From the NCBI GenBank assembly GCA_004299085.1, contig SCQV01000062.1:1-39913 (forward strand): 39,913 nucleotides of DNA. The letters run 5' to 3'. Of the stretch, positions 1-39,913 are shown piece by piece. A program made the translations under genes and the position numbers. The notes under the pieces are model-generated. The model saw only the letters and a program-made list of their open reading frames with translations, was not told the DNA's origin and searched no databases. The stretch's first letter is position 1, and the number at the start of each line of letters is the position of its first letter. Source of the DNA: Chitinophagaceae bacterium (GTDB lineage Bacteria; Bacteroidota; Bacteroidia; Chitinophagales; Chitinophagaceae).

Positions 1-31
1 TTCCTACAAGTGTTAATTTTATAAGGATACT

Positions 32-1192
32 TTACTTACCTTGAATTAAGATATCCTGAAAAGGGATTTCCGCGAAAACGATTCTTGCCCGTCTATCTGC
101 TTCATAAAGAATGCCCACATTTCCATTCCGGAGTTTTGTCAAACAGGAATAAGAAGCAGAGTAATGAGCACTTCTTTTATAAATGGATAATGTTTTCGGC
201 CAGGTCTTGCCTTCATCATCGCTAATATGAAGAACCAGGTTGCGCCTATATTTTTTATCGTTCGGTATAGAAAATAACAGGAACAACTTTCCTTTAATAT
301 GATAATTGATCACGCTACCCTGACAGCCGGGCTCAATTAATGCTGAGTCCGTATATACTTTAGACCACGACTGACCAAGATCATCAGTAGTGGCAATCTG
401 CCGGTAACCTTCGCCATCAGGCCTTCTCATGTTAGCTATGATGCCGCCATTCGATAAAGAAGCAACCTGGGCTTCCACATTATTATTTCCAACACCATTG
501 CCCATTGACCATGACTTACCATGATCCTTGCTGATAATAAGTGCTGTTTGTTTCTGTTTTGGATGATTAAAGTCCCCAGAGATCGTGTACATTGGAAAAA
601 CTATCACTCCGTTTTTTGTATATAATCCCCTTCCAGGTGCATTTTGAAGCCAAAAAGGTTTTCCTCTCGTCAAATAATTCAAGTTCACTGGTTTAGACCA
701 CGTAACCCCGTCATCGCTACTTTTTATGATATGGATTCTGATAATTCTTCCCAATTGTCCTTGTGGATCCGCTATGGCATAATCATACGCAAGCCATATC
801 ACTCCGGTTTGTTTATCCACAACCATACTTGCATCAGCAGCGGCGTCATTGCCTGGGAAATTAACAATTGTCTCTTGCTTCGTCCATTTCTTGCCATTAT
901 CAAAACTTCTTCTCATCACCAGGTTAATGTTATTAGGGGCGTCACCTGGCTTATCCACACGGGCATCACATTCGGCAATCAATGTTCCCTTATTTGTCGT
1001 AACCAGCGAAGGAATGGCGTATTGGCTCACTTTATCCTGTCCACTGATAAATAAGTTAGTAGACAAAAAATGAGGATTTGCCTGAACAGAACTTTCCTTA
1101 TTGCGGTTGCCGACTTCTTGTCCATAACAATAACTGAACGGAGTACTGACTGCTAATAAAAGTACAGCATAGAATAAGTTTATTGTTTTCAT
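32..1192 (-). CDS. GH33-type exo-sialidase with altered FRIP motif
   Basis: Secreted sialidase-fold (six-bladed beta-propeller) protein of 386 aa, likely releasing terminal sialic-acid-like sugars in the periplasm or outside the cell. An N-terminal hydrophobic segment (about residues 5-22) is a probable signal peptide. Asp-box repeats (S-x-D-x-G-x-x-W type) lie near residues 95-103, 158-166, 221-229, 269-277 and 324-331. Most GH33 catalytic landmarks are visible: Glu240 in the VEAQV stretch, Tyr348 in the SYS stretch as likely nucleophile, Arg256, Arg316/317, and an acidic residue (Asp80 or Asp84) for acid/base. The first arginine of the triad, normally in F/Y-R-I-P, is Ala59 (YAIP). The gene follows the aminotransferase gene by 63 bp on the same strand, so it is probably co-transcribed. 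I am sure of the fold; the exact substrate is unknown and may not be ordinary N-acetylneuraminate. Confidence 0.88.
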   Translation of the reverse strand: MKTINLFYAVLLLAVSTPFSYCYGQEVGNRNKESSVQANPHFLSTNLFISGQDKVSQYAIPSLVTTNKGTLIAECDARVDKPGDAPNNINLVMRRSFDNGKKWTKQETIVNFPGNDAAADASMVVDKQTGVIWLAYDYAIADPQGQLGRIIRIHIIKSSDDGVTWSKPVNLNYLTRGKPFWLQNAPGRGLYTKNGVIVFPMYTISGDFNHPKQKQTALIISKDHGKSWSMGNGVGNNNVEAQVASLSNGGIIANMRRPDGEGYRQIATTDDLGQSWSKVYTDSALIEPGCQGSVINYHIKGKLFLLFSIPNDKKYRRNLVLHISDDEGKTWPKTLSIYKRSAHYSASYSCLTKLRNGNVGILYEADRRARIVFAEIPFQDILIQGK

Positions 1193-1255
1193 TTATTGGA
1201 AAATTTTGGATTAATTACAGATAAAGAGATTCACTTATCAGGCTGATGATCATTT

Positions 1256-2569
1256 CTATATCCGGCTCAATACTTCTGTTGCTGTTTGAATAGCTTCATC
1301 AATATCTTTCTGCGTATGTACAGCGCTAATATACCACAGACCCCGTCCTATAATCCGGACTCCTTTGTCATGCATTGCCCCCATAAATTTTCGCATCTTC
1401 ACTTTATCAAAAGTCAATGTATCACGGTAATCTGTGATCTGTTTTAAATGAGTAAATGCCGTAACAAACATGGGCCCAGGTCCTTGTACGATTAAATTCT
1501 GACCTGATTCAGATGCCGCCATTCTTAACCCTTCCATTAATTTTTTGCCATAGCTAAACATACGTTCATAAGGCGATTTTGATTCAAGCTCCTGAATAGT
1601 TGCCAACGCAGCCGCTACTGTGGGATTACTGGAATTCATGGTGCCAGCATGAATAACCCTCGATTTTTCTATAACATTCATCCATTCCCGCTTACCCACA
1701 ACTGCACTGATCGGATAGCCACTTGCCAACGCTTTAGCGAAAACGGCTATATCAGGTGTAATGCCAAAATACTGTTGTGCACCTCCAAGGCTTAAGCGGA
1801 AGCCTGTAATTACCTCATCAAATATCAAAGCAATATTATATTCATTACAAATTTGTCTCATACCCCGCAGGAAACCTTCTTTAGGAAGAATACAGCCATT
1901 GTTACACATTACCGGTTCAGTAATGATTGCGGCAATTTCTTTGTAGTGCTCTGCTACGGTCTTCTTTAGTATATCTGGATCATTCCAAGGAATAATGATA
2001 AAATCATCTTTTGTATGATCTGGCAATCCTTCTGTCCATGGATAAAGATTGGGGTTATCTCTGCTTCCTAAAGCCTCGACAGAAGGTGTAGATAATCCCC
2101 AACACACATTATCCAGCCACCCATGATAATGTCCTTCGAAACGCAAGAATTTCTTCCTGCCCGTTACGGCTCTAGCTACTCTAAGGGCTGTTTGTATTGC
2201 CTCCGATCCATCCAGGCAAAAACGCATTAACTCTGCAGAAGGAATGATTTGATGTAACTTCTCTGCTAATTCTACCTCTTGAATGTGTTGTCCTGCATAC
2301 AACTGCCCTTGTGCTGAATATTTAGCAACGGCTTCTAAAACTTTTGGGTGGGAGTGGCCTAATATCAACGGGCCCTGGCTAAGCGTAAAATCTAAATATT
2401 CGTTTCCATCTACATCATAAATACGGCTCCCCCTCCCATGTGTATAAAATAAAGCATGCGGGTAGCCATATTTTCTAAACTCAGAAGAGACTCCCCCTGC
2501 CAGCACTTTGATAGCCCTATCAAGTAGTTTCTTGGATTCGGTATAGATTAAACTTTGTATTTGCTCCAT
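1256..2569 (-). CDS. Class III PLP aminotransferase, glutamate-1-semialdehyde aminomutase-like (copy 1)
   Basis: Fold-type I PLP enzyme of 437 aa, about the size of the glutamate-1-semialdehyde 2,1-aminomutase/class III aminotransferase family. Visible landmarks are the LDGSEA phosphate-binding region (about 119-124), the DEV motif binding the PLP ring (251-253), and Lys279 in FAKALASGYP as the Schiff-base lysine. Although it is GSAM-like, the context is catabolic and no haem genes are present. It therefore more likely moves an amino group on a sugar acid, beta-amino acid or amino-aldehyde. A second copy lies at 35198-36502 and is nearly identical over long stretches. It starts at ATG 2567-2569, just downstream of a TAnnTTTG-type motif, and is followed by the sialidase gene. 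The substrate cannot be read from the sequence. Confidence 0.9.
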   Translation of the reverse strand: MEQIQSLIYTESKKLLDRAIKVLAGGVSSEFRKYGYPHALFYTHGRGSRIYDVDGNEYLDFTLSQGPLILGHSHPKVLEAVAKYSAQGQLYAGQHIQEVELAEKLHQIIPSAELMRFCLDGSEAIQTALRVARAVTGRKKFLRFEGHYHGWLDNVCWGLSTPSVEALGSRDNPNLYPWTEGLPDHTKDDFIIIPWNDPDILKKTVAEHYKEIAAIITEPVMCNNGCILPKEGFLRGMRQICNEYNIALIFDEVITGFRLSLGGAQQYFGITPDIAVFAKALASGYPISAVVGKREWMNVIEKSRVIHAGTMNSSNPTVAAALATIQELESKSPYERMFSYGKKLMEGLRMAASESGQNLIVQGPGPMFVTAFTHLKQITDYRDTLTFDKVKMRKFMGAMHDKGVRIIGRGLWYISAVHTQKDIDEAIQTATEVLSRI

Positions 2570-2591
2570 TATAAATATGTATTACATAGAA

Positions 2592-2599
2592 CAAATATA
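2592..2599 (-). promoter_or_regulatory. Bacteroidetes-type -7 promoter motif (TATATTTG)
   Basis: On the minus strand this octamer reads TATATTTG, matching the Bacteroidetes -7 consensus TAnnTTTG. It lies 23 nt before the start of the aminotransferase gene. No clear TTTG -33 box is seen at the expected distance, so the call rests on the -7 match and its position. Confidence 0.45.
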
Positions 2600-2619
2600 C
2601 ATATTTATTTCATAAAAAA

Positions 2620-2646
2620 AACTTTTTTCTGACATTAAAAAAAGTT
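2620..2646. repeat. AT-rich hairpin between divergent aminotransferase and toxin remnant
   Basis: A 9-bp inverted repeat, AACTTTTTT (2620-2628) and AAAAAAGTT (2638-2646), with a 9-nt loop. It is upstream of the aminotransferase promoter motif and may be a weak terminator or simply AT-rich sequence. The rest of the gap, 2647-2747, shows nothing I recognise; in particular no intact antitoxin gene for the neighbouring toxin remnant. Confidence 0.35.
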
Positions 2647-2747
2647 GAGAATCCAAAAAGAAGTTAAGACTATGATCAGTTGCTTGGAGTGCAGGGGTAA
2701 AATGGGAAAATATCTACACAGTGCGGGGACCTGAATTTCGGAGTTGA

Positions 2748-3059
2748 ATAAATACTAATCCATCAGCAAGAAAACTCAATCAATTGGCAGCGATCTTTCA
2801 ATATTACAGGTTAAAAGCGGGTAAAAAGGTAGCACTGAAGATTATTAGCGGAATTGTTGATTGAACAGTTGACTTGAATAAAAATCCTGAAATTGGGAGA
2901 GTCGAAGATGCTTTAGATGATGAAGAACGTGAGTTCCGTTATTTGGCCTATTCCAATTACAAGATAATTTATTATATCAACGCATACACGAGTAGAATCG
3001 TAATAGCCCACGGTTTCGATACAAGGCAAAATCCGGATAAAATTAAAGAAATGGATTAA
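2748..3059 (+). pseudogene. RelE/ParE-type toxin remnant with internal stop
   Basis: One reading frame from about 2748 to 3059 gives a protein of RelE/ParE toxin type, interrupted once by TGA at 2862-2864. Before the stop it reads NPSARKLNQL, then FQYYRLKAGKKVALKI. After the stop it reads LNKNPEIGRVED, then FRYLAYSNYKIIYYI and a tail ending FDTRQNPDKIKEMD. This is the family layout: N-terminal SxxA helix, the NPxxG turn, the R-x-L-x-x-x-x-Y-K-I-x-Y strands and the C-terminal DxRQNP motif. There is no ATG at the expected start; the frame is preceded by TGA at 2745-2747. Only the part after the stop could be made, from a TTG at 2874. No antitoxin is visible. It is most likely a decayed toxin gene left over from a mobile toxin-antitoxin pair. 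Confidence 0.85.
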
Positions 3060-3082
3060 ATCCAACAGTTCATAACAAGCAA

Positions 3083-4687
3083 TTAAGGTAAGGTGGTGGG
3101 AGAAATCCCATAAACACAACACAGTCTGTTCAACCGCTCATTTCGCAAGCCGTTGAGCCGGTCAAGTTCTGATGGGAATAGATATCCTTCATTTAAATCT
3201 ATAAACCGGGAATTCAATTCTTTTGATATTATCATTAAAGGTTTTAATAACTTTCCTATCCTATCTCTTTGAGAAAGATTAAAGTTTGATGATTCGGTGA
3301 TAGCCTCCACTTGTCTCACTGATAAATAAAATAATCTTATATCAGCCATCAATCTAAAATGCTCAAACTCCTTCTGATTAATCTTTGGCTTCATTAGGCG
3401 AATTGGCTGACTTACTTCACGAAAGTCTTTTCGTATTTTACTTATATTTTCTTCATCAATGTTTTTCCCTGCCCTAATAACAACTTGGTCATGAGCCAAA
3501 TAATTCCATAAAACGGCCCCATCTTCTTCAGATAGTCCAAAGTGTTTCTGACCATAATCAATTACAAATTCTTCGGGATCAATAGCGTCATCTATATTTA
3601 AAGCTTTAGAATAGGCGGCTACCAATATATTGAACCCGACAAGTGGATAAACATTTCGCACGGGAAACATTTCTAACAATGCGTCAGAGAAACCCCATTT
3701 ATAATCATAAACACCGGAGGTTGACCAGGAAGTCATAACGATAGACTTGTAATCAACTTGCCGGCAATATGGAACAAACTTTTCTATGTTATCAAAATGG
3801 TATTTCCAGCCAGTCAAATAATAGTCATCTGGACCACTCCGAAGTGCTGGAGCCCCCCAAAAAGTACATCCCTTTTCCTGTAAAGCCTTGACGCTACCAA
3901 ATTTATCTGCATTTGCCCCATCATAAATCCAATTGATGAATATAATCTTATCAATAGGCAGGTCAGTTACCGCCTCCGGATGCCTGAGAATCATATCCGC
4001 CCATAGCAAAGGGGTTTTACCTTTCAGAATAGCAATGTCGCAGATTTGCTTCATATACTGCGTATAGAGCTTAGACACACCGTTTTTCTTAATATAGACT
4101 TCGAATTTCTTATTCTGTAGATGCCTCGTTTCATCTCCTCCGAGATGTATATATTTTGAAGGATGTAAAGAAATTAAATCTTCCATCAGATCGTTAAAAA
4201 GTATAATGCAATTTTTATTTAGCGGATCAACCTGGGAAAGGATATTGTGCTCAATTCGTAAATCCGCATATCGTTCATGTCTGAGGATGTATTGTACATG
4301 CCCCAAATTTTCCAATAAGGGAATGACTTGGATCCCTAACTCATTACAATAGGAAATAAAATCAGTGAGTTCCTTTCTTGTATATGCGTTCGGACCTGTG
4401 ATAGTAGCCTGTGTTTCATAAGGGTAAGAGGCGGCATATTCTAAAATCAAAGCGTTGATGCCTAATCCTGATAAATATTTAGCAAAATCTTTTAATGCTG
4501 GCATTGTCATTATTTCAATTCGCATATCAATATGAAACCCTCGAATTTTGAAAGAATTGCTTTCTACTTCCCCACTTCCTTTCTTTTTGGGAAAGGCCGT
4601 ATATAGAGAATTAGTGGCAAGACCTATGCCCAATCCAGCGGTGGTCAGTGTTTTTAAGAATTCTGACCGACTTATATTATTACTCAT
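3083..4687 (-). CDS. GH20-family beta-hexosaminidase-like protein
   Basis: A 534-aa protein with a (beta/alpha)8 glycosidase domain of GH20 type, predicted to cleave terminal N-acetylhexosamine or a related sugar. The key motif is HLGGDE (181-186), where Asp185-Glu186 corresponds to the GH20 catalytic pair that works with the substrate acetamido group. The stretch ENLGHVQYIL (about 126-135) is also typical. The start is ATG at 4687, preceded by a strong GGGAGG Shine-Dalgarno sequence, unusual here; the frame stays open 20 codons further upstream but without such a site. The N-terminus (SRSEFLKTLTTAGLGIGLA) resembles a Tat or Sec signal but lacks the double Arg. The catalytic domain starts only near residue 47 and lacks the usual separate N-terminal GH20 domain. 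It is divergent from the AraC-type regulator, its probable controller. Confidence 0.85.
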   Translation of the reverse strand: MSNNISRSEFLKTLTTAGLGIGLATNSLYTAFPKKKGSGEVESNSFKIRGFHIDMRIEIMTMPALKDFAKYLSGLGINALILEYAASYPYETQATITGPNAYTRKELTDFISYCNELGIQVIPLLENLGHVQYILRHERYADLRIEHNILSQVDPLNKNCIILFNDLMEDLISLHPSKYIHLGGDETRHLQNKKFEVYIKKNGVSKLYTQYMKQICDIAILKGKTPLLWADMILRHPEAVTDLPIDKIIFINWIYDGANADKFGSVKALQEKGCTFWGAPALRSGPDDYYLTGWKYHFDNIEKFVPYCRQVDYKSIVMTSWSTSGVYDYKWGFSDALLEMFPVRNVYPLVGFNILVAAYSKALNIDDAIDPEEFVIDYGQKHFGLSEEDGAVLWNYLAHDQVVIRAGKNIDEENISKIRKDFREVSQPIRLMKPKINQKEFEHFRLMADIRLFYLSVRQVEAITESSNFNLSQRDRIGKLLKPLMIISKELNSRFIDLNEGYLFPSELDRLNGLRNERLNRLCCVYGISPTTLP

Positions 4688-4691
4688 AAAT

Positions 4692-4699
4692 TCCTCCCT
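4692..4699 (-). promoter_or_regulatory. Strong Shine-Dalgarno that fixes the GH20 start
   Basis: On the minus strand the sequence reads AAAGGGAGGAATTT before ATG at 4687. This GGGAGG core is one of the few clear ribosome-binding sites in the window and favours the 4687 start over the ATG at 4747. The rest of the divergent gap (4700-4967) holds AT-rich sequence with no exact TAnnTTTG motif on either strand, so I cannot place the two promoters. Confidence 0.6.
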
Positions 4700-4967
4700 T
4701 TCATTTGTGTAACAATGTGCCCTCTTTTTACAAGAAAGCGATTGCAATATAGTTACTTATGTTTATTCGCAGTAAGGTTGTATGTAATAGTAGCGTATTC
4801 ATATACTTATTCTGAAAGCAGTAGGCCCCAGTTTTAATTCCCATTTTTTTCGGGCATTCAGATCTCTACTTTTCTTTTTAATTATAATACTATTTTTCAA
4901 AAAGGCAGTTATATGTAACCGGTGTAATGTTATTTTTCGTATAATTGTATCATAAAAACAGGCCACT

Positions 4968-5894
4968 ATGAAATCAATTGAACTACGCCTTCCTAAAGAT
5001 TTTGATAAATCCTTCGTGGTTTTTAAAGAAACTGGCAGGTTTTTTCCAGTTCCATGGCATTATCATCCTGAGTACGAATTGGTGTTAGTGCTTAAAAGCT
5101 CAGGACGCCGTATGGTTGGAGATCACATTGGTTATTTCAAAGAAGATGACTTGGTGTTTATGGGGTCTATGCTACCTCATGTATGGGTCAATGATCCTGT
5201 TTACCTGAATGGCAAGGCAGATCATTTGGCAGATGCCGTTGTCATTCATTTCAAAGAAGATTTCCTGGGCAAAGATTTCTTTAATGCCTTGGAAATGGAG
5301 CCCATGAAACGATTGCTTCATTTATCAAAAAGGGGGATGGCTATTCAGGGAAAAACAAGGGATAAGATTAATAAAATCATGAAAAAAATGATGCCATTGA
5401 ACGGTATTGAACGACTTGCGTCTCTGATGTCCATCTTTGGTATTTTATCCGTTTCTGATGAATATGAGTTATTAGCGAGTCCTGAATTTGCCAATAGTCC
5501 CGATCAAAAAGAATCTAACCGTTTGGGCGAGGTAATGGAATATATAATGCGAAACTTTGATGAAGATATTTCTTTACCCAAAGCCGCTTCCATGGCCAAT
5601 ATGGGATTAACTACCTTTTGTAATTTTTTTAAAGAAAATTATCGAGTAACCTTCGTGGAATACTTGAATTTAGTGAGGGTGGGACATGCCTGCAAATTGC
5701 TTTCCAAAAATGAACAAACTATTGCAGAGATTGCTTATGGTTGCGGATATAGCACTTTAGCCAACTTCAACCGGCAGTTTAAGAAGTATAAAGGAATGCC
5801 CCCCAGCGAATACAAAAGCAAATTAAATATAGGTACTGTTATGAACACTTATTTTTCTACAATCTATAGTGAATCCCGAAAATATGAAATGTAA
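4968..5894 (+). CDS. AraC-family transcriptional regulator with cupin sensor domain
   Basis: A 308-aa regulator. The N-terminal half is a cupin-type ligand-binding domain, with the metal/sugar-pocket-like motif HYHPEYELVLV around residues 31-41. The C-terminal part (about 187-290) is a double helix-turn-helix AraC DNA-binding domain, with the second-helix signature AEIAYGCGYSTLANFNRQFKK and the ending PSEYKSK. Cupin-AraC proteins of this kind usually sense a sugar or sugar acid and activate neighbouring catabolic genes. It is divergent from the GH20-like gene and close to the long oxidoreductase operon, so it is the best candidate for a local regulator. It is the only transcription factor in the window. 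The effector is unknown. Confidence 0.92.
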   Translation: MKSIELRLPKDFDKSFVVFKETGRFFPVPWHYHPEYELVLVLKSSGRRMVGDHIGYFKEDDLVFMGSMLPHVWVNDPVYLNGKADHLADAVVIHFKEDFLGKDFFNALEMEPMKRLLHLSKRGMAIQGKTRDKINKIMKKMMPLNGIERLASLMSIFGILSVSDEYELLASPEFANSPDQKESNRLGEVMEYIMRNFDEDISLPKAASMANMGLTTFCNFFKENYRVTFVEYLNLVRVGHACKLLSKNEQTIAEIAYGCGYSTLANFNRQFKKYKGMPPSEYKSKLNIGTVMNTYFSTIYSESRKYEM

Positions 5895-5964
5895 AAAGTT
5901 TCTTAAGAACAATGAGATCATCATTTTATAAACATATAGAAAAAAGATTACACAATGGATTAAT

Positions 5965-6447
5965 ATGTCACTCATTTCCATAAATCCGGCTACTGGAAAA
6001 GTTATTAAGAATACTCTGCTCTTTCAATATCCGAATCCAGTCGGCTCATTGATAATGCGGCAAACGCATTTATTAGCTGGGGCAACACTACTTTTATAGA
6101 GAGGAATACTGTCATAATTTTATGAAATAAAAAAAAGAGTGGGAAAAGTTGATGACACGGGAAATGGGTAAGCCACCGAAGGAAGGCATTGCTGAGGTAG
6201 AAAAATGTGCATAGGTGTGGGTGAATATTATGCAGATTGTAGTGCTTCTTTTTTAGAGCCTGAGATAGCAGATACTGATGCAAAAAAGAGTTATGTCTCC
6301 CTTCAGCCGTTAGGCGCTATCCTGGCTATTATGCCATAGAATTCCCCTTTCTGGCCGGCGTTCAGCTGTGTCGCTTACCGGCAGCACAGAGGTGGGCAAA
6401 CAGGTTGCCGCAAAAGCTGCAGGGTAAATTAAAAAAACAGTGTATGT
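5965..6447 (+). pseudogene. NAD-dependent aldehyde (succinate-semialdehyde-type) dehydrogenase remnant
   Basis: Clear remains of an aldehyde dehydrogenase gene split over several frames. It opens with ATG 5965 (MSLISINPATGKVIK). One base is lost near 6008 (AAGGAA to AAGAA), and the next frame reads EYSALSISESSRLIDNAANA. Further pieces in other frames read EKLMTREMGKPPKEG, AEVEKCA, EYYADCSASFL and PLGAILAIMP. The conserved Trp after IMP is now TAG. An internal deletion of several dozen codons follows, because the next recognisable piece is VSLTGSTEVGKQVAAKAAG, NAD-domain sequence normally well downstream. After that comes a further stop, and the whole catalytic half is missing. The order of motifs matches the succinate-semialdehyde dehydrogenase branch. 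It converges on the intact alcohol dehydrogenase gene, the usual metabolic partner of such an enzyme, so a once-working step of the pathway was lost here. Confidence 0.92.
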
Positions 6448-6450
6448 AGC

Positions 6451-7584
6451 TTAGTCGAACTTAATAACCTGCCTTATTGTCTCACCGGCGGCTAACGTTT
6501 CTAAGCCTTTATTGATCTGCTCAAACTGAAGTTCCTGTGACAATAATTTATCCACGGGCAGCCTTCCTGATTGGTATAAAGACATATAGGCAGGGATATC
6601 CCGTGAGGGAATGCAACTTCCCAGATAAGAGCCTTTCAACGTTCGCTCTTCGCCCACCAATACCACGGGAGAGATCTCCAATCTTTTTGAAGGGTGCGGG
6701 AGCCCTGCAGTAACGGTAGTCCCACCCCGTTTTGTACAGGCAAATGCAAACTCCAACGCGGGAACGGCCCCGGCAAACTCCAATGCAATATCGGCGCCTC
6801 CTTTCGTATATTCTTCTTTTAGCTTTTCTATCGCGTTTGGTTCGGAGGGATCTATGGCTACATGTGCTCCCAGCTCCAGTGCCTTTTCCCTTTTTTGCCG
6901 ATTGATATCCGCCACGATTACTTTTCCTGCACCCGATGACAAGGCGCCCAGTAAAGCTGCCAATCCTACTCCACCTAATCCAACAATCAAAACAGTTTGT
7001 CCTGCAACCATCTTTGCAGTGTTTACTACTGCCCCCACCCCTGTCAGTACAGCACATCCAAAAAGGGCAGCAATTTGATAAGGAACTGCTTGAGTAATCT
7101 TTATCAGAGAATGTTTGGATACTATAGCATATTCTGCAAATGCTGATACACCTAAATGATGGTTCAGAAAATGAAGGTCTTTATTTTTTAATCTGATCCC
7201 CCCGTTAATCAAGGTTCCTTTTGCATTGGCAGCACCACCCGGTTCACAAAGAGCAGGTTTGCCAGTCATACAAGGCATGCAATGGCCACAAGAGGGAACA
7301 TAGGAAAAAATCACCCGGTCGTCGGGTTTCAAATTTGTTACTCCGGGGCCACATTCCATTACTTCCCCTGCGGCCTCATGACCTAAAACCATAGGTAAGG
7401 GCCTTGGTCTGTTGCCATCAATTACGGAAAGATCTGAATGGCACAAACCGGCTGCATGAATTTTAACTAATACTTCATCCCGTTCAGGAGTGCTCAAATC
7501 AACCTCTTCAATCCGAAGGGGATTACTCTTATCGTAGGGGCGCTGTTTCCCCATTTCATACAGAACAGCCGCTTTTATTTTCAT
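6451..7584 (-). CDS. Zinc-dependent alcohol dehydrogenase
   Basis: Medium-chain dehydrogenase/reductase of 377 aa, oxidising an alcohol or reducing an aldehyde with NAD(H) in the cytoplasm. Catalytic zinc ligands are visible as Cys48 (GLCHSD), His69-Glu70 (GHE) and Cys177. The structural zinc lobe has Cys99, Cys102, Cys105 and Cys113. The Rossmann motif GLGGVG is at 202-207. The overall pattern is of the class III-like/aryl-alcohol group. It is the last gene of the oxidoreductase operon, 45 bp after the 3-hydroxybutyrate-dehydrogenase-like gene, and its 3' end meets the decayed aldehyde dehydrogenase gene. The substrate is unknown; an aldehyde released by one of the neighbouring aldolases is a reasonable guess. 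Confidence 0.92.
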   Translation of the reverse strand: MKIKAAVLYEMGKQRPYDKSNPLRIEEVDLSTPERDEVLVKIHAAGLCHSDLSVIDGNRPRPLPMVLGHEAAGEVMECGPGVTNLKPDDRVIFSYVPSCGHCMPCMTGKPALCEPGGAANAKGTLINGGIRLKNKDLHFLNHHLGVSAFAEYAIVSKHSLIKITQAVPYQIAALFGCAVLTGVGAVVNTAKMVAGQTVLIVGLGGVGLAALLGALSSGAGKVIVADINRQKREKALELGAHVAIDPSEPNAIEKLKEEYTKGGADIALEFAGAVPALEFAFACTKRGGTTVTAGLPHPSKRLEISPVVLVGEERTLKGSYLGSCIPSRDIPAYMSLYQSGRLPVDKLLSQELQFEQINKGLETLAAGETIRQVIKFD

Positions 7585-7629
7585 ATTCGCAACTAATTTA
7601 GCAACGAGCTAACTCATTAATTTCCCCTA

Positions 7630-8403
7630 TTATTGAGCTGTATATCCCCCATCAATGACAACTGCCTGCCCTGTTATTCCTGATGCGTTATCTCCAGCTA
7701 AGAACAAGGCATAATTCGCAACTTCGTCAACATTAAGTAACCTTTTTTGTGGAACAAGTGGATATATCACTTCCTCTACAACTTTGTCATACGTAATATG
7801 CCTCATTTCTGCTATATCTGCTAATTGATTTCTTACAAGTGCTGTATCCACATAACCAGGACAAATAGCATTCGCTGTAATACCAAATTCAGCCCCTTCC
7901 AGAGCAGTTACTTTAGTAAGCCCGATAAGCCCATGTTTTGCGCTGTTATACGCCGCTTTACCTGGGAAACCGATAAGTCCATTAATGGAAGCCATATTAA
8001 TGATTCTCCCCTTTTTTTGCTTCTTCATCATAGGAAATACATGCTTAGTTGCAATAAAAGGAGCCACTAGCATGACGGAAAGCAACAGTTTAAACTTTTC
8101 TGTAGGAAATGCCTCAATAGGTGCTATATACTGTACTCCGGCATTATTAATAACCACATCAATATGGCCGTAAAGTTTATATACTTTGTCCAATGTATCC
8201 ATTAATTGTTGCTCACTTGTCACATCACAAGCCATACCTGTTACAACTAAATGGTTATTTTTTAAGGAAACGACTGCTTTGGAAATTTTTTCATTATCCA
8301 TATCACTGATGACTACTGTTGCCCCCGCTTTTGCGAATTTCTCTCCCATAGCGAATCCGATTCCGCCAGCAGCACCTGTGATAAAAACTACTTTATCTTT
8401 CAT
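7630..8403 (-). CDS. SDR oxidoreductase, 3-hydroxybutyrate dehydrogenase-like
   Basis: Classical short-chain dehydrogenase of 257 aa with all the expected residues: TGAAGGIG cofactor motif (9-16), NNAG (86-89), Ser139, Tyr152 and Lys156 (YNSAK). The stretch ANAICPGYVDTALVRNQ and the ending TGQAVVIDGGYTAQ are typical of D-3-hydroxybutyrate dehydrogenases, so that is the closest named family. In this setting it may instead act on another short 3-hydroxy acid or a sugar acid. It lies 30 bp after the preceding SDR gene and 45 bp before the alcohol dehydrogenase gene on the same strand, so it is almost certainly in their operon. Confidence 0.9.
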   Translation of the reverse strand: MKDKVVFITGAAGGIGFAMGEKFAKAGATVVISDMDNEKISKAVVSLKNNHLVVTGMACDVTSEQQLMDTLDKVYKLYGHIDVVINNAGVQYIAPIEAFPTEKFKLLLSVMLVAPFIATKHVFPMMKKQKKGRIINMASINGLIGFPGKAAYNSAKHGLIGLTKVTALEGAEFGITANAICPGYVDTALVRNQLADIAEMRHITYDKVVEEVIYPLVPQKRLLNVDEVANYALFLAGDNASGITGQAVVIDGGYTAQ

Positions 8404-8433
8404 AACCAGTAATTATAAAATCTAATTCACTTC

Positions 8434-9213
8434 TTACCATATTGTCCAGCCCCCATCCACAAAAATATTTTGTCCGGTAATATAACCCGCCGCATCAGTC
8501 AGGAGGAAAGTAACTGCTCCGGCTACTTCTTCGGGCTTGCCTACTCGCCCCATCGGAACTTTTTGCTCTAATCTGCTTACAAACGCAGCTTCTTTTTTCT
8601 GTACCGTAGGATGAGGAAAAGGCCCTGGCGAAATACAATTGCAACGAATACCTTTCTTTGCCCAATGCACTGCCAGGTATTTTGTCATCTGCACAATACC
8701 GGCTTTACCCACTCCATATTCGATAGGATTGACATTCATAGGAAGTTCATAAACCCGGGGATCGGGGGATACGGAACCGTACATACTGGAAAATAAAACG
8801 ATATTCCCTCTGTCCATTTTCTCCATTTCTGTCCCTACTCTTCTTGCCAATAAAAACGTAGCGGTCAGTCCATTATGGTTCACCTCATCAAAATCTTTAC
8901 CGGTCAGATATTCAAAATGTTTGTGAGTAGATCCGAAAGTTAAAATAACAAGCCCGTGAGGTACTCCTCTTTCCTTTATTTTTGAATCTACAAAGTAGTT
9001 CATTTCTTCTTCGTCGCGGACATCCAGCGTTGCAGCAGTCAGATGATCATTATTTAATGACGCTGCAAATTGTTGGGCTTGATTTTCCAAATCCACACAA
9101 AGTACCTGAGCGCCAGAATCCAATAATAGTTTTACCGTTGCCTGCCCCAAATATCCAGCTCCGCCAATAACCCAAATGTCTTTGCCTTCAAGGCTAAAAA
9201 TGTCAGAAGTCAT
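8434..9213 (-). CDS. SDR family oxidoreductase (catalytic residues intact)
   Basis: Short-chain dehydrogenase of 259 aa. It has GGAGYLG (17-23) as the nucleotide-binding turn, Ser142/143, and Tyr166 with Lys170 (YGVGK), so it should be active. The NNAG stretch is replaced by LTFGST. The extended loop with [10 protein letters not shown] before the catalytic Tyr resembles SDRs found in carbohydrate and cell-surface sugar clusters. It lies between two other SDR genes, after a 168-bp gap that holds an inverted repeat. The likely role is redox at a hydroxyl/keto position of the imported sugar acid; I cannot name the substrate. Confidence 0.88.
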
Positions 9214-9256
9214 GATTTATAATTCAATACCATTTAGTTAAGCGATCTAAGAATAT

Positions 9257-9316
9257 TGATTAACGATTTTTGATTTTAGAAGTACTGCCAGATCATAAAT
9301 CTTTAATCGTTAATCA
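9257..9316. repeat. 12-bp inverted repeat in an operon gap
   Basis: TGATTAACGATT (9257-9268) and its exact reverse complement AATCGTTAATCA (9305-9316) are separated by 36 nt inside the 168-bp space between two SDR genes. The same space is bounded by an 11-bp direct repeat GATTTATAATT at 9214-9224 and 9361-9371. A third copy of TGATTAACGATT lies at 18606-18617, near PEP synthase. It could be an mRNA hairpin, an operator or a small dispersed repeat. Confidence 0.65.
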
Positions 9317-9381
9317 GCACTCTGAAATCAATTAATTTCAAAATATTATTAAACGATATTGATTTATAATTGACAAATAAT

Positions 9382-10158
9382 CTACGCATTTAATCCACCG
9401 TCCATTAATATATTTTCTCCATTGATGTATTCACCTGCTTTAGAAGCCAATAATACAATTAATCCTTTAATATCATCATTATTAGCCATTCTTCGTAAGG
9501 GTACTTTTTTGCAATAATTTTCTAAAAATCGCTCCGGCTGATGATTAAACAAACCTCCGGGACTGATACAATTCACCCGGATATTTTTACCGGCATATAT
9601 TCTGGCCAGATAACGCGTCAAATTGATAAGCCCCGCATTATGAAAAAAATAATCAGGAGCCGGATTTCCCATGTTTGTTCCTTCATAATTGGAAAGGTCG
9701 GGACCAAACATGCCCATCATAGAGGCGATATTAATAATGCTACCCCCCCCTGATTTTTCGATCAAGTCAATCATTTCGCGCAAAATATCCATCATTCCCG
9801 TAGCATTTGTTTCCATAGACTTTGCGAAATCTCCAATAGGTGCATTATAATCTTTCATAGGCCTGGAAACTGCATTGTTGACAAATACATCCAGTCTGCC
9901 AAATTGCGTGATAATATTATTTTTTAATGAAATAACAGACGCATGTACTCCCTGATCCACCTGTAAAGCATGCACATTGAGGTTTCTGTGATGAAACTCT
10001 TCAGCAACGTTATTTACATGGTCCATATTCCGGGAAGCAATAATCACAGTAGCACCCGCCTCTGCCAGCCCTTCAGCAATACATCTTCCATATTTACCGG
10101 CACCCCCTGTTACCAGGGAGATTTTGCCTGTTAAATCAAATAAGTCTTTTACATTCAT
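9382..10158 (-). CDS. SDR family protein with YxxxN in place of YxxxK
   Basis: Short-chain dehydrogenase fold of 258 aa. It keeps the cofactor motif TGGAGKYG (17-24), NNAV (94-97), Ser146 and Tyr170. The catalytic lysine four residues after the Tyr is replaced: the stretch reads YFFHNAG, with Asn174 coded by AAT (minus strand of 9637-9639). The ending NGENILMDGGLNA is normal, so the protein is full length. Without the lysine, normal SDR catalysis should be weak or absent; it may be a pseudoenzyme partner or a recent mutation. The start overlaps the stop of the Gfo/Idh/MocA gene as ATGA (10155-10158), implying translational coupling. A run of eight G on the coding strand (9743-9750) encodes its Gly-Gly-Gly. 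Confidence 0.88.
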   Translation of the reverse strand: MNVKDLFDLTGKISLVTGGAGKYGRCIAEGLAEAGATVIIASRNMDHVNNVAEEFHHRNLNVHALQVDQGVHASVISLKNNIITQFGRLDVFVNNAVSRPMKDYNAPIGDFAKSMETNATGMMDILREMIDLIEKSGGGSIINIASMMGMFGPDLSNYEGTNMGNPAPDYFFHNAGLINLTRYLARIYAGKNIRVNCISPGGLFNHQPERFLENYCKKVPLRRMANNDDIKGLIVLLASKAGEYINGENILMDGGLNA

Positions 10159-11078
10159 GTTAAAAGATTGATTGTTTTACCGCCTTGTACCCGGCTCTCT
10201 TCCGCCCCGATCAATGTCCTGATAATTTGTTCCGTCTTACTGAAAGCAACACGAGGTTTACCTTCCTGAACGGAACGAATGAATTCAATGATGGTATCCC
10301 TAAAACTGGAATATGAATTTTTAATTTGGATCAACTGCCAGTTATCCTGTCCGAACAGAGATAGCTGGAAAGTGGGAGAGATATCCATGAATAAATTCAA
10401 TACTACCGGCAATCCGTTTTCAAATTCGACACGTACAATGTCCTGCTTAGCCTGGCCTACGTTAATCACTTTCACCGGTTTAGGATCATCCAATATAGAG
10501 AAAATTGCCTCCAGCATGTGAACACCATATTTAATCCAATCCTTTTTCCCGACAGCAGTGATCAATTTCAGATTACCTAATGATTTTATTCCCGCTTTTG
10601 CTGAACGACATTCACTGGCATAACGCATAGAAGAGCAGGACATCACAAATCTTCCTTTGGCTATTTCATTAGAAAAATAATCAAGATCTTTTTTCGTAGC
10701 ACATAAGGGCTTATCAATAAACAAGGGAATACCCGCATCTATAATAGGCTTTGCCATAGCAACATGGTTTTCCGGGTCGTCCCGGGAAAGAAGGACAGCA
10801 TCCACTTTACCCATCATGTCTTTCAAACTATCCGAAATATTTTTTATTCCGGCAGTCCGCGCTATTTGCTCAGATATTTCCATGCTTTGAGACCACACAT
10901 TCGTTACTTTTGCCTGGGGCAGGCCAAGTGTATCTTTATTGGCTTCCAGGTAATCTGCCACAGCAGGATATCCCATCCGTGAAATTTCTTCCCCATCAAA
11001 CGCTCCATTGATAATAGCAGACCAGGAAGAAGGATGTGCATTTCCGGGACTCATTCCTATAATACCTAATTTTATCAT
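10155..11078 (-). CDS. Gfo/Idh/MocA family oxidoreductase
   Basis: NAD(P)-dependent sugar oxidoreductase fold of 307 aa. The N-terminal Rossmann domain starts MIKLGIIGMSPGNAHP. The D-K-P motif at 122-124 replaces the more common E-K-P but keeps the essential Lys123. The second-domain stretch WIKYGVHMLEAI contains the conserved His187. Members usually oxidise or reduce a hydroxyl of a sugar, inositol or sugar nucleotide. It overlaps the next SDR gene by 4 bp (TGA/ATG) and follows the aldo/keto reductase gene by 21 bp. The overlap suggests the two proteins are made in step and may act on the same intermediate. Confidence 0.88.
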   Translation of the reverse strand: MIKLGIIGMSPGNAHPSSWSAIINGAFDGEEISRMGYPAVADYLEANKDTLGLPQAKVTNVWSQSMEISEQIARTAGIKNISDSLKDMMGKVDAVLLSRDDPENHVAMAKPIIDAGIPLFIDKPLCATKKDLDYFSNEIAKGRFVMSCSSMRYASECRSAKAGIKSLGNLKLITAVGKKDWIKYGVHMLEAIFSILDDPKPVKVINVGQAKQDIVRVEFENGLPVVLNLFMDISPTFQLSLFGQDNWQLIQIKNSYSSFRDTIIEFIRSVQEGKPRVAFSKTEQIIRTLIGAEESRVQGGKTINLLT

Positions 11079-11099
11079 ATCGTTTTTATTTTATTATTT

Positions 11100-12059
11100 C
11101 TATTTTAACCAACCCATTTTATCCCAATATGGTAAATTCAAAAAGGAAGGATCCGGGTATGCCAATTTTTCTGCCTGTGCTAATTCTTTCACATTTAAAT
11201 AATTTCCATCTGCCACTTCCAGTGACCTTTGCAAATATTTCATTCTATCTATTCCTACTAAGACGGATGACACCTCTTTGAAGGATAATGCAAATTTGGT
11301 TGCAAGAGCCATTAAATCAGGAATATTTTTATTTAATAGCCGGTGATAAACATTTAGGTGTTTTTCTACATCTTTTAATGCAGGATGCAAATCCCTTCCT
11401 CTGGAACTTAATATCCCTTTAAATAGAACCGATCTAACCACAAGGCCCACGCCCTTTTGTGAAGCCAGATCAAATAATTTTCCCTGTCTTTGATCCAAAA
11501 GATTAAAAGGCAGTTGGATAATATCCCAAAGACCAGTTTCTAACGCTATTTTTGTTTCTTCGAGCAGATAAGTTGAGGTACCTGTAGCACGAATGATACC
11601 GGAAGATTTAAGCTCTGAGAAAATATCTGTCACGTTAGCGTTCGCCAAGATATTGTTTCCGGAATGGTGCAACATGAAAATATCTATATAATCAGTTTGT
11701 AACTCTTTCAAACTTTCATAAAGCGAACCTTCAATGACTTTCTTAAGTTGGTTTTTATTGGACAGTATTTCTTTATCCAAAGGCAGGGGGACACATTTCG
11801 TATTTATAATTATATCCTTACGGACTTTTTTAAAGGCCTTTCCCATAATCAGTTCACTTTTCCCATACGAGCGAGCCGTATCAAAAAAGTTAATGCCCAT
11901 ATCTACGGCTTTGCGCAATAAGCTTACTGCATCTATCTCTGAAAGCATATCTTTTTCACTGGACACCCCTATTCCATACGGAAGCCCTATTTCCACGCCT
12001 CCGAAAGCAATTTCAGATACCTCTAATCCTGTTCTTCCTAATTTTCTTCTCTGCATCAT
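11100..12059 (-). CDS. Aldo/keto reductase family protein
   Basis: A 319-aa (beta/alpha)8 NADPH-dependent reductase. The catalytic tetrad is visible as Asp60, Tyr65 (FDTARSYG), Lys88 (INTKC) and His131/132 (MLHHS). The N-terminal RRKLGRTGLEVSEIAFG is typical of the bacterial L-galactose dehydrogenase/AKR-like group. It lies 7 bp after the SGNH hydrolase gene and 21 bp before the Gfo/Idh/MocA gene, so it is an operon member. It probably handles an aldose or 2-keto sugar intermediate. Confidence 0.9.
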   Translation of the reverse strand: MMQRRKLGRTGLEVSEIAFGGVEIGLPYGIGVSSEKDMLSEIDAVSLLRKAVDMGINFFDTARSYGKSELIMGKAFKKVRKDIIINTKCVPLPLDKEILSNKNQLKKVIEGSLYESLKELQTDYIDIFMLHHSGNNILANANVTDIFSELKSSGIIRATGTSTYLLEETKIALETGLWDIIQLPFNLLDQRQGKLFDLASQKGVGLVVRSVLFKGILSSRGRDLHPALKDVEKHLNVYHRLLNKNIPDLMALATKFALSFKEVSSVLVGIDRMKYLQRSLEVADGNYLNVKELAQAEKLAYPDPSFLNLPYWDKMGWLK

Positions 12060-12066
12060 ACGAAGA

Positions 12067-12765
12067 TCAATTTAAATAATGTCTGTCTTTTAAAAACTTT
12101 ATCCACTCTGCATATCCTTTCTGAGTTAAATGCACCCCATCCCAAGTATAATCTTTTATTAAATTTCCCGATGTATCTGCAAAATGTGGATATAAATTTA
12201 TAAATGTCACATCCTTTTTAGCGGCTATTTTCTTCAAGCCTGCGTTTATTTTTAAAATATCTTTCTCCCTATGGTAATAACCCGGTAACTTATGAAAAGA
12301 GGCATTGGTAGGCAACAGTGTCTGGAAAAATATCATAGTAGAGGGGGAGCCTTCGTGGATTCCGTCAATGATCCTTTCATAATTTTTCAAGATAACACTA
12401 TCAGGAATATGATGGGCAATATCGTTGATCCCTATCAGGATAAATATCTTAGAAGGTTTCCCGCTCATTGCTTCTTTTAAGCGTTGTAATACGCCAAACG
12501 TAATATCCCCCGGAATGCCCTGATTCTTAATATGCCAGCTTTTAAGACGCTCTTTCCAGTCTCCCCAGAAAGTGATGCTGTTACCCAGAAACACCACATC
12601 TTTTTTACCGGGAGGAAAAGATTGAAAACGTTCAACCAGCATATTATAAACTTCAGGACGGTAAGTACTGTCCCAGGGAATTTTGCTTTGTGATAATGCA
12701 TTAACTGAATGCACAAGGCAAAACGTTATACACAATAAAAATATCTTATGAAAAGCTTTAATCAT
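12067..12765 (-). CDS. Secreted SGNH/GDSL-type esterase
   Basis: A 232-aa SGNH hydrolase with an N-terminal signal peptide (about residues 1-24, ending near VNALS). Block I is FLGNSITFWGDW with Ser63. The block II Gly is in QGIPGDIT, the block III Asn114 is in IGINDIAHH, and block V is DGVH with Asp209 and His212. It should therefore be a working serine esterase. Secreted SGNH enzymes in polysaccharide loci often remove acetyl or other acyl esters from sugars before the glycosidases act. It lies 22 bp after the HpcH/HpaI aldolase gene. Confidence 0.9.
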   Translation of the reverse strand: MIKAFHKIFLLCITFCLVHSVNALSQSKIPWDSTYRPEVYNMLVERFQSFPPGKKDVVFLGNSITFWGDWKERLKSWHIKNQGIPGDITFGVLQRLKEAMSGKPSKIFILIGINDIAHHIPDSVILKNYERIIDGIHEGSPSTMIFFQTLLPTNASFHKLPGYYHREKDILKINAGLKKIAAKKDVTFINLYPHFADTSGNLIKDYTWDGVHLTQKGYAEWIKFLKDRHYLN

Positions 12766-12787
12766 CCTCTTAACTTACTGGTGAATC

Positions 12788-13588
12788 TTATTCCATGTAT
12801 GATTTCCCATCCTTATTCGAAGATGGGTTAAAGGCCTTCAGCAGATCACGATAATAATGTTGTAAGCCCACTACATCTGCTCCCACACTCACGAACTGAT
12901 AACCCATATCCAATAATTCTTTTAAATTAGCCGGCGAACCAACGGTTCCTGCAAACTTTCCATATTTTTTGGCAACCGCTGCAACCCGCATTCTCGTTTT
13001 TATTATTTCAGGATGATCCCATTGGCCAGGCGCCCCTATCCCCTGACTAAAATCACCGGGTCCGAAAAACAGCATATCAAAACCATCTAAAGCGGCAATA
13101 GCATCCAGTTCTGGAAGCGGCTCGGGGTCTTCTATTTGCAAGACAATAAACCTTTGCTCATTGGCTTGCTTTAAATAATCATTAAAATCCAAAGCTGTAT
13201 AAGCACCATCCGCATTCCCTCCGTCAACCGGACGCCTTCCTACCGGATGAAACCGCGTCATGCGAACTATTGATTTCGTATCTTCCAGACTCATGATGTG
13301 TGGAACCATGATGCCTGTTGCATCCAATTCCAATGGCTTGATATAATCGCTGTATCCGCCTCTGGATACGCGTACAATCACATCAGTATCATGAGCTTTG
13401 GTGGCCCAAACGTTAGCTTCCACCACAGACCAGTCCTGCCCGATATGCTCCTGGTCAATCCATACACAATCAAACCCTGCAATAGAGGCTATTTCAGCGA
13501 CTCTTGGATCTGCAAGGTTAATTTTTATGCAACTGGCAGTTTGGCCAGCTCTTAATTTTTGTAAGACTTTACTTTTTCGCATTTCCAT
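12788..13588 (-). CDS. HpcH/HpaI-family class II aldolase
   Basis: Metal-dependent aldolase of 266 aa, in the family of 2-keto-3-deoxy-L-rhamnonate and 4-hydroxy-2-oxoheptanedioate aldolases, which cleave 2-keto-3-deoxy acids to pyruvate and an aldehyde. Visible residues are the IDQEH motif with Glu47 and His48 as general base, Arg73 for the pyruvate carboxylate, GRRP (117-120), and the metal ligands Glu153 and Asp179 in FFGPGDFSQGIG. No signal peptide, so cytoplasmic. It points to a 2-keto-3-deoxy sugar acid as an intermediate of the locus and fits well with the PEP synthase gene further upstream. The gene just upstream is separated by a 113-bp gap filled with a palindromic repeat. Confidence 0.9.
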   Translation of the reverse strand: MEMRKSKVLQKLRAGQTASCIKINLADPRVAEIASIAGFDCVWIDQEHIGQDWSVVEANVWATKAHDTDVIVRVSRGGYSDYIKPLELDATGIMVPHIMSLEDTKSIVRMTRFHPVGRRPVDGGNADGAYTALDFNDYLKQANEQRFIVLQIEDPEPLPELDAIAALDGFDMLFFGPGDFSQGIGAPGQWDHPEIIKTRMRVAAVAKKYGKFAGTVGSPANLKELLDMGYQFVSVGADVVGLQHYYRDLLKAFNPSSNKDGKSYME

Positions 13589-13604
13589 ACGGAATTATAT
13601 TTAG

Positions 13605-13699
13605 GTTATCTCTAAAAACTACCTTCACTTTGTGTCCTTTGTGCATTCTTTGTGGACTTTGTGGTAAAAAAACATAAAAAATACCTTTTTAGAGATGCC
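13605..13699. repeat. Palindromic intergenic element with CTTTGTG repeats
   Basis: An exact 11-bp inverted repeat, ATCTCTAAAAA (13608-13618) and TTTTTAGAGAT (13686-13696), brackets a run of degenerate CTTTGTG units (about 13626-13665). It fills the gap between the HEAT-like protein gene and the aldolase gene. Two other intergenic spaces (31560-31689 and 32928-33021) carry the same CTTTGTG/CACAAAG core, so it looks like a dispersed element. Confidence 0.65.
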
Positions 13700-13701
13700 T
13701 T

Positions 13702-14676
13702 TTAGTTTCTTTTCCCAATTTCAAGTATTGCATACGCAGCAGCAGCGCTTACGTCTGCATTATCTGCTTCTGCCGGAAGCGGATTTTTATTGTCCAACAT
13801 AGAAATCAATACCGGCAAATCATTTTCATTTCCTTTTTCGGCAAGCGCAGCAGCCATTTCAGTCCTGATTCCTGCCTTGGGAGAATGCTGCTCCGTTAAA
13901 AGTTCCTTTTTTATTTGATTATATATTTTTGATTGAATAGAATCTTTAGGAGTCAGCATAAAAGCGGCGCTCAATAAATACACTTTGGGTGAACTATTCA
14001 CCGGTTCAGACAAAGCATGGTTCACAAGCATTTTCCATTCCTCAGCATTTATCCCGCCTATATGCCTGAGTATATAGGCAGCCAATGTCGTTTGTAAAGT
14101 ATCAGATTGATTTGACTGTATGACATCCAGTACTTTATGGCGGCACTCGTTCAGGGAATCTTTTCCTGAAACAGATGCTGCCCAAAGAGAATATAAAGAA
14201 AGAGATGTGCCGGAGCTTTCAATGGCCCTTCTGGTAATATCAGGATATTGAGCGGAAGGTGAGATACCCAACTTTGCCAGCGTTTCAGCAGCATTTATCC
14301 GGTCTGTTGCATGGGTGTCTGCGAAAACATTCATAATTTTCCCAATCCAGGCCGCTTTCTCCTTAGCATTGCTGTCTGCCTGGGCAAGCACCCTCCAAAT
14401 TCCAATTCGATAAGGCTTGGCTGAATCAAATTGCTGTTCCTCTTTCATAAATGTTTCCCGTACACCCTCAGGATGCCCCGACCATAGTAAATATTCCGCT
14501 GCATGTACTTTTACAAATTTCGACTGTGTATTCATTACCTCCCTTAGTTTCTGAATACATTGATCCTTTAATGAATCTGAGACCATACTATTTCTTTTAG
14601 AAACCGTGTTAAAACCTGTCAAAAGATAAACAAAGTAAAAGCCAATAAGGACTAATATATGATTATATTTTGCCAT
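13702..14676 (-). CDS. HEAT-repeat-like alpha-helical protein, membrane-anchored or secreted
   Basis: A 324-aa protein of unknown function. Residues 7-22 form one hydrophobic segment (signal peptide or anchor). The rest is helical repeats of HEAT/PBS-lyase type: for example VHAAEYLLWSGHPEG, INAAETLAKLGI, RTEMAAALAEKGNENDLPVLISML and SAAAAYAILEIGKR each follow the A-A-x-x-L-x-x-x-G pattern. Such proteins usually bind partners and are not enzymes; in Bacteroidetes this kind of domain is often found with secreted sulfatases. The gene starts 5 bp after the MFS transporter gene and so is strongly co-expressed with it. No catalytic motif is seen. Confidence 0.75.
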   Translation of the reverse strand: MAKYNHILVLIGFYFVYLLTGFNTVSKRNSMVSDSLKDQCIQKLREVMNTQSKFVKVHAAEYLLWSGHPEGVRETFMKEEQQFDSAKPYRIGIWRVLAQADSNAKEKAAWIGKIMNVFADTHATDRINAAETLAKLGISPSAQYPDITRRAIESSGTSLSLYSLWAASVSGKDSLNECRHKVLDVIQSNQSDTLQTTLAAYILRHIGGINAEEWKMLVNHALSEPVNSSPKVYLLSAAFMLTPKDSIQSKIYNQIKKELLTEQHSPKAGIRTEMAAALAEKGNENDLPVLISMLDNKNPLPAEADNADVSAAAAYAILEIGKRN

Positions 14677-14681
14677 TGTTC

Positions 14682-15953
14682 TTAATTATTTTTCACGTTT
14701 GGATCAGTTTTTACCAAATATAAAAGTAATGCAGCAATTAGCAAGAGAATAGCAGAAAACCGGAACACGTTCCCCATATTGAAGTGATCGTCCCGTAATA
14801 TACCACCAATGTATATACCTATTCCGCCTATCACGGTGGCAAAAAAATTCAGGATGCCATATCCTGTTGCGCGATACTTTGGATCTGCTACCATGCACAA
14901 AACCGGCATCAAATTGGCATCGCTGCAAGTGCGCATCATTGAATATACCACAAAAAGTATAATAGCCAAAAACAGCACGGAAGTGCTGCCTGCTATGAAA
15001 ATACCAACGGCTGCTATGCATAGTGCTATAGCCGGAAGTAATATTCTTCCTCTCGGATTGGTTTTGCTCCAGCGATCTGATAAATGTCCTCCTACAAGTA
15101 AACCGATAATGGCTGCCGGATAAAGATAGGCAGTAGCATATAAGCCCGCCTTTCCCTGTGACAGATTAAAATGGGCATGATAATAAGTAGGCAGCCATCC
15201 CATGATCATCCAGCTGACAACCCCTAACAATCCCCAAAAAATAAATATTAGAATAAAAGATTTATTACTGAATAATCCACCAAATCCTTTAAATAAATCC
15301 ACCTTACTTTCTTTATTCTCAACAGGGATGATTTTTTTATCCTCCGGCACATCATGCAGTGTAAAAGCAAGTATTATAAAATAAATCACTCCTATAATAC
15401 CGAAAATATGAAATGCAAGATTCCAACTATGATTTTCGGCAATCCACCCTCCTAGGAAGCCCAGGCTGGAACCAACCATCATACCTACAATATTGATCGC
15501 CGTAGCAAGCGAACGGGTTGATCCCCTATGATAATCCATGATGAGCGCGAGGGATGCTGGAATATAGGCGGCTTCGCTAATACCCATTAACGCTCTGGTG
15601 ACCAGTAACTGTCCAAAAGTCGTGGCAAATCCTGTAAGCGAAGTGACTACCGACCACACAATCAGGCTCCCAATAATTACTTTGCTACGATTGTACCGGT
15701 CGGCAAGGAAGCCGGCTAACGGGCTTAATATTCCATAGACCCACAAAAAAACAGAAGTCAGCAGGCCAAATTGCGTGTCTGTCATAGGTATGGCGTGTAC
15801 AATAGATCCATGCATGGTAACAATCGTTGTACGATCCAGATAATTTAGGGTACCCACGAAAAAAAGTAAAGCGACTACCACCCACGCACCGGGGAGCCTG
15901 TCTTTCTTAATGGATTGTTTTGATGAACTATAGATTGTTGAAGTCGTTGACAT
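14682..15953 (-). CDS. MFS transporter, sugar-acid (anion:cation symporter) type
   Basis: A 423-aa major facilitator with about 12 membrane segments and a short cytoplasmic linker (about 205-220) in the middle. The signature between helices 2 and 3 reads GFLADRYNRSKVI. NYLDRTTIV in helix 1 and the overall pattern recall the anion:cation symporter family, which moves hexuronates, phthalate and other organic acids. It is therefore the likely inner-membrane importer of an acidic product. It is the first gene of the run down to the alcohol dehydrogenase, 5 bp before the HEAT-like gene. The 156-bp gap upstream holds a possible terminator of PEP synthase and no exact TAnnTTTG motif. Confidence 0.92.
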   Translation of the reverse strand: MSTTSTIYSSSKQSIKKDRLPGAWVVVALLFFVGTLNYLDRTTIVTMHGSIVHAIPMTDTQFGLLTSVFLWVYGILSPLAGFLADRYNRSKVIIGSLIVWSVVTSLTGFATTFGQLLVTRALMGISEAAYIPASLALIMDYHRGSTRSLATAINIVGMMVGSSLGFLGGWIAENHSWNLAFHIFGIIGVIYFIILAFTLHDVPEDKKIIPVENKESKVDLFKGFGGLFSNKSFILIFIFWGLLGVVSWMIMGWLPTYYHAHFNLSQGKAGLYATAYLYPAAIIGLLVGGHLSDRWSKTNPRGRILLPAIALCIAAVGIFIAGSTSVLFLAIILFVVYSMMRTCSDANLMPVLCMVADPKYRATGYGILNFFATVIGGIGIYIGGILRDDHFNMGNVFRFSAILLLIAALLLYLVKTDPNVKNN

Positions 15954-16071
15954 GCTTTTTCATCTGATTTTTTATTTACCATATTTTAGATGGCACCTTA
16001 TAAGGGTATCAATTCATAACCAAAATAATACTATCTTTTATTACTCCAATTTATAATAAATAGTTCTCTTT

Positions 16072-16100
16072 AAAATAAAAAGGCTGCTTATTGGGCAGGT
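16072..16100 (-). terminator. Possible weak terminator after PEP synthase
   Basis: On the minus strand, about 12 bp after the PEP synthase stop, CTGC and GCAG form a 4-bp stem with a 7-nt loop (16084-16098), followed by CCTTTTTATTTT. The stem is short, so this is a weak call. If real, it would separate the PEP synthase transcript from the MFS operon. Confidence 0.3.
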
Positions 16101-16109
16101 TCTTACCCC

Positions 16110-18551
16110 TTAACCCGGGATCGATGTCACTGAAGGAACATTCTCAATCAGTTTAATTCCTCTAACAGTCTTTAAAAATGAATCAGGTGTTACAGATATC
16201 GAATCTATCCCTTCCTGAACAAGGAACTGGGCAAAATCTGAAAAATCAGATGGACCCTGTCCACATATTCCAATTTTAACGTTATTCTTTTTCGCTGTTT
16301 TAATAAGGTTTGAGATCATCTTTTTTACTGCCGGGTTTCTTTCATCATATAGGTGAGCTACCAGGGAGGAATCTCTGTCAATTCCCAAGGTCAATTGTGT
16401 CAAATCATTAGACCCTATCGAAAACCCATCAATATGCCTGGCAAATTCATCGGCTAAAATTATATTGGAAGGGATTTCTGCCATTAAATATATCTCAAGA
16501 CCTCGTTCGCCCCTTTTCAACCCAAATTCTTCCATAACTTCTTTTACTTTAATCAATTCTTCTACCGTACGACAAAAAGGAATCATGACAATTACATTGT
16601 CTAGCCCCATCTTTTCCCTTACGATTTTAATGGCTTTGCATTCCATCCCGAAAGCATCTTTGTAAGTATCTTTGTAATACCTTGAAGCGCCTCTCCATCC
16701 AATCATTGGGTTTTCCTCTTTGGGTTCAAAGTGACTACCGCCCAACAAATTGGAATATTCATTGCTTTTGAAATCACTGAAGCGTACTATCACTTTATTA
16801 GGGTAGAAAGCGCTTGCAATTTTAGCAACGCCCTGGGATAATTTTTGAATAAAAAAATCTTCTTCACTTGTGAATCCCGCAATTCGGAACTCAATCTCCC
16901 TCGTCAGCTCCCGGTCATTCATTTCTCTATGCCGCAATAATGCCAAAGGATGAATCTGGATATAATTATTCATAATGAATTCTTCCCTGGCAAGGCCCAC
17001 CCCTTTACAAGGTAGATGAGAGAATTTGAAACATTGAGAGGGAGACGCCACATTTAAAAGGACCGGAGTTTGTATTGCTGGCAATTCACTCAAATCATAT
17101 TCCTCTTTAATGAAATTAATATTCCCGTTATAGACAACCCCTTCTTCTCCCTCAGCACAACTGACAGTAATATTTTGTTTCTCTTGTAACAGTTCAGTAG
17201 CATTACTACAACCCACTATGGCAGGGACTCCCAATTCCCGGGCGACTATAGCAGCATGGCAAGTGCGGCCTCCTTTATTAGTAATAATGGCCGAAGCAAT
17301 TTTCATGATGGGTTCCCAATCCGGATCAGTCATATCCGTCACTAAAACATCTCCCGCATTAAACTCTTTTCCTTCGATAACCCGCTTATCAAGGGAATAT
17401 AATATGTTTACATGGCCGCATGCAATTTTATTACCTACTGCAATGCCCTTTAAAATGATTTTATTACCCCTGTTCTGATCTTCCATTTTGTACTCGATAA
17501 TTTTGTCAATATCCTTTCTGGAATGAATGGTCTCGGGCCTTGCCTGTACTATAAAAAGCTTATTGCTTAATCCATCTATGGCCCATTCAACATCCATAGG
17601 TGTCCACTGCCCTTTTAGTTTTGTATAATAGTCTTCAATAAGTATTACCCAATTGGCAAGCTGAATAATTTGAGCATCCGAAAGACAGAACCTGCCCTGG
17701 GCTCCCTTTTCAGTAGGAATAATCCTAACCCGCTCGTCGGTTTTATCTCCATAAACCATCATCTTATCTTTTGCCCCCAATTTTTTTTCTATTATTGGTA
17801 CGAAGTTTTCCTTAAGAGTAGGCTTAAAGACAATAAATTCATCGGGAGAAACGGCGCCCTGAACGATCATTTCTCCCAATCCATAACTTCCGTTAATAAC
17901 AACCACCTCTTTAAATCCACTTTCAGGATCCAAACTGAACGCAACGCCGGATGCTCCAAGGTCACTTCGAACCATTTTTTGAATACAAACACTTAATCCA
18001 ATACTAAAATGATCATAGCCAAAGGTATGCCTGTAGCTAATCGCTCTGTCGGTAAATAAAGAGGCAAAACAATTCCGTACGGAATCCATTAAAGTTGCCG
18101 GGCCATGAATGTTCAAATAGGTCTCCTGCTGTCCCGCGAAAGAAGCATCCGGGAGATCTTCTGCAGTAGCAGAGGATCGCACGGCCACGTCTGTATAAAG
18201 CTGATTATAATTTTTTGATAAGCTGGTATATGCCTCAATAATGATTTCACTCATCTCTTTCGGGAAACGGCCATTTTGTAATAGAAGACGCGCCTGTTGG
18301 CCTTTACGCCTTAATGATTCAATATTATTGAAGTCAATGGTTTGAATGATATTTGCAATTTCTTTTTCAAAGTTGTTAAAACGAAGAAATTCCCTATATG
18401 CCTCTGATGTAATAACAAAGCCATCAGGAATATCCACCCCTGAATGAGTTAGGTGCTGGATCATTTCTCCTAAGGACGCATTTTTGCCTCCAACAATCTC
18501 GATATCGTTAATACCAACTTTACTCAGGGGAAGAATTAACCTATTACTCAT
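16110..18551 (-). CDS. ppsA: Phosphoenolpyruvate synthase
   Basis: Pyruvate,water dikinase of 813 aa: pyruvate + ATP + water gives PEP + AMP + phosphate, the entry step to gluconeogenesis from pyruvate. The domain order is normal. The ATP-binding domain (about 1-345) has GGKNASLGEM, SSATAEDLPDASFAGQQ and QARPET. The phosphohistidine domain has GGRTCHAAIVAREL, with His432 as the phosphorylated residue. The C-terminal PEP/pyruvate barrel ends with CGQGPSDFSDFAQFL. The start is placed at ATG 18551 (MSNRLILPLSK), where family similarity begins; the frame continues 17 codons upstream to 18602 without a better site. It is divergent from a pyruvate-releasing-type lyase gene, which suggests it recovers pyruvate made by this locus. 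A second, housekeeping copy elsewhere cannot be excluded. Confidence 0.95.
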   Translation of the reverse strand: MSNRLILPLSKVGINDIEIVGGKNASLGEMIQHLTHSGVDIPDGFVITSEAYREFLRFNNFEKEIANIIQTIDFNNIESLRRKGQQARLLLQNGRFPKEMSEIIIEAYTSLSKNYNQLYTDVAVRSSATAEDLPDASFAGQQETYLNIHGPATLMDSVRNCFASLFTDRAISYRHTFGYDHFSIGLSVCIQKMVRSDLGASGVAFSLDPESGFKEVVVINGSYGLGEMIVQGAVSPDEFIVFKPTLKENFVPIIEKKLGAKDKMMVYGDKTDERVRIIPTEKGAQGRFCLSDAQIIQLANWVILIEDYYTKLKGQWTPMDVEWAIDGLSNKLFIVQARPETIHSRKDIDKIIEYKMEDQNRGNKIILKGIAVGNKIACGHVNILYSLDKRVIEGKEFNAGDVLVTDMTDPDWEPIMKIASAIITNKGGRTCHAAIVARELGVPAIVGCSNATELLQEKQNITVSCAEGEEGVVYNGNINFIKEEYDLSELPAIQTPVLLNVASPSQCFKFSHLPCKGVGLAREEFIMNNYIQIHPLALLRHREMNDRELTREIEFRIAGFTSEEDFFIQKLSQGVAKIASAFYPNKVIVRFSDFKSNEYSNLLGGSHFEPKEENPMIGWRGASRYYKDTYKDAFGMECKAIKIVREKMGLDNVIVMIPFCRTVEELIKVKEVMEEFGLKRGERGLEIYLMAEIPSNIILADEFARHIDGFSIGSNDLTQLTLGIDRDSSLVAHLYDERNPAVKKMISNLIKTAKKNNVKIGICGQGPSDFSDFAQFLVQEGIDSISVTPDSFLKTVRGIKLIENVPSVTSIPG

Positions 18552-18605
18552 TTCAAAATCAGATAAGCTGTTATAAAAGAACAAAGCTATCATACTATTC
18601 AAATC

Positions 18606-18617
18606 TGATTAACGATT
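18606..18617. repeat. Third copy of TGATTAACGATT
   Basis: The 12-mer is identical to both arms of the inverted repeat at 9257-9316. It lies just upstream of the longest PEP synthase reading frame. It may be a shared regulator site or a piece of a dispersed repeat. Confidence 0.45.
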
Positions 18618-18635
18618 ATTATATAAGTTTATGAA

Positions 18636-18766
18636 ATTATTTTTCATTTGATATGCTTTATATAAGATGTTATTGTATTTATTAACCATTTATTCAAAGT
18701 TGATCCTCTCCATCATAATCCTGCTAAAATTATTTTTTAAATTCATCCGATTATTTTTCATGTGAT
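18636..18766. promoter_or_regulatory. Paired direct repeat in the ppsA/lyase divergent region
   Basis: ATTATTTTTCATTTGAT (18636-18652) and ATTATTTTTCATGTGAT (18750-18766) differ at one of 17 positions and sit 114 bp apart. One copy is close to each of the two divergent genes. A shorter match, TTTTTCATCTGAT, lies at 15956-15968, immediately upstream of the MFS gene. This is a candidate operator for a regulator of pyruvate-related genes; no binding protein is known. Confidence 0.4.
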
Positions 18767-18811
18767 GAATTAACATATTTATTTTCCATAGCTTGCAATC
18801 CATATCTGAAT

Positions 18812-19741
18812 ATGCAACCTCTAAAAAGTAACGAAATATTTGGTAGCTGGTGTACACTTTTATTACCCATAAACCCAGACAACTCGATTAACTTCTCAAA
18901 GCTTGAGTTAGAGATAGATGCCCTTATTTCGATGAAGGTTAACGGCATTTATTCTAACGGAACTGCCGGAGAATTTGATCTCCAGACAGAAGAAGAATTT
19001 GATAGAATCCAAGCTATTTTAGCTAAAAAATGCGAGGTGGCAGGAGTTCCTTTCCAGATCGGATGCAGTCATACCAGTCCGATTATTTCGTTGGAAAGAG
19101 TTAAAAGGTCTGCGCCACTGAAGCCGGGTGCAATTCAGGTAATTCTTCCTGACTGGTATCCACCTAACATGTATGAAATTATACAATATCTGAAAAGAAT
19201 GGCAGAGGCCGCATCTCCTGTTGGATTAGTTATTTATAATCCTCCCCACGCCAAGAAGATTTTACTGCCAGAAGATTATATGCAAATTATAAACGCCGGT
19301 ATTCCACTTTTGGGTTGTAAAGTGGCTGGCGGAGATGAAGTATGGTATGCTAAAATGAAAAGATTAGTTCCAGGTCTGTCGTTGTTTGTCGCCGGGCATA
19401 CTTTGGCAACAGGTTTCAAACTGGGGGCTCATGGATCGTATTCTAACGTAGCGTGTTTGAACCCACAAATAGCTCAGCAATGGTATGAGAGGATGAAATA
19501 CGACATTGAAAACGCTCTAAAATTAGAAAAAAGGATACAGGCGTTTATTCACCATGAAATCCTTCCCTTTATCACAGAAAGGAAAATCTCTTCTCAGGCT
19601 GTTGATAAATTTCTATCTGCACTAGGAGGCTGGACAGACATTGGGACACGAGTCCGTTGGCCTTATCAGGGCATTAATGAAAGCGAAATTATTCCGGTAC
19701 AAAAACGATGCAGGAAAACATTACCTGAATTTTTTAGTTGA
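18812..19741 (+). CDS. Dihydrodipicolinate synthase/N-acetylneuraminate lyase family protein
   Basis: Class I aldolase of 309 aa with the DapA/NanA fold. The Schiff-base lysine is Lys170 in LLGCKVAGG. The catalytic tyrosine is Tyr142 in VIYNPP. The pyruvate-carboxylate-binding loop is NGTAGEF (50-55 region; GTTGE in most members). Family members usually join or release pyruvate and an aldehyde: N-acetylneuraminate lyase, 2-keto-3-deoxygluconate aldolase, or dehydratases of 5-keto-4-deoxyglucarate. With three sialidase-fold genes nearby, a sialic-acid-like or 2-keto-3-deoxy acid lyase is plausible, but the active-site specificity residues cannot be settled by eye. It is the only plus-strand metabolic gene of the locus and is divergent from PEP synthase. 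Confidence 0.9.
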   Translation: MQPLKSNEIFGSWCTLLLPINPDNSINFSKLELEIDALISMKVNGIYSNGTAGEFDLQTEEEFDRIQAILAKKCEVAGVPFQIGCSHTSPIISLERVKRSAPLKPGAIQVILPDWYPPNMYEIIQYLKRMAEAASPVGLVIYNPPHAKKILLPEDYMQIINAGIPLLGCKVAGGDEVWYAKMKRLVPGLSLFVAGHTLATGFKLGAHGSYSNVACLNPQIAQQWYERMKYDIENALKLEKRIQAFIHHEILPFITERKISSQAVDKFLSALGGWTDIGTRVRWPYQGINESEIIPVQKRCRKTLPEFFS

Positions 19742-19895
19742 GAAAACGCTTCATGCTGCGTTATAAATACCCAGACGCCTTTGGTTACCAATCTTTCCTG
19801 TGAGAATATGGCAATGGGTTAAAGCTTATTCCGCCTTTGACCTTGTTATAAAAATATCCAAATTGTTTTTTGTCCACAAACTTTTTCAGATAATT
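19742..19895. other. Convergent gap between lyase and sialidase-fold gene
   Basis: A weak stem AACGC (19745-19749)/GCGTT (19758-19762) follows the lyase stop. ACAAAC (19876-19881)/GTTTGT (19899-19904), followed by CTTTTTATTT on the plus strand, could be a terminator for the lyase transcript that overlaps the end of the sialidase-fold gene. Nothing else is seen. Confidence 0.3.
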
Positions 19896-21080
19896 TTAGT
19901 TTGTCTTTTTATTTGTGTCTGTGGCCGGGGAAATTGGCTTAAGATCAACATGAATAAACCTACCCCATATTGCTTTTTCATTAGCACCCTTTGACCAATC
20001 TGCTCCCTGATCGGCAATTAAAAGCAACTTATTCCGCTTGACTTCGACTATTCCCGTATATCCTGTGGTTACCCCTTCATAGGTATTCAAATGAACATCC
20101 CATTTATAACCGCAACCATCCGTTGAAAAAGCCATTTTATCTCCCGGCCTGCCATAAGAAAGTGCTAATACGCCACTTTTCATTAACAGTAAATTTGGAT
20201 CAACACTCTCCGAAACAGAATCCGGAAGGCCCGGCAGGGGAACTGGTTTAGTCCATGTCAGCCCATTATCGTAAGAGCGGGACTGAAACAAAGGTAAGTA
20301 ACTGCCCATCCGCATTATACAGAGAATGGAACCATCCCGTACCCTGGTAAAATTGGGTTCACAATAACCCTGTGGGTTTTTAAGTCCCCGATCCGGAATA
20401 CCCGATGCAACAGTTGCTATAATATTCCAAGTCTTACAGTTATCAATAGACTTTACCCAAACAACCCGATACTTCTTGTCACCTTCCAATTGGCCATACA
20501 TAACCCCCTGGATAGAGCCATCTTTCATTACCATCATACCACGATGAAAAAGCATGCTGCCCCAAATTCCTTTAGTTGTGGTGAATGGATGGCCTTCAAG
20601 GGCATTAACCGTACCTTCACGTCTTTGCCATGTATTTCCTTTATCAACGGAAGTCCAATAAACCATCTTTTCTTTTAAGGGGGATTCAGGATAGGTAAAA
20701 TATACTACCCCATATAAAATATGGTCTTTTTGAAACATGGAAGTCAGATAAAAATCTTCATTAGTTATTTTCTTGTCCCATGTTTTTCCATTATTGCGGG
20801 AGATCATCATAGCATCAACCGGGGAGGCAACCACAGCATCAGAATGTTCACTGTATGATATAAATATATTCTTGCCAAATTTATAAACAAAGGGGAACTG
20901 ACGTTCCTTGCCATCTTTGGAGATATCAATCGTAAAGCGGGGGCCTAATACGATTTTACTATTTTGGACATCTGCCATGTTCTTTGCCGCACTTCCTTGA
21001 TTATTAGAATTATTCTGTGCATAGGCCGATATAGCAAGTAAGGAGATTGCTATATAAATTACAAAAGATTTAATATTCAT
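19896..21080 (-). CDS. Divergent sialidase-fold (Asp-box) secreted protein
   Basis: A 394-aa beta-propeller protein with a signal peptide (about 1-21, ending ISAYAQ). Asp-box-like motifs include SRNNGKTWD, TSVDKGNTWQ, KSIDNCKTWN and RSYDNGLTWTKP. The FRIP motif and a clear arginine triad are not visible, although CEPNFTRVRDGSILCIMRM contains one conserved-type Arg. It shares this TEP/CEP...LC.MR layout with the 446-aa protein at 23039-24379, so the two form a subgroup distinct from the canonical GH33 enzyme at 32-1192. It is the last gene of the SusC operon, 92 bp after the 592-aa protein gene. It is likely secreted to the periplasm and may bind or cut a non-sialic acidic sugar; activity is unproven. 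Confidence 0.82.
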   Translation of the reverse strand: MNIKSFVIYIAISLLAISAYAQNNSNNQGSAAKNMADVQNSKIVLGPRFTIDISKDGKERQFPFVYKFGKNIFISYSEHSDAVVASPVDAMMISRNNGKTWDKKITNEDFYLTSMFQKDHILYGVVYFTYPESPLKEKMVYWTSVDKGNTWQRREGTVNALEGHPFTTTKGIWGSMLFHRGMMVMKDGSIQGVMYGQLEGDKKYRVVWVKSIDNCKTWNIIATVASGIPDRGLKNPQGYCEPNFTRVRDGSILCIMRMGSYLPLFQSRSYDNGLTWTKPVPLPGLPDSVSESVDPNLLLMKSGVLALSYGRPGDKMAFSTDGCGYKWDVHLNTYEGVTTGYTGIVEVKRNKLLLIADQGADWSKGANEKAIWGRFIHVDLKPISPATDTNKKTN

Positions 21081-21172
21081 TTCTTTTTGTTTATAATTGG
21101 TACACCATTCCTTTTCATCAAAAAATAATACATCAAGTTTATATTCCAGATAAAAAGAATCGGGAAAAACTA

Positions 21173-22951
21173 TTACTTAAGTTTGAAGGTTACAACGTGA
21201 GCCAACGAAACAACCATATGCTGGTCATTGTCCTCATCATTTTGGCCTAAAGGTATTCGAAGATCACGAATCCAGGCAACGATACGAGTTTGAATACGAG
21301 CATCCACCACCATGCCTGTACTTTGATCAACCCACTGTTCTCGCTCGAACAAAAGCTTGCCTCCATGCTTAGAAAAGAATTCGTAATTGGAGCCATTAAC
21401 GAGACGAGTTTCTTCTTCGGGTAATAAATCTTTAATTGTGACACCCAGCTTATCAAGCCAAAAATCGCCTGAAGCTCGTAATAGCCTACAATGGTGTCCT
21501 CTAAATACCGTATCACCTACATAAGTTTTTTCCATTGGCACCTTTCTTATTGGAGCCAGGTCAGAACCCCGAAGAATAGGAATGCGTAATGTTTCAATTG
21601 TTTTCCAATGATCACCTGGACGGATGCCATCCACAGGTAACAAGGCTGCAATTACTGGCACATCCGGTGCTAGCCATTTAGCCCTTTCGCCTGTAGCATA
21701 AAGATGACTAACTTTTCCTTGACGACTTACCACGAACTTTATGTTTTGTGAGGTATCATTGTGGTGTGTTGAGCCAAACTGCCACTTAAAGTCTTGAATC
21801 TTTGCTTCCACCTTATGAGCATCTTCCTCATTTTTCCCTTTTACGGCTAAGTTCAAATTTGCCGTTGCTTTATAATAGGGCAGGGTATTATATTTTGATG
21901 GATAAAAGGGTTTATAATGTGGTTTCGAAATTTTAGATAATGAATTCTCTATTGGTATATCCTGTACTCCAACCTCAGTTATCTCATAATTCCAAGATTT
22001 GCCAACAGACAACTGAGGTGGCTTCACCCCTCTGTCTGGTTTAAGATATTGAAACAATTGAACAAGAACTCGCTGGTTGTTATCCCACGGCCGGGATATA
22101 TTTCCTGTCCAAGTACCCGTATCTCCACATAAGATAACCTTTCCTTTTCCATATCGAACCATCACTATGCCAGGTCCTTTCACATGGGCATCGGAGTAAC
22201 CTGGATCAGAATATACATTCATAAGTACTTCAGGGTGTATTGCAGCCGGTAAAATCTTTAAAGTACACCCGCCCCCATAGTGAAAAACAGGTACATCATA
22301 AAAATACGGCGCCTCATCGCCGACTTGAATGTCGGAAGCATGAGTATTGTCGTTATTCCAATCAAGCCCAAACCCCCTCATCAGCTTACGTATTTGGATT
22401 TCTTCAAAACTTTCAGACAAATTATCACCTCCATTGATAGTTACCATCAGACTACCTCCATCTTTGACGAAACGACGAAGGACATCAATTTCGTTATCAC
22501 TAATAATTTTCGCCGATGGAATAATTTTCGGGTTATCCGGATTTATCATTATCACAGCATCCGTATGAGAAAGCGATGACTCAGAAAATGGAACTTCAGT
22601 CATTGAAATGGCAAACTCTTTGGATAATGCTATAAAGACCGGATCGAAAGAATTAGTATGGACAAAATCATTCCACGCATAGCGACCAGAATTATTTTTC
22701 CATCCTCCTGTAACCATATCAAGGTCGCCTATTTTGAGAGTAGGTTTATGATGGTGATAATAATCAAAAAGCAAGCGGATAGCTGGAGCGCATCCAGGGC
22801 TATATAGATTTGGCGCTAATAAAGTAGTATCCTGGTTTTGTGAGCTAATTTCAGAGCTTTTCAGTATATTCTGGCTTTCCACCTGGCTTACACAAAAAAG
22901 ACATACCAAAAAGATAAAACATCCGGATTTAATTCTTGTGTTGATATTCAT
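21173..22951 (-). CDS. Secreted two-part protein: DUF4350/GATase-like N-terminal half, unknown C-terminal half
   Basis: A 592-aa protein with a signal peptide (about 1-26). The start is taken at ATG 22951, as the 11 extra codons upstream to 22984 would bury the signal. Residues about 45-310 resemble the DUF4350/class I glutamine-amidotransferase-like fold: FVKDGGSLMVTINGGDN is the typical loop after a strand, and VMVRYGKGKVILCGDTGTWTG closes the domain. No amidotransferase Cys-His-Glu triad is evident, so it is more likely a binding domain. The C-terminal half (about 330-592) is beta-rich and I do not recognise it. The gene lies between two sialidase-fold genes in the SusCD operon, so it probably acts on, or holds, the same extracellular glycan. 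Confidence 0.75.
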   Translation of the reverse strand: MNINTRIKSGCFIFLVCLFCVSQVESQNILKSSEISSQNQDTTLLAPNLYSPGCAPAIRLLFDYYHHHKPTLKIGDLDMVTGGWKNNSGRYAWNDFVHTNSFDPVFIALSKEFAISMTEVPFSESSLSHTDAVIMINPDNPKIIPSAKIISDNEIDVLRRFVKDGGSLMVTINGGDNLSESFEEIQIRKLMRGFGLDWNNDNTHASDIQVGDEAPYFYDVPVFHYGGGCTLKILPAAIHPEVLMNVYSDPGYSDAHVKGPGIVMVRYGKGKVILCGDTGTWTGNISRPWDNNQRVLVQLFQYLKPDRGVKPPQLSVGKSWNYEITEVGVQDIPIENSLSKISKPHYKPFYPSKYNTLPYYKATANLNLAVKGKNEEDAHKVEAKIQDFKWQFGSTHHNDTSQNIKFVVSRQGKVSHLYATGERAKWLAPDVPVIAALLPVDGIRPGDHWKTIETLRIPILRGSDLAPIRKVPMEKTYVGDTVFRGHHCRLLRASGDFWLDKLGVTIKDLLPEEETRLVNGSNYEFFSKHGGKLLFEREQWVDQSTGMVVDARIQTRIVAWIRDLRIPLGQNDEDNDQHMVVSLAHVVTFKLK

Positions 22952-23038
22952 AATTAAAGGATCAGAAATTATCAATAGAAACAATTACACTAGCTTTCGT
23001 TATACGTGTCTAATCATGAGGGTGTTTTGGTCAACCGT

Positions 23039-24379
23039 TTATTGGTTGGGGGTAACCTCGACTTCGCGTACTTTAATAGCTTTTCTAATTGCACCTTTCT
23101 TATTCTGATATTCAAAATCAGAGTATATAATAAGAAAGCTATTTTTACCTGTAGCCAGCAGTCCTGTATAACCACAAGAAACTGCCCCTTCGCCCTCCTT
23201 ATATGGTAACATCTCAAACGGGTCTGTCCATTCATCTCCTTTCCCATCAAGGCTAAAGCGTAATTGGACCCCTGGCCGGCCAGAAGAAAGTACTATAACT
23301 CCATTGCCTAATTGTAAAAGACGAGGTAATACTCCATTTGAGGTAAAAGGTTTGGGCACACTCCAAGAAACGCCTTCATCTTTTGAGTAACTGAGGTACA
23401 TGGGACTATTTCCAAATCCATCAGTGGTTCGCATCACACATAGAAAAATTCCATTAGAAAGAATGATGAATGCAGGTTCCGTATAACCAAGGTTTATTCG
23501 CTTATTTCCATTTGAATCTACGCTTAAATCTGGTGTGTAAGGAATCCTTCCTTGGACATTCCAAGTATGGCCATCATCCGTTGAACGATAGAAAAATACT
23601 CCGGACGGGGTAACCTCATTATAATCTCCCATCTTAAAGCCTGGATAAATCCCCGTAATGATAGATCTATCCGGGGCTACCTGCATATCCCCCCACCAAA
23701 CTACTGGAAACAGGCCCGATTCACTATAACGAACTGCCATAGAGTCATTGAGGGTAGCATGTTCAGAAATCCATTTTGTCTCTCCTTTAGGCAAACGTTG
23801 AATGTAAACGCCTTGAAGACTTGCAGGTAATTGATTAATCCGATAAAAAGTAAACTTTCTTCTACCAACTTCTTTTGAAATCGGACTCGGAAGATGAAGT
23901 GAATCTACTTTGAGAGCCGAAGGAGTAAATATCTTAATTCGATCTCCATCTGGTAAAATTAACCCTCCTCCGATAGGAATGTCTCCTTCAGTGGGAGTCC
24001 AAGACTTGCCCCCATCTTTAGAAACAGCATAACCTCGCCCTCCATGCCCATAACTCTCTACTGCATCAGCAGCCATATTCCATGTTGCTACTAATGTATT
24101 ATCCACACTACGATAGATAGTTGGGAATTGAAAATATCCCCATTTTTCTGGTTTAGAAGCTACGCTTACAACAACCGGATCATATAGCTTTACTTTCAGG
24201 ATATGCTTATCCTGCCTTAAATAATCAACCACGACTCCGTTATATGCAGGAATTCCAGGAGTCACGCTATTTGATGCATCCAATCCTTTTTCATTCCATT
24301 GCAAAGTCGTAAATCCTCTGTGTGAAAGTATATTGCACCCTAATGAGAAGATGCATATTAATATAATAAGCCTTTTCAT
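23039..24379 (-). CDS. Sialidase-fold (Asp-box) secreted protein or lipoprotein
   Basis: A 446-aa beta-propeller protein. The N-terminus MKRLIILICIFSLGC could be a lipoprotein signal with Cys15 as lipid anchor, although the -3 residue is not ideal. Asp boxes are visible at SKDGGKSWTP, RSTDDGHTWN and SYSKDEGVSWSVP. An R-x-P-type start motif is absent; the equivalent stretch reads FQFPTIYRSVDNTLVATW. TEPAFIILSNGIFLCVMRT carries one conserved-type Arg and Glu. It resembles the 394-aa protein at 19896-21080 more than the GH33 enzyme at 32-1192. It follows SusD by 69 bp, the position usually held by the first surface enzyme or glycan-binding protein of a polysaccharide utilisation operon. Confidence 0.82.
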   Translation of the reverse strand: MKRLIILICIFSLGCNILSHRGFTTLQWNEKGLDASNSVTPGIPAYNGVVVDYLRQDKHILKVKLYDPVVVSVASKPEKWGYFQFPTIYRSVDNTLVATWNMAADAVESYGHGGRGYAVSKDGGKSWTPTEGDIPIGGGLILPDGDRIKIFTPSALKVDSLHLPSPISKEVGRRKFTFYRINQLPASLQGVYIQRLPKGETKWISEHATLNDSMAVRYSESGLFPVVWWGDMQVAPDRSIITGIYPGFKMGDYNEVTPSGVFFYRSTDDGHTWNVQGRIPYTPDLSVDSNGNKRINLGYTEPAFIILSNGIFLCVMRTTDGFGNSPMYLSYSKDEGVSWSVPKPFTSNGVLPRLLQLGNGVIVLSSGRPGVQLRFSLDGKGDEWTDPFEMLPYKEGEGAVSCGYTGLLATGKNSFLIIYSDFEYQNKKGAIRKAIKVREVEVTPNQ

Positions 24380-24448
24380 TTTAAAATAATTTATGAGCTA
24401 GTCTAATATAAATACTTATACTTTTTAGTGCATGCATAGATTAAATAT

Positions 24449-25918
24449 TTACCATCCGGGGTTTTGTGTAACTTTCGGTTCTAAGCTTAAAACTGTTTGA
24501 GGTATGGGCCATAACAATAAATAGTTCTGTCCTTGTTTACCCTGGAGAGAAGGATTAAGCTCAAATACCTTTCCAAACCGAATCAAATCCCACCATCTTT
24601 TTCCTTCACATGTTAACTCAAGTAACCTCTCTCTAAGAATTAGTGAGTCATTATATTCCTGATTGCCACTTACAAAAACATGGTTGGGATAATTGCTTCC
24701 ATAAGCTCTTTCCCTTACCATATTTATCTCAGCAGAAGGATCCATTCCCAGTGCGTTTTCGGCTTCAGCTTTCATCAAAAGAACATCTGCATACCGGTAT
24801 AAGACAATATCACTAGTAAAATACCTCACACCATTAATTACTGTACCTCGTCCCTTTTCAACCACTGGAGGGAAATATGAAGTATAGGGTATCGTTTCAA
24901 ATGTGGCGTTTTTTCTAGAATCATCCAACGAAAATTGATCACGTACAAACTGCGCAATAGTCCACACCACTCCACCAGCGGTTTGGCCGATTATTTCATT
25001 CGTTGACGAATCCACGGTAGTTGAAGTCGGTCCAGAGTACATGTTATAAAAATAGTTATTAGCATCTCCAGGCTCTTGTGCTACGTAATTTACTGCCATT
25101 ATTACCTCCTTATTTCCCTTATTGGCATATTTAAATAGATCAGCATAATTTGCTAATAATGAAACATCAGCCTGACCCACCTCATTACAAGCGGTCAAAG
25201 CAGTATCTAAATCAGTTTTGCCGCCATTTAGAAGTTTGCCTGTCCATAAATACACATCCGCCTGTAAGGCTTCAGCCCCTGGTTTTGACCATTTATTCCT
25301 CCCTTGAGGAAAAGTATTATCGGGGAATAAGCCAATGGCTTCTCTTAAATCACTTTTAATCAATTGAAAAACATCTGCTGGTGATGATCCCGCTACCTCA
25401 GTCATTTGAGAACTATATCCTTCGATAGGTTCAGTTCGAAGTGGAACTCCGCCCCAAGTCCTGACTAAGACATAATAAACGAATGCTCTCATTGTATAGG
25501 CCTGCGCCAAAATATCGTCTTTTTCCGTATTTGATGTAAAAGATATCTTAGGTACATATTTAATTATTAGATTAGCTGCATTAATACAGGTGTACAATCC
25601 TATCCATGAAGGCCCAGCGTTGGTAGAATTAAGCGTATTATTATAATAAAAATCATAATCAAGCGTTCCACTAGTTTTACCCCATTCCATATCGCCACTC
25701 CGGGCTTCCCCCCATATAAATAGATTCAAATCAGCCTGATTTCTAAGATACATATACATGCCATTAAGTGCGCCAATTGCATCATTTGGAGTTTTCCAAA
25801 ATGAATTTGTCGTAATAACACTTGTGGGCTGTACATTTAGCGTTTTTGTACAGGAGCCTGCCGTTATGAACAATACGGCCATTACCCAAAAAGATATAAT
25901 CCTATATGTTGATTTCAT
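24449..25918 (-). CDS. RagB/SusD-family outer-membrane nutrient-binding lipoprotein
   Basis: A 489-aa SusD-like protein that sits on the cell surface as the lid of the SusC channel and binds the glycan. A lipoprotein signal is clear: hydrophobic 8-20, then AGSC with Cys23 as the lipid site. Family sequence follows: LNVQPTSVITTNSFWKTPNDA, the TPR-like helices with AYTMRAFVYYVLVRTWGGVPL, and the C-terminal LRERLLELTCEGKRWWDLIRFG followed by LLWPIPQ. It starts 16 bp after the SusC gene. With it, the locus qualifies as a polysaccharide-utilisation-type locus. Confidence 0.95.
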   Translation of the reverse strand: MKSTYRIISFWVMAVLFITAGSCTKTLNVQPTSVITTNSFWKTPNDAIGALNGMYMYLRNQADLNLFIWGEARSGDMEWGKTSGTLDYDFYYNNTLNSTNAGPSWIGLYTCINAANLIIKYVPKISFTSNTEKDDILAQAYTMRAFVYYVLVRTWGGVPLRTEPIEGYSSQMTEVAGSSPADVFQLIKSDLREAIGLFPDNTFPQGRNKWSKPGAEALQADVYLWTGKLLNGGKTDLDTALTACNEVGQADVSLLANYADLFKYANKGNKEVIMAVNYVAQEPGDANNYFYNMYSGPTSTTVDSSTNEIIGQTAGGVVWTIAQFVRDQFSLDDSRKNATFETIPYTSYFPPVVEKGRGTVINGVRYFTSDIVLYRYADVLLMKAEAENALGMDPSAEINMVRERAYGSNYPNHVFVSGNQEYNDSLILRERLLELTCEGKRWWDLIRFGKVFELNPSLQGKQGQNYLLLWPIPQTVLSLEPKVTQNPGW

Positions 25919-25934
25919 GGTTTATAGATTTTAT

Positions 25935-28900
25935 TTAGAATGAGATAGAAGCGCCAATTGTTAAATTCCGTGGCATGGGATACCTTCCCACATCTACCCC
26001 CCCCCCTTCGGGGTTCATGCCATCATATTTTGTTAAATAATAAAGATTACTTCCGGTTATACTAAATTCTAAATCTTTTACTGCAGATTTTTTTAAGGCA
26101 TGAAGTGGTACATTATAATTTAGCGTAACCTCGCGAATGCAAAGAAAATTACCTGATTCATAAAACATCGAATTCGTAGTTTGATTATTATAATTCTGAG
26201 AACCCCTCCAATAACTATAATTCGCAGTCCCGGAAACATACTGAGGGTATTCCGCCTCATCTCCTTGTTTATGCCATCCTTTTGTTACCATGTCTTCCGG
26301 GAAATTATTATTAGACCAATTCCCACTCAAAAATATTTTTGCCTGATTATAAATAGTGTACCCTGTCATGTAATCAATTCGGATAAGAAAACTGAAATTC
26401 TTATAACCAAAAATATTTGTCATCCCACCGGTCCATACAGGGTATGGCTGACCCATATAATAAAGGTCCCGCGTATCAATGGTGTCATTACCATCTTTAT
26501 CAGCATAATCTACATCCCCCCCGTATTTCGTCTTATCAGCGAAAGGCATGGTCATATCTATAGGTGCAGTAGATGCTGCTTTATCAGTAGAGTATATTCC
26601 AATTTGTTTCCACGCAAACATAGCACCTAAGGATCCACCCTCCTGTAACCCTCCTTCCCAATCATACTTTTTAGTTTTCAAATCATACACATAAAACCCC
26701 CCAATACGATTATTCTGAGTTCCGTTGTTTGGTAGTTTTAATATTTTGCTTTTAGTTTTCGCAGCATTAAAAGAGATGTTCCATTGGAACTTTGAAGAGG
26801 CGGGAAATACTTGGAAATCGACAGCTAATTCTATCCCTCTGTTTCCTAAGCTTCCTAAATTTGTAAAAATCCCAGTAAAGCCGGTAGAAGGTGGTAAACT
26901 GAGCGTAGTTAATAGATTATTAGTTATTCTATGGTAATAATCAAAGGCTAAATTCCCTCGGTCTCCGGCAAACCCAATGTCGGCGCCCAAATCTAAAGTC
27001 TTAGATCGTTCCCACTCGAGGTTAGGATTTGCTATTATTGAATTCACAATGGCAGAAGAACCTGCATAGAAGGAGCCCACACTGTATGCTCCTTCCGATT
27101 GAAAGTCACTTAATCCACTAATATTTCCTGTAGCACCATAACTTGCCCTTAATTTTAAATTAAATAGGTCTTTAAGAGGGGACCAGAAATTTTCTTTGTC
27201 TAATCTCCAGCCAAGAGAAACCCCGGGGAAAAAGCCCCATTTATGGTTAGCCCCAAGATTAGAAGCGCCATCAAATCTTCCGGTAAGAGAGAGGAGATAT
27301 TTCTGTTGGTAGTTATAGTTAATTCTTGAAAAATATCCAAGGAGTTTTTGGCCACTTTGGCTTCCACTCACATTGGTGGGTGTAGAAGAAGCATTCAAAG
27401 TGGGGATTAAGTCGGTGGCAGCCCCATTTCCAGCAGCACTAAGACTAAAATCCTGTATTCCTATGTAAGAAAAACCAATCATCCAATCTAAACTATGATC
27501 CGTTGCGAGAACTTTCTTATAATCAAGTATTGCATTAGTTTGATATTGGGTTTGCTTAGAATAAGAAGAAGATGCACTTCGAGTAGTATTGAGGTTATTG
27601 ACGCCATTTAAGAAAGAAGGTGTAAAAGCGTAACCATCGCTGGTTACTTTATATAAGAAAGCCTGCGGCTCAAATGAAAGCCCCGGTAGAATTTCCCATT
27701 TCCCCCCTATGGATAACGTTAAATGGTCGTCACTGTTTTGGTTTTCATCTTTATTGAGGAAATAAGCCGGATTCCCCAGGCTTTGGTTAATCCCCGGAGC
27801 CAATGTTCCATCTTGAAATGTATATTTCGCGGTGGGTGGCATTCCAACTGAACGAAAGAACACGTTTGTGACGTTATATACTTGGTTATCACTAGAGGTT
27901 GAGTACATTGCTTCACTAAATAGACTCAGGTTATCTAGAACTTGAAGATTCCCCCCTACATCGAAACTCAATTGATTGTATTTGGTGGTTATCGCTGTTC
28001 CCTCATCAAACATGTACCCTGCACTCGCGTGGAATGTAGCTTTTTGAGTTCCTCCCTCCACCGATAAATGATGATTGTTCGATATCCCGGTATGAAATAA
28101 AACATCCTGCCAATTAGTTCCCTTGTATATAATTGTTTTAGATGGGTCTATAGGATCTGGCATACTCTGCCAGCCTTGTTTCAATAAATATTTATTATCA
28201 GGTGTCATATATTGAGTAGTAAAAGCAGTATTCTCTGTCAAATCATTACCAGTACCCCAACCAGAGGGATTTGTCAGGGCAGTAAGCGCACCTGGAATTT
28301 TTCGTTCCGCAGCCAACTGACCTAATCTGCCATAATATATATAATCATGCGCATTCGCCATATCATATTCTTTGCCTACCTGGGAGAAGGTTATGCTAGA
28401 GTTATATGTTATACGAGTTTGCCCTATCTTACCTTTCTTCAAAGTTATAAGCACTACCCCATTGGAGCCCCTGGCGCCATATATAGCAGTAGAACCAGCA
28501 TCCTTGAGCACCTGTACTGAGGCTATATCTCCAGCATTAACGCCGTTAAGATCAGAACGAATGACACCATCAACAACGTATAATGGGGATGACCCATTAG
28601 GATTATTTATAGAAGTTCCGCCCCTAATAATAATTTGAGCGGCTACCCCCGGCTGACCCGAAGTACTTTGTACTCTTGCCCCTGGTATAGTACCCTCTAA
28701 AGCATGCGTAATGTTGGCATAAGGCGTATGCTTCAATACCGTATTATCTAACTTTGAAATAGATGTCGTAACATCCGCTTTTGACTGGGAACCATAGCCA
28801 ATCACGACGACGCTATTTAGTTTAGCGGCATTAGGTAGTAGCCTTACGTTAATAATATTCTTATTATTAATGGGTATTTTTTGGCTTTCAAAACCAATAT

Positions 28901-29153
28901 AAGAAAATGCAATAGTGTCGCTCCTGTTTGGAATAACTAATGAGTAACTTCCCTTCACATCCGTAGTAGTACCCACAGTTGTCCCTTCAATAAATACCGT
29001 AACACCGGTCAATGGATTGCCTTCTTCATTGGTAACTCTTCCATTAACATGTTTCACTGTTTGAGAAGTTGCAATTAAGCTACCTGACAATGCGAATGCG
29101 AGTAAAAAGGCTCGATGAAATAATCTCCTCAATAGTATAAATTTGTAGCACAT
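25935..29153 (-). CDS. SusC/RagA-family TonB-linked outer-membrane receptor
   Basis: A 1072-aa TonB-dependent transporter importing the bound glycan fragment across the outer membrane. In order: signal peptide (about 10-30); carboxypeptidase-regulatory-like domain (about 33-110, GRVTNEEGNPLTGVTVFIEG); plug domain (about 115-240) with VVVIGYGSQ, the ALEGTIPGARV and IRGG.SINN..SPLYVVDG signatures and the AIYGARGSNGVVLITLKKG ending; then the beta-barrel, ending in ASISF with the terminal aromatic residue expected for outer-membrane insertion. There is no extra N-terminal sigma-regulator (STN) domain and no anti-sigma pair nearby. Ten consecutive G on the coding strand (25997-26006) encode Gly-Gly-Gly about 20 residues from the end. 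A promoter motif lies 46 nt upstream. Confidence 0.96.
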   Translation of the reverse strand: MCYKFILLRRLFHRAFLLAFALSGSLIATSQTVKHVNGRVTNEEGNPLTGVTVFIEGTTVGTTTDVKGSYSLVIPNRSDTIAFSYIGFESQKIPINNKNIINVRLLPNAAKLNSVVVIGYGSQSKADVTTSISKLDNTVLKHTPYANITHALEGTIPGARVQSTSGQPGVAAQIIIRGGTSINNPNGSSPLYVVDGVIRSDLNGVNAGDIASVQVLKDAGSTAIYGARGSNGVVLITLKKGKIGQTRITYNSSITFSQVGKEYDMANAHDYIYYGRLGQLAAERKIPGALTALTNPSGWGTGNDLTENTAFTTQYMTPDNKYLLKQGWQSMPDPIDPSKTIIYKGTNWQDVLFHTGISNNHHLSVEGGTQKATFHASAGYMFDEGTAITTKYNQLSFDVGGNLQVLDNLSLFSEAMYSTSSDNQVYNVTNVFFRSVGMPPTAKYTFQDGTLAPGINQSLGNPAYFLNKDENQNSDDHLTLSIGGKWEILPGLSFEPQAFLYKVTSDGYAFTPSFLNGVNNLNTTRSASSSYSKQTQYQTNAILDYKKVLATDHSLDWMIGFSYIGIQDFSLSAAGNGAATDLIPTLNASSTPTNVSGSQSGQKLLGYFSRINYNYQQKYLLSLTGRFDGASNLGANHKWGFFPGVSLGWRLDKENFWSPLKDLFNLKLRASYGATGNISGLSDFQSEGAYSVGSFYAGSSAIVNSIIANPNLEWERSKTLDLGADIGFAGDRGNLAFDYYHRITNNLLTTLSLPPSTGFTGIFTNLGSLGNRGIELAVDFQVFPASSKFQWNISFNAAKTKSKILKLPNNGTQNNRIGGFYVYDLKTKKYDWEGGLQEGGSLGAMFAWKQIGIYSTDKAASTAPIDMTMPFADKTKYGGDVDYADKDGNDTIDTRDLYYMGQPYPVWTGGMTNIFGYKNFSFLIRIDYMTGYTIYNQAKIFLSGNWSNNNFPEDMVTKGWHKQGDEAEYPQYVSGTANYSYWRGSQNYNNQTTNSMFYESGNFLCIREVTLNYNVPLHALKKSAVKDLEFSITGSNLYYLTKYDGMNPEGGGVDVGRYPMPRNLTIGASISF
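25997..26006 (-). repeat. G10 homopolymer in the 3' end of susC-like gene
   Basis: Ten C on the plus strand (ten G on the coding strand), flanked by TTCGGGG so that CCCC-TTC-GGGG can pair. A one-base slip would shift the last roughly 20 codons and remove the C-terminal beta-strand signal. Confidence 0.9.
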
Positions 29154-29198
29154 TGTAAAATAATTTATTTGATTAATTAGTCATTGATTTCTTTAAGA

Positions 29199-29206
29199 CA
29201 AAAGTA
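29199..29206 (-). promoter_or_regulatory. Bacteroidetes-type -7 motif upstream of susC-like gene (TACTTTTG)
   Basis: On the minus strand TACTTTTG matches TAnnTTTG, 46 nt before the SusC start and thus in the expected place for the SusCD operon promoter. A clear -33 TTTG is not seen. Confidence 0.5.
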
Positions 29207-29305
29207 TTCTTCCCATCCATTATGCTATTATACTTTTATTTATATTTATCATCTTATCTTTTAAAAAAACTTATAATAGTAAGTTCCCTTAAAGTTATCA
29301 TGCTA

Positions 29306-30070
29306 CTATTTGACTATATCTATCAACAGAGATTGTTGATATGCTTTTTTCCTTTCAGCATCTTCCTTTGCCGATTCTCCGAAATAAATAAAGCCTAACG
29401 CCTTGCGTGTTCTATTTTTGCTCGTATTACCATCGGCTCTGTGGATAGTCATAGAATGGTGGATCAGAAGATCTCCTGGTCCGGTGTGAAATAAAATCTC
29501 ATTTTCTTTACTTTCTTTTTCTCCGTAATCCGCAATGGCCTGGGAGAAACCAGAAGTTTGGGTTTTGCCGTGTGCCCTTATGCCAAGTAAATGCGAGCCC
29601 CTTATATAACGGACACACCCGTTTTCTTCATCTACGTCCTCCAGCCCCAGCCACATCGTGAGCGCCTGAGGTGGATTGAGCATGAAATAAAAATTATCCT
29701 GGTGTGGAGGAGTCGGCCTGCCAATTTTCGATGGCTTATTAAAATACTCGATTGTTTTTCCTATGGCTTTTTCTCCAAGCAGGGTTTCTGCCATATTTTC
29801 AAACTTGCTATTGGTAAGCATTGCGGCAAAGAAGGGGTCATAATCCTGTAAATCTTGTAATTGTTTAAGCGTGTTAGGATCGTTTTTATCTTCATAAAAG
29901 ATATGATGAGGAGCTATCTTTGACAAACCATTGTAAATTAAATCATCTAGTTTTGCTTTTACTGCCTTTATTTCTTCGTGGTTCAGAAAGCCGGGAATAA
30001 AGATGAAACCATCCAGATCAAAAGACTTCTTCAAAGATGTATTCGTATTTACAGGCATAATCTTATACAT
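29306..30070 (-). CDS. Phytanoyl-CoA dioxygenase (PhyH)-family Fe(II)/2-oxoglutarate oxygenase
   Basis: A 254-aa non-haem iron oxygenase. The iron-binding facial triad is visible as His123-x-Asp125 (PPHQDN) and distal His210 (SMTIHRADGNTS), with Arg220/222 for 2-oxoglutarate. The family hydroxylates small molecules, from fatty acyl-CoA to amino acids and antibiotics. No signal peptide, so cytoplasmic. A TAnnTTTG motif lies only 12 nt before the first ATG, so translation may begin at Met5 (30058; MPVNTNTS). It lies between the SusC operon and a ceramidase-fold gene. The substrate is unknown; removal of a hydrocarbon, N-methyl or acyl decoration from the imported compound is possible. Confidence 0.9.
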   Translation of the reverse strand: MYKIMPVNTNTSLKKSFDLDGFIFIPGFLNHEEIKAVKAKLDDLIYNGLSKIAPHHIFYEDKNDPNTLKQLQDLQDYDPFFAAMLTNSKFENMAETLLGEKAIGKTIEYFNKPSKIGRPTPPHQDNFYFMLNPPQALTMWLGLEDVDEENGCVRYIRGSHLLGIRAHGKTQTSGFSQAIADYGEKESKENEILFHTGPGDLLIHHSMTIHRADGNTSKNRTRKALGFIYFGESAKEDAERKKAYQQSLLIDIVK

Positions 30071-30081
30071 TAAGAGATGGA

Positions 30082-30089
30082 CAAATGTA
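30082..30089 (-). promoter_or_regulatory. Bacteroidetes-type -7 motif upstream of PhyH gene (TACATTTG)
   Basis: Minus strand TACATTTG, 12 nt from the first ATG and 24 nt from the Met5 ATG. If it is a promoter, the transcript has almost no leader for the first ATG, which favours the Met5 start. Confidence 0.4.
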
Positions 30090-30136
30090 TTCTGGAAATT
30101 TTCACAGGTATGCTACTTTTTTATTCACTTCTGATA

Positions 30137-31519
30137 TTATTTTTTAACCAGATTGATCAATTGATGCAGCTTATCCCGGATAATCTTTTCCGCATTTATC
30201 TCAAGAAAGCTACTCCTGCATCGCCAGGTTTCATAACCTCCTAAATCAAATTCATGGGCAGGCGGCACATAACCTGTATAACCATTGGCCAGGCAAACGG
30301 TAAAATAATTTTTTGTCTTACCGTTTTCTTTTAACCACAAGCCGGTTTTAGCAAAGAACTCTCCGCCTAATCCGCCAATCATTCCTATACCGACCTTAAT
30401 CACCTGTAAGGGGAATAAAACTGCATCCGGATATTCACTTAGCAAAACCTGCTCTCTGGCATAAATCCTTTTTAAGTTATCATCATTCCCGGTATGTGAA
30501 ACTTCTTTCATGGAAAGATGGTCATAACGTGTTTCCATCACAACTCTCTCCGCCGCTTTTAATTCAATAGATGAAGGCTTTCTAACTTTAACAGGAATTT
30601 CTTCATATAAAGAAGATAATGTAGGGTTGTCGTCCCAGGTGAGCCCACGTAGAGAATTAAAAGTTCTTTCAGCGATATCCTTGCCAATGAAAGCACTTTT
30701 TGTAAAATATCCTTTTGGATAACGATCCGGTTGGAGAAGATCAACAATATTAGCATCCCCGCTGGTTCCATTGCTCATGATAGCTACAAAATTATCCGAG
30801 ACCCGAAGCAGGGATTTTAGTTGTTTTGCAAATACGCCAAAGTAATCAGAGGTTATGGTACCGTTTTCCCAATCGCCCACATAATGCATGGAATAATTCG
30901 CCAATAGTCCAATCCACTGATTATCCTGTCCCTGCAAGGCAAGATAGCTCACTTCAGGATCTGTTACGTTCTCCCTTTTCACAATCCTATCCTCACCCCC
31001 AAAAGGATTAGTTTTTATTTTATCCAATTTGCCTGTAACCGGGTTATAAGCCTCATACCCTTCTTGCATAAAATAGCGGCGACAAACCACATGTTCAGGA
31101 ACCTCTACAGATCCAAAAGCTATTTTTGCCGGGCGTAATCTTTCTTTAGCTTGCATTACAACTGAAACTATCCGTTGTTTTAGCTTTTGCCGATAGGGAA
31201 GATCTGCAGCGGCCAAAAGGAGGCCTTCAACAGAGCCCCCCCCATGCGTGTGAGTGGCTGAAATAAGAATTTGACCAGGGTTAATATTTGTTTGTTTATT
31301 TATCTGATTTTTAACCTCCTCTATAAAATCTTTTTGCATCAAACAAATATCCACTACCACAAAAGCGATGCTTACCTGGTCATTCCGCAACACAATGGCT
31401 TTAGCATACAGTGGATCATGTATCAAATGTGCATAGTGTGAAACAAAGTCGCCGTTAATCAGAGTGCCTAAAGGAGGAGTTATGTCAATTTGTGCGGCTC
31501 CGGCATGAAAGTTATTCAT
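30137..31519 (-). CDS. Neutral/alkaline ceramidase-fold hydrolase, cytoplasmic
   Basis: A 460-aa protein matching the N-terminal catalytic domain of neutral/alkaline non-lysosomal ceramidases (zinc amidases). It starts directly with the family opening AGAAQIDITPPLGTLINGDF. It carries the zinc-site motif SATHTHGGG (His90, His92) and the NYSMHY (His212) followed by TSDYFG (Asp225) pattern. There is no signal peptide and no C-terminal beta-sandwich, unlike true secreted ceramidases, so it probably cleaves an amide of a small imported molecule in the cytoplasm. Eight consecutive G on the coding strand (31236-31243) encode the Gly-Gly-Gly next to the zinc ligand. The promoter motif sits inside a palindromic repeat just upstream. 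Confidence 0.85.
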   Translation of the reverse strand: MNNFHAGAAQIDITPPLGTLINGDFVSHYAHLIHDPLYAKAIVLRNDQVSIAFVVVDICLMQKDFIEEVKNQINKQTNINPGQILISATHTHGGGSVEGLLLAAADLPYRQKLKQRIVSVVMQAKERLRPAKIAFGSVEVPEHVVCRRYFMQEGYEAYNPVTGKLDKIKTNPFGGEDRIVKRENVTDPEVSYLALQGQDNQWIGLLANYSMHYVGDWENGTITSDYFGVFAKQLKSLLRVSDNFVAIMSNGTSGDANIVDLLQPDRYPKGYFTKSAFIGKDIAERTFNSLRGLTWDDNPTLSSLYEEIPVKVRKPSSIELKAAERVVMETRYDHLSMKEVSHTGNDDNLKRIYAREQVLLSEYPDAVLFPLQVIKVGIGMIGGLGGEFFAKTGLWLKENGKTKNYFTVCLANGYTGYVPPAHEFDLGGYETWRCRSSFLEINAEKIIRDKLHQLINLVKK

Positions 31520-31559
31520 TTTTTATTTTTTTAGTATAAGATGATAAAATTAATTTTAG

Positions 31560-31689
31560 ATAGCGTTATGTCAAATATAAAATGACGCAAAAGAAATCCC
31601 ACAAAGCCACTAAGATGCACGAAGAAAAGCCTTTGTGGGCTTTGTGGCTTAGTGGGAAATAAGATAAAATATTCTTGACATAACACTAT
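31560..31689. mobile_element. MITE-like palindromic element with nested inverted repeats
   Basis: About 130 bp. The outer ends ATAGCGTTATGTCAA (31560-31574) and TTGACATAACACTAT (31675-31689) are inverted repeats matching at 14 of 15 positions. The inner arms TCCCACAAAGCCACTAAG (31597-31614) and CTTTGTGGCTTAGTGGGA (31640-31657) match in inverted orientation at 16 of 18. It has no coding capacity. The CTTTGTG core also occurs at 13605-13699 and 32928-33021. It fits a small non-autonomous transposon or REP/MITE-type repeat; no clear target-site duplication was found. It supplies the promoter motif of the ceramidase-fold gene. Confidence 0.7.
31572..31605 (-). promoter_or_regulatory. Promoter of the ceramidase-fold gene, inside the repeat
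   Basis: Minus strand TATATTTG (31572-31579) fits TAnnTTTG, and TTTG at 31602-31605 lies 22 nt upstream, near the expected -33 position. The ATG follows 53 nt downstream. This is the only promoter in the window for which both Bacteroidetes boxes are visible. Confidence 0.55.
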
Positions 31690-31760
31690 GTGTTACTTGA
31701 ATTCTCAATATACAGGCTTATCAGAAGCTCTCACTACCTATTATCCATCCGTAACAGAGA

Positions 31761-32882
31761 TCACATACCAATTTTCCTTCGTCTTGCTTCTACTTGCCAT
31801 TGACCAATAATGTCTCCATTTTTCACTACCTGTACTTCATCATATAAAGCGACTGTTGGGCAAACATGATAAGGAATCCCATAAAGGACGTCTCCTATTT
31901 CTAAATGATGCCAATTTTTTTCATTAACTTGTAGAGAAAGGTGTTCTTCACTCTGTGAGGTCAATGTATAATCACTCAGATTTAAAAAGGAAATTCGTTT
32001 ATTAATAGCATTTTCGGCTGCAACAGATTTGTATCCCAAATCAGCAGTGATGATGTAGGGAGTTGGCTTTGAGATAATTCGCGTCATTAAAATAGCTGCT
32101 GGCAAAAAAGATTGTTCCTGTAACAGATTTCCATACCCATAGTCCCATAACAAGACTGTTCCAGGACTACATAATACATGAGGGGTTAAGGCGTGAATGG
32201 GAAAAGTTGGGCTTCCTCCGGCAATAACTTCCGGCATAGGAAATCCGGAGGCTACAATCTGTTTTATTACTTTCTCTATAGGTTTAAAATCAGTCTCACA
32301 TTTTATTTTTCTTTTCTCAAAATCTTTTTCATTTATATGTCCATCATAAACATGTAATCCCTTACAGGAAATATTAGATAGGGACATGATTGCTTTATAA
32401 AAAGAGAGCACATCTCCATGAGAGGGGAATCCGGTCCTATGCATGCCGTTGTCAATGTCTATATAAACTGTTCCCTGAATCCCTGCTAATAGAAAGAGAT
32501 CATTTAAGTCATTAGCGCTCTTCCTATTATCGACAAGAGAAGAAAAATGTACTGTAGAATACTTTTTTATTAATTGTACATATCTAAGAATCTTGGGTCC
32601 CGTAAGTTGATACGCTAACAACACCTCATGAGCGCCCGTTTGGGCGAGCACTTCTGCTTCAGCGATAGTAGCACATTTAAAACGTCGAATCCCTGCAGCC
32701 ATTTGCAGTTTTACCACTTCGGACATTTTATGTGTTTTTATATGTGGAACCAAGCGGTCTGCATGCCCAACGACCGATATCATCTCCTTTATATTATAAC
32801 GAATTCGATCCGGATAGACCAGCAAAGCAGGAGAATCCGTATATTCAGGTTGGCTTAATGGGTACCAGGGACTATTAGCCAT
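31761..32882 (-). CDS. D-threonine aldolase-like (D-TA family) PLP enzyme
   Basis: A 373-aa fold-type III (alanine-racemase-like) PLP enzyme. The Schiff-base lysine is Lys49 in PHIKTHK, the hallmark of D-threonine aldolase/D-serine dehydratase relatives. The C-terminal part carries the metal-site stretch IPYHVCPTVALYDEV. The start is placed at ATG 32882 (MANSPWYPL); the frame runs 22 codons further up to 32948, but through repeat DNA with Cys-rich non-family sequence. Members cleave D-3-hydroxy-amino acids to glycine and an aldehyde, or dehydrate them. Here it may split a 3-hydroxy-2-amino acid produced with the help of the aminotransferases. The gene is isolated between two repeat-bearing spaces. 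Confidence 0.88.
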   Translation of the reverse strand: MANSPWYPLSQPEYTDSPALLVYPDRIRYNIKEMISVVGHADRLVPHIKTHKMSEVVKLQMAAGIRRFKCATIAEAEVLAQTGAHEVLLAYQLTGPKILRYVQLIKKYSTVHFSSLVDNRKSANDLNDLFLLAGIQGTVYIDIDNGMHRTGFPSHGDVLSFYKAIMSLSNISCKGLHVYDGHINEKDFEKRKIKCETDFKPIEKVIKQIVASGFPMPEVIAGGSPTFPIHALTPHVLCSPGTVLLWDYGYGNLLQEQSFLPAAILMTRIISKPTPYIITADLGYKSVAAENAINKRISFLNLSDYTLTSQSEEHLSLQVNEKNWHHLEIGDVLYGIPYHVCPTVALYDEVQVVKNGDIIGQWQVEARRRKIGM

Positions 32883-32910
32883 ATTACATAAATTGAAGGA
32901 TGAGTCCACG

Positions 32911-33021
32911 CCGAAAAGTTTAAACTCGGCACAAAGACACGAGGACACAAAGAAATAACCAAACGTAACTAATTGTTTTACAAGTCTTTGTAAAACTTAG
33001 TAACTTTGTGCCTTAGTGGCA
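32911..33021. repeat. Hairpin-rich intergenic repeat (CACAAAG type)
   Basis: The space upstream of the D-TA-like gene holds several inverted repeats: a short palindrome around GTTTAAAC (32918-32925); GGCACAAAG (32928-32936) with CTTTGTGCC (33004-33012); and a perfect 9-bp hairpin GTTTTACAA (32975-32983)/TTGTAAAAC (32988-32996) with a 4-nt loop. Units CACAAAGACACGAGGACACAAAG and ACTTTGTGCCTTAGTGGC are the same family as at 31597-31657. The hairpin may also end the dipeptidase transcript. The remainder, 33022-33125, shows nothing. Confidence 0.65.
32960..32967 (-). promoter_or_regulatory. Bacteroidetes-type -7 motif upstream of D-TA-like gene (TACGTTTG)
   Basis: Minus strand TACGTTTG matches TAnnTTTG, 78 nt before the chosen start at 32882 and within the repeat region. 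If used, it places the transcription start upstream of both possible start codons. Confidence 0.4.
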
Positions 33022-33125
33022 AAATGGATAAAAACCACATTTCATAGTGAACTCAAGGATGAAATATTTTATTAATCTAACATCATTATATCTTATTCGT
33101 AGATAACAGGAAATATTTTGAAAAG

Positions 33126-34220
33126 CTATTTCCAAGCCGCTTTCAAAAACCGTATCCAGTTTTTATAAAAAATATTCTCAATATCTTCCTGCTTATATCC
33201 TCTACTTAAAAGAATACTTTGATACTTTTGAAGATCGGCAATTGAATTCATATCATAGGGAGTTTGTTCTGTACCGAAATTACCATCCAAATCACTTCCG
33301 ATTGCCACATGAAGGCTATCCCCTGCTATTTGACATATATGATCCCAATGATCTACCAAATGTTCCAACTTAATATTTAACTGCCAAGGATCAGATACTG
33401 CATCAATAAAACGAATATCCAAAGCCCAGCAATCTAACATCCCTCCTATAACAGCATCTCTGTCAATTAATATTTTGATTTGCTCATCAGTAAGCTGCCG
33501 TTGAGTGGGAACTATTTTTCTTACGTTACAATGGCTAGCCCATACAGGCCCCATGTATTTTTCCACTACTTGCTTAAAACCTTTGTCTGTGAGATGAGTG
33601 ACATCTAAGATCATGTTAAGCCTATCCATTTCTTTTAGTAATTCAAAACCTTCCTGCGTTAATCCACCTTCTGTTTTGGTCCCTGATGCATATCTTCCTT
33701 TACTAAAATGTGCTAAACCGACCGCCCTCAATCCATAATTATATGCTTTATCCAAATAAGAAATATCTACCAAAGAATCAGCGCCTTCTAAGCTTAAAAT
33801 ATATCCAATGGGTTTTGTTTCATCCGGAATATTGCTGTCATTCCATAAAGCCAAATGATGATCAATCTCCTGATTATTAGTGATCTGTACCATCTCACCC
33901 ATTACCTCCATTTCTCTGTACCAGGCAAGTTGCGCCTGTGTCATTGCCCATGCTTGTTGTGGCGAGTTCCAGCTTGAACCGGGTAGAGAGCCTCCTGATG
34001 TAGCCACCCTTGAGAGTTGCGTGGCAACCACCAATCCAATTTTTCCTTTCCTTAATTCCGGGAGGCAAACAGTGCCACGCCCTCTGTCGTTTTTATCTTT
34101 GAGATGTATTTCTCTTTGTCTTATTTCATTCAATGGGCGCGTAAGGTCTCTGTTCCATTCTATGGCATTCATGGCCAGATCAAGGTGCGCATCGAATATA
34201 AATATTTTATTCTTGTCCAT
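33126..34220 (-). CDS. M19 family (renal-type) dipeptidase
   Basis: A 364-aa zinc dipeptidase of the amidohydrolase superfamily. Metal ligands are visible as His12-x-Asp14 (FDAHLDL), a mid-protein Glu (SLEGADS), and His in LDVTHLT and WASHCN. AIGSDLDGNFG near the C-terminus is also characteristic. Members hydrolyse dipeptides, often with a D- or dehydro-amino acid at the C-terminal position. No signal peptide is seen, so it is cytoplasmic. Its start overlaps the end of the dehydrogenase-fold gene by 14 bp (34207-34220), which indicates translational coupling. It is the last gene of the ridA-headed operon. An amino-acyl derivative is therefore a likely part of the substrate. Confidence 0.9.
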   Translation of the reverse strand: MDKNKIFIFDAHLDLAMNAIEWNRDLTRPLNEIRQREIHLKDKNDRGRGTVCLPELRKGKIGLVVATQLSRVATSGGSLPGSSWNSPQQAWAMTQAQLAWYREMEVMGEMVQITNNQEIDHHLALWNDSNIPDETKPIGYILSLEGADSLVDISYLDKAYNYGLRAVGLAHFSKGRYASGTKTEGGLTQEGFELLKEMDRLNMILDVTHLTDKGFKQVVEKYMGPVWASHCNVRKIVPTQRQLTDEQIKILIDRDAVIGGMLDCWALDIRFIDAVSDPWQLNIKLEHLVDHWDHICQIAGDSLHVAIGSDLDGNFGTEQTPYDMNSIADLQKYQSILLSRGYKQEDIENIFYKNWIRFLKAAWK

Positions 34221-35184
34221 TTGTTCTTGTTATACCTTCTGACGGAATACTATTTTTTAAATCATTAAAAGGATATTTATCCATAATCCTTTTTATTTGA
34301 TAACTAAAGCCCCTAAAGGTAGAAATCCATTTACGGACACTTTTTACCGAATACTGATAAAATCCCCTCCCATTTTCTATTCCATTTCCTCCCTCTTCAA
34401 TAATTTTATTAAAAAACGGCGGCGTACCTGTTGCTTTAGACAGCGTTGGATTGAGGCCTTTCATGACTTTCCCGTAAGCATAGGTTCCCATTAAATCCAT
34501 ATAACGACAGTTCCCGGCAAAAGGAGCATAGTAGCCGGCATCATTCCTGCATGCACGATCTATATCCTCAATGGTGGCAAATCCATTCTGCACCAGATAA
34601 AAAGCTTCCCGGGCCATAGAAGCAAATAGCTTAGCATATACACTACAGTCTCCAGAGACCATATAAGGATCTTTTTGCCAAGATGTTTTGGCAAAATAAA
34701 GAAGCGATTGAATGTATTTCGGATCAACGTTTCCATTGGCAATAATTTCGAGAAAAAGGGTTGTGTGAGCCGGCTCCATCCAATTGGCGCCAATGACTCT
34801 ATTGGGGTAGTGGCTTTTTCTCTGCAAGCTATTTAATGAAATACTTTCTGTATTCACAGCGATAATGGAATCGGGAGAAATATACCTTTCTACCAGTTGT
34901 ATATATTTGACTTTAGCTCGTATTTCTTCCTCTGTAATTAATATGACCAATGGGTCATTGACAGGATTATTTATTTCTTTCGTAATTTGTAAAGTATAAC
35001 CCTGGGGAGCTTTGTATCCAGAAACTTCCATCTCATGAAGATGAGTATTGATACCTCTTTTTGCCTCTTCTTCACTACCGGTAAGTAAAGTAACAGGATG
35101 GCCTCCAGCCAATAAGCATACTGCAATACTATAAGCGAGCCTGTTATTTCCTATAAGTAGTATGGGTATTAAATCATTATGCAT
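34207..35184 (-). CDS. Degenerate 3-hydroxyacyl-CoA dehydrogenase-fold protein (probable pseudoenzyme)
   Basis: A 325-aa protein with the two-domain layout of 3-hydroxyacyl-CoA dehydrogenases and clear relatedness to the 337-aa protein two genes upstream. The catalytic positions are lost. The Rossmann G-x-G-x-x-G is reduced to IGNNRLAYS (11-19). Ser of TNTS becomes Glu113 (VNTES). The catalytic His of GIHWSEPA becomes Asn134 (GANWMEPA). The Asn of GFITNRL is replaced (SVYAKLF). Only Glu146 (FLEI) remains. The reading frame is intact and translationally coupled to neighbours, so it is maintained and not decaying. It may bind a ligand, act as a non-catalytic subunit of the intact paralogue, or have a new reaction. 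Confidence 0.83.
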   Translation of the reverse strand: MHNDLIPILLIGNNRLAYSIAVCLLAGGHPVTLLTGSEEEAKRGINTHLHEMEVSGYKAPQGYTLQITKEINNPVNDPLVILITEEEIRAKVKYIQLVERYISPDSIIAVNTESISLNSLQRKSHYPNRVIGANWMEPAHTTLFLEIIANGNVDPKYIQSLLYFAKTSWQKDPYMVSGDCSVYAKLFASMAREAFYLVQNGFATIEDIDRACRNDAGYYAPFAGNCRYMDLMGTYAYGKVMKGLNPTLSKATGTPPFFNKIIEEGGNGIENGRGFYQYSVKSVRKWISTFRGFSYQIKRIMDKYPFNDLKNSIPSEGITRTNGQE

Positions 35185-35197
35185 TATTATTTGACTA

Positions 35198-36502
35198 TTA
35201 AAGGTTTTTTAGCACTTCTCCGGCAATTACAATGGCTTTATCTATATCTTCCTCCGTATGCGCTGCACTTATATACCACAAGCCTCTCCCAATAATACGT
35301 ATTCCCCTGTCATGCATGCCCCCAACGAATTTCCTCATTTTCTTTTTATTAAATGTTAACGTATCTCTGTAATCTTTTACTTTTGTAAGATCAGTAAAAG
35401 CAATGTTAAACATGGGTCCCGACCCCTGGATCAGCAGGTTTTGTTTCGTATCATCTGCAGCCCCTTTCAGTCCCTCCATCAGCTTTTTGCCATAGGCAAA
35501 TAAGCGATCATACGGATTCTCTTTGTCTAATATTTCCAGGGTAGCAAGTGCGGCCGCTACTGTCGGATTGTTAGAATTCATGGTGCCGGCATGAATGACT
35601 TTCGATTGTTCAATGACCTGCATCCACTTCCTTTTCCCAACAATAGCGCTTATTGGGTAACCGCTTGCTAAAGCTTTTGCAAAAACCGCCATATCGGGTA
35701 GGATATTAAAATATTGCTGTGCCCCACCTAAACCCAACCTAAAGCCGGTGATCACTTCGTCGAAGATCAGCGCTATACCATACTCGTCACATACCTGCCT
35801 CAACCCATCTAAAAAACCGTCCTCTGGAAGGATGCAACCATTATTACACATTACGGGCTCCGTAATAATAGCCGCAATATCCTTATAATGCCTGGTAACT
35901 GTTTCTCTCAGTAGATCTATATCATTCCATGGAATGATGATAAACTCCTCGCGGCTGTGAGCGGGCAATCCCTCTGTCCAGGGGTAAACCTCCGGTGCTG
36001 ATCTGTCTCCTAATGCTTCAATGGATGGAGTAGAAAGCCCCCAGCACATATTATCCAACCATCCATGATAATGGCCTTCAAAACGCAGAAATTTTTTTCT
36101 TCCGGTTACAGCTCTGGCCACACGAAGTGCGGCTTGAACAGCTTCGGAACCATCCAGGCAAAAACGCATTAATTCCGCGGAAGGGATCAGTTGGTGTAGT
36201 TTCTCAGCCAGTAGTATTTCTTTAATATGTTGACCTGCATATAGTTGTCCGGCAGAAGAATATTCGGCAACTGCTTCCAGCACTTTTGGATTCGAGTGTC
36301 CCAAGATCAAAGGGCCCTGCCCCAACGCAAAATCAAGATACTCATTTCCGTCCACATCAAAGATGCGACTCCCTTTTCCATGGGTGTAAAATAAAGCGTG
36401 TGGGTAGCTATATCTCCTGAATTCTGACGATACCCCCCCTGCGAGCACCTTCTCAGCGCGTTTAAGCAATGCTGCAGATTTTTTATATTGTATTGATGAC
36501 AT
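35198..36502 (-). CDS. Class III PLP aminotransferase, glutamate-1-semialdehyde aminomutase-like (copy 2)
   Basis: A 434-aa paralogue of the enzyme at 1256-2569; long stretches such as MRFCLDGSEA, RVARAVTGRKKFLRFEGHYH and AAIITEPVMCNNGCIL are identical or nearly so. The PLP lysine is Lys276 (FAKALASGYP), and the DEV motif is at 248-250. It lies between the intact dehydrogenase gene (11 bp upstream) and the degenerate one (13 bp downstream). In an operon with RidA, it may make an amino-aldehyde or ketone that is reduced or oxidised next, with RidA hydrolysing a reactive enamine or imine side product. The substrate is unknown. A run of seven G (36433-36439) encodes Gly-Gly near the N-terminus. 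Confidence 0.9.
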   Translation of the reverse strand: MSSIQYKKSAALLKRAEKVLAGGVSSEFRRYSYPHALFYTHGKGSRIFDVDGNEYLDFALGQGPLILGHSNPKVLEAVAEYSSAGQLYAGQHIKEILLAEKLHQLIPSAELMRFCLDGSEAVQAALRVARAVTGRKKFLRFEGHYHGWLDNMCWGLSTPSIEALGDRSAPEVYPWTEGLPAHSREEFIIIPWNDIDLLRETVTRHYKDIAAIITEPVMCNNGCILPEDGFLDGLRQVCDEYGIALIFDEVITGFRLGLGGAQQYFNILPDMAVFAKALASGYPISAIVGKRKWMQVIEQSKVIHAGTMNSNNPTVAAALATLEILDKENPYDRLFAYGKKLMEGLKGAADDTKQNLLIQGSGPMFNIAFTDLTKVKDYRDTLTFNKKKMRKFVGGMHDRGIRIIGRGLWYISAAHTEEDIDKAIVIAGEVLKNL

Positions 36503-36513
36503 GATAAAACTAT

Positions 36514-37527
36514 TTATTCCTTTGTTAGCTCCCGCGATTTCTTGGTTAATTCAATGGGTGTTTTCCCTGAAGGATACAATAAGGATAAATGATAAATTTC
36601 CTTGTTAAAGGAGGCGAAAGCCTTATCCCACTGCTCCGCTTCTGCCTGGGTGTAATCATACAATCCATGGCAATTATGTATTCCCTTAGCCTGTATATCC
36701 ACCATACGTTGCATGATGTCAGGAACGCTGTCACTATTGGTTAACTCAGGAAAGATATTATTAAAGACGGTCTCATACTTTTTTAACCCCTCAAAATCCA
36801 TTCTTCCAAAAATCCCCATGAGGGTTATCCATGATCCGACTCCGTACCGAAAAGCCTTATCTATATCTTCTATAGATACCTGCCTCTTTTCCACCAGGGA
36901 AAAAGTTTCTCTATAAGCGCTATACATCAGACGATTGGTAATAAACCCTCTGATATCTTTTTTCAATAAAGTAGGTTCTTTCCCCCAGCAATGAGCCAGG
37001 TCAAATATCCAAGTAGCTACATTTTCAGAAGTTTCATTTCCTTTTGTGATTTCCATAAAACGGGTAACGAAAGCCGGTTCTGACCAATGAATGCCAATAA
37101 AATTTTCCGGATGAGCCACATATTGTTGTAAAACGCTGATAGGAATTGCCGAGGTGTTAGTTGCGATAATAGTTTTTCTTTCAACAATTCTTGTAATCTT
37201 TCTGTAGATTTCCTTTTTTACTTCAATATCTTCCAAAACACACTCCAGTACAAGCTGACAATCGTCCAGTTCATGGTAATCATCCGAGATAGTAAGAGAT
37301 GCTAAATAATCTCTTAACGGCCTTTTTAGCAACCCTGTTTTGGCGGCATTTAATAATAGTTCTTTGATATGCAAAGAAGCCCTTTCCTTTTCATCGTCTA
37401 TCGGCGCAATACCGACTACTGGATGCCCAGCTATTAAAAGTGCAACGGCAATACTACTCCCCATAAGCCCCAAACCTACAATACCGACTATAATATCCTT
37501 GGTATTAATTTGATTTCTCGTCACCAT
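36514..37527 (-). CDS. 3-hydroxyacyl-CoA dehydrogenase family protein (catalytic residues intact)
   Basis: A 337-aa NAD-dependent dehydrogenase. The Rossmann motif GLGLMG follows VGIV near residues 18-23. Catalytic positions by comparison with the family are Ser126 (TNTS), His147 (GIHWSEPA), Glu159 (FMEI) and Asn198 (GFITNRL). The stretch HWSEPA in place of the usual HFFNP indicates a substrate other than ordinary fatty acyl-CoA, as in the L-gulonate/carnitine dehydrogenase side of this family. It starts 3 bp after RidA and precedes the aminotransferase gene. A beta-hydroxy acid oxidation step is likely. Confidence 0.88.
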   Translation of the reverse strand: MVTRNQINTKDIIVGIVGLGLMGSSIAVALLIAGHPVVGIAPIDDEKERASLHIKELLLNAAKTGLLKRPLRDYLASLTISDDYHELDDCQLVLECVLEDIEVKKEIYRKITRIVERKTIIATNTSAIPISVLQQYVAHPENFIGIHWSEPAFVTRFMEITKGNETSENVATWIFDLAHCWGKEPTLLKKDIRGFITNRLMYSAYRETFSLVEKRQVSIEDIDKAFRYGVGSWITLMGIFGRMDFEGLKKYETVFNNIFPELTNSDSVPDIMQRMVDIQAKGIHNCHGLYDYTQAEAEQWDKAFASFNKEIYHLSLLYPSGKTPIELTKKSRELTKE

Positions 37528-37530
37528 AAA

Positions 37531-37920
37531 TTAACCGGGTAATTTTGCGATACAGTCAATTTCTACTTTGACCCCTTCTGCCAGGATGGATTGTACAGTA
37601 GTCCTTGCAGGGCGTATATCCTTAAAGTATTTAGAATACGCTGTATTATAGCGGTCAAAATCATTAATATCTGCTAAATAAGCGGTTACCTTAATCACGT
37701 CCCCCATAGAACCGCCGGCAGCCTCCACGATGGCTTTGATATTATCAAGAGCTCGTTTCGTTTCTTCTTCAATAGAACCTAAAATAAATTGGGAAGAAGC
37801 GAAATCAACCGAAGCTTGCCCGCTTACAAACAGAAATCTGTCAAGTAATACTCCATCGGAGTATGCACCCGTGACAAAGGTTGATTTCCTTTTTGGATGA
37901 TCAATTCTAACTTTATTCAT
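37531..37920 (-). CDS. RidA family enamine/imine deaminase
   Basis: A 129-aa protein of the RidA/YjgF/UK114 family, the usual length. The substrate-binding Arg106 in RPARTTVQ and the ending VEIDCIAKLPG are characteristic, as is FVSGQASVD near the N-terminus. Members hydrolyse reactive 2-aminoacrylate-type enamines formed by PLP enzymes, or act in specific catabolic pathways. It is the first gene of a five-gene operon containing a PLP aminotransferase, which fits this role. A TAnnTTTG motif lies 38 nt upstream. Confidence 0.93.
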   Translation of the reverse strand: MNKVRIDHPKRKSTFVTGAYSDGVLLDRFLFVSGQASVDFASSQFILGSIEEETKRALDNIKAIVEAAGGSMGDVIKVTAYLADINDFDRYNTAYSKYFKDIRPARTTVQSILAEGVKVEIDCIAKLPG

Positions 37921-37957
37921 ACTAAATGCTTAATTAATAATTAATTAGATGCGAGGG

Positions 37958-37965
37958 CAAAACTA
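37958..37965 (-). promoter_or_regulatory. Bacteroidetes-type -7 motif upstream of ridA operon (TAGTTTTG)
   Basis: Minus strand TAGTTTTG matches TAnnTTTG, 38 nt before the RidA start. No convincing -33 TTTG at the usual distance. Confidence 0.5.
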
Positions 37966-38478
37966 CTTTCTTTGGGACATCGGTAATATTACTTTTATTT
38001 GTATTAATGGTATTATTTTTTAATAAACATGAATGCCTCCATGAATTACCGGAGATGCATGTGTTATCATGGAGCGCTCCTCAACCCAATCAAAGAGCCA
38101 GACAAAAGGAGGATACTCCCTGTCTTCTCCCTATCTCCTCCCTATCATCGCCCTACATAGTTGCTATAGGGTGCCTATTAAAGCCTGCCGAAGGCATCAG
38201 CGAGCCGGCTATATAACCCGATTATTAAGGTGAATTGGGTCAAACTCATGTTAAATTAATTTAGTCAAGGTTGGGCACAATACATTTTCAAAGCCGACCT
38301 GTATAGAAGTCGGTTCATATTCCCGTTGTTGCTTCATTCAATAATTCTTGGAGCATTTTTACAGCATCGTTCCGGGCGTTGAGTTTGAGTAGCTGCATGT
38401 TAAAAATTTTAAAGGATAAGAAACTGATTGTTTTATCTAAATGATAACATGTTCATTCTCTTCTTTATTTTACTTTAA
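37966..38478. other. Non-coding stretch between ridA operon and IS element
   Basis: No supported gene. It holds a GGAGCGCTCC palindrome (38071-38080); an imperfect hairpin AGACA-GGAG-loop-CTCC-TGTCT (38100-38125); a strongly strand-skewed pyrimidine run (about 38116-38157); and a short stem CCGAC/GTCGG (about 38294-38315). Very short minus-strand frames exist, for example 38399 downwards (MQLLKLNARNDAV...), but nothing family-like can be supported. It may be degraded sequence associated with the neighbouring IS element. Confidence 0.45.
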
Positions 38479-38497
38479 TAGGTATAAGCGTTTAGGT
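38479..38497. repeat. Left terminal inverted repeat of the IS
   Basis: TAGGTATAAGCGTTTAGGT, the exact reverse complement of 39429-39447. Confidence 0.93.
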
Positions 38498-38531
38498 ATC
38501 AGGATTCGGTAAAATCTGCTACCTTAGCCCA

Positions 38532-39434
38532 GTGAGAAGCAAAAGGGATAAATTTGTAGGTGTGAATTCAATCAAGTTCAATCGCCGATTCAAAGATGAG
38601 GCTTCCTGCTATGAGTATTTGACTTCTGTAAAATGGGAACTGGGGTATAAATGTAAAAGGTGTGGCTGTGAAAAATATTGTAAGGGTAAAAAGCCTTTTT
38701 CAAGAAGATGTATAAGATACAGTTATGATGAAAGTCGTACGGCCGGAACAATGTTTGATAAGTATAAATTTTCATTATTAATTGCACTTCATATTGCATT
38801 TAAAATAAGCACGAAAAAGAAGGGGATGTCATCTTTAGAATTATCGAAAGAGTTTGAATTGAAGCAAATGACATGTTGGGGGTTTAAATGGAAAATTCAG
38901 CAGGCCATGCGGAGTAGCAAACACTATAAATTGACTGGGGAGGTTCATGTGGATGAATTCTTTATTGGCGGTCCAGAAGATCAAAAAAGAGAACGTAGTA
39001 AAGGGGAAAAGAAGTTAGTTATACTTGCCTTAGAAAAAGTGAAGGACGGTGTGGGAAGAGCCTATGCTCAAATTATAGCAGATGCCTCAGCAGATTCATT
39101 TAAACCGTTCTTTAATAATTACATTGATAAGTCAGCTTATGTAATAACAGATGAATGGACTGGATATCTACCATTAAAAAGAGAATATCCCAACCTGAAA
39201 CAAATCCCTTCTATAGAAGGTAAAAATTTCCCTGATTTACATATTCATATAATGAACCTAAAAGGATGGTTGAGGGGAATACATCACCATTGTAGTGAAG
39301 AAAGATTGCAGGGGTATCTTGATGAATACCATTTTAGATTTAATCGAAGAAACGCAATGGATTCAATCTTGGATACATTAATAAAAAGAATGGTAGCCTA
39401 TGAACCTATTCGTTTAGATAATTATGCGACCTAA
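38532..39434 (+). CDS. IS1595-family transposase, zinc ribbon damaged
   Basis: A 300-aa transposase starting with GTG. The N-terminal zinc-ribbon domain has Cys41 and Cys44 (CKRC) and Cys60, but the fourth ligand is Tyr63 (RRCIRYSY; codon TAC at 38718-38720, one base from TGC). The catalytic domain of the DDE/DDN type (the ISXO2-like superfamily domain) begins with VHVDEFFIGG (Asp141), continues with VITDEWTGY (Asp207) and ends with YLDEYHFRFNRR (Glu265). The protein is otherwise full length. Loss of the zinc ligand may reduce DNA binding, so the element could be inactive. Confidence 0.92.
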   Translation: MRSKRDKFVGVNSIKFNRRFKDEASCYEYLTSVKWELGYKCKRCGCEKYCKGKKPFSRRCIRYSYDESRTAGTMFDKYKFSLLIALHIAFKISTKKKGMSSLELSKEFELKQMTCWGFKWKIQQAMRSSKHYKLTGEVHVDEFFIGGPEDQKRERSKGEKKLVILALEKVKDGVGRAYAQIIADASADSFKPFFNNYIDKSAYVITDEWTGYLPLKREYPNLKQIPSIEGKNFPDLHIHIMNLKGWLRGIHHHCSEERLQGYLDEYHFRFNRRNAMDSILDTLIKRMVAYEPIRLDNYAT

Positions 39435-39447
39435 ACGCTTATACCTA
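39429..39447. repeat. Right terminal inverted repeat of the IS
   Basis: ACCTAAACGCTTATACCTA, the exact reverse complement of 38479-38497. It contains the TAA stop of the transposase. Confidence 0.93.
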
Positions 39448-39577
39448 AAAAGCTAAAAAGGTTAGAAGGTCTAAATCATTCTTATCTACTAAAGTTATAA
39501 TGCGAAATTGATTTAATGAAGTATTGCCATAAAAAAACCTGATTTGCATTAATAGCTATCATCTTATTCTGCCAGGC

Positions 39578-39913
39578 ACGAATGCAGGATGAAAACAACC
39601 AGGAATACATGAATAAGGCCACACACGAATACACGAATGAAACCCACACACACGAACGCGCGAATAGTTTTGACAAAAAAAGTTTTATTTGTGCATTTCT
39701 GCCTTCCAATTCGTGCATGAGTGTTAAACGCCTGCACACGAATACACGAATAATTGCTATATACGAATGCACGAATGAAACCCACACACACGAACGAGCG
39801 AATAGCTTTGACAAAAAAAGTTTTATTTGTGCATTCGGGCCTTCCAATTCGTGCATGAGTGTTAAAGGGCCACACACGAATGCACGAATAGCGATGGCAA
39901 TAAAAATCTTTAT
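39578..39913. repeat. Two-copy 138-bp tandem repeat rich in CACGAAT units
   Basis: Unit A (39621-39758) and unit B (39759-39896) are aligned with a 138-bp period and differ at few positions; a third copy begins at 39897 and is cut by the window end. Each unit starts with two or three CACGAAT-type units, continues with GAAACCCACACACACGAACG and GACAAAAAAAGTTTTATTTG, and ends with ATTCGTGCATGAGTG, the inverse of the CACGAAT units, so a hairpin can form. A looser CACGAATGC copy lies near 39578. It is not likely to be coding. The space 39448-39577 shows nothing else. Confidence 0.85.

Follow-up and report, generated by a model that had tools for sequence, protein, structure and literature searches.

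A conserved 3-hydroxyacyl-CoA dehydrogenase paralog without the catalytic Ser, His, and Asn in a Bacteroidota gene cluster

The window, by which we mean the whole stretch of 39,913 nucleotides of Chitinophagaceae DNA that was analyzed (contig SCQV01000062.1), carries two paralogous genes of the 3-hydroxyacyl-CoA dehydrogenase (3HCDH) family in one cluster. The product of the first, A, possesses the complete catalytic set, whereas its paralog, B, has lost the catalytic Ser, His, and Asn. These substitutions are conserved among B orthologs, which are under purifying selection, co-occur with A, and are constrained to different degrees in their different domains. Tentatively, we favor the view that B is a pseudo-dehydrogenase whose old cleft binds a ligand and which most likely acts as a partner of A.

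Organization of the gene cluster

The genes form a run on the minus strand, the first of which (37531..37920) encodes a RidA-family enamine/imine deaminase of 129 aa (PF01042, E = 7.5e-30; TIGR00004, 109.6 bits against a cut-off of 106.25). It is followed by A (36514..37527, 337 aa), a 3HCDH-family dehydrogenase with S126, H147, E159, and N198 and a GLGLMG loop (PF02737 and PF00725; best PDB match 4om8, E = 3.5e-46), and by AT434 (35198..36502), a class-III aminotransferase of the HemL/GntE-like type (PF00202; NCBIfam GntE, 422.1 bits, below the cut-off of 525), which separates A from B. The gene for B (34207..35184, 325 aa; PF02737 and PF00725) overlaps by 14 bp (34207-34220) with DIP364, a gene of the M19 or membrane-dipeptidase family (33126..34220; PF01244, E = 2.2e-51). 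Next come DSD395, with alanine-racemase-N and D-serine-dehydratase domains (31761..32948; PF01168 and PF14031), the neutral-ceramidase-family gene CER460 (30137..31519; PF04734), and a PhyH-family dioxygenase gene (29306..30070; PF05721), all on the minus strand. A SusC/SusD pair closes the gene order after the PhyH gene. Both dehydrogenase reading frames lie exactly where they had been placed in the sequence-only reading that preceded this work.

The pathway names FHMPC degradation, HemL, and guanitoxin GntE were set aside, the NCBIfam scores being under their cut-offs; for NF042925 (cut-off 500), A scores 192.8 bits and B 91.4 bits. Among the papers listed by a literature search on the gene set, none deals with such a cluster, judged by title. 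From the aminotransferase and RidA genes we infer that the intermediates of the cluster may be amines or imines.

Active-site residues of A and B

B clearly belongs to the family, exceeding the Pfam cut-offs for both the N-domain (PF02737, 57.7 bits; cut-off 22) and the C-domain (PF00725, 46.7 bits; cut-off 22.1), and it shares 29% identity with A across B residues 8-307. The nearest solved relative by sequence, for both proteins, is PDB 4om8, the FHMPC 5-dehydrogenase. In the human enzyme the catalytic site is numbered Ser137, His158, Glu170, and Asn208 (PMC10988713, PMC6333283); His158, held in place by Glu170, accepts the proton, Asn208 lies against the reacting groups (PMC10988713), and Ser137 matches a serine of FadB2 that is essential for catalysis (PMC6333283).

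MAFFT alignment places S126, H147, E159, and N198 of A in the Ser/His/Glu/Asn columns, opposite E113, N134, E146, and A184 of B, and in HMMER alignments read by eye the same four B residues face the Ser, His, Glu, and Asn of mammalian enzyme chains. The intact set previously proposed for A and the Glu, Asn, Glu, and non-Asn residues proposed for B are thereby confirmed. B does not possess the catalytic set of an active 3-hydroxyacyl-CoA dehydrogenase; Glu146, however, is the family's own Glu, retained rather than substituted.

An alternative alignment of the B active site was ruled out, as there is no gap between N111 and Q121 and Ser114 lies one position off. Nor was a substitute His found near the site: the best-kept candidate, H140, is His in only 21/28 B proteins, and no B column exceeds that figure. 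The search for other Ser, His, or Asn residues that might occupy the site, named beforehand as evidence that would tell against a dead active site, thus left the original assignment in place.

The nucleotide-binding loop

The loss of the glycine-rich NAD motif had been claimed without qualification, and this holds for the B of the window, where the GxGxxG loop of active 3-hydroxyacyl-CoA dehydrogenases reads GNNRLA and keeps one of three glycines. The third glycine is present in 0/28 B proteins. The claim is too broad for the orthologs in general, since G12 and G14 are both present in 23/28. Past strand 2, B shows no conserved acidic residue, and the same is true of A and of C, a single-copy group of intact-type relatives. 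It is plausible that B does not bind a nucleotide; nevertheless, because G12 and G14 are so often kept and Glu86 and Lys91 never vary among the 28 B proteins, it may still do so.

Conservation among orthologs

The 28 B proteins (26 distinct) come from 13 genomes with B among 294 family genomes, the window's included, and from 15 loci of named genomes; the two sets overlap in at least two organisms, as the identical B proteins L015/L040 and L016/L042 reveal. Throughout, the His position is occupied by Asn134 and the Glu position by Glu146 (28/28 each), while the Ser position is Glu113 in 27/28 and Gly in one (L036). The Asn position varies (Ala in 15, Ser in 12, and Tyr in 1) and is preceded by a two-residue deletion, opposite G194-F195 of A in the loop leading to it, that is common to all 28. 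Ser114 is likewise present in 28/28, and the cleft residues E113, S114, N134, E146, K171, D172, and P173 are fixed in 27-28 of the 28. That orthologs keep the same substitutions is therefore borne out, and orthologs with restored residues, which were looked for as counterevidence, did not appear: catalytic Ser, His, or Asn is restored in 0/28. Because 28 orthologs share it, the pattern is more than chance. A more divergent B, in genome G448, has Asp, Asn, Glu, and Ser at the four positions and the same deletion; it carries Tyr in place of S114 and lacks both E86 and K91.

By comparison, Ser/His/Glu/Asn are intact in 17/17 A and 17/17 group-C proteins, a count from which one distant protein (L004) was left out, and in 12/12 additional A partners, which come in part from the same organisms as the 17. 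Two gene fragments from the family survey (G043, G141) were checked as possible B genes and proved to be intact-type group C.

Selection and phylogeny

The reading frames of B (306-329 aa) are free of internal stops in 28/28. The one TGA through which the G009 match of the family search was read marks the natural end of a frame of 312 aa. Across six pairs of related operons dN/dS amounts to 0.10-0.21 for B and 0.05-0.19 for A. These values are rough, since some operons occur in more than one pair and dS exceeds 1.6 in A and B alike in two of the pairs; B has the higher value in 5/6 pairs and A in one (L044/L046). In a seventh pair (L077/L090) the synonymous sites of B are saturated and the A value is absent. 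The earlier statement that B, with its intact frame and its overlap with the neighboring gene, is being kept agrees with the open frames, the dN/dS values, and the fixed substitutions.

A and B each form one clade with 100/100 support. As to the order of A, B, and C, the arrangement holding A and B together gives p-AU 0.073 and that joining B with C gives 0.283, neither order being singled out. B is an old branch. A recent duplication of A as its origin is unsupported, all B proteins forming one clade on a long branch.

Constraint by domain

Over the same 15 loci the mean identity of B and A is 28.9% vs 51.6% in the first Rossmann half, 44.8% vs 64.7% in the second half, and 62.2% vs 62.3% in the C-domain. 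A and C, too, are least conserved in the first half (all A, 51.6 vs 61.6% in the C-domain; C, 60.1 vs 81.2%), so that only the size of the drop is special to B. Near-invariant sites, defined as at least 26/28 in B and at least 16/17 in A, number 2/60 in B and 15/60 in A within residues 1-60, the first beta-alpha-beta stretch; 14/50 and 27/50 within residues 101-150, where the cleft strands lie; and 45/125 and 48/127 in the C-domain. By these counts B has a relaxed cofactor half, a cleft that keeps part of its fixed sites, several of them new residues, and a C-domain that is fully held.

Among the C-domain columns conserved within each of the A, B, and C groups, 15 are identical in all three, and at five B equals C while A differs (A K224, F226, Y228, S232, and N308). 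B alone differs at four columns (two of which are the deletion), C alone at one, and all differ at two. As A changed C-domain columns where B stays C-like, while B changed the redox side, a division of labor between the two proteins would fit.

Single-chain models have a mean pLDDT of 73.6 for B and 66.3 for A. A fold search with the B model ranks 4om8 at the top (TM 0.64 normalized by query length, rmsd 6.2). Because the C-domains are of low confidence in both models, no interface was taken from them.

Co-occurrence, gene neighborhood, and co-evolution

A and B are found in the same 13/294 family genomes, and no genome has only one of them; 249 of the 294 have a completeness of 90% or higher and contamination of no more than 5%. 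Here, A was accepted at 490 bits or more with the A profile, plus the copy in G030, which is cut by a contig end and is 64% identical to the window's A; B comprises matches of 46-56% and the window's own protein. Both genes again occur in the same 3/395 phylum genomes (for B, matches of 354.9 bits and above; for A, of 469.5 bits and above, the next match scoring 424.8), and a class-level draw of 395 genomes places B in the same three. All 15/15 named loci have both. The cluster is kept in Chitinophagaceae, Rhabdobacter, and Cyclobacterium. Among 72,556 plasmid records there were zero matches to B at E 1e-20.

The neighborhood survey covered 28 loci outside the window (15 named, 12 family, and G448; a shorter copy of one place was dropped). 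The nearest match upstream of B is the aminotransferase in 22/28 and A itself in 2/28, with neither adjoining in 4/28. Directly downstream lies the M19 gene in 22/28 loci, as in the window, and its ATG overlaps the end of B by 4 or 8 bases in 14 of them. In the 6/6 Cyclobacterium loci the PhyH gene follows B directly and the M19 gene in none. In each of the 13 family genomes the M19 gene follows B directly, while in 5/13 (G236, G009, G109, G179, and G081) A lies 14-22 kb from B, on the same contig. The linkage of B to the M19 gene is thus tighter than its linkage to A, though not in Cyclobacterium. Such spacing would be odd for obligate subunits, and it loosens the argument that A and B are subunits of one enzyme.

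Protein distances were correlated over 15 hand-picked operons, near-copies and operons without all four genes having been left out. The partial correlation for A-B is 0.31 (permutation p 0.006), and leaving out one operon shifts it between 0.16 and 0.40. Those of B with the aminotransferase (AT; 0.12, p 0.23) and with the M19 protein (DIP; 0.11, p 0.28) are not significant, and the remaining values are 0.53 for A-AT, 0.38 for A-DIP, and 0.18 for AT-DIP. Since A shows higher correlations with AT and DIP than with B, co-evolution was rejected as proof of an A-B complex, to which it lends weak support.

Interpretation of B

Under the reading that we favor, B would keep the 3HCDH fold, the dimerization domain, and a ligand cleft that appears remodeled (Glu113, Ser114, Asn134, and Glu146). 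Because the catalytic His, Ser, and Asn are gone and its cofactor half is largely released from constraint, B would presumably no longer carry out the dehydrogenase-type, NAD-linked oxidation of a hydroxyl group. It would most likely pair with A through the C-terminal domain, the family's dimer interface, which in FadB2 is built solely by this domain (PMC6333283). The acidic cleft and the aminotransferase and RidA neighbors suggest a pathway ligand for B, perhaps a cationic amine or imine, and ligand-bound B might activate, stabilize, or gate A. The sequence-only reading had offered a pseudoenzyme subunit or a binding protein; the conservation supports a retained, pseudoenzyme-like protein, while the A-B complex, and with it the term subunit, is what we infer. 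A more elaborate version, which we hold to be unlikely, is that an ancestral homodimeric 3HCDH-type enzyme gave rise to an obligate A-B heterodimer in a Bacteroidota catabolic cluster, where A would perform the redox step and the active site of B would have become an allosteric pocket, acidic and free of nucleotide, in which an amine or imine intermediate binds, so that B gates A. On that version the 3HCDH family would include a member that is regulated by a pseudoenzyme.

Against the favored reading count the weak co-evolution signal between A and B, with A closer to AT and DIP; the cleft strands of B, which have fewer near-invariant sites than those of A; and the fixed cleft residues, which could equally serve a new enzymatic activity. 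B might accordingly be a free-standing, neofunctionalized non-redox enzyme (e.g., a hydrolase, decarboxylase, or isomerase) that works in the same pathway by means of the old cleft, perhaps next to the M19 step, with A no partner at all. The seven cleft residues fixed in 27-28/28 would suit such an enzyme, as would the position of B directly before the M19 gene in 22/28 loci and the window while A may lie as far as 14-22 kb off. Yet A accompanies B in 13/13 family genomes, no new base is obvious (no B column is His beyond 21/28), the M19 gene is missing after B in 6/6 Cyclobacterium loci, and Ser114 is Tyr in the B of G448; we therefore regard this alternative as somewhat unlikely. Quite unlikely, in our estimation, is an oxidoreductase of altered chemistry, for instance an imine- or amine-directed reductase with acidic residues in place of the His base and a weakly conserved nucleotide site. 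The Ser to Glu change gives the cleft two acidic residues, G12 and G14 (23/28) and E86 and K91 (28/28) could belong to a nucleotide site, and the aminotransferase and RidA neighbors suggest imine or amine intermediates; but the third glycine is lost in 28/28, the window's B has one of three, a conserved acidic residue after strand 2 is missing (as it is from A and C), and the cofactor half is the least conserved part of B (28.9%).

It is highly improbable that B acts as a ligand sensor or as a scaffold for other proteins of the cluster, in which case A would not be an obligate partner. Such a role would account for a cleft whose residues are fixed without the redox set; the constraint on the C-domain, however, equals that of A, and Pfam finds no further domain in B. 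That B is a decaying, functionless copy is hardly credible: its faster evolution than A in most comparisons is the only point in favor, while decay or frameshift is ruled out by stop-free frames in 28/28 (the TGA of G009 being a natural frame end) and dN/dS well below 1, and the fixed substitutions and the keeping of the cluster in Chitinophagaceae, Rhabdobacter, and Cyclobacterium also speak against it. The pseudo-dehydrogenase reading is favored ahead of the non-redox enzyme, the altered oxidoreductase, and the sensor.

Put simply, some Bacteroidota carry two related dehydrogenase genes in one cluster, and the second probably helps or complements the first instead of catalyzing the customary reaction. 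Homology alone would call B a dehydrogenase, so that the pathway could be misread. With the A-B pair, intact C-type relatives, and many orthologs at hand, the role of a dead dehydrogenase becomes testable with proteins of environmental-type bacteria.

Comparison with known systems

Dead paralogs that partner live enzymes are best known in eukaryotes. BbsC is reportedly the paralogous inactive subunit of BbsCD. Like A/B, BbsCD, a (hydroxybenzyl)succinyl-CoA dehydrogenase, is a bacterial dehydrogenase with inactive pseudoenzyme subunits, according to a title cited in PMC10818641. By that title it is a short-chain alcohol dehydrogenase, whereas A and B are 3HCDH proteins, and its heterotetramer is experimental, whereas A and B are known here from their sequences. 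In trypanosomatid deoxyhypusine synthase and AdoMetDC/prozyme, a dead paralog joins the live enzyme in a heteromer and thereby activates it (PMC3663545, PMC6221367, PMC5201418); these are eukaryotic systems of families unrelated to A/B, in which the activation was measured. As in BbsCD and prozyme, one paralog (B) consistently lacks catalytic residues in its orthologs, and both partners are present together in the genome (13/13, 3/3, and 15/15).

No paper in the open-licence literature that was searched joins "3-hydroxyacyl-CoA dehydrogenase" with "pseudoenzyme," and among the best 8 of 232 matches of a broader literature search none names 3-hydroxyacyl-CoA dehydrogenase. Inactive subunits beside live enzymes are already known, and within the literature searched none was found in the 3HCDH family. 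The FHMPC 5-dehydrogenase (4om8, NF042925) and human HAD (1f0y) belong to the same two-domain family as A and B; both keep Ser/His/Glu/Asn and GxGxxG (for 4om8, as judged from alignments), whereas B is without Ser, His, Asn, and the third glycine. A further parallel is found in the same superfamily, where HAD-C2 of FadB, a segment that has no active site itself, replaces the C-domain of a second subunit (PMC6333283). HAD-C2 is a fused C-domain only, whereas B is a separate, full-length protein.

Cofactor site of the dehydrogenases

In all 17 A proteins compared, including the catalytically intact dehydrogenase of the window (36514-37527), an Ala-Pro pair replaces the acidic residue at the end of strand 2. 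The related single-copy C group (loci L017-L033) likewise carries Ala (16/17) and Pro (14/17) in place of the acidic residue. Because A possesses Ala-Pro and no acidic residue at this point, its sequence suggests that the enzyme itself may use an unusual cofactor.

Gene arrangement in other genomes

Loci L101 and L110 each carry, at roughly 7.5-10.6 kb, one intact dehydrogenase of the C group as a single copy, flanked by RidA and an M19 gene, and no aminotransferase match was found in the 19 kb covered; this arrangement is a one-enzyme counterpart to the cluster of A and its paralogue B, which is without the catalytic Ser, His and Asn. A adjoins B directly, without an intervening aminotransferase, in L042 (6907-8927) and L100. 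In the family genome G081 the same cluster holds a third, more distant 3HCDH gene (L082, 9696).

The wider catabolic cluster

A large catabolic cluster occupies 32-29153 of the window and includes BNR (sialidase-like) genes, a NanU-like SusD with SusC, DHDPS-family, GH20 and MFS genes, three SDRs, AKR, GFO, HpcH aldolase, GDSL and PPDK. Several of these gene types are found again next to A/B in other genomes. Two class-III aminotransferases (1256-2569 and 35198-36502), one at each cluster end, share 76% identity; the aminotransferase adjoining A/B in other genomes scores better with the 1256-2569 copy than with the 35198-36502 copy.

Other features

The sole Pfam match of a 603-residue open reading frame (21173-22984) is weak, falling below the cut-off. 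An IS1595-type transposase gene (38532-39434) lies upstream of RidA on the opposite strand, and beyond it, close to the end of the window, is a 24-base tandem repeat (39577-39651).
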